From assembly GCA_017627255.1 (NCBI GenBank), contig JAGAHD010000009.1:1-51414 (forward strand): a stretch of 51,414 bases of DNA, written 5' to 3'. The DNA comes from Bacteroidales bacterium. Lineage in GTDB: Bacteria; Bacteroidota; Bacteroidia; Bacteroidales; UBA932. Position numbers and translations under genes: made by a program. This document shows, piece by piece, positions 1-51,414 of the stretch. Positions within the stretch are counted from its first letter, which is position 1. Every line of letters starts with the position of its first letter. The notes under the pieces were generated by a model. That model made no database searches. It saw nothing but the letters and a program-made list of their open reading frames with translations, and was not told the origin of the DNA.

Positions 1-54
1 AGCTCACCCGCGCCGATGGTACTGACCCACCAGTTGGGAGAGTAGGTCGCCGCC
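1..54 (+). rRNA. rrf: 5S ribosomal RNA, 3' end (partial)
   Basis: The first 54 nt match the conserved 3' part of bacterial 5S rRNA, including the CGCCGATGGTACTG segment and the terminal GGGAGAGTAGGTCGCCGCC. The 5' half lies before the window. A terminator follows at once, so this is the end of an rRNA operon. Confidence 0.93.
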
Positions 55-63
55 GTTTTTCGG

Positions 64-97
64 GAGCCCGATCGTCAGATGACGGTCGGGCTCTTTT
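64..97 (+). terminator. rRNA operon terminator
   Basis: A 13-bp stem (64-76 with 81-93, one G-T wobble), loop AGAT, and a T run at 94-97 directly follow the 5S rRNA. I see no gene between here and 161. Confidence 0.85.
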
Positions 98-161
98 GTT
101 TTGTCGGATGGGAGAACGGAGGAGATGGGACCAAGGAGGGAATCCTTCCGGACCCTCCGCA

Positions 162-1112
162 TCAGAAGCGCTCTTTTACGTTGTAGTCGTTACGGGAAGA
201 GGAATTGCGGGAGATCATTTCACCGATGAAACCAGCCAGGAAGAGCATGACACCGAGCACGACGACCAGCAGGGCGAGATAGAACAGCGGCTGGTCGGTG
301 ACTGCGCGGAAATGCAGTCCACGGGCTTGGTGGACCAGTTTGGCGGCGATGATCCAGACGGTCATCACAAAACCGACGAGGAACATCAGGATTCCGCTGG
401 TCCCGAAGAAATGCATGGGTTTTTTGCCGAAACGGGACAGGAACCAGAGGGACATCAGGTCAAGGAAACCGTTGATAAACCGCTCCAGACCGAATTTCGA
501 AACGCCGTACTTGCGCTTCTGGTGATGGACCGGTTTCTCCCCGATCTTGCCGAACCCGGCGTTTTTTGCCAGGTACGGGATGTAGCGGTGCATTTCGCCG
601 TATACTTCGATATTCTTGACAACCTCCTTCCGGTAGGCTTTCAAGCCGCAGTTCATGTCATGCAGATGGATGCCTGTGACCTTGCGTGCGGTCCAGTTGT
701 AGAGCTTGGACGGCAGGTTTTTGGTCAGTTTGTTGTCCTGCCGGTGCTGTTTCCAGCCCGAAACGACATCGAACCCGTCTTGCATAATCATGCGGAACAG
801 TTTCGGAATTTCGTCCGGGGAATCCTGCAGGTCCGCATCCATGGTGATGATGACGTCACCTTCCGCGGCGGCGAATCCCTCGAACAGGGCGGCGGATTTC
901 CCGTAGTTTCTCCGGAAGGAAATGCCATGGATGGCCGGATTTCCGGCCGAAAGAGAATGGACCGTGTCCCAGGATCCGTCGGTGGAACCGTCATCCACCA
1001 TGATCACTTCATAAGAAAAATGGTTTTCCTTCATGACCCGGTCGATCCAGGCGGCGAGTTCCGGGAGGGACTCGTTTTCATTGTACAGGGGAACGATGAC
1101 TGAAATGTCCAT
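162..1112 (-). CDS. family 2 glycosyltransferase, membrane anchored (GtrB/DPM1-like)
   Basis: 316 aa. The N-terminal GT-A domain begins VIVPLYNE, has DDGST at 40-44 and the metal-binding DADLQD at 92-97. Two hydrophobic segments follow near 236-260 and 275-300, the layout of polyprenyl-phosphate sugar transferases of the GtrB/ArnC/DPM1 group, which move a sugar from a nucleotide donor to undecaprenyl phosphate on the cytoplasmic membrane face. The sugar cannot be told from sequence. The gene starts 6 nt after the DUF4199 gene stops and probably shares its promoter; this pairing is, to my knowledge, common in Bacteroidales. Confidence 0.9.
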   Translation of the reverse strand: MDISVIVPLYNENESLPELAAWIDRVMKENHFSYEVIMVDDGSTDGSWDTVHSLSAGNPAIHGISFRRNYGKSAALFEGFAAAEGDVIITMDADLQDSPDEIPKLFRMIMQDGFDVVSGWKQHRQDNKLTKNLPSKLYNWTARKVTGIHLHDMNCGLKAYRKEVVKNIEVYGEMHRYIPYLAKNAGFGKIGEKPVHHQKRKYGVSKFGLERFINGFLDLMSLWFLSRFGKKPMHFFGTSGILMFLVGFVMTVWIIAAKLVHQARGLHFRAVTDQPLFYLALLVVVLGVMLFLAGFIGEMISRNSSSRNDYNVKERF

Positions 1113-1118
1113 ATCAAG

Positions 1119-1691
1119 TTATTGGTTGTCGACGATATCGTTGCTGTCTCCGTTGCCGCCTCCATCCTGGAACTCATCCTGCATGAAGATATAACGGGAC
1201 ATGATGGCGGAGAGAAGGCTTCCGTACAGGAAACAGTAAAGCCATTGGAATACGAACGTGTAGACCGGCAGCCGGTCCACAACCCGGTTGACCTCCGCCT
1301 CGTAGCTGCTGCCGAGCTGCTGCGTGACCGTGGCGGAAAGCTCGTTGACGACATCCGCAACAGTATCTTGCGGCAGGGCCATGAGCAGGGCGGCATCGGC
1401 GGAAGCGAGGATCAGTCCGGACAGGAGGCCTACCCGGCGTCCGAATCGGTACGTATCCTCCATCGTCACGTTGTCAAATTTCTTGCGGAAATCCAGCATG
1501 TATTTCTTCATCAGGAGGATGCATCCGAAAAATTCCACAGCCCACAGGATGATGGCGGCCGCCTGGACGAGGAAGGTGGAGTTCGTGAGTCCGGCTCCTT
1601 CCTTCAGGAGCAGGCATACCGATGAAAACGCGCCGAAGACGATACCGGTGCGCGCCGCTTCATTCCAGATGGTATGGTTGTCCACGTTCAT
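1119..1691 (-). CDS. DUF4199-like integral membrane protein
   Basis: 190 aa from the ATG at 1691 (MNVDNHTIW). An ATG at 1730 would add 13 residues, but the promoter -7 box TATCTTTG (1707 to 1700) would then lie inside the gene, so I prefer 1691. Four hydrophobic segments (about 13-30, 40-60, 85-105 and 140-165 of the shorter form) with a soluble stretch before the last match the DUF4199 family of Bacteroidota membrane proteins of unknown function. The C-terminus is Gly/Asp/Asn-rich. It is the first gene of a unit with the glycosyltransferase; a role in envelope lipid or sugar metabolism is inferred from context only. Confidence 0.75.
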   Translation of the reverse strand: MNVDNHTIWNEAARTGIVFGAFSSVCLLLKEGAGLTNSTFLVQAAAIILWAVEFFGCILLMKKYMLDFRKKFDNVTMEDTYRFGRRVGLLSGLILASADAALLMALPQDTVADVVNELSATVTQQLGSSYEAEVNRVVDRLPVYTFVFQWLYCFLYGSLLSAIMSRYIFMQDEFQDGGGNGDSNDIVDNQ

Positions 1692-1699
1692 TGATTGTT

Positions 1700-1731
1700 C
1701 AAAGATAGTGAAAAACACCGCATTTGACAAA
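1700..1731 (-). promoter_or_regulatory. promoter of the DUF4199 / glycosyltransferase unit
   Basis: Minus strand TTTG (1731-1728), 20-nt spacer, TATCTTTG (1707-1700): the Bacteroidota primary sigma factor pattern. The start codon at 1691 begins only 8 nt after the -7 box, leaving a leader of a few nucleotides at most. Its -33 box is 6 bp from that of the divergent thrS promoter. Confidence 0.75.
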
Positions 1732-1737
1732 AAAACG

Positions 1738-1766
1738 TTGCCAATGCGAAAAAAATAGTATCTTTG
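1738..1766 (+). promoter_or_regulatory. promoter of the thrS translation operon
   Basis: TTG (1738-1740), 18-nt spacer, TATCTTTG (1759-1766). Transcription should start near 1771, giving a leader of about 75 nt before thrS that holds a short ORF at 1790-1840. Confidence 0.75.
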
Positions 1767-1789
1767 TAGGATTTCAAGTATTAACTAAC

Positions 1790-1840
1790 ATGGTTAAAGA
1801 CTTGGTATGTAATACACCATCAGTTAATTTTAAAAACTAG
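1790..1840 (+). CDS. possible upstream ORF (leader peptide) before thrS
   Basis: ATG at 1790 opens a 16-codon frame, [16 protein letters not shown], ending in TAG at 1838-1840, four nt before the thrS ATG. It lies inside the transcribed leader. It has only one Thr codon (ACA), so classical Thr attenuation is unlikely, and I see no terminator between it and thrS. Translational coupling or start-site masking are possible roles. It may be chance. Confidence 0.3.
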
Positions 1841-1844
1841 AATT

Positions 1845-3806
1845 ATGATCAACATCAAGTTTCCCGACGGAAGTGTCCGCACCTACGAGGCAGGTGTGAC
1901 CGGCTATGACGTAGCCATGTCCATCAGCCCCCGGCTCGCAGCCGACGTACTGGCCGTATCAGTGAAGAAGCCCGGCGAACCCGAGACCTCCAAGGGAACC
2001 ACCATCGACCTGATGCGTCCCATCAATGAAGACGTGGAGATCCGCCTGCTCAAATGGGAGGACGACGAAGCCAAGAAAGTCTTCTGGCATTCTTCTTCCC
2101 ACCTGATGGCCGAAGCCCTTGAAGCCCTCTTCCCGGGTGTCAAGTTCGGTATCGGACCTGCGATCGAAAACGGCTTCTATTATGACGTGGACATGAATGG
2201 CCGCACCCTGACCGACGCGGATTTCAAGGCCATCGAGGCCAAAATGCTGGAATTCGCCCGCGAGAAGCAGGATTTCCGCCGCATCGAGGTGTCCAAGGCG
2301 GACGCCATGGCTTATTTTACCGAAAAGGGCGACCAGTACAAGCAGGAACTGATTTCCGAGCTGGAGGACGGAACCATTACATATTACACCAACGGTCATT
2401 TTACCGACCTGTGCCGCGGACCGCACCTGCGGAATACCGATGTGATCAAGGCCGTCAAGGTCCTGTCCCTGGCCGGTGCCTACTGGCGCGGCGACGAAAA
2501 ACGCCAGCAGCTCACCCGTATCTACGGCATCACGTTCCCCAAGAAGTCGATGCTTGATGAATATCTTGTGGTCCTGGAGGAAGCCAAGAAGCGCGACCAC
2601 CGCAAGATCGGCAAGGAGATGGAACTCTTCACCTTCTCCCAGCGGGTCGGTCCGGGCCTTCCCCTGTGGCTTCCGAAGGGTGCGACGCTCCGCAACACCC
2701 TGGAGAATTTCCTCCGGAAGAAGCAAGCCGAATATGGTTATCTTCAGGTTGTTACCCCGCATATCGGCGGCAAGGAACTCTATGTGACTTCCGGCCATTA
2801 CGCCAAGTACGGGAAGGATTCCTTCCAGCCGATCCATACTCCGCAGGAGGGCGAGGAATTCATGCTCAAGCCCATGAACTGCCCGCATCACTGCGAGATT
2901 TACCGCAGCGCCCCGCACTCCTACAAGGACCTTCCGCTGCGTTATGCCGAGTTCGGCACCGTGTACCGCTACGAGCAGTCCGGTGAACTGCACGGCCTGA
3001 CCCGCGTGCGCGGCTTTACCCAGGACGACGCCCACCTTTTCTGCCGCCAGGACCAGATCCAGGAGGAATTCGAGAAGGTCATCGACCTGATCCTCTATGT
3101 CTTCAAGACCCTCCATTTCGACAAGTTCACGGCCCAGGTCTCCCTGCGTGACCCCAAGAACCCGTCCAAGTATATCGGCTCCGACGAGAACTGGAACAAG
3201 GCCGAGGCTGGCATTATCGAGGCTGCCAAGAAAAAGGGCCTGCCTTTTGTCGTGGAGACCGGTGAGGCCGCATTCTACGGTCCGAAACTGGATTTCATGG
3301 TGAAGGATGCCATCGGCCGCAGCTGGCAGCTGGGCACCATCCAGGTGGATTACAACCTCCCGGAGCGGTTTGAACTGGAGTATGTCGATTCCGACGGCAG
3401 CAAGAAGCGTCCCGTGATGATCCACCGCGCCCCGTTCGGTTCCCTTGAGCGTTTTGTGGCCGTGCTCCTCGAGCATACGGCCGGACACCTGCCGCTCTGG
3501 GTCCATCCCGAACCTGTCAAAGTGCTGCCAGTCAGCGAAAAATATGCAGATTATGCGAAAAAAGTTGTAAATCTGCTGAATAATTCCGAAATTCGCGCTT
3601 CCATAGACGACAGAAACGAAACACTCGGAAAGAGGATCCGTGAGACCTCCCTGAAGAGAGTTCCGGTTCTGGTGATTGTCGGCGAAAAAGAAGCAGCCGA
3701 TGGCACCGTTTCTGTCAGAAGGGGAGCTGTTGATGTGGGTTCCATGTCCACCGAGGGCCTCGTGAAGTACATTCAGGATGCCGTCCGGGAGGAACTGGCC
3801 CAATAG
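1845..3806 (+). CDS. thrS: threonyl-tRNA synthetase
   Basis: 653 aa, usual bacterial length. It charges tRNA-Thr with threonine. Domains in order: TGS (about 1-62); N2 editing domain with the HSSSH motif at 82-86 and the downstream CRGPH element near 189, which clears Ser-tRNA-Thr; class II catalytic core with [11 protein letters not shown] carrying the zinc-binding Cys, the YRYEQSG motif 2 region and [12 protein letters not shown] motif 3; and an anticodon-binding domain from about 555. The ATG is the only sensible start and fits the family N-terminus ([10 protein letters not shown]). It leads an operon with infC, rpmI and rplT, the same order as in E. coli. Confidence 0.98.
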
Positions 3807-3830
3807 CAGTGTGTTTTAACGTTTAATTTA

Positions 3831-3847
3831 AGGAGGAACGCTTTATC
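3831..3847 (+). promoter_or_regulatory. strong Shine-Dalgarno plus AUC initiation site of infC
   Basis: AGGAGG at 3831-3836, an 8-nt spacer, then ATC at 3845-3847. Neighbouring genes have A/T-rich leaders with no comparable site, so this one decides the start. The combination suggests initiation tuned to IF-3 level. Confidence 0.85.
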
Positions 3848-4435
3848 GCAACGCCTTACAGACCGAGGCCTACGGGACCTCGACCCAAGAACAACCGCGT
3901 CCAGGGCGGTCAGAAAAAAGAGGAGAATGAGCTCCGGATCAACCGGGAGATCACGGCTCGGGAAGTCCGTCTCGTAGGAGATAACGTGCCCGAACAGGGA
4001 ATCTGGCCGTTCTCCAAGGCCCTTGCCCTGGCAGAGGAACTGGAACTGGACCTTGTCGAGATCAGTGCCAAGGCTGAACCGCCCGTGTGCAAGATCCTGG
4101 ACTACCAGAAATACCAGTACCAGCAGAAGAAGAAGGCCAAGGAAATGAAGGCCAATGCGGCAAAGATCGTGATCAAGGAGATCCGTTTCGGGCCCAACAC
4201 CGACGAACATGATTTCCAGTTCAAGCTCAAGCATGCCCAGGAATTCCTGCAGGAAGGTTCCAAGGTGAAGGCTTCGATCTTCTTCCGCGGACGCTCCATC
4301 CAGTTCGCCGAGCAGGGCGAGAAGCAGCTTCTGCGTTTTGCCGTGGAACTGGAGGAATTCGGCCGGGCGGAGAACATGCCGGTCCTTGAAGGCAAGCGCA
4401 TGACGATGATGCTGGCTCCTTTGAAAAAGAAATAA
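3845..4435 (+). CDS. infC: translation initiation factor IF-3, predicted AUC start
   Basis: 196 aa if begun at ATC 3845. IF-3 binds the 30S subunit and rejects non-canonical start codons. Homology requires residues upstream of the first ATG/GTG-type start (GTG 3986): the segment [18 protein letters not shown] is the conserved IF-3 N-domain and is read in frame before it. In that frame the last stop is TAA 3824-3826, and between it and the N-domain there is no ATG, GTG or TTG. ATC at 3845 lies 8 nt after AGGAGG (3831-3836), the strongest Shine-Dalgarno in this window, and opens [10 protein letters not shown]. coli infC starts at AUU and IF-3 represses it; the same logic is likely here. The C-domain (from about 120) is complete. 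Confidence 0.93.
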
Positions 4436-4436
4436 C

Positions 4437-4451
4437 CCGCGCGGTGCGCGG
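4437..4451 (+). other. small GC hairpin between infC and rpmI
   Basis: CCGCGC / GCGCGG with loop GGT, starting two nt after the infC stop and with no T run. It may be an mRNA stability or ribosomal-protein autoregulation element; nothing further can be said. Confidence 0.35.
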
Positions 4452-4478
4452 AATGTATAATTCAAAAATTGTGTAACA

Positions 4479-4673
4479 ATGGCAAAGCTTAAGACCAACT
4501 CCGGTGCCAAAAAGCGCTTTACGCTTACCGGATCGGGAAAGATCAAGAGGAAGCATGCTTACCACAGCCACATCCTCACCAAGAAGACCAAGAAGCAGAA
4601 GAGGAATCTCGACCACTTCGCGATCATCGAAAAGGTGGATGTCGCCCGTGTCAAGGAAATGCTTGTGCTCTAG
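4479..4673 (+). CDS. rpmI: 50S ribosomal protein L35 (bL35)
   Basis: 64 aa, family length. The protein is very basic and shows the L35 pattern: [14 protein letters not shown] at the N-terminus and a central [14 protein letters not shown] segment. It is a late-assembling component of the large subunit. It lies 43 nt after infC and 81 nt before rplT in the conserved infC-rpmI-rplT order. The ATG at 4479 is preceded by an A/T-rich leader without a Shine-Dalgarno, as usual in this phylum. Confidence 0.97.
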
Positions 4674-4754
4674 TCTAAAGAATCAATGTTTAACTGGAAT
4701 GCAGTAGAAAAGTGCTTCGAAAGGAAGCCACTGCCTCCAAAAATGTAAAAAATC

Positions 4755-5099
4755 ATGCCAAGATCAGTTAATTCAGTTGCCTCCAGGGCACGCCGCAAGA
4801 AGATTCTTTCCAGAACCCGCGGTAATTTCCTTTCCAGGAAGAACGTCTGGACGGTTGCAAAGAACACCTATGAGAAGGGTCTCACTTATGCATACCGTGA
4901 CAGAAAAGCAAAGAAGCGTGAGTTCCGCTCCCTGTGGATCCAGCGTATCAACGCCGCCTCCCGCCAGTACGGTCTCACTTACTCCCAGTTCATGGGTCGT
5001 CTCGCTAAGCAGAACATCGGTCTCAACCGCAAGGTTCTGGCAGACCTGGCAATGAATAATCCTCAGGCTTTCGAGGCTATCATCAACTCCGTCAAGTAG
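4755..5099 (+). CDS. rplT: 50S ribosomal protein L20 (bL20)
   Basis: 114 aa, family length. The long basic N-terminal extension ([16 protein letters not shown]) is followed by the globular domain with [11 protein letters not shown] and GLTYSQFM. L20 is needed for early 50S assembly; in E. coli it also represses the rpmI-rplT mRNA by binding a 23S-like site. The 81-nt gap upstream could hold such a site here, but I do not see an unmistakable one. Confidence 0.97.
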
Positions 5100-5108
5100 C
5101 CTGTAGCC

Positions 5109-6455
5109 GTGAAATTGAAGGATCTCATCCACAACCGTTGGTGCAAGCTGGGCTTCTGGGCCCTGCTGTACATCGCGTGGGTGATCTGGCTCGGAAACTA
5201 TTGGTGGCTGTTCGGCCTTGTCATCATCTTCGACCTCCTCATCACCAAGAAAGTGAAGTGGCTCTTCTGGAAAAAAGAGTACAAGGAGGGAGAGAAGCAC
5301 AATGTGTGGCTTGACTGGCTGGATGCAATCATCTTCGCGGTGGTTGTCGTCACGTTTATCAATATTTTCTTCTTCCAGGCCTTCAAGATTCCCTCTTCCT
5401 CCATGGAGAGCACGCTGTACACCGGAGACCATCTGTTTGTCAGCAAGCTCACCTATGGACCGAAGCTCCCCCAGACCCCGCTCACGATTCCGTTCACGCA
5501 CAATGTGGCGTTCGGCAAGGAGTCCTATTCGACCCTGATCCAGAACGATTACCGCCGCCTGAAAGGATTCCGCAACGTTCAAAGGGGAGATATCGTAGTG
5601 TTCGGGTTCCCGAATGGCGACACTGTCCTGGCCAAGCGTCCCGCCGAGGATTATTATTCCTGGGTCCGGACATCCGGCAGGGATTACGCCATCAAGCATT
5701 TCGGTCCGGTCATCGTCCGTCCTACGGACAAAAAGGACCATTATGTGAAGCGGTGTGTGGCCGTGGCCGGCGACACCCTTTCCGTCCGGGATGGCCTCGT
5801 ATGGGTCAACGGTATCCGGGAAGCGGTCCGTCCGGGCGTCCAGCTCACCTACCGGGTGACCACTGACGGGGAAAAGTTCAGCCAGCGGGTGCTGGATGAA
5901 CTGGGCCTCAATCTCCGCGAGCTCTATTACGATGCGCGGATTCCGGGATACCCGTGGATGCCGCTCACCGAGGAGATGCTGGAGAAAGTCCGGAACATGT
6001 CCCATGTCGTGTCCGTGACGCCGAATACCGACGCCGCCTCGACGGGGGAACCGGATACGGAGATTTTCCCGTTCACCGGAACAACGGGGTGGACCCGCGA
6101 CCAGTTCGGCCCGCTCTGGATTCCGCAGAAGGGCGTCGAGGTTCCGCTGGATATGGAAAACCTGCCGCTGTATGAACGCATTATCCGTGACTACGAACAC
6201 AACGACCTGAAGGTCTCTGACGGAAAGATCTTCATCAACGGGGAAGAGAAAAACAGCTATACGTTCCGCCAGGATTATTATTTCATGATGGGGGACAACC
6301 GGCATAATTCCCTGGATTCCCGGTATTGGGGATTCGTTCCGGAAGACCATATCGTCGGCACTCCGTCCATCATCTGGCTTTCAACGGACGGGAACAGGAG
6401 TTTCCCGCAGAGTATCAGGTGGCGCAGGTTCTTCAAGATTGTGAAGAATGGCTGA
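5109..6455 (+). CDS. lepB: signal peptidase I, long Bacteroidota form
   Basis: 448 aa, much longer than the E. coli enzyme (324 aa), with extra sequence between the catalytic boxes, as usual in this phylum. It cleaves signal peptides of exported proteins at the outer face of the inner membrane. Hydrophobic segments lie near 14-45 and 70-92. Box B has IPSSSMEST with nucleophile Ser98; the general-base Lys is probably K214 in HYVKRCVAVAGD; box E is MGDNRHNSLDSRYWG near 393-407. The start is GTG at 5109, nine nt after rplT, so it is probably co-transcribed with the ribosomal genes. Confidence 0.93.
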   Translation: MKLKDLIHNRWCKLGFWALLYIAWVIWLGNYWWLFGLVIIFDLLITKKVKWLFWKKEYKEGEKHNVWLDWLDAIIFAVVVVTFINIFFFQAFKIPSSSMESTLYTGDHLFVSKLTYGPKLPQTPLTIPFTHNVAFGKESYSTLIQNDYRRLKGFRNVQRGDIVVFGFPNGDTVLAKRPAEDYYSWVRTSGRDYAIKHFGPVIVRPTDKKDHYVKRCVAVAGDTLSVRDGLVWVNGIREAVRPGVQLTYRVTTDGEKFSQRVLDELGLNLRELYYDARIPGYPWMPLTEEMLEKVRNMSHVVSVTPNTDAASTGEPDTEIFPFTGTTGWTRDQFGPLWIPQKGVEVPLDMENLPLYERIIRDYEHNDLKVSDGKIFINGEEKNSYTFRQDYYFMMGDNRHNSLDSRYWGFVPEDHIVGTPSIIWLSTDGNRSFPQSIRWRRFFKIVKNG

Positions 6456-6498
6456 GCTCCTGGAAAACAGAAAAGAAAACAATTAAAAAGTATACATT

Positions 6499-6741
6499 AT
6501 GTCAAAGGTTTGTCAGATAACCGGCCGTAAGAGAATGATCGGCAACAATGTCGCCCATTCCAAGCTGCGCACCAAGCGCGATTTCGCGCTCAATCTCAAG
6601 ACCAAGAAGTTCTGGTCTGAGGCCGAGCAGCGTTTCATCACTCTCAAAGTGACCACCAAGGGTATGCGTATCATCGAGAAGAACGGTCTCGACGCTACGC
6701 TCAAGGATGCCCAGGAGAAAGGATACGTCAACCTTGTTTAA
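6499..6741 (+). CDS. rpmB: 50S ribosomal protein L28 (bL28)
   Basis: 80 aa. It begins [21 protein letters not shown], the conserved L28 N-terminus, and ends with the [12 protein letters not shown] segment. It is a large-subunit component. It forms a tight group with rpmG (11 nt later) and the DUF4295 gene, the usual Bacteroidota order, and continues the thrS operon after lepB. Confidence 0.97.
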
Positions 6742-6752
6742 TTCGAAAAGCT

Positions 6753-6941
6753 ATGGCAAAGAAGACCAAAGGAAACAGGGTGCAGGTCATCCTGGAGTGC
6801 ACTGAGCAGAAAGCGAGCGGTGTACCTGGTATGTCTCGTTACATTACCACCAAGAACAAGAAGAACACCCCGGAGCGTCTCGAACGCATGAAGTACAACC
6901 CGTACCTCAAGAAAGTGACCCTCCATCGTGAGATCAAGTAA
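6753..6941 (+). CDS. rpmG: 50S ribosomal protein L33 (bL33), zinc-free type
   Basis: 62 aa. It has the family pattern [29 protein letters not shown] and [14 protein letters not shown]. Only one Cys is present, so the zinc-binding CxxC pairs of the C+ type are missing; this is a C- paralogue that does not depend on zinc. I see no second rpmG in the window. Confidence 0.96.
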
Positions 6942-6958
6942 GTAAAGGAGATTAGATT

Positions 6959-7117
6959 ATGGCAAAGAAAGCAGTCGCAACGTTCGATGCAAAGGCCGGT
7001 GCCAAGCACATGGTCAAAGTCATCCGCATGGAAAAGTCTTCCAAGACCGGTGCCTACGTTTTCGTGGAGCAGCTTGTCGAGGAAGGCAAGGAAAAAGAGT
7101 TCTTCAATCAGAAGTAA
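6959..7117 (+). CDS. DUF4295 small basic protein (probable ribosome-associated, bL38-like)
   Basis: 52 aa, MAKKAVATFDAKAGAKHMVK at the start, rich in Lys. It occupies the conserved slot after rpmB-rpmG and before ftsY. The family is confined to Bacteroidota; I recall that a Bacteroidota-specific 50S protein named bL38 was found by cryo-EM and believe it is this family, but I cannot verify that here. An AAGGAG motif at 6945-6950, 8 nt before the ATG, is one of few Shine-Dalgarno-like sites in the window. It is the last gene before the terminator. Confidence 0.85.
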   Translation: MAKKAVATFDAKAGAKHMVKVIRMEKSSKTGAYVFVEQLVEEGKEKEFFNQK

Positions 7118-7135
7118 TCTTCCCTCCCTTCGAAT

Positions 7136-7171
7136 AAGTGGTTCGCCCATTGCGGCGGACCACTTTTTTTG
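7136..7171 (+). terminator. terminator of the thrS-DUF4295 operon
   Basis: A 12-bp stem (7136-7147 with 7154-7165, one wobble) is followed by a T run to 7170. It lies 18 nt after the DUF4295 stop and just before the ftsY promoter. Confidence 0.9.
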
Positions 7172-7186
7172 TAGCCGTAAAATGAT

Positions 7187-7194
7187 TATATTTG
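7187..7194 (+). promoter_or_regulatory. -7 box of the ftsY promoter
   Basis: TATATTTG, 22 nt before the ftsY ATG and right after the upstream terminator. The -33 element is not clear: TTTG at 7168-7171 gives a spacer of only 15 nt. Confidence 0.6.
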
Positions 7195-7216
7195 CAGATT
7201 AAAGAAAAGGACTGAA

Positions 7217-8140
7217 ATGGGTATTTTCGACAAGGGGGTCAAGAAGACCAACATGAACTTCTTCCAGAAACTGGGACGGGCCATCGTGGGTAAATCCAAG
7301 GTGGACGATGACGTGCTGGATGCGCTGGAAGAGGCCCTTTTATCTACGGATATGGGTGTAGACACGACCCTGAAGGTCATCGAGAACCTGGAGGACCGAG
7401 TAGAAAGGGACAAGTATGTGTCCATGGATGAGCTTGTTGACCTGATCCGTGACGAGATTGGAAAGCTGGTGGGGGATGACGCCCCCGTGGAGCCTTTTGA
7501 TTTCTCGAAGAAACCCTATGTGATGCTGGTGGTGGGAGTGAACGGAGTAGGGAAGACGACGACCATCGGCAAACTCGCCTCCATGCTGGCCGCCCGGGGG
7601 AAGAAAGTCGTCATCGGCGCTGCGGATACTTTCCGTGCCGCAGCCGTGGAGCAGCTCACCGTCTGGGCAGGACGGGCAGGGGTGGACATCGTCAAGCAGT
7701 CGATGGGGTCCGATCCCGCTTCCGTGGCTTTCGATACTGTCAAGTCCGCTGTCGCCAAGGGAGCCGACGTCGTCCTTATCGATACGGCGGGACGTCTCCA
7801 TAACCGCGTTGACCTGATGAATGAGCTGACCAAGATCCGTAATGTCATCCGCCGCGTGGTTCCGGACGGACCGCATGAGGTCCTGCTGGTGCTGGACGGA
7901 TCTACCGGACAGAACGCCTTCGTCCAGGCCAGGGAGTTTTCCAAGGCGACGGATGTTACAGCCCTTGCGGTGACGAAACTGGATGGCAGCGCCAAGGGTG
8001 GTGTCGTCGTGGGGATTGTGGACCAGTTCAAGTTCCCGATCAAGTTCCTCGGAATCGGGGAGGGGATCGATGACCTGAAAGTGTTTGACAAACAGGAATA
8101 CGTAGCATCGTTATTTAAGAAAGAAGATATTGAGAATTAA
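7217..8140 (+). CDS. ftsY: signal recognition particle receptor FtsY
   Basis: 307 aa: the NG domain with almost none of the acidic A domain seen in E. coli FtsY, normal for Bacteroidota. It docks SRP-ribosome complexes at the inner membrane and hydrolyses GTP together with Ffh. A four-helix N domain covers 1-100. G domain motifs are GVNGVGKTTT (107-116), the DTFRAAA insertion-box region, DTAGR near 189 and TKLDGSAKGG. It is the first gene of a six-gene unit ending at deoC. Confidence 0.97.
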   Translation: MGIFDKGVKKTNMNFFQKLGRAIVGKSKVDDDVLDALEEALLSTDMGVDTTLKVIENLEDRVERDKYVSMDELVDLIRDEIGKLVGDDAPVEPFDFSKKPYVMLVVGVNGVGKTTTIGKLASMLAARGKKVVIGAADTFRAAAVEQLTVWAGRAGVDIVKQSMGSDPASVAFDTVKSAVAKGADVVLIDTAGRLHNRVDLMNELTKIRNVIRRVVPDGPHEVLLVLDGSTGQNAFVQAREFSKATDVTALAVTKLDGSAKGGVVVGIVDQFKFPIKFLGIGEGIDDLKVFDKQEYVASLFKKEDIEN

Positions 8141-8146
8141 TATATT

Positions 8147-10591
8147 ATGAAACTTTCGTACAATTGGCTCAAAGAGTACCTTGAGTGTGACCTGACGGCT
8201 GAGCAGGTGGCAGAGGCGATGACTTCGATCGGTATCGAGGTGGACAGCCTGGAATTCCAGGAGGAGATTCCGGGTGGCCTTGCCGGAGTGGTAGTGGCTG
8301 AAGTGCTGACTTGCATCCCGCATCCGGATTCCGACCATCTGCATATCACGACCGTCAATGATGGCACCGGGGAACCCGTGACCGTGGTCTGCGGCGCCCC
8401 CAACGTGGCGGCCGGCCAGAAGGTCCTGTTCGCCCGTATCGGGACGGTGCTTCCGGGTGATTTCAAAATCAAGAAATCGAAAATCCGCGGCGTGGAATCC
8501 TTCGGTATGATCTGCGCCGAGGACGAACTGGGTATCGGAGCCTCCCATGACGGAATCATGGTCCTTCCTGCGGAAGCTATCGTCGGTACGCCTGCCAAGG
8601 AATACCTCCATCTCAAGGAGGAATCCGTCATTGAGTACGAGATAACCGCGAACCGCATCGATGCGGCCTCCCATATCGGTGTCGCCCGTGACCTGTATGC
8701 CTATCTTTCCTCCCGCGACCTGCCGTGCGCCCTCCATATCCCTTCCGTAGATGCCTTTGCGGAAGGCGAGGGGACCTCCGTCCCGGTGGAAGTGCTGGAC
8801 AGCACTGGTGCGCCCCGTTATGCCGGTATTACCGTGAAGGGTGTCCATGTGGCCCCTTCGCCGGAATGGCTCCAGCGGAAGCTTCTCTCCATCGGACTCC
8901 GTCCGATCAACAATGTCGTGGATATTTCCAATTTCATCCTTTTCGAGACCGGACAGCCGCTTCATACTTTCGATGCGGACAAGATCCGCGGCGGTAAGGT
9001 CATTGTCCGCCGGGCGGCCCAGGACGAGGTGATCGTCACCTTGGACGGGCAGTCCCGCAAGCTGGATGCGACCGACATGGTGATTGCAGACGCCGAAGGA
9101 CCGATGTGTATCGCCGGTGTGTTCGGCGGTGAGGATTCCGGCGTGACGCTCGATACGGTGAATGTGTTTGTCGAGGGCGCCTATTTCGATCCGGCGTCCA
9201 TCCGAAAGACGGCCAAGCGCCATCAGCTTTCCACCGACGCCTCCTTCCGCTTCGAACGCGGGGCCGATCCGGAGGCTGCCCTGTATGCCGCCAAACGGGC
9301 TGCGCTCCTGATTCTCGAGCTGGCCGGCGGAAGCATCGCCGGTTCGGTCCGGGAAGTCTGCCCTGAACCCATCCTCCGCAAGCGGATCGATCTGGATTAT
9401 GACCGGATCGAACATTTTATCGGCAAGAAGATCGGGCATGACACCATCGAAAAGATCCTTACCGCGCTGAACTATGAGTTCGTAGAGCGCCATGAAGGGG
9501 GCGCCCTTGTAGCGGCTCCTACCTACATGGTGGACGTGTATCGCGAGTGCGACGTCGTCGAGGAAATCCTCAGGATTTACGGATATAACAACATCGAACT
9601 GCCCCGGAACCTCCGCATGAGCGTGAATGCCACGCCTTCCCCGGAGCCGGAAGCCATCCGGAACAATATCTCGAACCTGCTCGCATCCAACGGTTTCGTT
9701 GAGACCATGAACAATTCCCTTACCAAGGAAGAGTACTACCGGACACTGACGACATTCCCGGTGGAGCATTGCGTCCGTATCGTGAATCCGCTCAGCCAGG
9801 ATTTGAACGTGATGCGCCAGACGCTTATCCTGAACGGACTGGAGGTCATCGCATACAATATCAACCGTCAGGTCACCTCCCTGAAGACTTTTGAATACGG
9901 TTCTGTGTATCAGCGTCTTCCGGAAAAGGACGGGCAGAAACTGGAAGGATACGAAGAGCACCAGAATTTCGCGCTCTTCCTGACTGGCGCTTCCGCCAAG
10001 GTCTGGCGCACCCCGGTCCAGAAGAGTGATTTCTTCCAGCTGAAGGGATATGTGGAACTGATCCTGAAACGTTACCGGGTGGATCCCTCGACGCTTCAGA
10101 CCTCCGCCGCTCCTTCCGACATTTTCTCTGAAGGGCTTGTGTACACCCTGCCCGGAAAGGAACCGCAGGTGCTGTGCACCCTCGGTACCGTGAATCCGGT
10201 GCTGGCGAAGCGGTTCGGCATCAAGCAGCCGGTCTTTGCGGCGGAAATCAATTGGCAGGTGCTGTTCGCCCTGATCAAGCGTGACAAGTTCTCCTTCAAG
10301 GAGTTGCCGAAGTTCCCGGAAGTGCGGCGCGACCTGGCCCTGTTGCTGGACGAGTCGGTCCAGTACGCGGATCTTCGCAAGAGTGCTTTCCGTACAGCCA
10401 AGAAACTGCTGCGCAACGTGACGCTCTTCGACGTGTACCGGGGAGAGAACATCCTTCTGGGCAAGAAGCAGTATGCCCTGAATTTCGTGCTCCAGGATCC
10501 GGAACGCACGCTGACGGATGCGGAGGTGGAAAAGACCATGGACAAGATCCTGTCCGTCTACCAGAGTGAATTCGGGGCTGTTCTCAGATAG
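8147..10591 (+). CDS. pheT: phenylalanyl-tRNA synthetase beta subunit
   Basis: 814 aa, typical length. It forms the alpha2-beta2 PheRS; the alpha subunit gene (pheS) is not nearby. Regions in order: N-terminal MKLSYNWLKEYL; EMAP/tRNA-binding domain about 40-150; B3/B4 editing domain (about 210-375) with GLRPINNVVDISNF and FDADKIRGG; B5 domain about 400-470; catalytic-like domain; and a C-terminal FDX-ACB anticodon-binding domain (about 720-814) with the FPEVRRDLALLLDE segment. It starts 6 nt after ftsY and its stop overlaps the next gene. Confidence 0.97.
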   Translation: MKLSYNWLKEYLECDLTAEQVAEAMTSIGIEVDSLEFQEEIPGGLAGVVVAEVLTCIPHPDSDHLHITTVNDGTGEPVTVVCGAPNVAAGQKVLFARIGTVLPGDFKIKKSKIRGVESFGMICAEDELGIGASHDGIMVLPAEAIVGTPAKEYLHLKEESVIEYEITANRIDAASHIGVARDLYAYLSSRDLPCALHIPSVDAFAEGEGTSVPVEVLDSTGAPRYAGITVKGVHVAPSPEWLQRKLLSIGLRPINNVVDISNFILFETGQPLHTFDADKIRGGKVIVRRAAQDEVIVTLDGQSRKLDATDMVIADAEGPMCIAGVFGGEDSGVTLDTVNVFVEGAYFDPASIRKTAKRHQLSTDASFRFERGADPEAALYAAKRAALLILELAGGSIAGSVREVCPEPILRKRIDLDYDRIEHFIGKKIGHDTIEKILTALNYEFVERHEGGALVAAPTYMVDVYRECDVVEEILRIYGYNNIELPRNLRMSVNATPSPEPEAIRNNISNLLASNGFVETMNNSLTKEEYYRTLTTFPVEHCVRIVNPLSQDLNVMRQTLILNGLEVIAYNINRQVTSLKTFEYGSVYQRLPEKDGQKLEGYEEHQNFALFLTGASAKVWRTPVQKSDFFQLKGYVELILKRYRVDPSTLQTSAAPSDIFSEGLVYTLPGKEPQVLCTLGTVNPVLAKRFGIKQPVFAAEINWQVLFALIKRDKFSFKELPKFPEVRRDLALLLDESVQYADLRKSAFRTAKKLLRNVTLFDVYRGENILLGKKQYALNFVLQDPERTLTDAEVEKTMDKILSVYQSEFGAVLR

Positions 10592-10593
10592 TG

Positions 10594-11094
10594 ATGAAAC
10601 GCCTGGTCTCCTTAGCCGCTGCCGCCGTCGTGCTGCTTGCCGCCTTGTCCTGTGAGGGCCCCAAACGGATTCCCCGGGATAAGATGGAGGAGATTTATGT
10701 CGATATGTTTCTGGCGGACCAGCGTACACGCAGTGACCTGGACCTCAGGAACCGGGCGGATACAATGCTGGTATACGAGGCCGTCTTCGAGAAATACGGC
10801 TATGATACAGACGACTTCCTGTACAGTGTAGACTATTATCTCCGGGATCCGGAGCGGTTCGCCAAAATGGCTCAGGATGTCGTGGACCGACTGACCGAGG
10901 GTGCGCAGCAGGCCGGGGCCGAGGCCATCCGGGAAGAATGGGAGAACAAGTTGCTGAAAATGGAACATGTACCGGTGGATTCCCTGCTGCTGTATCTCCA
11001 GGACTCGCTCTATGGAATGCCCGGCCGGCTGGATACGATGATTTTCCGGACAGATACGCTTCTGACAGAATCGGATACGCTTCGCCATGAATAG
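10594..11094 (+). CDS. DUF4296 lipoprotein
   Basis: 166 aa from ATG 10594; a GTG at 10591 overlapping the pheT stop is the alternative. The signal peptide ends in LLAALSC, a lipobox, so the mature protein is a lipoprotein. The mature part is mostly helical and acidic: IPRDKMEEIYVDMFLADQ followed by VYEAVFEKYGYDTDDFLYSVDYYL, the DUF4296 pattern known only from Bacteroidota, with unknown function. It overlaps the amidohydrolase start by 8 nt, so it is translated as part of the ftsY-deoC unit. Confidence 0.85.
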   Translation: MKRLVSLAAAAVVLLAALSCEGPKRIPRDKMEEIYVDMFLADQRTRSDLDLRNRADTMLVYEAVFEKYGYDTDDFLYSVDYYLRDPERFAKMAQDVVDRLTEGAQQAGAEAIREEWENKLLKMEHVPVDSLLLYLQDSLYGMPGRLDTMIFRTDTLLTESDTLRHE

Positions 11095-12268
11095 GATTGC
11101 AGCCAAATATGTCTATCCCCTCACCGGCACGGAGCCGCTTGTGAACGGCTTTGTCGAACGGGATGATGAAGGAACGGTCATCCGGACCGGAGTGTGTACG
11201 GATCCTTCCGCCGAACCTTTCTTCCTGGACGGCGCCCTTGCCCCTGGATTCGTCAACGCCCATTGCCACCTGGAACTGTCTTACATGAAAGGCCTTTTCC
11301 GGAAAGGAACGGGGATGGCCGGATTCATCGACCAGATCAATGCTTTGCGGGATACGCAGACGATGGAACAGAAGACCCGGGCGCTGGAGGAGGCCATGGA
11401 TATCCTCTGGAACCGGGGCGTTGTGGCGACAGCCGATATTTCCAACGGATCCGATTCCTTTGCCCTCAAAAAGGGCCATCCGATGTATACCCGTACGTTC
11501 CTGGAGGTATTCGGCACTGAACCGGAGGACTGCGAGGGTGTCATGGAAGGGGTCCGTCGCCTGAAAGAGGAAGCGGACCGCTTCGGCATCGACGCCGCTC
11601 CGACGCCGCATGCCTGCTATACCATGAGTCCCCAGCTCCTGACGGCGGCAAGCCGGGAAGGACTGGCCTGCGGGTTCCTTTCCTACCATAGCGAGGAATC
11701 TGAGGAAGAAGAGGAGATGCTCCGGCATGGCTCGGGGCGGATGTGGGAAAACCGGAAGGCGGCGGGAATGAGCGTCCCGCCTGTGACGGGTACATCGTCC
11801 CTGCTGTATTTCCTGGACCGGCTGCGTGAGGGGGTTCCCTTCCCTGTGGAGGGACATGTCCTTCTCGTACACGAATGCTGTATGGACCAAGAGGGAATCG
11901 ATGCGGTCAAAGCGGCACTCCTCCATCCGTTTGTCGCCCTCTGTCCGCTTTCGAACCTTTTTATTCACAATACCTTGCCCCCTGTTCCGCTCATGCGCCG
12001 CAACGGGCTCAAAATCTGTGTGGGAACGGATTCGCTGTCGTCGAATGACGACCTGGACATCGTGGCTGAGCTGTACTGCCTCCAGCGGAATTTCCCGGAA
12101 GTCCCGCTCGGCGAACTTCTGGTATGGGCAAGCCGCAACGGGGCGGAATTCCTCTCTTGTACGGAACTGGGCACTTTGGAAGAAGGAAAGCGCCCGGGGC
12201 TGGTCTTTATTGACAACCTGGATGCGGCAGGCCGACTGACCGCTTCCAGCCAATCCCGTCGCCTATGA
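11087..12268 (+). CDS. amidohydrolase-superfamily deaminase
   Basis: 393 aa. It shows the metal-dependent TIM-barrel deaminase motifs: HxH in VNAHCHLELS (about 57-63), PTPHACYTM, FLSYHSEE, a His in LLVHECC, and the catalytic Asp in VGTDSLSSNDDLD. This set matches the S-adenosylhomocysteine / 5'-methylthioadenosine / guanine / aminofutalosine deaminase group; which purine or pterin it acts on cannot be decided. It is somewhat short at the N-terminus, where the small beta domain is reduced. It overlaps the upstream lipoprotein gene by 8 nt and the downstream radical SAM gene by 4 nt. Confidence 0.85.
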   Translation: MNRIAAKYVYPLTGTEPLVNGFVERDDEGTVIRTGVCTDPSAEPFFLDGALAPGFVNAHCHLELSYMKGLFRKGTGMAGFIDQINALRDTQTMEQKTRALEEAMDILWNRGVVATADISNGSDSFALKKGHPMYTRTFLEVFGTEPEDCEGVMEGVRRLKEEADRFGIDAAPTPHACYTMSPQLLTAASREGLACGFLSYHSEESEEEEEMLRHGSGRMWENRKAAGMSVPPVTGTSSLLYFLDRLREGVPFPVEGHVLLVHECCMDQEGIDAVKAALLHPFVALCPLSNLFIHNTLPPVPLMRRNGLKICVGTDSLSSNDDLDIVAELYCLQRNFPEVPLGELLVWASRNGAEFLSCTELGTLEEGKRPGLVFIDNLDAAGRLTASSQSRRL

Positions 12269-13014
12269 TGAGGGAAACTACCGTTTTCGGCCCGATCTTT
12301 TCAAGAAGACTCGGCTCCTCCCTGGGCATCAACCTGCTGCCCGAAAAAGGGAAACTGTGTAATTTCGACTGCATTTACTGTGAATGCGGATGGAATGCAG
12401 ACGGTCGCGGCGACCGGAAGTTACCCTGCGCTGAAGATGTTCGGAAGGCATTGGAAGCCAAGCTCTCAGCTTGCAGGGAGGCCGGTACGCCGATTGATTC
12501 CATCACCTTCAGCGGAGATGGGGAACCGACCTTGAATCCGGATTTTCCCGCCATTATCGACTTGACGCTGGCCTTGCGGGACCGCTACTATCCTTCGGCC
12601 AAGGTCTCTGTCCTTTCGAATGCGACGAAGGTCTGGCGGGAAGAAGTGTTCCAAGCCCTTCGGAAGGTGGACAATCCGATTCTCAAGCTGGACGGCCCGT
12701 CCGATGCCGCAGTGGCGCAGGTCAACCGGCCGGTCGGAGCTTATCATGTGGCGGACATTGTCCGTGACCTTTCCCGTTTCGAGGGAGATTTCGTCCTGCA
12801 GACCATGTTCCTGCGCGGAAACGGCTTTGAGACGGCGGACTGGGTGGAAGACTGGATGGCGATCGTCAGGACCCTCCGCCCGCGGGAAGTGATGGTGTAT
12901 ACCATCGACCGGGAGACCCCGATGAAAGGACTCCGGAAATACACGCCCGACGAGATGCGCGCCCTGGTGCAGCCGCTGCTCGACGAAGGGTTCCAGATTC
13001 AGATCAAAGGATAA
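12265..13014 (+). CDS. radical SAM protein (COG0731-like)
   Basis: 249 aa. The cluster-binding motif is CNFDCIYC (about 32-39, spacing CX3CX2C), followed by CGW. GDGEPTLNPDF is the SAM-contacting GGEP-like motif. The N-terminus RETTVFGPIFSRRLGSSLG and the overall length fit the COG0731 Fe-S oxidoreductase family, widespread and of unknown reaction; relatives include the wyosine enzyme TYW1, but the flavodoxin part is absent. ATGA overlap with the deaminase gene suggests coupled translation. Confidence 0.87.
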   Translation: MMRETTVFGPIFSRRLGSSLGINLLPEKGKLCNFDCIYCECGWNADGRGDRKLPCAEDVRKALEAKLSACREAGTPIDSITFSGDGEPTLNPDFPAIIDLTLALRDRYYPSAKVSVLSNATKVWREEVFQALRKVDNPILKLDGPSDAAVAQVNRPVGAYHVADIVRDLSRFEGDFVLQTMFLRGNGFETADWVEDWMAIVRTLRPREVMVYTIDRETPMKGLRKYTPDEMRALVQPLLDEGFQIQIKG

Positions 13015-13028
13015 TAATACATACAGAT

Positions 13029-13922
13029 ATGGCAGATTTATTCACAAAGTATGGGTATACGCCCGACAAGGAGGCCATCAGTCACCATCTTGAGCTGATT
13101 GCTTCCAATCTTGAAAAGGTCGTTTCCGCCGACGTGCTCAAGGAGTGCTTCTCGGTCATGGACCTCACGACCCTCAGCACGAAGGACACGCCCTCGTCCG
13201 TCGCCAAACTTGTCGGCAAGGTCAATTCTTTCCAGGCGGATTATCCCGGTTATCCGGCTCCGGCTTCCATCTGTGTCTATCCCAATTTCGCTTCCGTGGT
13301 GCGGGAGAACCTGAAGAATCCGGACGTCCATGTGACGACGGTGGCCGGTTGTTTCCCGACATCACAGAGTTTCCTGCCGGTGAAGCTGCAGGAAATCGAA
13401 ATGGCGGTGCGGGCCGGTGCCGACGAGATTGACATCGTTCTCGCTCTCAATTCTTTCCTGACCGGCGATTATGAAACGGCCGGAAAGGAAATCCGGGAGA
13501 GCCGGGAGTGCATCGACCGTGTCGCCGCTGAATTGGGCCGTCCAGTCGTGTTGAAGGTAATCTTGGAAACCGGTCTGCTGGTAACGCACGAGAAGATTGC
13601 CGATGCCTCTTTCCTGGCCATGGAAAACGGTGCGGATTTCATCAAGACATCCACGGGCAAGGTTGAGGTGAATGCGACGCCGGTCGCCGCCTATGTGATG
13701 TGTGAATGCATCCGCAAGTACTATGAGCAAACGGGCCGGAAAGTGGGCTTCAAGGCCGCCGGTGGCATTTCTTCCGCCATGGATGCCGTGTGCTACTATT
13801 CCATTGTATCCACGCTGCTCGGCAAGGAATGGCTGAACAAGAACCTGTTCCGCTTCGGCGTGAGCCGCCTGGCCAACCAGCTCCTGTCCGCGGTCGAGCA
13901 GAAGACTGTCGCTTATTTCTGA
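13029..13922 (+). CDS. deoC: deoxyribose-phosphate aldolase
   Basis: 297 aa, longer than the short DeoC form (about 220) and near the E. coli type (259) with an N-terminal extension. It cleaves 2-deoxyribose 5-phosphate to glyceraldehyde 3-phosphate and acetaldehyde. The TIM barrel carries EIDIVLALNSFLTGDYE, LKVILETGLL, the Schiff-base Lys in DFIKTSTGK (about 205-213), and VGFKAAGGI with the second catalytic Lys. It is the last gene of the ftsY unit. Its 3' end overlaps the convergent phosphatase gene by 10 bp. Confidence 0.95.
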   Translation: MADLFTKYGYTPDKEAISHHLELIASNLEKVVSADVLKECFSVMDLTTLSTKDTPSSVAKLVGKVNSFQADYPGYPAPASICVYPNFASVVRENLKNPDVHVTTVAGCFPTSQSFLPVKLQEIEMAVRAGADEIDIVLALNSFLTGDYETAGKEIRESRECIDRVAAELGRPVVLKVILETGLLVTHEKIADASFLAMENGADFIKTSTGKVEVNATPVAAYVMCECIRKYYEQTGRKVGFKAAGGISSAMDAVCYYSIVSTLLGKEWLNKNLFRFGVSRLANQLLSAVEQKTVAYF

Positions 13923-15208
13923 AACTCCTTGTTTTCGGAAATCGAGACGAGATAGGCCCTCAGGTCCTGCCATTTGTAGTAAGGGCCTTCGAATGCGGGG
14001 ACTGCCGGAATGGCAGTCTCCTTTTCGTTGTAGAGAATCTTGACGAGGATATCGTCCTTGCGGTTCCGGTAGAAAACCATCTGAAGGTTGGATCCCATGG
14101 GGATGTTCTGCCATACGGGGTAATGCAGATGGGCCTGACCGATGCTCCAACGGTCTCCGATGCCCTCCAGTCCCAGCAGGCCGGCCAGCGGAAGGATGCC
14201 GCTGTCATGGCCGAACCGGAGGTCGGCCACGGTGTCGCTGCCCTTTTCCAGGGCTTTGTCGGCCCGCTCGATAAAGTCTTCCACCAGCCATTTGGCTGCC
14301 CATGTGATATGGTCTCCGAACTCCAGTGAATTGCCGAAAGAGCTGTATGTCCGGTCGTTGGAGTAGATTCCCATTTCCAGGATTTCCTGCGGGGTGAGCC
14401 AGTGGAACATGTCCAGGCCGTCCAGTTCCTCCCGGAGATCCTGGCAGATAGATACATATAGGAACGTATACCAGAGCAGTTTGTGCGGATTCGGAAGCAC
14501 TTCGCCGCGGGACGGGTCTTTCTTGAAATACGTATCGATGAAATGATCGGGGTGGACCGTAGCCAGGAGGATGGAGTCCCGGATGGCCGACTGGCGCTCC
14601 CGGTAGGACTCCGTGTCATAATAGTCCCTGGCCAGGAGGTCGAGGTATTTCTGTCCGGTGATGAAATCGAACTGCAGGCGGGGAGAAGCGTCCTTCAGGC
14701 TGGTGGTGAAATAGGCCATGGAAACCAGGCAGCGGGGGATGATGCTGGCCTGGCAGTGGACGGAGGTGCGCCTCCTGTCCTTGAAGGCTTGCGGAAACCG
14801 GTTGAACATGCGGCTGGCAATCTGCTGGTGTTCCAGACCGCCCCGGCGGGTCAGTTCCCCGTCCATTCCGACATGCTCCTCGTAGACCCGGCGGATATCC
14901 TTCATCATCCGCTCGCCGGCTTCGGTCAGGAGACCGGCCTTTTCGGCGGCTGCCCAGGCTTCATAGGCCAGAGTGCCGCTGGAACCGATTTGATGCCTGG
15001 AGCCGTGTCGGCCGTAATGGCTGACATAGAAGGGTTTGAATCCTTTCGGAGCGGGTGTGTCGGCGATAGGGATGAATTCATAAGAATGATAGACACCGGC
15101 GGCACGTTCGGGATTGATGCGGAAATCCGTGTCCAGGCTCTGGGCTGAAACAGCCCCGGCAAGCACGCAGGAGGCTGATATGCAGGCAATGATTCTTGAA
15201 AAACGCAT
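13913..15208 (-). CDS. secreted histidine-type acid phosphatase (phytase/MINPP-like)
   Basis: 431 aa with a signal peptide (hydrophobic stretch 8-20, probable cut after VSA near 22), so it is periplasmic or secreted. The catalytic motif is YGRHGSRH (RHGxRxP-like, with H in place of P; the His forms the phosphoenzyme), and the proton-donor motif is FGHDSG (HD). This is branch 2 of the histidine phosphatase superfamily, which hydrolyses phytate, inositol polyphosphates or other phosphomonoesters; substrate is not decidable. It is a single gene with its own promoter. Confidence 0.85.
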   Translation of the reverse strand: MRFSRIIACISASCVLAGAVSAQSLDTDFRINPERAAGVYHSYEFIPIADTPAPKGFKPFYVSHYGRHGSRHQIGSSGTLAYEAWAAAEKAGLLTEAGERMMKDIRRVYEEHVGMDGELTRRGGLEHQQIASRMFNRFPQAFKDRRRTSVHCQASIIPRCLVSMAYFTTSLKDASPRLQFDFITGQKYLDLLARDYYDTESYRERQSAIRDSILLATVHPDHFIDTYFKKDPSRGEVLPNPHKLLWYTFLYVSICQDLREELDGLDMFHWLTPQEILEMGIYSNDRTYSSFGNSLEFGDHITWAAKWLVEDFIERADKALEKGSDTVADLRFGHDSGILPLAGLLGLEGIGDRWSIGQAHLHYPVWQNIPMGSNLQMVFYRNRKDDILVKILYNEKETAIPAVPAFEGPYYKWQDLRAYLVSISENKEFQK

Positions 15209-15232
15209 GAAATGGTCGGTTGGGTTTCCTTA

Positions 15233-15263
15233 CAAAGATAAAAAAACCGCCTTTGAAATGCAA
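15233..15263 (-). promoter_or_regulatory. promoter of the histidine acid phosphatase gene
   Basis: Minus strand TTG (15263-15261), 20-nt spacer, TATCTTTG (15240-15233); the start codon at 15208 follows 24 nt later. Confidence 0.7.
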
Positions 15264-15281
15264 GAAACGGCATTTTTGAAA

Positions 15282-15293
15282 TTAAACGTTTAA
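15282..15293. promoter_or_regulatory. 12-bp palindrome TTAAACGTTTAA between divergent genes
   Basis: A perfect palindrome centred on CG in the 141-bp gap between the phosphatase gene and the HEXXH lipoprotein gene. This form resembles operators of LacI-type repressors, but the base composition around it is A/T-rich and chance is possible. No repressor gene lies nearby. Confidence 0.3.
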
Positions 15294-15349
15294 ATTTTTT
15301 TTCAAACGGCTCTTTTCCCCAGCTTTGCGGCAGACAAATAACCTGCGCT

Positions 15350-16939
15350 ATGAGGACAAGCTGGATACCCATGATTCTTCCGCTGACCATGCTGGCGGCA
15401 TGCGGACGCGAAGAGGTCCCCGAAACCCTCCGGAGACCTGACGAGAGCGGGCTCACCCACGAGATGATCGAGCTCGGAGAGAAACTGGAAGACCCTTATA
15501 CGGTCGAAAACGTGAAGAAAGCCGTCGCCCGGGTGTATCCGACCAAGGCGGGGCGCGTGGACATTACCCCTACCGACCTCTATGTCCGTTTTCTGCCCCG
15601 GTCAGAGGATGATTTCGAGCGTCTGCAGGCTTTGGGACTCAATCTGGTGGACCATCCGATGGACTATCGCATCGTACGGGAGGGGGATTATTACCATGAC
15701 CCTTCCATCAACGAGGAGGAAATCACCTGGCAGTATGCCGTTGTTCCTCACGATTTCGTGTTTCCGGAAGATATCTTCCATGAACTTCTGGACGAGTGCT
15801 ATATTTCTGAGAATGACCCGGTTACACGTTCTTCCGGGGAGATTGACTGGGAGGCTGTCGAACGGGAGGCATACCTGCTTACGGGAAACGGGGACCTGTA
15901 TGCCGGATTCTCCGGAACACGGGCGGATGAGGATGTGTTCCCTTCCGGCCGGATAACGGTCGAGGATCCCGAGGCGAACGGCGGCAAGCCGTTCGGACTT
16001 GCCGGAGTAATGGTCAGCTGCAACAGTTTCGTGAAATTTGCCACGGCTTATACGGACCGGGACGGGTATTACCGGATGGACAAGAGGTTCGTATCGAAGC
16101 CCCGATACCGGCTGGTATTCAAGAATGAAGCCGGGTTTTCCATCGGCATGAACCTGGTCCTGGTCCCTGCATCGGTTTCCACCCTGGGCACCGGATCCCC
16201 TGAAGGGATTGACTATCATGTAGACAGCCAGTCAGAAGCAAAGCTTTACCGTCGCAGTGTCGTCAATAATGCGGCTTACGACTACCTTGCCCGCTGCGCC
16301 TCGTCCGACCTGGACTTGACGGCTCCTCCGAAAGACCTCCGCCTGTGGATCTTCAAAGGGATGGGCAGTTCCAGTACGGTCATGTTCCACCATGGCGCTT
16401 TCCTGCAGGACAACTCGCTGGTACAGAAATATCTGGGCAATTATTTTTCCTTGCTTAAAATGTTCCTTCCCGATATTACGGTTGGAACGTCGGACCGGGA
16501 AACCTATGCGGACATCTATTGCGCGGTCGTTCATGAAATGTCGCATGCCTCCCATTATGCCAAGGTCGGGAACAGGTATTGGAGCCATTTCATAGACTAT
16601 GTGATCCGCTCCTTTGTCACGGAAGGCCGTGAGGCCTACGGTACGGGGACGGGAGCCGGTGCCGGGTACTGTGAAATCGGGGAAATGTGGGCGTATTTCA
16701 TGGAAAGTACCCTGTACCAGGACCGGTATGGCGGCGGGATGCCGACATTCGGTACGTCGTTCTGGTTCTTCCCGCAAGTGTTCCGCTACCTGTACGAAAG
16801 GGGATTGTCCCGGTCCGACATCCTCCGGTCTCTCAAGGAGGATGTGACTTCCCGGGACGATCTGAAGGACGAACTTATCCGCCTGTATCCGGAGTGGGAA
16901 GCAACCATCGACCAGGTGTTCAACCGGTATTGCCGATGA
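15350..16939 (+). CDS. lipoprotein with an HEXXH zincin-like motif
   Basis: 529 aa. The signal peptide ends in LAAC (Cys about 19), so it is a lipoprotein. Residues about 60-100 form a compact segment; about 215-260 (GVMVSCNSFVKFATAYTDRDGYYRM) look like a carboxypeptidase-regulatory beta-sandwich. The catalytic region has HEMSH at 395-399, an HEXXH zinc site, and Glu442/Glu445 in EIGEMWAYF could supply the third ligand, the spacing seen in gluzincins. I do not recognise the exact family; a surface or periplasmic metallopeptidase is inferred. Translation runs into the next lipoprotein gene by an ATGA overlap. Confidence 0.7.
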   Translation: MRTSWIPMILPLTMLAACGREEVPETLRRPDESGLTHEMIELGEKLEDPYTVENVKKAVARVYPTKAGRVDITPTDLYVRFLPRSEDDFERLQALGLNLVDHPMDYRIVREGDYYHDPSINEEEITWQYAVVPHDFVFPEDIFHELLDECYISENDPVTRSSGEIDWEAVEREAYLLTGNGDLYAGFSGTRADEDVFPSGRITVEDPEANGGKPFGLAGVMVSCNSFVKFATAYTDRDGYYRMDKRFVSKPRYRLVFKNEAGFSIGMNLVLVPASVSTLGTGSPEGIDYHVDSQSEAKLYRRSVVNNAAYDYLARCASSDLDLTAPPKDLRLWIFKGMGSSSTVMFHHGAFLQDNSLVQKYLGNYFSLLKMFLPDITVGTSDRETYADIYCAVVHEMSHASHYAKVGNRYWSHFIDYVIRSFVTEGREAYGTGTGAGAGYCEIGEMWAYFMESTLYQDRYGGGMPTFGTSFWFFPQVFRYLYERGLSRSDILRSLKEDVTSRDDLKDELIRLYPEWEATIDQVFNRYCR

Positions 16940-17682
16940 GAAGGCCGTTTGCTTTCCTGTTGTTCCTGCTGACTGGATGCGCCCTTGTCCTCGAAGACCG
17001 GAGCGGCTGCCCCTGCCAGCTGTCGCTGGATTTGAAGAACCTTCCGGCCGCGCCGGTCCAGGTCGAAGTGACGGGAACGGATTTCCTGTTCCGGGGAGCG
17101 GCGGATCGGGATACGGTACTGGTCGTTCCGGTTCCCCGGACTGGTGTTTCTGTCACGGCTGTGTTCGGGGGAACGCGGGAAGGGGATGGTACGATCCGGA
17201 TTCCGTACGGGGATGAGGCACCTCCGTTGTATCTGTTTGCCGGACAGGCGGATACTTCCGGTGATGAGGCTTGGATGCCTGTGTGCCCGCATAAGGAATA
17301 CTGTCGGCTGGACATGCAGTTTACGGGCCCGCCGGGGGTCGGTCCGCCTTTCGAAGTGGAGATCCTGGGATCGGTGGATGGATGGGAAAAGGACGGCACC
17401 CCCTCCGAGGGCCCTTTTTCCTGCCGGTTCCATCCGGAAGGGGATGGGAGTGCTGCCGTCCTGCTGCCCCGGCAGCGGGATGAATCCCTGCGGATGCAGA
17501 TCGTTTTCGAGGGCAGGCCGGTATGCACGATGGCCCTTGGAACCTATATCGCCCGTTCTGGATATGACTGGACGGAGGAAGACCTTGAGGATGTATCCCT
17601 GGAGATTGACATTTCTGTGACAGCGATTACATTCCGGTTGGGTTCCTGGCAGGATACTGAAAGGAGGGATTTTCTGATCTAG
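16936..17682 (+). CDS. FimB/Mfa2-like lipoprotein
   Basis: 248 aa from ATG 16936, which overlaps the upstream stop (ATGA). The signal peptide LLFLLTGC is a lipobox. The mature N-terminus, with an acidic EDRSGCPC followed by LSLDL, resembles the start of FimB/Mfa2 fimbrial anchor proteins of Bacteroidales, and the rest is beta-rich. No fimbrillin (FimA/Mfa1) or tip gene lies next to it, so a fimbrial role is unsupported by context; it may instead be a partner of the HEXXH lipoprotein with which it is coupled. The family match is by pattern only. Confidence 0.5.
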   Translation: MRRPFAFLLFLLTGCALVLEDRSGCPCQLSLDLKNLPAAPVQVEVTGTDFLFRGAADRDTVLVVPVPRTGVSVTAVFGGTREGDGTIRIPYGDEAPPLYLFAGQADTSGDEAWMPVCPHKEYCRLDMQFTGPPGVGPPFEVEILGSVDGWEKDGTPSEGPFSCRFHPEGDGSAAVLLPRQRDESLRMQIVFEGRPVCTMALGTYIARSGYDWTEEDLEDVSLEIDISVTAITFRLGSWQDTERRDFLI

Positions 17683-17690
17683 CAAAAAAA

Positions 17691-17721
17691 TTTGCAGAAT
17701 CAAAAAAACTTCGTAACTTTG
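17691..17721 (+). promoter_or_regulatory. promoter of tRNA-Leu
   Basis: TTTG (17691-17694), 19-nt spacer, TAACTTTG (17714-17721), 11 nt before the tRNA 5' end: a near-perfect Bacteroidota promoter. Confidence 0.85.
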
Positions 17722-17732
17722 CATTCCCACAA

Positions 17733-17816
17733 GCGCGGATGGCGGAATTGGTAGACGCGCTACTCTCAGGAGGTAGTGTCCGAAAGGACGTGTCAGTTCG
17801 ACTCTGATTTCGCGCA
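17733..17816 (+). tRNA. tRNA-Leu, anticodon CAG
   Basis: 84 nt without CCA. The acceptor stem GCGCGGA pairs with TTCGCGC (one wobble), the discriminator is A, the anticodon loop CTCAGGA gives CAG, and there is a long variable arm (GTCCGAAAGGAC), as expected of a class II tRNA. CCA is not encoded. Confidence 0.96.
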
Positions 17817-17820
17817 CAGG

Positions 17821-17849
17821 ACCCGGAAATGCGAATTTCCGGGTTTTTT
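17821..17849 (+). terminator. terminator after tRNA-Leu
   Basis: A perfect 10-bp stem (17821-17830 with 17835-17844), loop GCGA and a T run to 17849. It isolates the tRNA from typA. Confidence 0.92.
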
Positions 17850-17931
17850 GTTCCCTGGAGCGTCCTCCGACGTCTATTATTGATAAAAAATACGTATTTT
17901 TACAAGATTTATCAGAAGAAGGTTTAAGTAT

Positions 17932-19737
17932 ATGCAGGACATCAGAAATATCGCCATCATTGCCCACGTCGACCATGGAAAAACGACGCTTGTGGACCGG
18001 ATGATTTACCAGGCCAACCTCGTCCGCCGTCCGGAGGACCTCGGGAATCTCATCCTGGACAACAACGACCTGGAGCGGGAACGCGGGATCACCATCCTTG
18101 CCAAGAATGTTTCCGTTACTTACAAGGGAGTGAAAATCAATATTATCGATACTCCCGGCCATAGCGATTTCGGCGGCGAGGTCGAACGGGTGCTGAACAT
18201 GGCGGACGGTGTGCTGCTCCTGGTGGACGCCTTCGAAGGATGCATGCCGCAGACCCGGTTCGTGCTGAACAAGGCCATCGATATGGGCAAGAAGCCGATT
18301 GTCGTGATCAACAAGGTGGACAAGCCCAACTGCCGTCCCGACGAAGTGCAGGAAGAGGTTTTTGAACTGATGTTCAACCTGGGCGCCAATGAAGACCAGC
18401 TGGATTTCAAGACCGTGTACGGATCCGCCAAGCAAGGGTGGATGTCCTCCGACTGGAGGAAGCCGACAGGTGACATTACGGCCCTGCTGGACACCATCCT
18501 TGAGGAGATTCCTGCACCTGCCCAGCTGGAAGGAACGCCCCAGATGCTGGTTTCATCCCTGGAATATTCGCCGTATGTGGGCCGGATTGCTGTCGGGCGT
18601 ATCACCCGCGGCTCCCTGAGAGCGGGCATGCCGGTGTCGCTGTGCAAGCGGTACGACATCGTCGAGAAGTCAAAGATCAAGCAGCTGATGATTTTCGAGG
18701 GGCTGGGTAAAGCCAATGTGGACGAAGTCCAGTGCGGCGACATCTGTGCCGTGGTGGGGATCGACGGGTTCGAAATCGGCGATACCATTGCGGATTTCGA
18801 GAATCCCGAGGCCCTTCCGCCGATCGCCGTCGATGAGCCGACGATGTCCATGCTGTTCATGATCAACAATTCTCCGTTCTTCGGCAAGGACGGCAAGTTC
18901 GTGACATCCCGCCATATCAAGGAACGTCTGGACAAGGAACTGGAGAAGAACCTGGCCCTTCGCGTGAAGCCCGGTGTGAACGCGGATTCGTTCGTCGTAT
19001 ACGGACGCGGCGTGCTGCACCTGTCCGTGCTGATCGAAACCATGCGCCGTGAGGGATTCGAACTGCAGGTCGGACAGCCGAAAGTGCTGGACAAGACGAT
19101 CAACGGGCAGCGCTGCGAGCCGATCGAGGAACTCTCCATCGAGGTTCCTGAACAGTTCGTGGGGGCGGCAATCGAGCTTTCTACGCGCCGCAAAGGCGCC
19201 CTGATCCGCATGGAACCGCGTGGAGACCGGACGCTTCTCGAATTTGAGATTCCGACCCGCGGCCTGATGGGACTCCGTTCGAACTTGCTGACCGCTACCC
19301 AGGGCGAAGCGGTGGTGGCTCACCGTTTCAAGGATTACCAGCCCTACAAGGGAGATATCGAGATGCGTACCCAGGGCTCCCTCGTTTCCCTCGAGACCGG
19401 CGAGGCGATCGCTTACTCGATGAACAAGTTGCTGGACCGCGGCCGGTTCTTCGTGGAGCCGGGCGAGGAGATTTACGGAGGACAGGTGGTCGGTGAACAT
19501 ACCCGCGACCGGGACCTGAACATCAATATCTGCAAGACGAAGAAGCTGACGAACGTGCGTGCATCCGGTTCCGACGAGAAGGTCGTCCTGCCGCCGGCCG
19601 TGAAATTCTCGCTTGAAGAGGCGTTGGAATATATCCAGGAGGATGAGCTGGTGGAGATCACCCCGAACCACATGCGGATGCGCAAGATCATGCTGGATCC
19701 TCTCGACCGGAAGAGAAATTCGGGCGGAGAAGACTGA
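17932..19737 (+). CDS. typA: ribosome-associated GTPase TypA/BipA
   Basis: 601 aa, family length. It is an EF-G-like translational GTPase that assists 50S assembly and growth under stress or cold. The G domain has [13 protein letters not shown] (about 11-23), the switch segment [25 protein letters not shown] and NKVDKP. It is followed by a beta-barrel domain (about 205-300), EF-G III/V-like domains and the BipA-specific C-terminal domain from about 480 ending in LDRKRNSGG. The ATG at 17932 gives the usual [17 protein letters not shown] start. It lies alone between two promoters; no clean -7 box was found upstream. Confidence 0.97.
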
Positions 19738-19753
19738 TATCGAAAAAAATCGA

Positions 19754-19783
19754 TTGGTTTTCGGAAAATTATTTGTACCTTTG
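19754..19783 (+). promoter_or_regulatory. promoter of yceD-rpmF
   Basis: TTG (19754-19756), 19-nt spacer, TACCTTTG (19776-19783); the probable start ATG at 19807 is 23 nt downstream. Confidence 0.8.
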
Positions 19784-19806
19784 CATCCCTTAATCTGTTT
19801 CAGGTG

Positions 19807-20319
19807 ATGGACTATATCATACCTCTGAATGGATGGGCCGCAGGCGAGCGGGAGTTCCGCTGGCATGCAGGTACTGAGTTCTTTCAAATGTTTGACAATG
19901 CAGAAATCCTTGACGCTGACGTGGATGTGGAGGCAAAGGTCGTCAAATCAGGGCATTATATCGGCGTGGACCTCGACGTGGAAGGTTCCGTCACGGTCCC
20001 TTGCGACCGGTGCCTGGAGGACCTTACGCTTCCGGTAGACGCCCATCCCTCCTTCAGCGTGAAGTTCGGCGAGGAAGTTTCACCCGGTGGGGAATCGGGT
20101 GAGGGTGAGAGGGAAATCCTCTGCCTGAGTGACTCCGATGCCGATCTGGACCTTCGCCAGGTGATATATGACTTTGTGTGTCTATCATTGCCCATGCAGA
20201 AGGTTCATGACGAGGGACAATGCAATCCCGACACCGTCAGGTTTCTGAGTCATGAGCAGGGGAACGAGGAGGCTGCCGCAATGAACAGCCCGTTTGCCGC
20301 TCTGAAAGGACTTTTGTAA
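19807..20319 (+). CDS. yceD: YceD/DUF177 family protein
   Basis: 170 aa from ATG 19807; GTG 19804 is one codon upstream. The middle has VPCDRCLEDLTLPV, the CxRC signature of DUF177, followed by an acidic strand and a C-terminal SLPMQKVHDEGQCNP with a third Cys. YceD family proteins sit beside rpmF in many bacteria and have been linked to 23S rRNA accumulation. Here too rpmF follows after 28 nt, so both share one promoter. Confidence 0.87.
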   Translation: MDYIIPLNGWAAGEREFRWHAGTEFFQMFDNAEILDADVDVEAKVVKSGHYIGVDLDVEGSVTVPCDRCLEDLTLPVDAHPSFSVKFGEEVSPGGESGEGEREILCLSDSDADLDLRQVIYDFVCLSLPMQKVHDEGQCNPDTVRFLSHEQGNEEAAAMNSPFAALKGLL

Positions 20320-20347
20320 GAGAATAACAATTAAAAAAATATAAACA

Positions 20348-20530
20348 ATGGCACATCCGAAACACAAGATCTCCAAGCAGAGACGCGACAAGAGAAGAAC
20401 GCATGATCATGCGGCTGTCCCTACCCTCAGTGTATGCCCGAACTGCGGTGCTACCGTCATGTATCACAGGGTTTGCCCTGAGTGCGGTTACTACAGAGGC
20501 CGTCAGATCGTTGTCAAGAGCGCTGAGTAA
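20348..20530 (+). CDS. rpmF: 50S ribosomal protein L32 (bL32), zinc form
   Basis: 60 aa, MAHPKHKISKQRRDKRR at the start (family MAxPKxKxSKxRR). It has a complete zinc ribbon, CPNCG and CPECG, so this is the zinc-binding C+ type. It is second in the yceD-rpmF pair. The fatty acid genes plsX/fabH that often follow rpmF are absent; a tRNA comes next instead. Confidence 0.97.
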   Translation: MAHPKHKISKQRRDKRRTHDHAAVPTLSVCPNCGATVMYHRVCPECGYYRGRQIVVKSAE

Positions 20531-20569
20531 TCATTCTCTTATCCGTAGCCGGAACGCTGTCCGGCCGAT

Positions 20570-20641
20570 GGCCCGATAGTTCAACGGATAGAACGGAAGT
20601 TTCCTAAACTTTAAATAGAGGTTCGATTCCCCTTCGGGCTA
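20570..20641 (+). tRNA. tRNA-Arg, anticodon CCT
   Basis: 72 nt without CCA. Acceptor GGCCCGA pairs with TCGGGCT (one wobble), the D stem is GTTC/GAAC, the anticodon loop TTCCTAA gives CCT, and the T loop is TTCGATT; the T stem has one A-C mismatch. No promoter is visible directly upstream (a 6-bp hairpin sits at 20548-20565), so it is probably transcribed with yceD-rpmF and processed. Confidence 0.92.
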
Positions 20642-20652
20642 CTAGATGATTC

Positions 20653-20694
20653 CCGCAAGCAGTTTTCCAGGAAAACGCTTGCGGATTTTTTTTT
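20653..20694 (+). terminator. terminator after tRNA-Arg
   Basis: A long hairpin (8-bp outer stem CCGCAAGC/GCTTGCGG, a bulged A, and an inner GTTTTCC/GGAAAAC) followed by a run of nine T. It ends the yceD-rpmF-tRNA unit. Confidence 0.92.
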
Positions 20695-20708
20695 GGGGGG
20701 AAAATGGC

Positions 20709-20716
20709 TATATTTG
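20709..20716 (+). promoter_or_regulatory. -7 box upstream of the PstS-like gene
   Basis: TATATTTG, 24 nt before the ATG at 20741. No good -33 element is seen because the preceding terminator T run and a G run fill that place. Confidence 0.55.
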
Positions 20717-20740
20717 CCGTATAGAATAACCGAAATAACT

Positions 20741-21748
20741 ATGACACAGGGAAAGATATCCGTACCGCTCGTCGCCTGGCTGATGGCCGTCTTGGCAGGG
20801 GCGTTCTTCTTCCTTTCTTGCGGAAAAGAGAAAGTGGATCCTGAATACGACCAGAAATACGATCTGAAAGATGTCTCCTGGGAGGAATGGCCTGCGACCG
20901 ACTGTTCGACAAGCACCCGTCCTGCACGGGATATCATCGCATACAATCTGTTGGGGATTCCCCATTATTGGGATGTTGACTGGATGGGGATGCAGACGTA
21001 TATCATCTACCCCGGTTTCAACTATACGGAAACCTCTTTTTCATACAAGGACTATGTGACAAAGAACCCGTGCAGCGGTACCCATGGCGCCTACATGAAT
21101 CTCATGGACGGCAAAGTTGATGTCATTATCGCGAGCCGTGACATTTCCCGGAATGAAAAGGCGTATGCCGAATCCGTGGGTGTCGAATTGGAAACCGCGC
21201 CGCTGGCCATCGATGCACTGGTGTTCATCGTCAACCCCGAGAATCCGGTCAGGAACCTGACATCGGATCAGGTTCGGAAAATCTATACCGGCGAGATTAC
21301 CAACTGGAAAGAGGTCGGCGGCCCCGACCATGTGATTACTCCGTATATTCGGGATGCCGATTCCGGGAGCCAGGAGAAGATGGAGACGCTGGTCATGGAT
21401 GGATTGACCATGATCGACGGGAGCTGGATGCCGGAAATCATCGGCTCCCAGATGGCTTCTCCTTACTTGCAGCTTGAAAACGATGACTATGGGATCGGCT
21501 ACACGCCTTACTTCTACTGCACCGCGATGGTCCGCGACCTGATGAAGGTGAACGTGCTGTCCATTGATGGCATCGCGCCCGGCAAGGAATCGATCGGCTC
21601 GGGAAAATATCCTTTCACGTCAAGCATTTATGCCGCTGTCCGGAAGACCGAGGATCACGAGAGCATGGCATATAAGCTCTACAAGTTCCTCTTTACCCGG
21701 AGGGGTGCGGAAATGATTGACGAGAGCGGATATATCCCATTCAAGTAA
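20741..21748 (+). CDS. PstS-like phosphate-binding lipoprotein
   Basis: 335 aa from ATG 20741; an upstream in-frame start at 20693 would place the -7 box inside the gene. The signal peptide ends in FFLSC (lipobox), so the protein is membrane-tethered. The rest is a type 2 periplasmic-binding fold of the PstS family: SGTHGAYMNLMDGKVDVIIASR (shortened here), VFIVNPENPVRNLTSDQVRKIY, GEITNWKEVGG and DSGSQEKMETL, the last two being typical PstS phosphate-site regions. No pstC, pstA, pstB or phoU is nearby, so transport is unproven; it could be a phosphate sensor or scavenger. Confidence 0.8.
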   Translation: MTQGKISVPLVAWLMAVLAGAFFFLSCGKEKVDPEYDQKYDLKDVSWEEWPATDCSTSTRPARDIIAYNLLGIPHYWDVDWMGMQTYIIYPGFNYTETSFSYKDYVTKNPCSGTHGAYMNLMDGKVDVIIASRDISRNEKAYAESVGVELETAPLAIDALVFIVNPENPVRNLTSDQVRKIYTGEITNWKEVGGPDHVITPYIRDADSGSQEKMETLVMDGLTMIDGSWMPEIIGSQMASPYLQLENDDYGIGYTPYFYCTAMVRDLMKVNVLSIDGIAPGKESIGSGKYPFTSSIYAAVRKTEDHESMAYKLYKFLFTRRGAEMIDESGYIPFK

Positions 21749-21753
21749 GGCGC

Positions 21754-22089
21754 TTACCGGATGCGGTGCGGGATGTCTTCCGGGACGACCATGGACAGTT
21801 CCATGAAACCGGCATACTCGTCCCCTTCGTACCAGGGGCACTGGAAGATAAGTTTCCGGAGCCCTTCCTTTTCAATCGTATAAACGTTGGTGCGGGGATT
21901 CTCCAGCATGTCCGAAAGCAGGCTCCGGGCCGGCTCCGGATGGCAGTCCAGCACATTTTTCCCGATCAGCTGTTCGCGGCCGGGTTTCAGGAACGTCTTG
22001 CGGGATTTCTCATTCATGTCGAGGATGGTGCCGTCCTTGGCACAGACCGTGACGGCTACATCCGCCTTTTCGAAGTAATCTTTTTTCAT
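21754..22089 (-). CDS. single-domain PAS protein
   Basis: 111 aa. Almost the whole length is one PAS fold: ADVAVTVCAKDGTILDMNEK, then GREQLIGKNVLDCHPEPAR, with an ending FMELSMVVPEDIPHRI. No kinase, cyclase, DNA-binding or membrane part is attached. PAS domains bind small ligands or mediate protein contacts; what this one senses is unknown. Its stop is 5 bp from the stop of the convergent PstS-like gene. A TATCTTCG at 22117-22110 is a near match to the -7 box. Confidence 0.8.
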   Translation of the reverse strand: MKKDYFEKADVAVTVCAKDGTILDMNEKSRKTFLKPGREQLIGKNVLDCHPEPARSLLSDMLENPRTNVYTIEKEGLRKLIFQCPWYEGDEYAGFMELSMVVPEDIPHRIR

Positions 22090-22109
22090 GGTTTTGCGTA
22101 TTGGCTGTA

Positions 22110-22117
22110 CGAAGATA
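22110..22117 (-). promoter_or_regulatory. possible -7 box of the PAS gene
   Basis: Minus strand TATCTTCG, one mismatch to TAnnTTTG, 20 nt before the start codon at 22089. Confidence 0.35.
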
Positions 22118-22156
22118 CGGCTTTTCCGCCCATTTTCGAAAGAATGACCGGGAAAA

Positions 22157-22756
22157 CTAGGCGTGCCTTCCGAGCAGCTCCTCCTGAAGGTCTGTCAACG
22201 TGATGTCCATCAAGTTGTTGAGGACGAGCAGGTGGTACAGGAGGTCTGCCGCTTCGTAGCGGTAGCGCTCCCGGTTGCCTGCGACGGCCTCGATTACGGT
22301 CTCGACGGCCTCTTCGCCGACCTTCTGGGCGGCCTTGGCAGGTCCTTTCCGGAAAAGGGAGACCGTATAGCTGCCTTCCGGCATCTCCTCCCGCCGCCGG
22401 CGCACAAGGTCTTCCAGTGCATGCAGAAAGCCTTCCGAAGCGGGCGTGTCGAAGCAGGAGGTCGTGCCCCGGTGGCAGGCGGGTCCGTCCGCCCGGGCCA
22501 GGATGAGCAGGGTGTCCGCATCGCAGTCTGCCCACATGTTTTCCACATGCAGGTAGTTCCCGCTGGTTTCCCCTTTGGTCCAGAGGGCGTTCCGGCTCCG
22601 GCTCCAGAAGGTGACGAGCCCGGTGTCCAGAGTTTTCTCAAAGGCTTCACGGTTCATGTATCCGAGCATGAGGACTTTCCGCGTAACGGCGTCCTGAATG
22701 ATGGCGGGAAGCAGCCCGTCGCTGTTTTTCTCAAGGTTGAATTCGCTGAATTTCAT
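22157..22756 (-). CDS. hisI: bifunctional phosphoribosyl-AMP cyclohydrolase / phosphoribosyl-ATP pyrophosphatase
   Basis: 199 aa from ATG 22756, chosen because it gives the usual MKFSEFNLEKNSDGLLPAI start and an ATGA overlap with hisF; a longer frame upstream is Arg-rich hisF antisense-like noise. The HisI domain (1 to about 110) has the metal-binding WADCDADTL and CHRGTTSCF. The HisE domain (about 113-199) has GSYTVSLFRKGPAKAAQKVGEE (shortened family motif) and a C-terminal helix pair. It catalyses steps 2 and 3 of histidine synthesis. It is the last gene of the operon; no strong terminator was seen after it. Confidence 0.96.
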   Translation of the reverse strand: MKFSEFNLEKNSDGLLPAIIQDAVTRKVLMLGYMNREAFEKTLDTGLVTFWSRSRNALWTKGETSGNYLHVENMWADCDADTLLILARADGPACHRGTTSCFDTPASEGFLHALEDLVRRRREEMPEGSYTVSLFRKGPAKAAQKVGEEAVETVIEAVAGNRERYRYEAADLLYHLLVLNNLMDITLTDLQEELLGRHA

Positions 22757-23511
22757 ATTGTTCTGATGGCTATGCCCCTTTCGGAAAGGGCTTGTTTCAA
22801 GACGGGGATGGTAATTTCGCCGTAGTGGAAGATGCTGGCGGCGAGGGCGGCGTCCGCGCCGCCTTCCGTGAGGACGTCGGCGATGTGGTCGACCGTTCCG
22901 GCGCCGCCGGATGCGATGACGGGAATATGCAGTTCTCCGCAAAGTTTACGGTACGTCCCGCAGGGGTACCCGGCTTTCGTGCCGTCGTGGTCCATGGACG
23001 TGAACAGGATCTCACCGGCTCCTCTTTTCTCGGCCTCCCGGGCCCATTCGAAAAGTCCGCGTCCGGTCAGGCGGCTTCCGCCGTGGGTGGCAGCCGTCCA
23101 TCGTCCGTCCACCTCGCGGGCGTCGATGGCGACAACGACGAACTGGTTGCCGAAATGCCCGGCGATTTCGTCGATGAGGGACGGGGTCCGGAGGGCGGCA
23201 CTGTTGATGCTCACTTTGTCTGCGCCGGCTTCCAGCAGGCGGGCGGCATCCTGGAGCGAGGCGATGCCTCCTCCTACCGTGAACGGGATGTCGATCCGCC
23301 GGGAAATCTCCGTGACGAGACGGGTGAACGTGTTCCGTCCTTCCCGGGTCGCGCTGATGTCCAGGTAAACGAGTTCGTCTGCGCCCTCGCGGGCATAGCG
23401 TGCGCCGAGTTCCACGGCGTCTCCGGCATCCCGGAGTTCCTCGAAACGGACGCCCTTGACGGTTCTCCCGTCTTTTACATCGAGGCAGGGGATGATTCGT
23501 TTGCAGACCAT
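22753..23511 (-). CDS. hisF: imidazole glycerol phosphate synthase, cyclase subunit
   Basis: 252 aa, family length. It begins MVCKRIIPCLDVKDG, with the catalytic Asp11, and carries the second catalytic Asp in VVAIDAR (about 130) plus TVGGGIAS and IASGGAGT phosphate-binding loops. With HisH it makes IGP and AICAR from PRFAR. The start overlaps the hisA 3' end by 37 bp, the longest overlap inside the operon, and the stop overlaps hisI by 4. Confidence 0.97.
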   Translation of the reverse strand: MVCKRIIPCLDVKDGRTVKGVRFEELRDAGDAVELGARYAREGADELVYLDISATREGRNTFTRLVTEISRRIDIPFTVGGGIASLQDAARLLEAGADKVSINSAALRTPSLIDEIAGHFGNQFVVVAIDAREVDGRWTAATHGGSRLTGRGLFEWAREAEKRGAGEILFTSMDHDGTKAGYPCGTYRKLCGELHIPVIASGGAGTVDHIADVLTEGGADAALAASIFHYGEITIPVLKQALSERGIAIRTI

Positions 23512-24209
23512 AAGGCAATGTCTTCCAATGAAATGCGGCTTTCATAAATGGCTTTTCCCACGATGGCGCGGGGAATGCCGGCGTCGTCGAGTGCGCGGAG
23601 GTCGTCCATCGAACCGATGCCGCCGCTGGCTGTCAGGACAAGGTCGGGGAAGCGTTCGCCCAGCTGCCGGTACAGGGGGATGTCCGGCCCTTTGAACGTG
23701 CCGTCCCGGGCAATCTGTGTAACGATGGCTTCCCGGATGGAAGGGAATGCTTCCAGCAGGCCGAAAATATCCTTACCGGAGTCCCTGAGCCAGCCATGGG
23801 TGGCGACCTGCATGCCGCGGACATCTGCCCCGAGCACGAGGCAGCCATAGGATGCCGACCAGCGGAGGAACCGTTCCGGATCCCGGACGGCAAGGGTGCC
23901 GCAGACGATATGGCCGGCACCGGCCTCCAGGGCGGCTTCGATATCGCGCTCAGACTGGATACCGCCGCCCCATTCGATGTCCAGGTCCGTCCCGGATGCG
24001 AGTTCCTTCAGGACCTCCAGGTTCATGGGACAGCCGGCTTTCGCTCCGTCCAGGTCGACGACGTGGATGCGCCGGATGCCGGCTTTACGGAACTGCAGCG
24101 CCATTTCCAGGGGGAGGGATGAATAGGTGGACTGGCGGGAGAAATCGCCTTGGGTCAGTCGGACACAGCGTCCTCCGATCAGGTCGATGGCAGGAATAAT
24201 CAGGGTCAT
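23475..24209 (-). CDS. hisA: ProFAR isomerase
   Basis: 244 aa. It isomerises ProFAR to PRFAR. It begins MTLIIPAIDLIGGRCVRLTQGDF with catalytic Asp8, and the phosphate loops are EWGGGIQS and TASGGIGS; VTQIARDGT replaces the usual T-DxxxDGT motif in part. It is paralogous to hisF and directly upstream of it. The C-terminal tail (SANESSPASM) runs 37 bp into hisF. Confidence 0.96.
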   Translation of the reverse strand: MTLIIPAIDLIGGRCVRLTQGDFSRQSTYSSLPLEMALQFRKAGIRRIHVVDLDGAKAGCPMNLEVLKELASGTDLDIEWGGGIQSERDIEAALEAGAGHIVCGTLAVRDPERFLRWSASYGCLVLGADVRGMQVATHGWLRDSGKDIFGLLEAFPSIREAIVTQIARDGTFKGPDIPLYRQLGERFPDLVLTASGGIGSMDDLRALDDAGIPRAIVGKAIYESRISLEDIALWSANESSPASM

Positions 24210-24790
24210 AGGCTGAGGAAATTCTGGAGGATCTTAGCCCCGGCGGGGCCGCTTTTCTCTGGGTGGAACTGAGTGCCGGAAAAGTTACCGTGCTGCAGGA
24301 TAGCGCTGAAGGGAATGCCATGGACGCTGACGGCGGCGGTGTCCGGACTGATTTCGGCATAGAAGGAATGGACATAGTAGGCGAAGACGGGATCGGTGAG
24401 TCCCTCCAGGAGGGCGCATCCCTTTCCCTCAACGGTGTTCCATCCCATGTGCGGAACCTTGATTCCGTCCGGGATGAATCGCTTTACCTCCGCATCAAAG
24501 ACCCCGAGGCCATCCACGTCCCCTTCCTCGGTGTGGCGGCACAGGACCTGCATGCCCACGCAGATGCCGAGTACCGGCCGGGTCAGGGAAAGGAGGACCT
24601 CGGCGAGGCCGCTCCGGCGAAGACTCTCCAGGGCGACGGAAGCATCACCGACGCCGGGCAGGATGACTTTGTCGGCGCTCCGGAGAATCTCCGGATCCGC
24701 GCTCAGCCTCACTTCTCCGGCTCCGATGCGTTCCAGGGCATGGAGTACCGAGCGGACGTTTCCCGCTTCATAGTCGACAACGGCGATCAT
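24206..24790 (-). CDS. hisH: imidazole glycerol phosphate synthase, glutaminase subunit
   Basis: 194 aa, class I glutamine amidotransferase. The nucleophile elbow is PVLGICVGMQ (Cys about 78), the oxyanion region is PGVGD, and the catalytic His and Glu are in FSGTQFHPEKSG near 180. It supplies ammonia to HisF. It overlaps hisA and hisB by 4 bp each. Confidence 0.97.
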   Translation of the reverse strand: MIAVVDYEAGNVRSVLHALERIGAGEVRLSADPEILRSADKVILPGVGDASVALESLRRSGLAEVLLSLTRPVLGICVGMQVLCRHTEEGDVDGLGVFDAEVKRFIPDGIKVPHMGWNTVEGKGCALLEGLTDPVFAYYVHSFYAEISPDTAAVSVHGIPFSAILQHGNFSGTQFHPEKSGPAGAKILQNFLSL

Positions 24791-25902
24791 AGGGAACCCT
24801 TGCTGCTGGGGATCCGGTCTCCTTCCCGGCGGACGGCCTCGCCGATGGCACGGGCAAATGCCTTGAAGACCGCTTCCGCAAGATGATGGTTGTTTCCGCC
24901 CCTGGCCGAAATGTGGAGGTTGGCCTTCAGGGCGGCCCCGAGGCTCTGGAACACATGCCGGAACATTTCGGTGGGCGTGTCCCCGACATATTCCCGGGTG
25001 AACGGAACGTCCCAGGCGAAGTCGATGCGCCCGCCAAGGTCAAGGAGGACCTGGGCGTCACAGTCGTCCATCGGCAGGGCGAACCCGTAACGGCGGATTC
25101 CCCGCCGGTCTCCCAACGCTTCCAGCAGGGCTTCCCCGAGGGTGATGGCCGTATCTTCCATGGTGTGATGCTCATCAATGTCGAGGTCCCCTTCCGCTTC
25201 GACCTGGAGGGCGATGCCGCTGTGGTGGGGGATTTGCTGGAGCATGTGGTCGAAGAAACGGAGTCCGGTGCGGATGGACGAATCCATCCTGCCGTCCAGG
25301 TCAACGGCAACCCGGATCCGGGTTTCGCGGGTTTCCCGGACCCGGACACTGCGCCGGATGCCCCGGCGGAGGAATTCGGCCGCTTCATCCCACCGGAGGG
25401 TGATGAGTTCGCATGGGAGACCTGCTTCGCGGACCAGGGGGATCCCCTTTTCCGGGTTCATCAGCAGGATGGCCTTCGCCCCGAGATTCGCCGCCAGCTG
25501 TACATCGCTCAGGCGGTCGCCGATGACAAAGCTTTCCGCCAGGTCGCAGGAACCGTCCAGATAGGCCGTGAAGAGCCCGGTCCCGGGTTTTCGGGTCGGG
25601 GCACGGTCTTCGGGGAAAGTGGTGTCGATCAGCTCGTCATCAAATCGGATTCCTTCTCCTTGAAGCGTTTCCAGCATGAGTTGATGCGGCGGAAGGAATG
25701 CCTCTTCGGGGAAGGCAGGTGTGCCGAGACCGTCCTGGTTGGAGGCCAGGACCAGCCGGTAAGGAAGCGAGCGGAGGACTTTGAGCGCTCCGATGACACC
25801 CGGGACGAAATGGAATTTGGCGAGTGAATCAACTTGTTCGTCCTCCGGTTCGCGGAGGATGGTGCCGTCCCGGTCGATGAAAAGGGCTTTATACGTTGTC
25901 AT
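24787..25902 (-). CDS. hisB: bifunctional histidinol-phosphatase / IGP dehydratase
   Basis: 371 aa, the fused form. The N-terminal HAD phosphatase (1 to about 165) has DRDGT with the nucleophile Asp10 and acid Asp12. It then carries an extra stretch before the IGP dehydratase domain (about 185-371), which has FFDHMLQQIPHHSG, DIDEHHTMEDTAI and the closing GGNNHHLAEAVFKAFARA metal-binding motif. It does steps 6 and 8 of the pathway. It overlaps hisC by 14 bp. Confidence 0.97.
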   Translation of the reverse strand: MTTYKALFIDRDGTILREPEDEQVDSLAKFHFVPGVIGALKVLRSLPYRLVLASNQDGLGTPAFPEEAFLPPHQLMLETLQGEGIRFDDELIDTTFPEDRAPTRKPGTGLFTAYLDGSCDLAESFVIGDRLSDVQLAANLGAKAILLMNPEKGIPLVREAGLPCELITLRWDEAAEFLRRGIRRSVRVRETRETRIRVAVDLDGRMDSSIRTGLRFFDHMLQQIPHHSGIALQVEAEGDLDIDEHHTMEDTAITLGEALLEALGDRRGIRRYGFALPMDDCDAQVLLDLGGRIDFAWDVPFTREYVGDTPTEMFRHVFQSLGAALKANLHISARGGNNHHLAEAVFKAFARAIGEAVRREGDRIPSSKGSL

Positions 25903-26935
25903 ATTCGGTAATGGTTCTGATCAGGCGGTCATTTTCTTCAGGCGTTCCGACGCTCAGCCGCAGCGTCCCTTCGCAGCCGGGAGTGGAAGAACGGTCCCGA
26001 ACGATGATGCCACGGGTGAGGAGATGGCGGTAGAGGGCCTTGGGATCCTGCGTCCGCACGAGGAGGAAATTGGCGTCGCTCGGAAAAACCGCCAGGATGC
26101 AGCGCGTCTCCGACAAAGCGGTGGCAAGCCGGTCCCGTTCTGAGCGGATGACGGCGATTTCCCGGGCCGAACGTTCCGGATCCAGGGTCTCCAGGGCGAG
26201 TTTCAGCGTGTCGGTGCCGATGTTGTAGGGGTAGCGGACCCTGTCGAACAAGGTGACAACGCTCCGGTCCGCCCGGGCTATCCCGATTCTGAGTCCTGCC
26301 ATGCCGAAGGCCTTGGAAAGGGTCTGGAGCACGATGAGGTTCGGATACCTGGGAACAAGGGAAGCCAGGCCGGGCTGCGTGGAAAAGTCGGCGTACGCTT
26401 CATCGACGACCACCATGCCGGGGAATTCTTCCAGCAGGCGGAGGATGCCGGAGAAGGAGAGGGTGTTCCCGGTAGGATTGTTGGGGGAGCACAGGAAAAG
26501 GAGGCGGCTATGCCTGTCGCAACGCGCAAGGATCTCTTCGACCGGAAGCGAAAAACCCGTTCCGAGGGGGATGCTCCGGCTCTCTACGCCATTGATGTCA
26601 GCGAGGACCCGGTACATTCCGTAAGAGGGGGCAATCATCAGGGCATTGTCCACTCCGGGCCGGCAGAAGACCCTGTAACAGAGATCGATACATTCGTCGC
26701 TGCCATTTCCGAGGAAGGTCTCCTCGGGCGGGAATCCCTTGAAGGAGGCAATCTTTTCCAGCAGGCACCGGCGGAGGGCGGCCGAAGGGTATCGGTTGAG
26801 TCCGTTTCCGAACGGGTTTTCATTGGCGTCCAGCAGGATGCCGGGCGTGCCTTGATACTCATCCCGGGCGGTCGAGTACGGTTCCAGCGAGCGGATGTTG
26901 TCGCGAACCAGGTTGAGGATGCAGTCAGGTTTCAT
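25889..26935 (-). CDS. hisC: histidinol-phosphate aminotransferase
   Basis: 348 aa, PLP-dependent fold type I. The substrate-binding N-terminus has ILLDANENPFGN, the PLP phosphate region LGNGSDECIDL, the Asp in VVDEAYADF, and the Schiff-base Lys in LQTLSKAFGMAGLRIG (about 213). It converts imidazole acetol phosphate to histidinol phosphate with glutamate. It overlaps hisD by 4 bp and hisB by 14. Confidence 0.97.
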   Translation of the reverse strand: MKPDCILNLVRDNIRSLEPYSTARDEYQGTPGILLDANENPFGNGLNRYPSAALRRCLLEKIASFKGFPPEETFLGNGSDECIDLCYRVFCRPGVDNALMIAPSYGMYRVLADINGVESRSIPLGTGFSLPVEEILARCDRHSRLLFLCSPNNPTGNTLSFSGILRLLEEFPGMVVVDEAYADFSTQPGLASLVPRYPNLIVLQTLSKAFGMAGLRIGIARADRSVVTLFDRVRYPYNIGTDTLKLALETLDPERSAREIAVIRSERDRLATALSETRCILAVFPSDANFLLVRTQDPKALYRHLLTRGIIVRDRSSTPGCEGTLRLSVGTPEENDRLIRTITEYDNV

Positions 26936-28218
26936 AGGCGGATGCGGACGGCTTCGGCATGGGCGTCCAGTCCTTCGGCCCGTGCCATTTGGGTAATGGT
27001 GCCGCTGAGGCGGCGAAGTCCTTCTTCAGAAAGATGCTGCCAGGTGACGGCGTGCATGAAACTTTCGGTCCCGAGACCGCTCCAGGCTGCGGCAAGTCCG
27101 GCTGTCGGCAGGGTGTGGTTGGTGCCGCTGGCATAGTCACCGGCACTTTCCGGGGAATAGTTGCCGAGGAAAATGCTTCCGGCCGCCGTAATTTTCCCGG
27201 CGGCTTCCTCGGGATCCTGGACGGAAAGGATGAGATGTTCTGGGGCATACCGGTTGGCAAAGGCGAGCTGGTCGTCCCGGTCGGGGAGGATGACGATGCG
27301 GCTGTGGGAAAGGGCCTGTTCCACGATGGTTTCCCGGGGGAGAAGGCTCTTCTGGCGGAGCAGTTCCGTCTTGACGGCTTCCGCGAAGAGGGTGTCGCTG
27401 CAGACCAGGATGGCCTGGCTGTCGGGCCCATGTTCCGCCTGGGAGAGAAGGTCGGCCGCCACGAAGGCGGGACAGGCGGTCCTGTCAGCGACAACCATGA
27501 CTTCGGAAGGACCGGCAGGCATGTCGATGGAGATGCCTTCCTGTGAGACGAACTGCTTGGCCTTTAATACATAACGGTTTCCGGGCCCGAAGATCTTGTC
27601 TGCTTTCGGAACCGTTTCGGTCCCATAGGCAAGGGCGGCTATAGCCTGGGCCCCTCCGATTTTGAAGACCGTGTCAACACCACAGGTCCGGGCCGCATGC
27701 AGGATGGCCGGTGCAATGGATCCGTCCCGTCCCGCCGGGGTGCAGAGGATGCGTTCCCGGCAGCCGGCAATGCCGGCCGGGATGGCAAGCATCAGAAGGG
27801 TAGAGAACAGGGGAGCGGAACCGCCGGGGACATACAGTCCGACGCGTTCCACCGGAATGAACCGCCGCCGGCAGACGATACCGGATCCGTCATCCCAGAC
27901 AACCTCCTGCGGTTTCTGGAGGGTATGGAAGGCGGCGATACGGTCGGCCGCCTCCTGGATCGCTTCCTTCAGGGGGGCGGGAACCGCTTTTTCAGCGGCG
28001 TCGAATTCGGTCTCCGTGACCTGGATGGGATCGGGGACGCGTCCTTCGACGGCGAGGATGATTTCCCGCAGTCCTTCGTCTCCGCACTCCCGGACCGTCC
28101 GGAGAATCCGTCGGACGGTGGCATCCACCGCCCCGTCGTCGGGAAGGCTGCGCCGGACGAGGGCTTCCCACTCCGGCCTTGCTGGTTGGATGAACTGTTC
28201 CATATCAGGCGACGACAA
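26932..28218 (-). CDS. hisD: histidinol dehydrogenase
   Basis: 428 aa, family length. It is zinc- and NAD-dependent and does the last two oxidations to histidine. Motifs: VPGGSAPLFSTLLMLAIPA, GGAQAIAALAYGT, DMPAGPSEVMVVAD, SQAEHGPDSQA (with catalytic and metal residues) and SAGDYASGTNHTLPT near the C-terminus. It overlaps hisG by 14 bp. Confidence 0.98.
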   Translation of the reverse strand: MSSPDMEQFIQPARPEWEALVRRSLPDDGAVDATVRRILRTVRECGDEGLREIILAVEGRVPDPIQVTETEFDAAEKAVPAPLKEAIQEAADRIAAFHTLQKPQEVVWDDGSGIVCRRRFIPVERVGLYVPGGSAPLFSTLLMLAIPAGIAGCRERILCTPAGRDGSIAPAILHAARTCGVDTVFKIGGAQAIAALAYGTETVPKADKIFGPGNRYVLKAKQFVSQEGISIDMPAGPSEVMVVADRTACPAFVAADLLSQAEHGPDSQAILVCSDTLFAEAVKTELLRQKSLLPRETIVEQALSHSRIVILPDRDDQLAFANRYAPEHLILSVQDPEEAAGKITAAGSIFLGNYSPESAGDYASGTNHTLPTAGLAAAWSGLGTESFMHAVTWQHLSEEGLRRLSGTITQMARAEGLDAHAEAVRIRL

Positions 28219-29056
28219 TGTCCAGGTTGAGGATCAGAAGCCCCTCAGCCCCGATCTCCTTGAGTTTTTCGACAGTATCCCACAGCGTGGCCTCTTCCAC
28301 GACCGTATGGACGGAACTCCATCCTTCGGCGGCGAGGGGCATGATGGTGGGGCTGCGCATGGCGGGCAGAAGCTCCAGGACCTTGCTGATCTGCGGGGTG
28401 GGAAGGTTCATGAGGATGTATTTCTTGCCCCGGCTTTCCTGGACGGCGTCGACCCGGAAGAGAAGGGATGAGAGGAGCGCCTGTTTTTCGGGAGACAGGT
28501 TTTCGCGGCCGATGAGGACCGCTTCGCTCACAAACACGGATTCCACCTCCCGGAGTCCGTTGGAAACCAGTGTCCCACCGGAGGAAACGATGTCGAAGAT
28601 GGCGTCGGCAATGCCGGCGGCCGGTGCGATTTCCACGGATCCCCGGATTTCCCGGATGACGGCCTGGATGCCGTTTTCGTCCAGGAACTTTTTCAGGATA
28701 CGGGGATAGGACGTGGCGATGGAGCGTCCCTCGAACCAGCTCCTGCCGGGATAGACGACCGATTTGGGAATGGCGAGAGACAGGCGGCACCGGCCGAAAC
28801 CAAGCCGGCGCAGGATGCGTACGGGTGCTCCTGTTTCCGCTGTTTCGTTGAGGCCGACGATTCCGATGTCGGCGGCCCCGTCCGCAACGACACCCGGGAT
28901 GTCGTCATCCCGGAGATACAGGACTTCAAGGGGGAAATTGGCGGCCTTGCCGAGAAATTTCCGTTTGGCGTCGTCTACCAGGATGCCTGTGTCCTGGAGG
29001 AGCCGGAGACTGTCTTCGTTGAGACGGCCCTTGGATTGGATGGCGAGTCTGATCAT
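28205..29056 (-). CDS. hisG: ATP phosphoribosyltransferase, long form
   Basis: 283 aa: the long HisG with a C-terminal ACT-like domain (about 210-283) that senses histidine, so no HisZ is needed. The first pathway step joins PRPP and ATP. The N-terminus is MIRLAIQSKGRLNEDSLRLL and the PRPP-binding part is IFDIVSSGGTLVSNGL. It is the first enzyme gene and lies 14 nt after the U tract of the attenuator. Confidence 0.97.
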   Translation of the reverse strand: MIRLAIQSKGRLNEDSLRLLQDTGILVDDAKRKFLGKAANFPLEVLYLRDDDIPGVVADGAADIGIVGLNETAETGAPVRILRRLGFGRCRLSLAIPKSVVYPGRSWFEGRSIATSYPRILKKFLDENGIQAVIREIRGSVEIAPAAGIADAIFDIVSSGGTLVSNGLREVESVFVSEAVLIGRENLSPEKQALLSSLLFRVDAVQESRGKKYILMNLPTPQISKVLELLPAMRSPTIMPLAAEGWSSVHTVVEEATLWDTVEKLKEIGAEGLLILNLDIVVA

Positions 29057-29069
29057 GTTCGTTTTATAT

Positions 29070-29105
29070 AAAAAAACAAGGTTTGCCGGTCACGGGCAAA
29101 CCTTG
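29070..29105 (-). terminator. his operon attenuator (intrinsic terminator before hisG)
   Basis: Minus strand perfect 11-bp stem CAAGGTTTGCC / GGCAAACCTTG (29105-29095 with 29087-29077), 7-nt loop, then seven T. It lies between the leader peptide and hisG, so full transcription needs readthrough. ACCTT at about 29133-29129 can pair with AAGGT of the 5' arm, a candidate antiterminator. Confidence 0.93.
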
Positions 29106-29147
29106 CTGATGTTTCTGGAGGAGGGAAAAGGTCACATCATACACCGG

Positions 29148-29207
29148 TTACCGGACCGCAGGGCCAGGGCAAGGATGGTGGTGATGATGATGGTTTTTCC
29201 GGTACAT
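29148..29207 (-). CDS. hisL: his leader peptide with six consecutive His codons
   Basis: 19 aa: MYRKNHHHHHHPCPGPAVR, then TAA. The six His codons (CAT CAT CAT CAC CAC CAT) at 29192-29175 lie about 80 nt before the terminator hairpin, the layout of the E. coli his leader. Shortage of charged tRNA-His should stall ribosomes there and favour the antiterminator. The start codon is 8 nt after the promoter -7 box, so the leader RNA is almost leaderless. Confidence 0.92.
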   Translation of the reverse strand: MYRKNHHHHHHPCPGPAVR

Positions 29208-29215
29208 ATCGCTCA

Positions 29216-29245
29216 CAAAGATAGGGATAATTCCTGTAAATGCAA
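29216..29245 (-). promoter_or_regulatory. his operon promoter
   Basis: Minus strand TTG (29245-29243), 19-nt spacer, TATCTTTG (29223-29216), placed just before the leader peptide. Confidence 0.87.
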
Positions 29246-29262
29246 GAAAATCAGCAAAAAAA

Positions 29263-30600
29263 TCAGATCCGGTAGACATTCTTCCCTTCCAGGTACTGTT
29301 CCTGCACCTGGCTCATGGCCGTGAGTTCCCTTTCCGTCAGCTTGGAGAAGAACCAGCCTTCCGTGAGGACGCAGCTGACGAATTCCTTGATCTCGTAGCG
29401 GAGTCCTTCTCCCATGAAGGGATAGAAGAATTTCTTGTTGCGGTTCTGGTCCTCGAACCGAAGCTCGAAATAGTCCGTTTTCCACCAGGGGGCGGGGACA
29501 TACACATATCCCCGGGTGCCGGAGATGACCATGTTCCCTTCGGTTTTGACGCCGAGGCCGACCTGGAAGGACGCGACGGCGTTGTCATACAGGAAGACCG
29601 CCTTGGTATACATGTCCACTCCGTTTTTCATCTTGGAGTAGAAATTGATGTTCCGCCACTGGGTGCCCAGGAGCTTGAAGATGGGAAGGAGCGGGAAGCA
29701 GGCGTTCTCGTTCATGCTGCCGCCGTAACGCGTGCTGTCCAGCTTTTCGGATGTTTCATCCGTGAGGGTCGTAATGGAGGCGTTGACTTCGACGATCTCA
29801 CCGATCTCGCCCGATTTCAGCAGGGAGACCAGGTGACCGAAAGCCGGGCAGTAAGCGGTCTTGTGGGCCAGCATCAGCACCAGATTGCGCCGGCGGGCGG
29901 TTTCAAGCAGCTGCTCAGCCTCCTTCCGGTGGAGGACGAACGGCGTTTCGCAGAGGACATGCCGGCCTGCCTCCAAGGCACGGCGGGCATATTCGTAATG
30001 CGTATAATGGGGCGAGGCGATGTACACGGCGGTACAGCGGGAGAACAGTTCGTCCAAGCTGGCGGCGGGCGTGAGTCCCCGCTCTTCGCAGAACGTGTGG
30101 CACTGCGCGCTGTCGGGGTTGTAGGCGGCCGTGAGGAACAGGCTGTTCACGTAGCGGGCTTCATCCGTGAAACGGCGGGCGATACTGCCCGTCCCGATGA
30201 TTCCAATCTGCACGGAGGGGCGCTCTTCCCGGAGCAGGGTGCTGGAAATCCCTTCGGTACGGGGCAGGTAGACGACTTCGCAGTATTCCTTGAGGTAGTC
30301 GAACCGCCCTTCCCAGTCGGACCCGATGGCGAAGATGTCCACCCCGTATTTCTGGATGTCGTCAATCTTCTGTCCCTTGTACTCCTCGATGATGATCTGG
30401 TCCGCATATCCCGTGGCTTTGACCGCCTCGATGCGTTGCATGACGTTGTCGCAGGTGTTCATCTTCCCGCGTTCGAGGTCGAAATTGTCGGTCGTCACCC
30501 CGACGATCAGCCAGTCGCCCAGTTCCCTGGCGCGCCGCAGCAGGTTGATGTGGCCCTGGTGCAGGAGGTCGAACGTGCCGTATGTGATGACTTTTTTCAT
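29263..30600 (-). CDS. TagD-like cytidylyltransferase fused to a Gfo/Idh/MocA-type domain
   Basis: 445 aa from ATG 30600 (MKKVITYGTFDLLHQGH); an upstream in-frame ATG at 30639 would overlap the promoter. Residues 1 to about 130 closely follow glycerol-3-phosphate cytidylyltransferase: HQGH nucleotidyl-transfer motif, GSDWEGRFDYL, YLPRTEGISST. The rest is a Rossmann oxidoreductase fold beginning IGIIGTGSIARRF. Two residues normally used for catalysis are changed: the EKP motif reads CETPF (Lys to Thr), and the His in the later GxxxDxGxH region is absent (NENACFPLL). So the first half is probably active in making a CDP-polyol or similar, and the second may be non-redox or structural. It is a single gene; no glycan cluster surrounds it. 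Confidence 0.82.
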   Translation of the reverse strand: MKKVITYGTFDLLHQGHINLLRRARELGDWLIVGVTTDNFDLERGKMNTCDNVMQRIEAVKATGYADQIIIEEYKGQKIDDIQKYGVDIFAIGSDWEGRFDYLKEYCEVVYLPRTEGISSTLLREERPSVQIGIIGTGSIARRFTDEARYVNSLFLTAAYNPDSAQCHTFCEERGLTPAASLDELFSRCTAVYIASPHYTHYEYARRALEAGRHVLCETPFVLHRKEAEQLLETARRRNLVLMLAHKTAYCPAFGHLVSLLKSGEIGEIVEVNASITTLTDETSEKLDSTRYGGSMNENACFPLLPIFKLLGTQWRNINFYSKMKNGVDMYTKAVFLYDNAVASFQVGLGVKTEGNMVISGTRGYVYVPAPWWKTDYFELRFEDQNRNKKFFYPFMGEGLRYEIKEFVSCVLTEGWFFSKLTERELTAMSQVQEQYLEGKNVYRI

Positions 30601-30636
30601 GGCGGGACCGGTCCCCGGGGAGAAGGAACCGGAAAA

Positions 30637-30669
30637 CAAAGGTACAACATCCGTGCGGAAAAAGCAAAA
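30637..30669 (-). promoter_or_regulatory. promoter of the cytidylyltransferase fusion gene
   Basis: Minus strand TTTTG (30669-30665), 20-nt spacer, TACCTTTG (30644-30637), 36 nt before the start codon. Confidence 0.75.
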
Positions 30670-30695
30670 TCACGGGTTATATCGGGAAAAATGTG

Positions 30696-30703
30696 TATCT
30701 TTG
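30696..30703 (+). promoter_or_regulatory. -7 box directly before the 708-aa protein gene
   Basis: TATCTTTG, only 6 nt before ATG 30710, so the mRNA would be nearly leaderless. It is divergent from the fusion-gene promoter. The -33 element is unclear. Confidence 0.65.
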
Positions 30704-30709
30704 CATACT

Positions 30710-32836
30710 ATGAGCAAACGTTGGACGATTATAGCGGTGACGGTGCTGGCCTTGATGTTGGCCGGCATTGCGCTGGCTGTATCCCGTCTGTACCGGAGTG
30801 AAACATCTGTACGTCCCGCCCGGACTTCCGAGGCTTCCTTCCCGCTGCTGCAAGCCGTTCCTTCGGATGCTGCGGCGGTATTCTGTTTCGACGGTTCGCG
30901 TACGGCGCGGCAGGTCCTGGCCGATTCCACCGGCCTGCTGAGAGCCGTGCTTTCGCCTGAAGATCCGGCGCTGTATTCCTTCATTACGCTGGCAGGAGAG
31001 CATCCTATGGCCGTTTCCCTGCATAACAGCGGATCCCTTGTCCCCCTCGTGGTCGCGCAGGTTTCCTCCGCTGATTCCGTCAGCCTGGCTCCCCTGTCCG
31101 TTTCGGCGGGGAAAGCCGGTCTCAAGTCGGCTGTGCAGGACGGCCTGTTCCTTGCCTCCCGTTCGGAAACGCTGGTCCAGTCTTCCCGCCGCCATCTGAA
31201 TGACCGGATGAGCGTCCTGTCCTCTGCGGGGCTTTCCGCGCTTTCGGGACAGGTCGGCGGGGCTGCTTCCTTCTTCGTTTGTCATCAGCAGGCGCCTAAG
31301 CTGCTGCAGGTTTTCTCCACGGCAAAGGTCCGCCAGCGGACTGATTTCGTGCGGACCCTGGCCCAGTGGTCCGGCTTCCAGATCGTCGAAGCCAATGACC
31401 GGCAGGTGGTCATGAAGGGGACGGCAGCCCTCCCGGAGGCCGCCTCCAGTTTCTTCTATGCCATGCAGGGGACCCGGACGGGCAATTCCGCCTTTGCCGA
31501 GGCCCTTCCTTATTTTACGGACTATGCCGTCTCCCTTCCCGTGGGAGACATCGATTCCTATCTGGACCATTTTGCCGATTACCAGGATGGGAAGGGGCGT
31601 CTGACCCGTTATGAATCAGCGCTCAAGTCCCGCGCCGGCCGTCCCCTTTCCCCGTCGGAATGGGCCCGTACCATCCAACTCAAGGAGGCGGTCCGGGCGG
31701 CATTCCAGTTGGACGGGGTGTCGCATGAGGTCCTCCTGGTGCGGACCGGACGGGATATGAAACTCGTCGGAATGGAATCCAACCCCTATCCGGGCTACCT
31801 CCAGACTCTTTTCGGAGATGTGTTCCAGGTGGTCGACACGGTGGTCGCCCCTGCGGCGGCCCGCTGGGCCGTCTACGGCGATGCCGCGGCTGTGCAGGCC
31901 TATTCCGATAAGAAATTCCTGGATTATTCGTTGAAAGACCGGCTCTCAGATGCGGATGTGCCTGTTCCTGATGGGTTTACGGTGTACAGTTCCCTGTCTG
32001 AATATCCTGCTGCCCTCACGGATTTCTTCTCCAAGGGACTCGCCGGTGCAGTTGGCCGCTATGTGACCGGAACGGCTTACGCTCCGGCCCTTGTCAGCGC
32101 TTCCCTGGTGTCCGGTGCGCCGGAGCTGACCGTCCGGGTTGACAAACGGGCCCTGAAGGGGAACAAGATCCAGGTGCTGGAACGGGATACGACCGTGGTC
32201 ATTCCCACGGGCCCGTTCCCTGTGGTGAACGGAGCGACGGGCCAGACCAATTCTTTCTATCAGAACGCCAACCTATACCTCTGCCTGAACGACGAGAACG
32301 GGAAAGGCGTATGGGGCGTTCCGTTCAAGGAACCGATCTGCGGCTATGTCGAAAGCATCGACTATTATGCCAACGGCAAGATCCAGTTCCTGTTCGCGGC
32401 GGGCGACGGGCTCTACCTGATCGACCGTCTCGGACGGTTTGTCGGCGGTTTTCCGGTAAGACTTGGCAAACCGGTCCTCCTGGGCCCGCAAGCCTATGAT
32501 TTCACCGGTGCCCATGGGTATACGGTCATGGTCCTTCACAAGGACAATTCGTTGGAAATGTACAACCTCCATGGACAGAACCCGCCGGGATGGAAGGGTA
32601 TTCATGCCCCCGAGACGGTGAAATCGCTGCCCGAACTGCTGGAGGTCAAAGGCAAGCGTTATTGGGTCGTCCGCACTTCCATCCGGACACTCGTCTATCC
32701 GTTCGAAGGAGGTGATCCGCTGACCCGGGATGAGGGCGGCAAGATGATCAAACCCGATTCCCCGGTCGACGTGACGGCCCGCGGCGCCCTTTCCGTTGAA
32801 TGCTATGACGGAAGGACGCGGGATATCAAATTGTAA
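30710..32836 (+). CDS. uncharacterised membrane-anchored protein
   Basis: 708 aa from ATG 30710. The frame stays open upstream to 30326, but that part runs antisense to the fusion gene and the promoter sits at 30696. One N-terminal membrane segment (about 5-25) is followed by a large extracytoplasmic part. About 40-480 has repeated alternating helix/strand blocks resembling DUF3352-type proteins (GTAALPEAASSFFYAMQG and similar). About 510-708 contains beta-propeller-like strands (YYANGKIQFLFAAGDGLYLI, LGRFVGGFPVRLGKP). Function unknown. It is followed after 17 nt by an acyl-CoA ligase gene. Confidence 0.7.
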   Translation: MSKRWTIIAVTVLALMLAGIALAVSRLYRSETSVRPARTSEASFPLLQAVPSDAAAVFCFDGSRTARQVLADSTGLLRAVLSPEDPALYSFITLAGEHPMAVSLHNSGSLVPLVVAQVSSADSVSLAPLSVSAGKAGLKSAVQDGLFLASRSETLVQSSRRHLNDRMSVLSSAGLSALSGQVGGAASFFVCHQQAPKLLQVFSTAKVRQRTDFVRTLAQWSGFQIVEANDRQVVMKGTAALPEAASSFFYAMQGTRTGNSAFAEALPYFTDYAVSLPVGDIDSYLDHFADYQDGKGRLTRYESALKSRAGRPLSPSEWARTIQLKEAVRAAFQLDGVSHEVLLVRTGRDMKLVGMESNPYPGYLQTLFGDVFQVVDTVVAPAAARWAVYGDAAAVQAYSDKKFLDYSLKDRLSDADVPVPDGFTVYSSLSEYPAALTDFFSKGLAGAVGRYVTGTAYAPALVSASLVSGAPELTVRVDKRALKGNKIQVLERDTTVVIPTGPFPVVNGATGQTNSFYQNANLYLCLNDENGKGVWGVPFKEPICGYVESIDYYANGKIQFLFAAGDGLYLIDRLGRFVGGFPVRLGKPVLLGPQAYDFTGAHGYTVMVLHKDNSLEMYNLHGQNPPGWKGIHAPETVKSLPELLEVKGKRYWVVRTSIRTLVYPFEGGDPLTRDEGGKMIKPDSPVDVTARGALSVECYDGRTRDIKL

Positions 32837-32853
32837 AAAAAAGAGAAATCAAT

Positions 32854-34509
32854 ATGGAATTCAGATCTGTCAACAAAATCCTCGAAAAGAGTCTCCGGGA
32901 TAACTGGGACCGTCCCGCCCTGTCCAATTACCAGGGTGTCACCCTGTCTTACAGGGATGTGGCCCGCCGGATTGCCAAACTCCACATCGCTTTCGAGCAG
33001 TGCGGTCTCCAGAAAGGGGACAAGGTCGCCATCTGCTCCCGCAACCAGGCGAACTGGGGCGTGAGTTTCATGGCTGCCCTGACGTATGGAGCCGTGGCTG
33101 TTCCGATCCTCCATGAGTTCAAGGCCGGCAACATCCACTATCTGGTGAACCATTCGGAAGCCCGTGTCCTGTTCGTGGACGAAGTAATCTGGGAAGGCCT
33201 TTCCCCGGAAGAGATGCCCGGCCTGTCCGTGGTGGTGCAGATCAATACGTTCAAGTTCCTGTATGCCGATACGGAAGAACGCGCCTATGTCCGCGAGCAC
33301 CTGAACGAGTCTTTCGGCCGCAAGTACCCGAATTCTTTCGGCCCCGAAGACCTTGACTATTACGAAGACAGCGCCGAGGAACTTGCCATTATCAATTACA
33401 CTTCCGGCACTTCGGGCTTCTCGAAGGGCGTCATGATCCCGTACCGGGCCCTGTACTCCAATATCGAGTTTGCACATGATGACGCATGCCCGATGCTGAA
33501 GGGAGGCATGCAGTGCGTGTCCATGCTGCCGACAGCCCATATGTACGGCATGATGTTCGAGTTCTTGTACGAGATGTGCATCGGCATGCATGTCCATTTC
33601 CTGAGCCGTGTGCCGAGCCCGAAGATCATCATGCAGGCCTTTGCGGAAATCCAGCCGGACATTATCATCGCCGTTCCGCTGATTATCGAGAAGGTTTACA
33701 AGACCAAGATCAAGCCGATTGCGGACAAGAACAAGAGGGTCATGCGGATTCCGGTCCTGGATAAGGTGATAGCCAAGAAGTTCTGCACGGAACTGACGAA
33801 TGCCTTCGGCGGCAAATTCGAAGAAGTGATCCTCGGCGGAGCCGCCTTCAATCCGGAGGTTGAGCGCTTCCTGCACAAAATCGGGTTCCATTATACGGTC
33901 GGATACGGCATGACCGAATGTGCCCCGATCATCTGTTATGCCCATTGGGACAAGGTGAAGGTCGGTTCCGCCGGCCGTCCGGCCCTGAACATGCAGATCC
34001 GGGTGGATTCTCCCGATCCGCGCAACATTCCGGGGGAGGTCCAGGTGGCCGGTCCCAATGTTTGCCTGGGCTATTTCAAGAATGAGCAGGCGACCCGGGA
34101 TTCCTTTACTGAGGACGGCTGGTTCCGCACCGGTGACATGGGTGTCATCGACGAGGACGGCTATCTTTTCCTGCGGGGCCGTTCCAAGTGCATGATTCTC
34201 GGCCCTTCCGGTCAGAATATCTATCCGGAGGAACTCGAGGCTGTCATCAACAATTACAGCTATGTGGTGGAATCCCTCGTGGTGGAAGATGACGGCGGCC
34301 TTACGGCGCTGATCTATCCCGACTGGCACCAGGGAGAGCTGGACGGCATGAACCGGAATACGCTCCGTGAGCATATCCTCAAGATGCTGCCCGACATCAA
34401 TGCCGAACTGCCGAAGTATGCCCAGATCCACAAGGTGGAGTTCATGCCCGAGGATTTTGAGCGTACGCCCAAGAAGAGCATCAAACGTTACCTGTATCAG
34501 CGCAACTAA
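32854..34509 (+). CDS. AMP-forming acyl-CoA synthetase (long-chain type)
   Basis: 551 aa, ANL superfamily. Motif A3 is NYTSGTSGFSKGVM (about 179-192), A5 is GYGMTECAPI, A7 and A8 are GWFRTGDMGVIDEDGYLFLRG (cut here) and the hinge, and the C-terminal Lys region is RTPKKSIKRYLY. It activates a carboxylic acid as acyl-AMP and then makes the CoA thioester. The family resembles FadD/LACS; chain length preference cannot be read. The stop overlaps the next start (TAATG). Confidence 0.88.
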   Translation: MEFRSVNKILEKSLRDNWDRPALSNYQGVTLSYRDVARRIAKLHIAFEQCGLQKGDKVAICSRNQANWGVSFMAALTYGAVAVPILHEFKAGNIHYLVNHSEARVLFVDEVIWEGLSPEEMPGLSVVVQINTFKFLYADTEERAYVREHLNESFGRKYPNSFGPEDLDYYEDSAEELAIINYTSGTSGFSKGVMIPYRALYSNIEFAHDDACPMLKGGMQCVSMLPTAHMYGMMFEFLYEMCIGMHVHFLSRVPSPKIIMQAFAEIQPDIIIAVPLIIEKVYKTKIKPIADKNKRVMRIPVLDKVIAKKFCTELTNAFGGKFEEVILGGAAFNPEVERFLHKIGFHYTVGYGMTECAPIICYAHWDKVKVGSAGRPALNMQIRVDSPDPRNIPGEVQVAGPNVCLGYFKNEQATRDSFTEDGWFRTGDMGVIDEDGYLFLRGRSKCMILGPSGQNIYPEELEAVINNYSYVVESLVVEDDGGLTALIYPDWHQGELDGMNRNTLREHILKMLPDINAELPKYAQIHKVEFMPEDFERTPKKSIKRYLYQRN

Positions 34510-34916
34510 TGAACAAATTCGACAGCAGTTACATCGCCATGGCGGAGGTCTGGGCCCAGAACTCCTACTGCAAGCGCCGCAAGGTGGGTGCACTCCTGGT
34601 GAAAGAGCGGATGATCATTTCGGACGGCTACAACGGTACGCCGTCCGGTTTCGAGAATATCTGTGAAGATGAGAACGGCGTGACCAAACCGTATGTGCTG
34701 CATGCGGAGGCGAACGCCATTACCAAAGTGGCCAAGTCCGGCAACAGCAGTGAAGGAGCGACCCTTTATGTGACGGCTTCTCCGTGCCTGGAGTGTTCGA
34801 AACTCATTATTCAGGCCGGTATCAGCCGTGTCGTCTACCGGGATGAATACCGGTTGACGGACGGGGTGGACCTGCTGCGCAAGGCGGGCATCACCGTGGA
34901 AAAGATCGACATGTAA
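34509..34916 (+). CDS. dCMP deaminase family protein
   Basis: 135 aa, cytidine deaminase-like zinc fold. The zinc and proton-shuttle motifs are HAEANAI (about 64-70) and PCLECSKL (about 95-102). The family includes dCMP deaminase, which makes dUMP for thymidylate synthesis, and ComEB; length and N-terminus (KFDSSYIAMAEVWAQ) fit dCMP deaminase. It starts on the last A of the ligase stop codon, so translation is coupled. Confidence 0.87.
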   Translation: MNKFDSSYIAMAEVWAQNSYCKRRKVGALLVKERMIISDGYNGTPSGFENICEDENGVTKPYVLHAEANAITKVAKSGNSSEGATLYVTASPCLECSKLIIQAGISRVVYRDEYRLTDGVDLLRKAGITVEKIDM

Positions 34917-34920
34917 CGCC

Positions 34921-36501
34921 ATGGCTGCAAAGAATCATCTGCTGGTACGGATCGTGGAGATTCTGCTGGGTGTCCTGCTGGGTGTCCTCATGACCATGAC
35001 CGTAGTCCGCTATCGTGAGAACCGCCGGATTATCAATGCCAAATATGTTGAATGGCGCAAGCTGAACCTGATCCTGGACCAAATCGAACAGAATTACGTC
35101 GATACTCTGGACCGGGAAGGAATGACCGATGCCGCCGTCGTGGCAGCCCTGGCCAAGCTGGATCCCCATTCCCTGTATCTTCCGCCTGTGAAACTCGAGG
35201 AATCCGAGGAGGAACTGGCCGGGAATTTCGACGGGATCGGCATCCAGTTCAACGTCCCGAATGATACGGCAGTCGTCCTGGAAGTGATTGCCGGAGGCCC
35301 TTCTGAGAAGGTGGGACTGATGGCCGGTGACCGCTTGCTGAAAGTGGATGACAAGGTGATCGCCGGTGTCCATTTCCCGCAGGATAGTATGGTCCGCCGC
35401 ATGAAAGGCCCTTCCGGAACCAAGGTGACGGTGACGGTGAAACGGGGGTCGGAAATCATCCCTTTTGAAATCATCCGGGGAAAGATTCCCGTTCACAGCG
35501 TGGACGCTTCGTTCATGATTGACGACACGACGGGATACATCCGGCTGTCCAAGTTCGCCCGGACCACGTTCGCCGAGTTCCGGGAAGCGTGCGAGGCCCT
35601 GTCGGCGGCTGGCATGCGCCGGCTGCTGTTCGATCTGCGGGACAATTCCGGTGGATATCTGGACCAGGCGCTCCTGCTGTCCAATGAGTTCCTTAGCCGC
35701 GGGGATACGATTGTGTATATGGAGGGACTGCACCGACCGCGGGAAGTGTACCGTGCGGACGGGAAGGGACGGTTGAAGGATGTCGCCCTGTCCGTGCTGA
35801 TCAGCGAGAACTCCGCTTCCTCCAGCGAGATTTTCGCGGGAGCCATGCAGGACAACGACCGGGGAGTCATCGTGGGACGCCGTTCCTTCGGCAAGGGCCT
35901 TGTCCAGGAACCGGTCTATTTCAGCGACGGCTCGGGTCTCCGCCTGACAGTCGCCCGTTTCTATACCCCTTCCGGCCGGTGTATCCAGAAACCGTATTCG
36001 GATGACTATCAGTACGATATCTACAAACGATATGCTGATGGGGAAATCTTCTCCGCCGACAGCGTGAAACTCAATACTGAGGACATCCACCACACCCGGG
36101 GCGGACGCCAGGTGTACGGGGGCGGCGGTATCATGCCGGATGTGTTCGTCCCGATGGACACGACCCGTGCTTCCGGTTTCTTCATCGAATGCAACCGGAA
36201 AGCCACCCAGATGCGATTTGCCGCTTCGATGTTCGACAAGTATGGGAACGATCTCCGCGAAATCGGGGATTATCCGGCCATGGATGCGTTCCTCCGCCGT
36301 ATCGATGTTCCGCGCCAGTTTCGTTCCTTCGCCGCTTCCCGGGACGGCCTGCAGGTATCGGATGCGGAGTACCGGGAGACGCTCCTTTATCTTGAGCCGC
36401 AGCTTAACGCGCTCGTCGCGCGGTATTCCCGCCTGGGTGAGAATGCATTCTACAAATACTATCTTCCCGTGGACAATACGGTCGAAGTAGCGTTGAAATA
36501 G
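34921..36501 (+). CDS. S41 carboxy-terminal processing protease
   Basis: 526 aa. One N-terminal membrane segment (about 8-28) holds it at the periplasmic face. The PDZ domain is about 88-175 ([19 protein letters not shown]). The S41 domain has [15 protein letters not shown], the Ser in [17 protein letters not shown] (about 296-312) and the Lys in [10 protein letters not shown] (about 321-330), the Ser-Lys dyad of CtpA/Prc enzymes that trim or degrade envelope proteins. It ends the unit begun at 30710. Confidence 0.93.
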
Positions 36502-36521
36502 CGTTTTTTTCGTTATCTTTG
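36493..36521 (+). promoter_or_regulatory. promoter of asnS
   Basis: TTG (36493-36495), inside the protease 3' end, 18-nt spacer, TATCTTTG (36514-36521), 26 nt before the asnS ATG. Confidence 0.75.
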
Positions 36522-36547
36522 CACGATTCAGACAATATAGAACAGAT

Positions 36548-37951
36548 ATGGAAACATTGAAAAGAACCAAGATCAAGGCATTGCTGGGAATGGAGCCCGG
36601 CTGCGAGGTGGTGGCCAAAGGATGGGTACGCACCAAAAGAGGCAACAAACAAGTGAAGTTCATCGCCTTGAATGACGGTTCTACCATCAACAATATCCAA
36701 GTCGTTGCCAATGCAGACTTGTTCGGAGAGGATCTGTTCCGGCGGATTACCACGGGGGCTTCCCTCTGCGTGAAGGGCGAGCTGACCGCTTCCATGGGCA
36801 GCGGGCAGGCCGTCGAGATCCAGGCCCGGGAAATCGAGGTGATCGGCGAATGCGATCCCATGCGTTTCCCGCTCCAGAAGAAAGACACGTCTTTGGAATA
36901 TCTTCGCAGCGTAGCCCATATGCGTCTCAGGACCAATACGTTCGGTGCCGTTCTGCGCATTCGTCACGCCATGGCATTTGCGATTCACCAGTTCTTCAAT
37001 GACAAGGGATTCGTTTACCTGCATACCCCGCTGATCACGGAATCCGATGCGGAAGGAGCCGGCGACATGTTCCAGGTGACGACGATGGATCTCAAGAATA
37101 TTCCGCTGGACAAGAAAGGCAACGTGGATTTCTCCAAGGATTTCTTCGGCAAGAAGACGAGCCTGACCGTGAGTGGCCAGCTGGAAGGGGAGCTCGGGGC
37201 CACCGCAGTCGGCGAGATCTATACGTTCGGCCCGACTTTCCGTGCCGAGAATTCCAATACGCCGCGCCATCTGGCCGAGTTCTGGATGATCGAACCGGAA
37301 ATGGCTTTCTATGACATCAACGACGACATGGAACTGGCCGAGGAGTTTGTGAAATACCTGGTCCAGTATGCCCTGGACCACTGCATGGACGACCTCCGGT
37401 TCCTGAACGACAAATATGACGACGGCCTGATCGAGCGGCTGAAGAGCGTGCTAGGTATCGCCTTCCAGCGTGTCACATACACTGAAGCGGTGGAGATCCT
37501 CGAAAAAGCGGTTGCAGACGGTGTCCAGTTCGAGTATCCCGTGCACTGGGGAACGGATTTCCAGAGCGAGCATGAACGCTACCTGGTGGAGAAGCATTTC
37601 GGAAAGCCCGTCATCCTGATCGATTTCCCTAAGGACATCAAGGCTTTCTACATGAAGCAGAACGAAGACGGACGTACGGTCCGCGGCATGGATGTCCTGT
37701 TCCCGAAAATCGGTGAGATTATCGGCGGCAGCGAACGCGAGGCTTCCCTCGAGAAGCTGGAGACTCGGATTGAAGAATTGGGCATGTCCCGGAAGAACCT
37801 GGAATGGTATATCGATACGCGCCGTTTCGGCACTGTTCCGCACAGCGGATTCGGTCTGGGCTTCGAGCGCCTGCTCCTGTTCGTGACCGGTATGGCCAAC
37901 ATCCGGGACGTCATTCCGTTCCCGAGAACTCCGAAAAACGCTGAATTCTAA
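36548..37951 (+). CDS. asnS: asparaginyl-tRNA synthetase
   Basis: 467 aa, family length. The N-terminal OB-fold tRNA-binding domain (about 15-110) carries [23 protein letters not shown] (cut). The class IIb core has motif 2 [21 protein letters not shown] (cut), the [11 protein letters not shown] segment, and motif 3 [15 protein letters not shown]. The sequence ends [15 protein letters not shown], the diagnostic AsnRS tail with FPR. Its presence means Asn-tRNA can be charged directly. It is first in an operon with udk and a TonB-like gene. Confidence 0.97.
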
Positions 37952-37963
37952 CGGATTGTATCT

Positions 37964-38596
37964 ATGTTAGTCATCGGTATCGCCGGCGGGTCCGGCTCAG
38001 GCAAGACGACGGTTGTCAAGGCCATTACCAACCAGCTTGGCGGCCGGGTCGTCGTGATTCCCCAGGATTCGTATTACAAGGATTCCAGCCATGTCCCGGT
38101 TGAGGAGCGGAAGAACATCAATTTCGACCATCCGGACGCCATTGACTGGAAACTCATGTGCCAGCAGATCCGGGAACTCAAGAGCGGCAAGGCGATCCAG
38201 CAGCCGGTGTATTCCTACATTACCTGCTCACGTTCCACCACGGAAACCGTCACGGTGGAGCCTGCGGAGGTTATTATCGTGGAAGGAATCCTTATCTTTA
38301 CCTGTAAGGAACTTCGTGACCAGCTGAATATCAAGATTTTCGTGGATGCCGACGATGATGACCGCGTCCTCCGTATCATTGTCCGTGACGTAGCGGAGCG
38401 GGGGAGGACCATTGATACGGCCATCGAACACTACTGCGAAACCGTGAAGCCGATGCACCTCCAGTTCATCGAACCCTCCAAGCGCTATGCGGACATCATT
38501 GTCCCGCAGGGCGGACACAACAAGGTGGCGATCGATGTGCTCACTACGACAGTGGAGCAGGCGCTCAAGCAGAAAAAAACAAAACGGAAGAAATGA
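37964..38596 (+). CDS. udk: uridine kinase
   Basis: 210 aa. It phosphorylates uridine and cytidine in pyrimidine salvage. The P-loop is GGSGSGKTT (about 6-14), QDSYYKD is the substrate motif, and NFDHPDAIDW is conserved in the family; VEGILIF and VRDVAERGRTID follow. It starts 12 nt after asnS and its stop overlaps the TonB-like gene by 4. Confidence 0.96.
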   Translation: MLVIGIAGGSGSGKTTVVKAITNQLGGRVVVIPQDSYYKDSSHVPVEERKNINFDHPDAIDWKLMCQQIRELKSGKAIQQPVYSYITCSRSTTETVTVEPAEVIIVEGILIFTCKELRDQLNIKIFVDADDDDRVLRIIVRDVAERGRTIDTAIEHYCETVKPMHLQFIEPSKRYADIIVPQGGHNKVAIDVLTTTVEQALKQKKTKRKK

Positions 38597-39315
38597 AACT
38601 GACACCCGATCAGAAGGCCGGACTGTATATCACCGCGATCATCCATCTCGCGGTGATTATCGTTTTGCTGCTGGTCCAGATCGGGTATTCCGTCCAGAAA
38701 GAAGATTCGTTCGTGCTGGATTTTACCCGGCAGGAGGAGCAGGAGAAATTGGAAGAGCAAGAAGAACTCCACCGCAGTGCCATCGAAAAACTGGAGGACA
38801 TGATCGCTGCTGCGGCAGTCTCCGGCGCCCCGGTGCGCAATGTGGCCGTGAACCGTTCCACCCAGCTTAAAGATGACCGTAACACGGATGCTGAACAGTT
38901 GTACAAGGACGCCGAAAGGCTGGCCCAGGAGCTTCGTGACGGTCAGAACCGGGCTCTGGAGGATCCGGAGGATTATGTAGCCGATCCAGTGGTGAAGGAA
39001 ACGCCTGTGAAACCCCGGAAAACAGAGAGTTACAGTGGTCCGTCCGTGCTGTCCTGGTCGTTGGACGGGCGTCGGGCCAGCCACCTTCCCATACCGGCCT
39101 ACCGTTGTGTCGGCTCGGGCGAAGTGACCGTTGTCATTACAGTGGACAATCAGGGAAGGGTCGTCAACGCAAAAGTGGACGAGCGTTCCTCGTCCACGGA
39201 TGGTTGTCTCCGGAATTTTGCGACCCGGGCTGCCCGTCTGAGCCGGTTCTCCGCTTCGACGACGGCACCTTCCAAACAGCTCGGTACGATTACGTACGCC
39301 TTTATCGCCCAGTGA
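38593..39315 (+). CDS. TonB-like energy transducer
   Basis: 240 aa. One membrane segment (about 10-30) is followed by a charged coiled coil rich in Glu/Lys/Gln (about 45-70), a Pro/Lys/Thr linker (about 130-150) and a C-terminal domain in TonB_C style: GSGEVTVVITVDNQGRVVNAKV (shortened) and AARLSRFSASTTAPSKQLGTI. Such proteins transmit ExbBD energy to outer-membrane receptors. The C-terminal domain is weak against TonB, and it could be a TolA-like adaptor. It overlaps the convergent alkaline phosphatase gene by 14 bp. Confidence 0.72.
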   Translation: MKLTPDQKAGLYITAIIHLAVIIVLLLVQIGYSVQKEDSFVLDFTRQEEQEKLEEQEELHRSAIEKLEDMIAAAAVSGAPVRNVAVNRSTQLKDDRNTDAEQLYKDAERLAQELRDGQNRALEDPEDYVADPVVKETPVKPRKTESYSGPSVLSWSLDGRRASHLPIPAYRCVGSGEVTVVITVDNQGRVVNAKVDERSSSTDGCLRNFATRAARLSRFSASTTAPSKQLGTITYAFIAQ

Positions 39316-40567
39316 TTGATTTCCCCTGGATCAGGCGCGGGATGTCCGTGTTGTCGATCCGGCCATGGAACCGTTCCGCTCCTTTTCCCACGGCATAGAC
39401 CGGAACGGGGGCCCCGGTGTGCTCGTTTGTCGTCCAGCCGAATCCGCATTCCTGTTGCCACCTGAGCCGTTCGGCATGGGGCATGGTATCCGTGCAGCCG
39501 TCTGCGATCCAGCGGTCTTCCAGTTTCTTCCAGTCCTGGACAGAAAACTGCCAGTCGAAATTGTACCCGACCGCCAGTCCGCCGGTCTCATGGTCGGCAG
39601 TAACGACGATGAGAGTCTCATCCGGGTGGGCGAGATAGAAATCGTAGGCGACCCGGACCGCGTCATCAAAGCGGCGGATGGCCTGCACCATCGGATAAAC
39701 GGAGTTCTCGTGGGCGCACCAGTCGATTTCCCCGCCTTCGCACAGAATGAAAAACGGGTCCTTGTCTCCCAGGTACTCCAACCCGAGTTCCAGCATTCCG
39801 CCGAGGCTAACCCAAGTGGAGTCATAGTCGATCGTATAGTCATCGGCACTTTTACCGCGGTTGTTTTCCTGGCAGAAAATGAGGTGCTGCTCCGTTTTCA
39901 TTTTCTCCCGGAACTCCTTTTCACCCCAGGCGATCGGATATCCCTTGGAGGCAAGATATGTTTCGGTCGGCATCTGGTCATTATCCGCACCGGTCCATTC
40001 GCAGAAGCCCGGTCCGGCAAAAAACTCATACCCGGAGGCAGGAAGTTCCAGCGTGATCGGGTAGTACCCCCACCGGCTCGCGCTATGGGCATAGAATGCC
40101 GCCGGGGTGGCGTGGTTGATGGGAACGGAGCTCATGATGCCCACCCGGTAGCCCTGCTCGTGGAGGTCCATGGAGAACGGACGGGTCGGATTGCGGTCCG
40201 GGTCGACGCCGATGTAGTTGTTGTTGGTCTTTACCCCGCTGGAGAACGCCGTTGCTGCCGCCGATGAACAGGTCACCTGATGGTCGGCGGAATAGGTGGA
40301 GGCGAGGGCCAGCTGCGGAAACTGGGTGAAAAGGAGCTGCTCGCCACCCAGTTTTCCTTTCTTCCAGGAAAGGTAGGATTCCGTGGCGCAGACGTGGGAG
40401 TTGCCCATTCCATCTCCGATGAAAAGGAAGATGTATTTCGGGGTTGGATTGTCATGGGTTTTACGCCAGTTGGCGCGGATGGCGCCGTATCCGATCAACA
40501 GGGCGACCAGCACCAGGAATCCGATGGCGATGGCGCGAAGGGGATGTTTCAAATCGTTGTTTTCCAT
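39302..40567 (-). CDS. alkaline phosphatase (PhoA family), membrane anchored
   Basis: 421 aa from ATG 40567; the open frame extends further upstream but contains the promoter. An N-terminal anchor (about 12-30) is followed by the PhoA core: FIGDGMGN with the metal Asp, the nucleophile region VTCSSAAATAF with Ser, GGEIDWCAHEN (metal Asp and His), VTADHETGG and NEHTGAPVP. At the site of E. coli Asp101 (VTDSAAS) this protein has Cys. It releases phosphate from phosphomonoesters outside the cytoplasm. It has its own promoter and ends convergently with the TonB-like gene. Confidence 0.88.
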   Translation of the reverse strand: MENNDLKHPLRAIAIGFLVLVALLIGYGAIRANWRKTHDNPTPKYIFLFIGDGMGNSHVCATESYLSWKKGKLGGEQLLFTQFPQLALASTYSADHQVTCSSAAATAFSSGVKTNNNYIGVDPDRNPTRPFSMDLHEQGYRVGIMSSVPINHATPAAFYAHSASRWGYYPITLELPASGYEFFAGPGFCEWTGADNDQMPTETYLASKGYPIAWGEKEFREKMKTEQHLIFCQENNRGKSADDYTIDYDSTWVSLGGMLELGLEYLGDKDPFFILCEGGEIDWCAHENSVYPMVQAIRRFDDAVRVAYDFYLAHPDETLIVVTADHETGGLAVGYNFDWQFSVQDWKKLEDRWIADGCTDTMPHAERLRWQQECGFGWTTNEHTGAPVPVYAVGKGAERFHGRIDNTDIPRLIQGKSITGR

Positions 40568-40571
40568 AGTG

Positions 40572-40602
40572 CAAAGGTAAGAGTCTGACAGGATAAAAAC
40601 AA
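40572..40602 (-). promoter_or_regulatory. promoter of the alkaline phosphatase gene
   Basis: Minus strand TTG (40602-40600), 20-nt spacer, TACCTTTG (40579-40572), four nt before the ATG; transcription would start at or next to the start codon. Confidence 0.8.
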
Positions 40603-40676
40603 GAGTGTATGCCACTGGATTACGCCTTCGCGGCAGACTGCCGCTGCCAGAGGACCGGACCTGCCAGGCAATATAC

Positions 40677-40713
40677 AAAGAAGGCGACCAATACTGGCCG
40701 CCTTCTTTTTTTG
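40677..40713 (-). terminator. probable terminator of the exb operon
   Basis: AAAGAAGGCG / CGCCTTCTTT, a perfect 10-bp stem around a 15-17-nt loop, 18 nt after the last exbD stop. The downstream minus strand is only moderately T-rich, so termination on the plus strand is equally possible. Confidence 0.6.
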
Positions 40714-40730
40714 AGTATTGTCTGTGGAAA

Positions 40731-41204
40731 TTATTCCACACCCGGTTTTCTGGAAGCGTACATGATCTTCAGTGCGGAGCAGCGACGCAGCTCCTGCTTC
40801 ACGTCAGACACGATACCCATTCTGACATCTTCGTCAACGCGGAGGTTGACGGTCATCAGGGAACGGTCAGCTTCGGACATGGCATCACGCTCGGAAGCGA
40901 TGAAGTCACGGATGTCGTCAATGGTCTTGAAAGAGTCGTTCAGCTGGATACGGGCATCAGTACCGTACATCGCCTGATACTGGCGGGTCGGGGAACCGAT
41001 GTTGATGTTGGCTGAAAGGTCTTTTCTTTCCAGTTTGGCAGCTTCCGTAGCTTCAGGGAGCTTGACGATGACCTTGTTCTCGGTCTCGCGCATCTGCGTG
41101 GTAACCATAAAGAAGAACAGAAGCATGAACACGATATCGGAAAGGGAACCCGAAGAAATGCCGGGAACGTTCTTTTTGTTATTGGAACCTCCGAATTTAG
41201 ACAT
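40731..41204 (-). CDS. exbD: ExbD/TolR-type biopolymer transport protein, second copy
   Basis: 157 aa. The N-terminal membrane helix SLSDIVFMLLFFFMVTTQM (about 19-38) has the Asp needed for proton use. The periplasmic part has VIVKLPEATEA and the C-terminal EDVRMGIVSDVKQELR segment typical of ExbD. It works with ExbB to energise TonB. It overlaps the first exbD by 8 bp. Confidence 0.9.
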   Translation of the reverse strand: MSKFGGSNNKKNVPGISSGSLSDIVFMLLFFFMVTTQMRETENKVIVKLPEATEAAKLERKDLSANINIGSPTRQYQAMYGTDARIQLNDSFKTIDDIRDFIASERDAMSEADRSLMTVNLRVDEDVRMGIVSDVKQELRRCSALKIMYASRKPGVE

Positions 41205-41793
41205 AATTCAATTCTCCTTTATTATTTTTACCAGTGTCCTTCGGCTCTGCCTCGGAAATGTTCTGAGGCACAGCTTTCTTGACGATTTCCTGTTGATCCT
41301 CTGAAAGAGCTGCGAATCTTCTGCCGAATTCCCGCATGGAGAATTCGTCACGGAGTTCGTTGACCGCCTTTACGAGCTCATTCTGCACGGCAATGTAGGC
41401 CTGGTAGCTGGTACCACGGTCATTCTGCAGGGAAATGACGCCCTTGGAGACCATATAGGTCTTGCCTTCGATGTCCTTGGCTTCCTTTTCAGGCATGTCA
41501 GGGTTATCGGCGGGGTTGGACAGGAACTCCTTCATCTTGTCTTTCAGGAAGGCGATGTCGATGGCTTCGTTACCGGCAAAGAGCTTATCTGCAGAATTGA
41601 TTCGTACGATGACGATGTTACGACGGTTCACCTTCTGGTCCTGGGCCTGCTTGGAGTCAGGAATCGGAGGGAGACGACGCTGCAGACCCGACTGATCACC
41701 CATGGTGGTGGTCATCAGGAAGTAGCACAGCAGCAGGAACGCGATGTCCGCCGTTGAGCTTGAGTTAATCTCCGGTGTTTTTTTCTTAGCCAT
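41197..41793 (-). CDS. exbD: ExbD/TolR-type biopolymer transport protein, first copy
   Basis: 198 aa, longer than the second copy. The membrane helix STADIAFLLLCYFLMTTTM (about 12-31) contains the key Asp. LQRRLPPIP and NIVIVRINSADKLFAG follow, with an extra acidic loop, then LVKAVNELRDEF near the C-terminus. Two ExbD copies behind one ExbB are usual in Bacteroidales. Confidence 0.9.
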   Translation of the reverse strand: MAKKKTPEINSSSTADIAFLLLCYFLMTTTMGDQSGLQRRLPPIPDSKQAQDQKVNRRNIVIVRINSADKLFAGNEAIDIAFLKDKMKEFLSNPADNPDMPEKEAKDIEGKTYMVSKGVISLQNDRGTSYQAYIAVQNELVKAVNELRDEFSMREFGRRFAALSEDQQEIVKKAVPQNISEAEPKDTGKNNKGELNYV

Positions 41794-41799
41794 GATACA

Positions 41800-42252
41800 T
41801 TAAGCCTTTTTGTTGAGTACGCCAGAAATAATCTCACCGGCAACGATGGCGACGATAGCGACACCACCCATGATGTAGGTGAGGTTGAGAACGGTATCAG
41901 TGAGTTTGAGTTCGCTTGCGCTCGGCGGAACAGCACCGGTAAAGCCGATGGCCGGTTTGCCGGAAGCCAGCAGATAGGCTACCAGGCAAAGGGCGGCTGC
42001 TCCCACCAGAACCAGTCCGATACGGACCAGGCTCTTCGGGTTGGTGGTAGCCGAGATGAAGAGACCGATGCACAGAACTGCGACCAACGCGAGGATGACC
42101 ATCGCATAGGCCAAGTAGAGCAGTGTCTCAACCGCTGCGCCTTCGCCGTTTCCGCCGAACTGGGTGAATGCCCAGGCGGCAAGGACGACGCTGACGAGGA
42201 TGATCGCCCAGCTAACCCACTTGAAGATTTTTGCGTATAACGGATTTTCCAT
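41800..42252 (-). CDS. four-helix membrane protein of the exb operon, unknown function
   Basis: 150 aa. Four hydrophobic segments near 13-30, 43-68, 76-96 and 120-143, with short loops; no charged catalytic motif. It sits between exbB and the exbD genes (6 nt before the first exbD), a place where Bacteroidales carry a small conserved membrane protein. A structural role in the ExbBD motor is inferred from position only. Confidence 0.7.
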   Translation of the reverse strand: MENPLYAKIFKWVSWAIILVSVVLAAWAFTQFGGNGEGAAVETLLYLAYAMVILALVAVLCIGLFISATTNPKSLVRIGLVLVGAAALCLVAYLLASGKPAIGFTGAVPPSASELKLTDTVLNLTYIMGGVAIVAIVAGEIISGVLNKKA

Positions 42253-42282
42253 TTTAACTTGGATTATCTGGTTCGTTATGAA

Positions 42283-43065
42283 TTACTTGTTGTACTTGAC
42301 CATCGTGTCGACGAAACGGATGGAAGCGTCCTCCATGTCGATGGTAAGGGTGTCGATCTTGGAGAGGATATAGTTGTAGAAAACCTGAAGGATGAGGGCG
42401 ACGATAAGACCACCGACGGTGGTGATAAGGGCGACCTTCATACCACCAGCCACAACGTTCGGGGAGATGTCACCGGCAGCCTGGATGGCGTCGAATGCCT
42501 GGATCATACCGATAACGGTACCAAGGAATCCGAGGGACGGGGCGATGGCGATGAACAGGGAGATCCAGCCGAGGCCCTTCTCCATGAGGCTCATCTGGAC
42601 GGAACCGTAGGAGACGATGGTCTTCTCGACGACGTCGACACCCTGGTCGGCGCGGAGGAGGCCCTGGTAGAAGATGGAAGCGACAGGACCGCGGGTCTCG
42701 CGGCAGACTTTCTTGGCTTCTTCGACACCACCCTTCTTGAGGGCAGCTTCAACCTTGTCCAGAAGTTTGACCGTGTTGGTCTTGGAGAAGGAAAGATACA
42801 GGATTCTTTCGATGGCGAGGGCAAGACCGAGGATGAGGCAGATGAGGATAAGGCTCATGAAGCCGGCACCACCTTCGATGAACTTGGTCTTGAGGGCCTG
42901 ATGCAGGGGAACTTCCTCACCGGAACCGGCAAAAAGGTCGGTGACCGGCTCAGCGGCGACCTGTTCGGTCGCGGCCGGAGCGGCCTGCTCGTCCTGGGCG
43001 GAAGCGATGCTCGCAGTGAAGGTCATGAGACCGGCGACTGCCAAAAACATGAAAAACTTTTTCAT
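42283..43065 (-). CDS. exbB: ExbB/TolQ/MotA proton channel protein with signal peptide
   Basis: 260 aa. Unlike E. coli ExbB it starts with a cleavable signal peptide (MKKFFMFLAVAGLMTFTASIASA) and a Pro/Ala/Glu-rich stretch to about 45. Then come a membrane helix (about 75-95), a cytoplasmic loop with RETRGPVASIFYQGLL, and two helices around 155-180 and 195-220 with the family motif APSLGFLGTVIGMIQAF. It forms the pentameric motor with ExbD. It is the first gene of the operon; no clear -7 box was found in the 116 nt upstream. Confidence 0.93.
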   Translation of the reverse strand: MKKFFMFLAVAGLMTFTASIASAQDEQAAPAATEQVAAEPVTDLFAGSGEEVPLHQALKTKFIEGGAGFMSLILICLILGLALAIERILYLSFSKTNTVKLLDKVEAALKKGGVEEAKKVCRETRGPVASIFYQGLLRADQGVDVVEKTIVSYGSVQMSLMEKGLGWISLFIAIAPSLGFLGTVIGMIQAFDAIQAAGDISPNVVAGGMKVALITTVGGLIVALILQVFYNYILSKIDTLTIDMEDASIRFVDTMVKYNK

Positions 43066-43181
43066 AATCGTTTTTGTGTTGTTAGTTATAAATTGAATTA
43101 GTAGTTAAAAATTTCCGTTTTATCGGGGTTCCCCGCTCAAAGTCCGTGCAATTTAGCAAATATTTTTCAAATGGCAATGAT

Positions 43182-44213
43182 TTATTTACTTATTTCGCCA
43201 TGCAGGTCCATTTCCAGCGCGTTTTTTACGTCGGAGTTCCGGTCGAATCGCCCCATCAGGACAAAGAGCTTTCCGAGCGCTGCCTCTGTCGTCGCATCGT
43301 ATCCGGACACGACACCGGCACGCTTGAGGGTCTTGCCGGTGGCATACATGTCCATGTTGACAGTGCCTGATTTACACTGAGTTACGTTGACAAGAATTTT
43401 GTCCATCGCGGCGGCTTCCTGCACGATTTCCAGGAACCAGGGCTTTGAAAGAGCGTTGCCGGAGCCGTATGTTTCGATGATGACGGCCCTTGTTTCCGGG
43501 CCGCAGAGGATGTTGCGGACGACCTGCGGGGTGATCCCGGGGTGTACCTTCAAGATAGAGACCCGGGTGTCCAGGCGGGTCTGGACCCGGAGGGGTGCTT
43601 CCCAGGAGGAGGGATAGCGGATGATCCGGTGGTTGTAGCGGATGTTGATGCCGGCTTCCGCCAGCGGCGGACAGTCTGGCGAGGAGAAAGCGTTGAAATC
43701 TTCGGCGCTGTATTTGGTGCATCGGTTCCCGCGCATCAGTTTGTCGTCGAAGAAGATGCTCACTTCCGGAACCATGGCATGCCCCTGGGCGTCATGGGCG
43801 GCGGCGATTTCCACGGCGGAGACGAGGTTTTCCTTTCCGTCGGTGCGGGGCATGCCGATCGGCAGTTGGCTGCCGGTAAAGATGACCGGTTTGGTCAGGG
43901 AATCCAGCATGAAACTCAGGGCAGAGGCCGAATAGGCCATGGTGTCGGTCCCGTGGAGGATGACGAATCCGTCGTATTCGTCATAACGGTCGCGGATCAG
44001 GCGGGAAAGGTCTACCCACAGGGCTGGTTCTACATCAGAGGAGTCGATGAGCGGGTTGAAGGTGTAGGAATCGATCCGGACGGCGAATTTCCTGAGTTCG
44101 GGAACCTCTTCCAGGATCTGGCTGAAATCGAAGGGACGGAGGGCCTGGTCCTCGGGGTCCTGTTTCATACCGATAGTTCCGCCGGTATAAATCAGAAGGA
44201 TGGCAGATTTCAT
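43182..44213 (-). CDS. ansA: type I L-asparaginase
   Basis: 343 aa, no signal peptide, so cytoplasmic. The first catalytic Thr is in YTGGTIGM (about 9-16), the second triad is in LHGTDTMAYSAS (Thr and Asp near 87-90), and the Lys in NRCTKYS. It hydrolyses asparagine to aspartate and ammonia. The length and AnsA-like C-terminal domain (HPGITPQVVRNIL) fit type I. It overlaps the tatD stop by 4 bp. Confidence 0.94.
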   Translation of the reverse strand: MKSAILLIYTGGTIGMKQDPEDQALRPFDFSQILEEVPELRKFAVRIDSYTFNPLIDSSDVEPALWVDLSRLIRDRYDEYDGFVILHGTDTMAYSASALSFMLDSLTKPVIFTGSQLPIGMPRTDGKENLVSAVEIAAAHDAQGHAMVPEVSIFFDDKLMRGNRCTKYSAEDFNAFSSPDCPPLAEAGINIRYNHRIIRYPSSWEAPLRVQTRLDTRVSILKVHPGITPQVVRNILCGPETRAVIIETYGSGNALSKPWFLEIVQEAAAMDKILVNVTQCKSGTVNMDMYATGKTLKRAGVVSGYDATTEAALGKLFVLMGRFDRNSDVKNALEMDLHGEISK

Positions 44214-44974
44214 AGGTTGAACAGTTTTTCTGCGTTCAGTGTCGTGATGCGGCCGACTTCCTCCAGGGACAAGCCCTTGATTTCGGCGACCTTGGCGGCT
44301 ACCAGGGGTAGGAAGGCGCTCTCGTTGCGCTCTCCCCGGTGCGGCACGGGGGCCAGGTAAGGGGCGTCGGTTTCCAGGAGGATGCGCTCCGCCGGAATGT
44401 CCCGGAGCGTCCGGGCGAGGGACGCGTTCCGGAAAGTGACGACCCCGCCGATGCCGACAGAAAAATCGCCGTAGCGGTTGACTCTTTCGAAAACCTCAAG
44501 GCTTCCGGAGAAACAGTGGAGATTTCCCCGCAGGTGGAGGTGGGAACAGTCTTTCAGGACGGCGATGAAATCTTCCCATGCGTCCCTCAGGTGGATGTTG
44601 ACCGGAAGGTCCCATTGGGCGGCGAGTTCAAACTGGACCCGGAGTGCTTCTTTCTGCTGCTTCTCGAACTGTTTGCCTTCATGATAGTCGAGGCCGATTT
44701 CGCCAACGGCGACGATGTCCCGCTCCCGATAGGGGAGCATCCGGTCGATTTCCTCCCGCCAGTTATTGTCGACCGATCCGGGATAGAGCCCGAGCATGGC
44801 ATACAGCACGCCGGGGTGGCGGTCTCCGATTTCCCAAAGGGCGTCCCGTTCGCGGCTGTCCACGTCCGCCTGGATCATTTTGCCGACGCCGGCTTCCAGG
44901 GCCCGGCCGATGGCGGCTTCGGCATCCGGCAGCAGCCACTCGTCGTAAAAATGGGTATGCGTATCTATGAACAT
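44210..44974 (-). CDS. tatD: TatD family metal-dependent deoxyribonuclease
   Basis: 254 aa TIM barrel. Metal ligands: FIDTHTHFYDE at the start (HxH), VGEIGLDYHE, NIHLRDAWED, LRGNLHCFSG and LETDAPYLAP. TatD proteins trim 3' DNA ends, probably in DNA repair. It is upstream partner of ansA. A TAAATTTG at 45006-44999 may be its -7 box. Confidence 0.93.
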   Translation of the reverse strand: MFIDTHTHFYDEWLLPDAEAAIGRALEAGVGKMIQADVDSRERDALWEIGDRHPGVLYAMLGLYPGSVDNNWREEIDRMLPYRERDIVAVGEIGLDYHEGKQFEKQQKEALRVQFELAAQWDLPVNIHLRDAWEDFIAVLKDCSHLHLRGNLHCFSGSLEVFERVNRYGDFSVGIGGVVTFRNASLARTLRDIPAERILLETDAPYLAPVPHRGERNESAFLPLVAAKVAEIKGLSLEEVGRITTLNAEKLFNL

Positions 44975-44998
44975 GCGGTCCGGTTATCAGTGCGGATG

Positions 44999-45006
44999 CA
45001 AATTTA
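44999..45006 (-). promoter_or_regulatory. possible -7 box of tatD-ansA
   Basis: Minus strand TAAATTTG, overlapping the dprA stop codon, 24 nt before tatD. No clear -33 element. Confidence 0.4.
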
Positions 45007-46149
45007 CAAAATATTTGCGGGAATCCGGCACTGTTGCAGCACATCCTTTTCCAGCAGTCCGTCCATCTCCAGCGTCCCGGTGCAGCGGCTGACTTCTTCC
45101 CAGCTCCAACCCGTTTCCCGGCACAAGTCTTCCTGGAGGATGTCCGGTCGGTCCCGGACGAGGAGGCCGATCCTGGTGAGGGGGCTGTCGGCTCCATAAC
45201 GCCGCGTGAGTTCGTCGGCGAAGCTTTCCGCCCGCTTCGGGAGCGGAGCGCCCAGGGAAAGCCTTTCCGCCAGATCCTCCGGATCGGTGATGATGTCGGC
45301 CCGGTGCTTCCGGATCAGGGCGTTGCACCCGGCGGACCGGATGTCTCCCGCACGGCCGGGGAGGACAAAGATATCCCGGTCATATTCCCAGGCGTAGCGG
45401 GCGGTGATGAGGCTCCCGCCCTTGGTTTTGGATTCGATGACGACGGTGGCCCGGCAGAGCCCCGCGATGATCCGGTTCCGCCGGATGAAATTGAGGGCGG
45501 CCGGCACCGTCCCGGGCGGATAGTCGGTCAGTACGCAGCACCCCGGGGTCCGGACGATCTGGTCCGCGAGGTCGGTATGCTGCCAGGGATAGACGCGTTC
45601 GATGCCGGTGGCCATGACTCCGATCGTTGTGAGTCCGCATTCCAGGGCGGTCCGGTGGGCGACGGCATCGGCCCCGAAGGCCAGTCCGCTGACAATGCAA
45701 CTGCGCGTGGGAGCCATACCGAGGGCCCCCACCAGCTTCCGGCACCATTCCCGGCCGTACGGACTGAGGTCCCGGGTTCCTACGAAAGCGATGCAGGGAT
45801 GCCGGCCGAAAAGTTCGGAGGGAGGGGAGGTGGTCCTCAGGTAGAGTCCGAGGGGCGGGTCCGGACATTCCGCGAGCAGGGACGGGTAGCCGGGATCCCC
45901 GAAGGGAAGGAAGCGGAAGCCTTGGGATGTGGTCCATTCCAGCTCCGCCGCAGTTTTTTCCAGGGCGGCAAGAGTAAGTCCGGCCGCCAGGTCCCGGTGG
46001 ACACCGAGGGCCTCACGGAGAGTGTCCGGGTCCATGCGGAAGACGGCGGCGGCCGATCCGGCGAACCGGACTAGGGTGTGTCCGAGGACGGGCTGGTAAC
46101 CGAAAACCCGGTTGAGGGCGCACAGGCAGAGGTTTTCTTCGATATCCAT
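45004..46149 (-). CDS. dprA: DNA-processing protein DprA
   Basis: 381 aa. An N-terminal helical domain (1 to about 95) precedes the Rossmann-like core: FVGTRDLSPYGREW, SGLAFGADAVAHRTAL, FIRRNRIIAGLCRATVVIE (shortened), GGSLITARYAWEYDRDIFVLPG and GCNALIRKHRADII. A winged-helix C-terminal domain follows (about 315-381). DprA protects incoming single-stranded DNA and loads RecA in natural transformation. Confidence 0.94.
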   Translation of the reverse strand: MDIEENLCLCALNRVFGYQPVLGHTLVRFAGSAAAVFRMDPDTLREALGVHRDLAAGLTLAALEKTAAELEWTTSQGFRFLPFGDPGYPSLLAECPDPPLGLYLRTTSPPSELFGRHPCIAFVGTRDLSPYGREWCRKLVGALGMAPTRSCIVSGLAFGADAVAHRTALECGLTTIGVMATGIERVYPWQHTDLADQIVRTPGCCVLTDYPPGTVPAALNFIRRNRIIAGLCRATVVIESKTKGGSLITARYAWEYDRDIFVLPGRAGDIRSAGCNALIRKHRADIITDPEDLAERLSLGAPLPKRAESFADELTRRYGADSPLTRIGLLVRDRPDILQEDLCRETGWSWEEVSRCTGTLEMDGLLEKDVLQQCRIPANIL

Positions 46150-46187
46150 GGCTTTTTTCCGCCAAGATAGGAAAACCTCCCCTGAAA

Positions 46188-46230
46188 CAGCACAAGTTCT
46201 CCACGGGTTGTGGAAAACTTGTGTTGTTTT
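46188..46230. repeat. 17-bp inverted repeat, probable terminator
   Basis: Arms 46188-46204 and 46210-46226 pair over 17 positions with two mismatches/wobbles and a 5-nt loop; TTTT follows on the plus strand and TTT on the minus. It sits between queA and dprA, so it probably ends queA transcription. The minus strand contains TTTTCCACA, a match to a loose DnaA-box consensus, likely by chance. Confidence 0.6.
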
Positions 46231-46269
46231 ACGGTATAAATAAATGTTTGCCTATGATGGCTCCCCCTG

Positions 46270-47319
46270 TCAGATGATCAGCAGGGCGTCTCCGTAGGGA
46301 CCGAATTTGTAGTCCATCTCCAGGGCGGTCCTGTAGGCGTTCATGACATTCTGGTAGCCTCCGAACGCCGCGACACACATCAGCATCGTGGACTGAGGAA
46401 GATGGAAATTGGACACGGCCGCATCCGGGACGGAATACTGGTACGGGGGGAAGATGAACTTGTTGGTCCATCCGTCGAAGACGTTGACTTCATGGGTGGT
46501 GGTCACATAGGTCTCCAGTCCCCGCATGACCGTGACGCCCACGGCGACGACTTTCTTTCCGGTTCGCTTGGCCTTGTTGATGTCCGCGGCAGCCTTCTCC
46601 CCGATGATCAGGCGTTCGGAATCCATCCGGTGTTTGGAGAGATCTTCCACATCGACACGACGGAAGTGGCCGATTCCCATGTGAACAGTGATGAACGTCT
46701 TCTCGATATCCTTGAGTATCATGCGGTTGAATAACTCCCGGCTGAAATGCAGACCGGCGGCAGGAGCGGAAACGGCTCCTTCATTGGACGCAAAAATCGT
46801 CTGGAAATTCTCAGCGTCTTCCGGCGTCACATTCGGTTTGACCCATCCCGGGACCGGCGTTTCACCGAGGGAGAAGAGCGCTTCCTTGAAATCCTCGTAC
46901 GGACCGTCAAAGAGAAACCGGAGTGTCCGGCCGCGGGAGGTCGTGTTGTCGATGACTTCCGCCACGAGGGATTCGTCTTCGCCGAAATACAACTTGTTGC
47001 CGATACGGATCTTGCGGGCAGGATCCACGATTACATCCCAGAGACGCTGTTCCCGGTTGAGTTCGCGGAGCAGGAAGACCATGATGTCGGCGCCGGTTTT
47101 CTCTTTCTTCCCGTACAGGCGGGCGGGGAAAACCTTGGTGTCGTTGAGGACGAAGGTGTCTCCCTTGCCGAAATAATCTACGATATCCTTGAAAACCCGG
47201 TGCTCGATTTCGCCGGTGTCTTTGTGGAGGACCATCATCTTGGCCTCATCCCGCCAGCGCGGGGGCTCCTGCGCGATTTTCTCCTGCGGGAGATCGAAAG
47301 CGAATTGTGAAAGTTTCAT
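46270..47319 (-). CDS. queA: tRNA preQ1 ribosyltransferase-isomerase (queuosine)
   Basis: 349 aa, family length. It transfers and isomerises the ribosyl group of SAM to 7-aminomethyl-7-deazaguanine in tRNA. Signatures: FDLPQEKIAQEPPRWRDEAK (start), FVLNDTKVFPARLYG, PAAGLHFSRELF, HMGIGHFRRV and NFHLPQSTMLMCVAAFGG. No other queuosine gene is present in the window. Confidence 0.96.
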   Translation of the reverse strand: MKLSQFAFDLPQEKIAQEPPRWRDEAKMMVLHKDTGEIEHRVFKDIVDYFGKGDTFVLNDTKVFPARLYGKKEKTGADIMVFLLRELNREQRLWDVIVDPARKIRIGNKLYFGEDESLVAEVIDNTTSRGRTLRFLFDGPYEDFKEALFSLGETPVPGWVKPNVTPEDAENFQTIFASNEGAVSAPAAGLHFSRELFNRMILKDIEKTFITVHMGIGHFRRVDVEDLSKHRMDSERLIIGEKAAADINKAKRTGKKVVAVGVTVMRGLETYVTTTHEVNVFDGWTNKFIFPPYQYSVPDAAVSNFHLPQSTMLMCVAAFGGYQNVMNAYRTALEMDYKFGPYGDALLII

Positions 47320-47372
47320 GTACAGTCGTCACATTGATACTATTAATATACGGCAGTCGTCCGGAAAAAGTT

Positions 47373-48305
47373 TCATTTTTTCTTTTTGAGGACTTCGAGA
47401 CGGGCCGCTGCGGCAAGGCGGTCGTTTTCCGTTTCTCCGTACTTCGCCATCATCGGCAGGTATTTCTTCTCCAGCTTGACGTTTTTCTCGTTGCGGGCGA
47501 GCAGGATGCAGTTCCGGATGGCTGTCACGTCACCGGGGTGCTTTTTCAAAACGGCATTGTAGTACTTGAGGGCTTTCTTGTGGTCTTTCCGGCTTACGAA
47601 CCAGTAGGAACCGATATTGTCCATGAACAGGGGATCGTCCTTGCAGTAGGAGAGCATGTGTTCGGACAGGGTGCGGAAGGCTTCGGCGGAGGCGTTGCTG
47701 CCGATACGGAAGAAAGAGACGCAGTAATCCTGGATGAATGCCTTGAAGGTTTCGTCATCCACCCGGTCGATACCGGGATATACCCACCCGGGGTGCGTCT
47801 TGTAATGTCTGTCCACGATGGATTTGAGGACGGAAAGCGCCATGTCGGGGCTCTCCTTCTCATAGGCGGTCAGGGCCGTGACGCGGAGAAATGCGAGGTC
47901 CAGCCGCTCCGGATGCAGTTCGATGGCCCGGTTGAGGGCCTGCTCCGCCTGTGAGAACAGGTCGTCATCATATTGGGGATCTTCAAAATAGTTGCGCTTG
48001 ACCCCGAGCGAATCCGTGAACGGGAGGATTGGGGCGTTGCCGAGATAGCGGTCCCGGTCGAGTTGGATGACCTGGGTGCTTTCGCTGCGCATGAAGCAGA
48101 AGGAGAAACGGGCAAGCAGCATCTCCAGGTCGTCCGGATAGTCGGCCGCCCACTTGTCCAGGAGCGTCTCGACGCCGACGCCGGCGGCTCCGACCCGCTG
48201 GACGAGGTTGTTGTACCGGCGCAGGTAGTCTTCGGGAGAGGTGGTCTGGGCCTGGAGAGAAAGGCAGAGCGCAAAGGCTGCCATGAAGGAAAGGAACTTT
48301 TTCAT
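47373..48305 (-). CDS. periplasmic TPR-like protein
   Basis: 310 aa from ATG 48305, which overlaps the methyltransferase stop (ATGA); the longer frame upstream is the antisense of that gene. A signal peptide (MKKFLSFMAAFALCLSLQAQ, cut after about 20) is followed by helical repeats: LFSQAEQALNRAIELHPERL, DHKKALKYYNAVLKKHPGD (TPR-like). The tail is Lys-rich. Function unknown; TPR proteins usually scaffold protein contacts. It is last in a three-gene unit. Confidence 0.72.
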   Translation of the reverse strand: MKKFLSFMAAFALCLSLQAQTTSPEDYLRRYNNLVQRVGAAGVGVETLLDKWAADYPDDLEMLLARFSFCFMRSESTQVIQLDRDRYLGNAPILPFTDSLGVKRNYFEDPQYDDDLFSQAEQALNRAIELHPERLDLAFLRVTALTAYEKESPDMALSVLKSIVDRHYKTHPGWVYPGIDRVDDETFKAFIQDYCVSFFRIGSNASAEAFRTLSEHMLSYCKDDPLFMDNIGSYWFVSRKDHKKALKYYNAVLKKHPGDVTAIRNCILLARNEKNVKLEKKYLPMMAKYGETENDRLAAAARLEVLKKKK

Positions 48306-49447
48306 CGTATGTCCATTCTGATTCGGGATTCTTTGGGATAGAGGTTGTTGCATCGGCGGCCGATGTTCTTGGCCGGGCCGAGCGGGTGGCCCTTGTAGGT
48401 AATCGTGATGAGGCCGGCCGGGGCGTCGGGAAGCACGAGGGCGTCTCCGTGCAGGTAGTGGAGGGCGGTCTGCCGGTCCACCTCCCAGCAGGGACAGGCT
48501 TGCGGGGGCGTGACGGGGCGTTCGGCCCGGAAACGGGTGAAGATGTCGCAGGAGCGTACGGAAGGATGCTCCCCATGCTTGACCAGGATGGCGGCATACT
48601 GTCCTTCGCCCGGAACGTGTCCGGGAAGGAGGAGGCTGCCATGCCGCGTCCTGAGGATGGGCGGGAATTCGGCGGGAGGCAGGATGTCCGCCCCCAGTTC
48701 GGAGGCGGCCCAGGCGACATTGTCGTCGTTTTCCCAGCGGTTGAACGTGCAGGTGGAATAGATGAGGACCCCGCCCGGCCGGAGTCCCGGCCAGACATCC
48801 GACAGGATGCGGCGCTGGCGGGCGGCGCAGAAGCGGACCGTCTCTTCGGACCATTCGGCTGCGGCTCTCGCGTCCTTGCGGAACATCCCCTCTCCGGAGC
48901 AGGGGACATCGGCGACAATCAGGTCGAACGCCTTTTCCCGGCCGAAAGCGGAAGGGTCGCGGGACACTACGCCGACACGGTTCTCCCCCCAGGTCCTGAC
49001 ATTGGCCCGGAGTGTGCCGAAGCGGTTTTTCATCACTTCATTGGCCAGGAGGGAAAAGTCATCGCCGAAGGCTTCCCGCAGCGATGCCGCGATGTCCGTA
49101 GTCTTCCCGCCGGGAGCGGCGCAGAGGTCCAGCACGCTGATTCCCGCGCCGAATCGCTCCAGTACCTGCCGGACCGCCTCTCCGACGAACATGGCGGAGG
49201 AGTCCTGGACATAGTAGCACCCCGCATGGTAGAGGGGGTCCAGGGTGAAGGAGGGACGTTCCCCGAGCAGGTAACCGTACGGGTTCCATGGAATGGGAAC
49301 AGCCTCGGGGAAAGGACATTCCCGGAGTTTGGCAGGGTTGAGGCGGATGGATACGGAGGGTTCGCCGGCCAGGGCTTCGACAACTTCCTCAGCCATCTCC
49401 GCCCCCACCGCTTCGGCAAGCACCGGTATGAATCCCTCCGGGACCAT
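48302..49447 (-). CDS. RsmF-like rRNA cytosine-C5 methyltransferase
   Basis: 381 aa of the NOL1/NOP2/Sun family. The SAM site is VLDLCAAPGGKTTDIAAS (about 120), the motif with catalytic Cys is DVPCSGEGMFRKD, and the second Cys motif is YSTCTFNRWENDD. The C-terminal part (about 290-381), with HYLHGDALVLP and YKGHPLGPAKNIGRRCNN, resembles the PUA-like tail of RsmF, which methylates 16S rRNA C1407 in E. coli. The target here is inferred. Start overlaps the upstream stop. Confidence 0.88.
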   Translation of the reverse strand: MVPEGFIPVLAEAVGAEMAEEVVEALAGEPSVSIRLNPAKLRECPFPEAVPIPWNPYGYLLGERPSFTLDPLYHAGCYYVQDSSAMFVGEAVRQVLERFGAGISVLDLCAAPGGKTTDIAASLREAFGDDFSLLANEVMKNRFGTLRANVRTWGENRVGVVSRDPSAFGREKAFDLIVADVPCSGEGMFRKDARAAAEWSEETVRFCAARQRRILSDVWPGLRPGGVLIYSTCTFNRWENDDNVAWAASELGADILPPAEFPPILRTRHGSLLLPGHVPGEGQYAAILVKHGEHPSVRSCDIFTRFRAERPVTPPQACPCWEVDRQTALHYLHGDALVLPDAPAGLITITYKGHPLGPAKNIGRRCNNLYPKESRIRMDIR

Positions 49448-49893
49448 TACAGGCCGAACTGCTTGGGGTCGAATCCTTCCGGAACCTTGCCGTTGGACAT
49501 GTCAACCAGGGAATCCACCATCTTGTCGAGGGCGCTCTTGATCTTGCCGCCCAGCATCATCTTCATCATCAGGTTGAGGTCGGCCTCGGCCTTGATCCAG
49601 AATTCGGTCTTGTAGGGCTCTGAGGGAGCCGGGTCGAAATGCAGTTCGATATGGAAGGCCAGGGGGGCGTCGAAATCGACGAGTTCGATCCGGGAGTAGG
49701 GAACACGGTCATGGACTTTCACGCCGAAATGGAATCCCTGGATCGTCGCCGTGATGGTATCGTAGTCGGCTTCCACTCCCTGTTTCTTGTCTTCGGGGAG
49801 CATGGTATAGAAATTCCGCATGTCCACGAAAGACATGTAGAGTTCATAAGGCTGACGGGAAACAATCCCTTTCTTGCTTTCTATTTCGGTCAT
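49447..49893 (-). CDS. SRPBCC-like small protein
   Basis: 148 aa from ATG 49893 (MTEIESKKG); a longer frame to 49926 crosses the promoter. The order SRQPYELYMSFVDMRNFYTML, IELVDFDAPLAFHIELHFD (strands) and a long C-terminal helix with MMKMMLGGKIKSALDKM fits the START/Bet v 1-like SRPBCC fold. It binds unknown ligands. It is first in the unit with the methyltransferase and the TPR protein. Confidence 0.7.
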   Translation of the reverse strand: MTEIESKKGIVSRQPYELYMSFVDMRNFYTMLPEDKKQGVEADYDTITATIQGFHFGVKVHDRVPYSRIELVDFDAPLAFHIELHFDPAPSEPYKTEFWIKAEADLNLMMKMMLGGKIKSALDKMVDSLVDMSNGKVPEGFDPKQFGL

Positions 49894-49899
49894 AATCGT

Positions 49900-49907
49900 T
49901 ATCTTTG
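49900..49907 (+). promoter_or_regulatory. -7 box for the Nudix hydrolase gene
   Basis: TATCTTTG, 24 nt before ATG 49932. It faces the minus-strand -7 box at 49922-49915, so the two promoters overlap and should exclude each other. Confidence 0.65.
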
Positions 49908-49914
49908 CAATTTG

Positions 49915-49922
49915 CAAATATA
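49915..49922 (-). promoter_or_regulatory. -7 box for the SRPBCC / methyltransferase / TPR unit
   Basis: Minus strand TATATTTG, 21 nt before the start codon at 49893. Between and through the two -7 boxes runs a perfect inverted repeat TTTGCAA-T-TTGCAAA (49904-49918). Confidence 0.6.
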
Positions 49923-49931
49923 GCAAATATT

Positions 49932-50543
49932 ATGCACAAGATATACTTCGAGAAAAGATGTATCGTCGTCTGTTCCCCCGATGAGGAGGCGCTGGCGGAT
50001 CCGAATTCGGTGGAATTCCACCTCGGGGAGAAACTGGACATCCATGCCCTCGTGCGGATGTTCGAGGTGCAGGACACCCTTTCCAGGATCTATATTCCCA
50101 CGGATGACATCGAGCGGACCTATCGCCGCCTGTGCGGAGAATTCCGTGAGGTCAATGCCGCGGGCGGGCTGGTGTCCAACCGGCGCGGCGACTATCTGCT
50201 GATTTCCCGGAGCGGATTGTGGGACCTTCCCAAAGGGCACCAGGAGCCCGGAGAAGACATCGAGGTGACGGCCCTGCGGGAAGTCCAGGAGGAAACGGGA
50301 GTGGACCAGCTCCAGTTGCGCCGCCTGATCTGCATCACCGACCATGTGTATTTTCGGAACGGAATGTGGCATCTCAAGCATACCTGGTGGTATGACATGC
50401 TCTATACCGACCCGACAAACCTGACGCCGCAGCGCGAGGAGGATATCACCAAGGCCGCGTGGGTGGCGAAGTCAAGCCTGCCTCCTTTCCTGAAGAATAC
50501 CTATCCGTCTATCGTGGAAGTGTTCCGCGAGGCGCGGATCTGA
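49932..50543 (+). CDS. Nudix hydrolase with N-terminal extension
   Basis: 203 aa from ATG 49932. The first 75 residues form an extra domain; the Nudix domain follows with the full box GHQEPGEDIEVTALREVQEE (start of box, 102-121) and TGV after it, matching GX5EX7REUXEEXGU. It hydrolyses a nucleoside diphosphate linked to another moiety; substrate unknown. The C-terminal 43 bp overlap the convergent symporter gene. Confidence 0.88.
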   Translation: MHKIYFEKRCIVVCSPDEEALADPNSVEFHLGEKLDIHALVRMFEVQDTLSRIYIPTDDIERTYRRLCGEFREVNAAGGLVSNRRGDYLLISRSGLWDLPKGHQEPGEDIEVTALREVQEETGVDQLQLRRLICITDHVYFRNGMWHLKHTWWYDMLYTDPTNLTPQREEDITKAAWVAKSSLPPFLKNTYPSIVEVFREARI

Positions 50544-51414
50544 CGGCGTTCGTGCCGGTAGAGTTCCCAACTGTTGAACAGATTCTGCCAAATGGCGTAC
50601 AGGCCTCCCGCAACGGATGTGACGGGAGTCAGGTAGTTGTATCCCAGCCAGATGAGGAATCCGGTATTCTTCTGTCCGAGGGCCTGTCCGGCGGTCAGGG
50701 AGTCGCTCCGGCCCCTTCCGATGCGGCGTCCGGTGTAGAACTGGAGGACGCAGGTCAGGATGGACAGGACGACGATTCCCGCCAGGACTCCGATGCCGAG
50801 ATGGCTGCGGAAAAGGGAATGGGTGGCCAGTACCATGCCCAGGGTGAGGCAGAAGCCCCAGATATAGAAGGAATTGCCGCTCCAGCGCATCAGCTTGCGC
50901 TGGAGGGAGGGGGCTGTGTATCGGATGAGCCAGGCAATGAGGCTGGGGAGGATCAGGATGGGGAAGACCTTTCCGGCGATCCGGAAGACATACTGCCAGA
51001 AGCCGAGCGAATCGGAAGGGCTGACCAGCGGAATGACCGCCGGGATCAGGAACGTGGCCGCCACGTTGACGAGCACGAGGTACGTCACGGTGTCCGCCAG
51101 GTTGCCGCCGAGCCGTTCGGTGATGACTCCGGCGGCCGAGGCCGTGGGACAGATCAGGCAGAGCATCGCACATTCCAGGAGGATGCGTCCCGCGCCTTCC
51201 GGGGCGGCGACGGTGGCGGCTGCCAGGCAGAGGAATGCGGCGATCTGGAACAGAAGCACCCCCAGGTGCCAGCGTCTCAGCCGCAGGTCATGCGGGGAGA
51301 TTTTCACGAACTGGAAGAACAGCAGGAGCGCGATCATCACCCGCTGGCCCTCCGATGCCAGTGTGTGGCAGAAGGGACCGACCGGACGAAGGGCCGGGAT
51401 GAGATGGTAGAGCA
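50501..51414 (-). CDS. bile acid:sodium symporter family (BASS) protein, N-terminus cut by window end
   Basis: At least 304 aa. The frame runs open to the window edge through FCHTLASEGQRVMIALLLFF, so the true start lies beyond 51414; an internal GTG at 51340 is not needed. About nine hydrophobic segments are seen. ICPTASAAGVITERLGGN resembles the sodium-site region and GLYAIWQNL closes the last helix. The family carries organic anions such as bile acids or keto acids with sodium. The basic tail overlaps the Nudix gene end by 43 bp. Confidence 0.8.
   Translation of the reverse strand, partial: LYHLIPALRPVGPFCHTLASEGQRVMIALLLFFQFVKISPHDLRLRRWHLGVLLFQIAAFLCLAAATVAAPEGAGRILLECAMLCLICPTASAAGVITERLGGNLADTVTYLVLVNVAATFLIPAVIPLVSPSDSLGFWQYVFRIAGKVFPILILPSLIAWLIRYTAPSLQRKLMRWSGNSFYIWGFCLTLGMVLATHSLFRSHLGIGVLAGIVVLSILTCVLQFYTGRRIGRGRSDSLTAGQALGQKNTGFLIWLGYNYLTPVTSVAGGLYAIWQNLFNSWELYRHERRQIRASRNTSTIDG

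Follow-up and report, generated by a model that had tools for sequence, protein, structure and literature searches.

The his attenuator of enterobacteria places a leader peptide with a run of histidine codons, together with alternative protector, antiterminator and terminator structures, ahead of hisG of a complete his operon. Classical attenuation needs a ribosome that follows close behind RNA polymerase. Bacteroidetes/Chlorobi are said to have been listed by Vitreschak and co-workers (2004) among the groups with candidate attenuators. In the Bacillus cereus group, Eubacteriales and Erysipelotrichales, his leaders have been described with three to five consecutive His codons, a terminator and an antiterminator (PMC9413887). 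Work on F. psychrophilum has reported strong clues that amino-acid operons are preceded by attenuators of the leader-peptide type, along with structured 5′ elements before pheA and hisG that also occur in other Flavobacteriaceae genera and have no Rfam matches (PMC9723704). Small ORFs reminiscent of attenuation leaders have been noted in B. thetaiotaomicron, in an article whose available text does not contain the word 'histidine' (PMC7366714), and an article on his genes in Bacteroidota, in whose available text 'leader' is absent, treats attenuation in S. enterica and E. coli (PMC8305728). In leaderless polycysteine ORFs of mycobacteria, a codon run at the 5′ end of the RNA governs downstream expression (Canestrari 2020, as cited in PMC9031893). 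A phylum-wide account of Bacteroidota his attenuators was not found in open-access literature listings.

The locus described here lies in a stretch of 51,414 nucleotides from a Bacteroidales bacterium (the window). Positions 29223–29070 of its minus strand very probably form a ribosome-mediated attenuator that controls transcription of the his operon, a reading reached from sequence and comparison. Judged by its predicted anatomy it belongs to the his-attenuator class, but not to the Rfam His_leader family (RF00514), which scores 14.7 bits in the window against a gathering cut-off of 49 and has no matches in the loci of 20 relatives. Rfam membership at a permissive threshold was considered and rejected, the best match being Thr_leader with 20.8 bits against 55, and no T-box match was found, either in the window at gathering or among 11 weak matches in 28950–29350. 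The arrangement is that of the enterobacterial architecture claimed in the preliminary description, with a His run in a short leader and predicted protector, antiterminator and terminator alternatives before hisG of a complete operon, but there is no Rfam His_leader match, the promoter is of Bacteroidota type, Shine-Dalgarno-like 4-mers precede only 8 of 192 leaders, and the predicted 5′ UTR is 3–4 nt long.

The other systems differ in host and scope. With the attenuators of PMC9413887 the locus shares consecutive His codons and a probable attenuator with predicted terminator and antiterminator before his operons; unlike the present case, those hosts are Gram-positive, the abstract names Proteobacteria and new Gram-positive groups, and 'Bacteroidetes' is absent from the text of that paper as available. 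The F. psychrophilum elements belong to the same phylum and precede the same two genes, hisG and pheA, but the reported cases come from Flavobacteriaceae genera (PMC9723704), whereas here leader, terminator and antiterminator were counted across Bacteroidota, especially Bacteroidales. Like the reported mycobacterial polycysteine ORFs, the leader is a short reading frame with a run of codons for a single residue and is predicted to lie at or near the RNA's 5′ end; unlike them, it encodes His rather than Cys, occurs in another phylum, is near-leaderless by prediction only and is followed by a predicted intrinsic terminator. The kind of regulation is thus already known; the present comparison adds its extent, the matched candidate antiterminator and the predicted near-leaderless start.

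The his locus and its leader

Read 5′ to 3′ on the minus strand, the order is promoter, leader ORF, about 40 nt, hairpin with seven T, and hisG-D-C-B-H-A-F-IE (Table 1). All eight his genes are present in the same direction and each has the expected NCBIfam model as its best match in a profile search, seven above cut-off and HisA below its curated cut-off, so that the complete operon proposed to stand behind the leader is borne out. The source assembly comprises 2.16 Mb in 185 contigs, of which the window is contig 22, and is 73.75% complete; the closest named HisG relatives that were found belong to uncultured Bacteroidales, in many cases of ruminant gut origin. The predicted switch would serve histidine supply in gut and rumen bacteria. 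The gene upstream of the leader (29263–30639, minus strand), judged by eye from its translation, appears to join a cytidylyltransferase-type domain to a downstream oxidoreductase-type domain in a single ORF, and the window also holds two tRNA genes (17733–17816 and 20570–20641, plus strand).

Table 1. Features of the his locus in the window, with the pheA leader of the same genome
Feature	Position	Strand	Basis and remarks
-33 TTG of predicted promoter	29243..29245	-	sequence; 19-nt spacer to box also commonest in relatives (60 matches)
-7 box TATCTTTG (consensus TAnnTTTG)	29216..29223	-	sequence and comparison
Predicted transcription start, 5′ UTR 3–4 nt	29210..29211	-	box-to-start spacing in F. 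johnsoniae and F. psychrophilum
Leader ORF MYRKNHHHHHHPCPGPAVR, 19 codons	29148..29207	-	ATG 29207 to TAA 29148
Six consecutive His codons CAT CAT CAT CAC CAC CAT	29175..29192	-	sequence
Predicted protector hairpin	29135..29189	-	ribosome-free fold; His-codon RNA 29189–29177 paired with 29145–29135
Region 2, predicted antiterminator 5′ strand, overlaps leader stop codon	29134..29157	-	stalled-ribosome fold; relatives
Region 3, predicted antiterminator 3′ strand, includes terminator 5′ arm	29088..29112	-	stalled-ribosome fold; sequence
Predicted intrinsic terminator, hairpin and seven T	29070..29107	-	-18.3 kcal/mol; pattern scan; covariation
hisG	28205..29056	-	TIGR00070, 177.9 bits, above cut-off; ATG at 29056
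hisD	26932..28218	-	TIGR00069, 497.8 bits
hisC	25889..26935	-	TIGR01141, 308.7 bits
hisB, bifunctional	24787..25902	-	NF003937, 460.9 bits
hisH	24206..24790	-	TIGR01855, 192.7 bits
hisA	23475..24209	-	TIGR00007, 212.3 bits, best match; cut-off 228.95 not reached
hisF	22753..23511	-	TIGR00735, 321.7 bits
hisIE	22157..22756	-	NF002747, 251.6 bits; start codon provisional
pheA leader MRFYDFGFSFIYYLAR, Phe/Tyr-rich	L294:1365-1415		box gap 21 nt; hairpin -18.3

The hairpin with seven T just before hisG is present as first reported, with 11 base pairs formed by 29105–29095 and 29087–29077, a loop of 7 nt and the T tract at 29076–29070; a pattern scan gives it 13 pairs (29107–29075). Terminator-like sites within 2 kb around the leader are not above chance in number (3 against 2.4 in shuffles), and the leader hairpin has the most pairs of the three, 13 compared with 11 for the same hairpin on the opposite strand and 8 for the remaining site. 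In an alignment of the window with 11 relatives the terminator covaries, none of 500 shuffles scoring as high.

Conservation of leader, terminator and promoter

For comparison, hisG matches were taken from genomes of the family (181 of 398 with a match), the order (168 of 344) and the phylum (288 of 345), with 80 named contigs in addition. The sample is not uniform: it consists of the best-scoring loci per search, 80 loci picked from the order and phylum lists so as to cover each family or genus about once, and 40 more family loci, for which every second entry was used in part of that list; genomes with a hisG match too weak for listing were left out, and a few of the order and phylum loci are nearer kin. 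From 289 loci, 4 with less than 120 nt upstream and 31 that repeat the last 120 nt of another were removed, leaving 254 distinct regions.

A His-rich leader was defined as an ATG ORF no longer than 60 codons that lies in the 320 nt before hisG and has at least four His in eight residues. Such a leader is found in 192 of these 254 regions, compared with a single one in 1,270 dinucleotide shuffles and none in 254 reverse complements. It occurs in the window's own locus (1/1) and throughout the sample (family 54/64, named 38/53, order 54/68, phylum 45/68). The same density is reached by any other residue in at most 12 of the 254 regions. In a further 23 loci the leader has three His, and a terminator is present in 18 of these; another 39 loci fall below three His by the ATG rule, some of these carrying a leader with a non-ATG start. 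The six-His run ahead of hisG was thus correctly described, and the comparison with relatives' leaders that had been suggested finds His runs conserved; the leader is not a peculiarity of one Bacteroidota genome but the common arrangement among the sampled hisG loci.

A terminator was called where a hairpin with a T tract and an energy of -7 kcal/mol or lower separates the leader from hisG. By this rule 180 of the 192 leaders have one, compared with 13 of 192 mononucleotide shuffles. Among the 39 loci that lack an ATG leader with at least three His, only 8 have a terminator in the last 130 nt before hisG, and two of the eight, L070 and L242, carry a His leader with a non-ATG start, the His run of L070 sitting behind a GTG; the match in L086 falls, judged by eye, in apparent upstream coding sequence. 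It had been held that loss of the His run in close relatives that keep the hairpin would speak against an attenuator. One such case occurs among the nearer relatives, L056 (71% HisG identity), where a promoter-like box and the terminator hairpin are nearly adjacent and no His leader lies between them; the locus is either a natural deletion or an assembly error. Leader and hairpin are lost together in the named relative L033, whose HisG is 75% identical.

These counts also bear on the idea that the hairpin is the terminator of the upstream gene, the His ORF being incidental and hisG having a weak start of its own further downstream. That gene is codirectional and its stop codon, at 29263, lies 55 nt before the leader ATG, as such an idea would have it. 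Against this, the promoter box stands between the gene and the leader, leader and hairpin are kept together (180/192 with the leader, 8/39 without), and the segment past the His codons matches the terminator arm of its own locus (below), which makes this explanation very unlikely. We consider it about equally improbable that control is translational, with the leader ribosome opening hisG or reinitiating there. Leader stop and hisG start are 91 nt apart in the window, and reinitiation has been proposed for leader genes near a structural gene, but with a peak at 11–14 bp in Bacteroidetes, much shorter than here (PMC4833913); moreover, a hairpin with a T tract intervenes in 180 of 192 loci, and that of the window stops about 19 nt short of hisG and would not have to mask the start codon. 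The reading of leader, terminator and operon as a transcription attenuator, put forward in the preliminary description, is supported by the phylum-wide comparison.

After removal of 6 loci by length limits, 174 of the 180 terminator loci were used in the pairing, fold, exchange and peptide counts. The distance from leader ATG to terminator is narrow in these loci, 115–124 nt in the middle half. Their leader peptides are 13–26 residues long (5th–95th percentile) and have His as the only conserved residue, others reaching at most 21% at any offset from the last His; the His codons comprise 614 CAT and 261 CAC. Since the residues other than His are unconserved and the lengths variable, the peptides speak for a codon sensor and not for a peptide with an activity of its own. 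Alternatively, the leader could act as an arrest peptide, with the His run as a sensor of free histidine or of a metal. Six His could indeed bind metal. Regulatory arrest peptides are reported to be widespread in bacteria (PMC10987492), but the lack of conservation outside His, the variable lengths and the predicted pairing of the His-codon RNA itself with region 2 leave this proposal extremely improbable.

A promoter had been noted before the His leader, and one is present by sequence, but it is predicted to be of the Bacteroidota type, TTG-N19-TATCTTTG, and not sigma-70-like. A sigma-70 promoter scan around the leader found none, and this type was set aside in favour of the Bacteroidota consensus. 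Of the 192 leader loci, 130 carry an exact TAnnTTTG no more than 60 nt ahead of the leader ATG, compared with 62 of 1,920 shuffles. The gap from box to ATG is bimodal, at most 10 nt in 27 of the 130 and 17–23 nt in 75, and the window, with 8 nt, is in the short class. Probable F. johnsoniae promoters are reported to have 4 or 5 nt between box and start site (PMC6847099), and the box of F. psychrophilum is placed at -12 to -5 (PMC9723704). From its box, the window leader is predicted to be near-leaderless, with a 5′ UTR as short as given in Table 1. This would be unusual, because 87% of the F. johnsoniae transcripts with such a promoter are reported to have a leader of more than 10 nt (PMC6847099).

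Two variants of the box were observed. In close relatives (L005, L006, L008, L009, L011, L013, L034, L038, L040, L049 and others) TAnnTTGC replaces TAnnTTTG, 7–8 nt before the leader ATG, and resembles TAnnTTGY (SM5), a motif that F. psychrophilum is reported to have in a different class of promoters (PMC9723704). In L033, L112 and L258, which are without a His leader, an exact TAnnTTTG stands 3–6 nt before the hisG start codon, and from its position hisG itself may be leaderless in these loci.

Predicted alternative pairing

The elements from which the mechanism is built, namely the box, the His-rich frame, the hairpin with its T tract, the order of leader, hairpin and hisG and their joint conservation, are seen in the sequence and the comparison. 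The window leader folds at -47.3 kcal/mol (z -3.46). In the predicted ribosome-free fold, the His codons pair with the segment past the leader stop and the terminator is left free. With a ribosome on any of H6–H11, regions 2 and 3 are predicted to form a long helix (-20.4 to -20.8 kcal/mol in total, for the RNA up to the terminator loop) through the pairs GGUC/GACC, CGG/CCG, AACC/GGUU, UGU/GCA and UGAUGU/ACAUCA, and a ribosome at the stop codon is predicted to block this helix. The completed terminator is the more stable end state in the predicted folds even when the ribosome is stalled, and the switch would therefore have to be kinetic.

In the proposed mechanism, translation of the leader would begin on an RNA that has just 3–4 nt of 5′ UTR and lacks a Shine-Dalgarno site. 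When histidine is short, the ribosome would stall on the His codons, the antiterminator would form and the polymerase would read into hisG. When charged His-tRNA is sufficient, the ribosome would reach the stop codon and cover region 2, allowing the terminator to fold; in the absence of a ribosome, the His-codon RNA would pair with region 2 and the terminator would likewise be expected to fold.

An antiterminator formed by GACCTT and AAGGTT had been suggested previously. The GACCTT motif exists, but at 29133–29128, one base away from the 29134–29129 given for it. Pairing of the two motifs falls within the best two-strand duplex, but is absent from the stalled-ribosome folds and is not the commonest in relatives, and it was rejected as the antiterminator of the window. 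In relatives, the element is GGTARG-like, lies at or near the leader stop codon and has its partner in CTTRCC of the terminator arm. The commonest motif pairs combine GGTAGG or GGTAAG, located past the His codons, with an arm that contains CTTACC or CTTGCC. Of 174 loci, 98 have an element of GGYRRG type as well as a YTTRCC arm and 40 have neither, as raw counts with no shuffle baseline.

For the window taken by itself, the antiterminator duplex is no better than shuffles (z +0.35; 61 of 100 shuffles as good), and the stalled-state fold is no better than with shuffled region 2, its energy being matched by 64 of 500 shuffles and its arm share by 211 of 500. The first duplex test omitted bases just upstream of the arm (ACATCA); the regions were later widened, and the window remained non-significant. 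In the 12-sequence alignment of the window and 11 relatives, where the row of the window is poorly aligned in the antiterminator part, the antiterminator is 87.8% paired, with covariation not beyond shuffles (paired cells as high in 97 of 500, score in 448 of 500). The helix equivalent to the protector is 92.9% paired in the same alignment and covaries weakly, 48 of 500 shuffles being as high.

Across the 174 loci, pairing between the terminator arm and the segment past the His codons has a mean z of -2.42 relative to shuffles of that segment, and in 117 loci it beats them at the 5% level. With a ribosome on the first His codon, region 2 holds a predicted 0.79 of the arm, compared with 0.52 in shuffles (n = 174), and with the ribosome at the stop codon 0.29 compared with 0.31 (n = 174); in 28 of the 174 loci, region 2 still holds at least 0.6 of the arm at this position. 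The exchange test is the strongest result for the predicted switch. For the 86 order and phylum loci, own partners gave -1185.9 and exchanged partners -888.9 (sd 25.3), and for the 88 family, named and own loci the values were -1625.6 and -1312.8 (sd 27.0), with 0 of 2,000 permutations reaching the observed value in either set. When region 2 of the 86 loci was shuffled, the excess of own partners was gone (z -1.1, -0.1 and -0.3, against -11.2), and base composition therefore does not explain the fit of own partners. A candidate antiterminator is thus supported for the group by matched pairing in relatives, and not by the window's own sequence.

With its narrow range of spacing between start codon and terminator, a conserved his attenuator would offer a gauge of transcription-translation coupling in laboratory species of Bacteroidota. 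An open-access literature search on such coupling in Bacteroidota found no paper on the subject by title, and mRNAs of the phylum are reported to be naturally without Shine-Dalgarno sequences (PMC6847099). The comparison also provides a sequence pattern, a His run, often with a GGTARG-like element and a CTTRCC-type arm, for which no Rfam family match was found in the window or the loci of 20 relatives.

A possible variant family, and a second leader in the genome of the window

A possible variant is seen in f131, a family of another class of the phylum, in which 28 hisG loci were examined, some of them near-identical (L232, L233, L235-L237, L246-L248, L296-L315). A His-rich frame, down to four His in 12 residues, lies upstream of hisG in all 28. 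Allowing one mismatch in TTTG, a start codon is found 3–5 nt past the -7 box in 24 of 28, and in 14 it is a GTG at exactly 4 nt, the predicted +1; the in-frame start nearest to a 4-nt gap was taken, a choice that favours the +1 result. With nearly the same detector as above, a terminator was found in none of the 28 loci, and no consensus RNA structure was found for the f131 leaders. The 85 nt before hisG are instead C-rich and G-poor (0.243 against 0.079), with C outnumbering G by two to one or more in all 28 loci, compared with 1 of 180 loci with leader and terminator. Possibly, the f131 leaders start at +1, are leaderless and act as Rho-dependent attenuators, the Rho-dependent mode being a guess from base composition. 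A wider proposal, which we put forward tentatively and regard as rather doubtful, is that Shine-Dalgarno-free his attenuators extend across the phylum, with the first ribosome loading at or near the 5′ end of the nascent RNA and pacing the polymerase; f131 would then represent a fully leaderless +1 ORF in which the terminator is replaced by the C-rich, G-poor and probably Rho-dependent stretch.

A scan of the window and five other stretches of the genome for TAnnTTTG, a short ORF and a terminator gave three matches, the his leader, a pheA leader and a site at 17739–17807 of the window that falls on a tRNA and was discarded as an attenuator. The strict scan was empty on 16.5 kb with HMGL-like (leuA-type) and homoserine dehydrogenase genes, and no chorismate_bind gene was found in the source assembly, which is 74% complete. 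In the pheA leader, CCGGACA past the stop codon is complementary to TGTCCGG in the hairpin arm, and MRFYDFGFSFIYYLAR before pheA is likely, from its sequence, to be a second attenuator of this type in the same genome.
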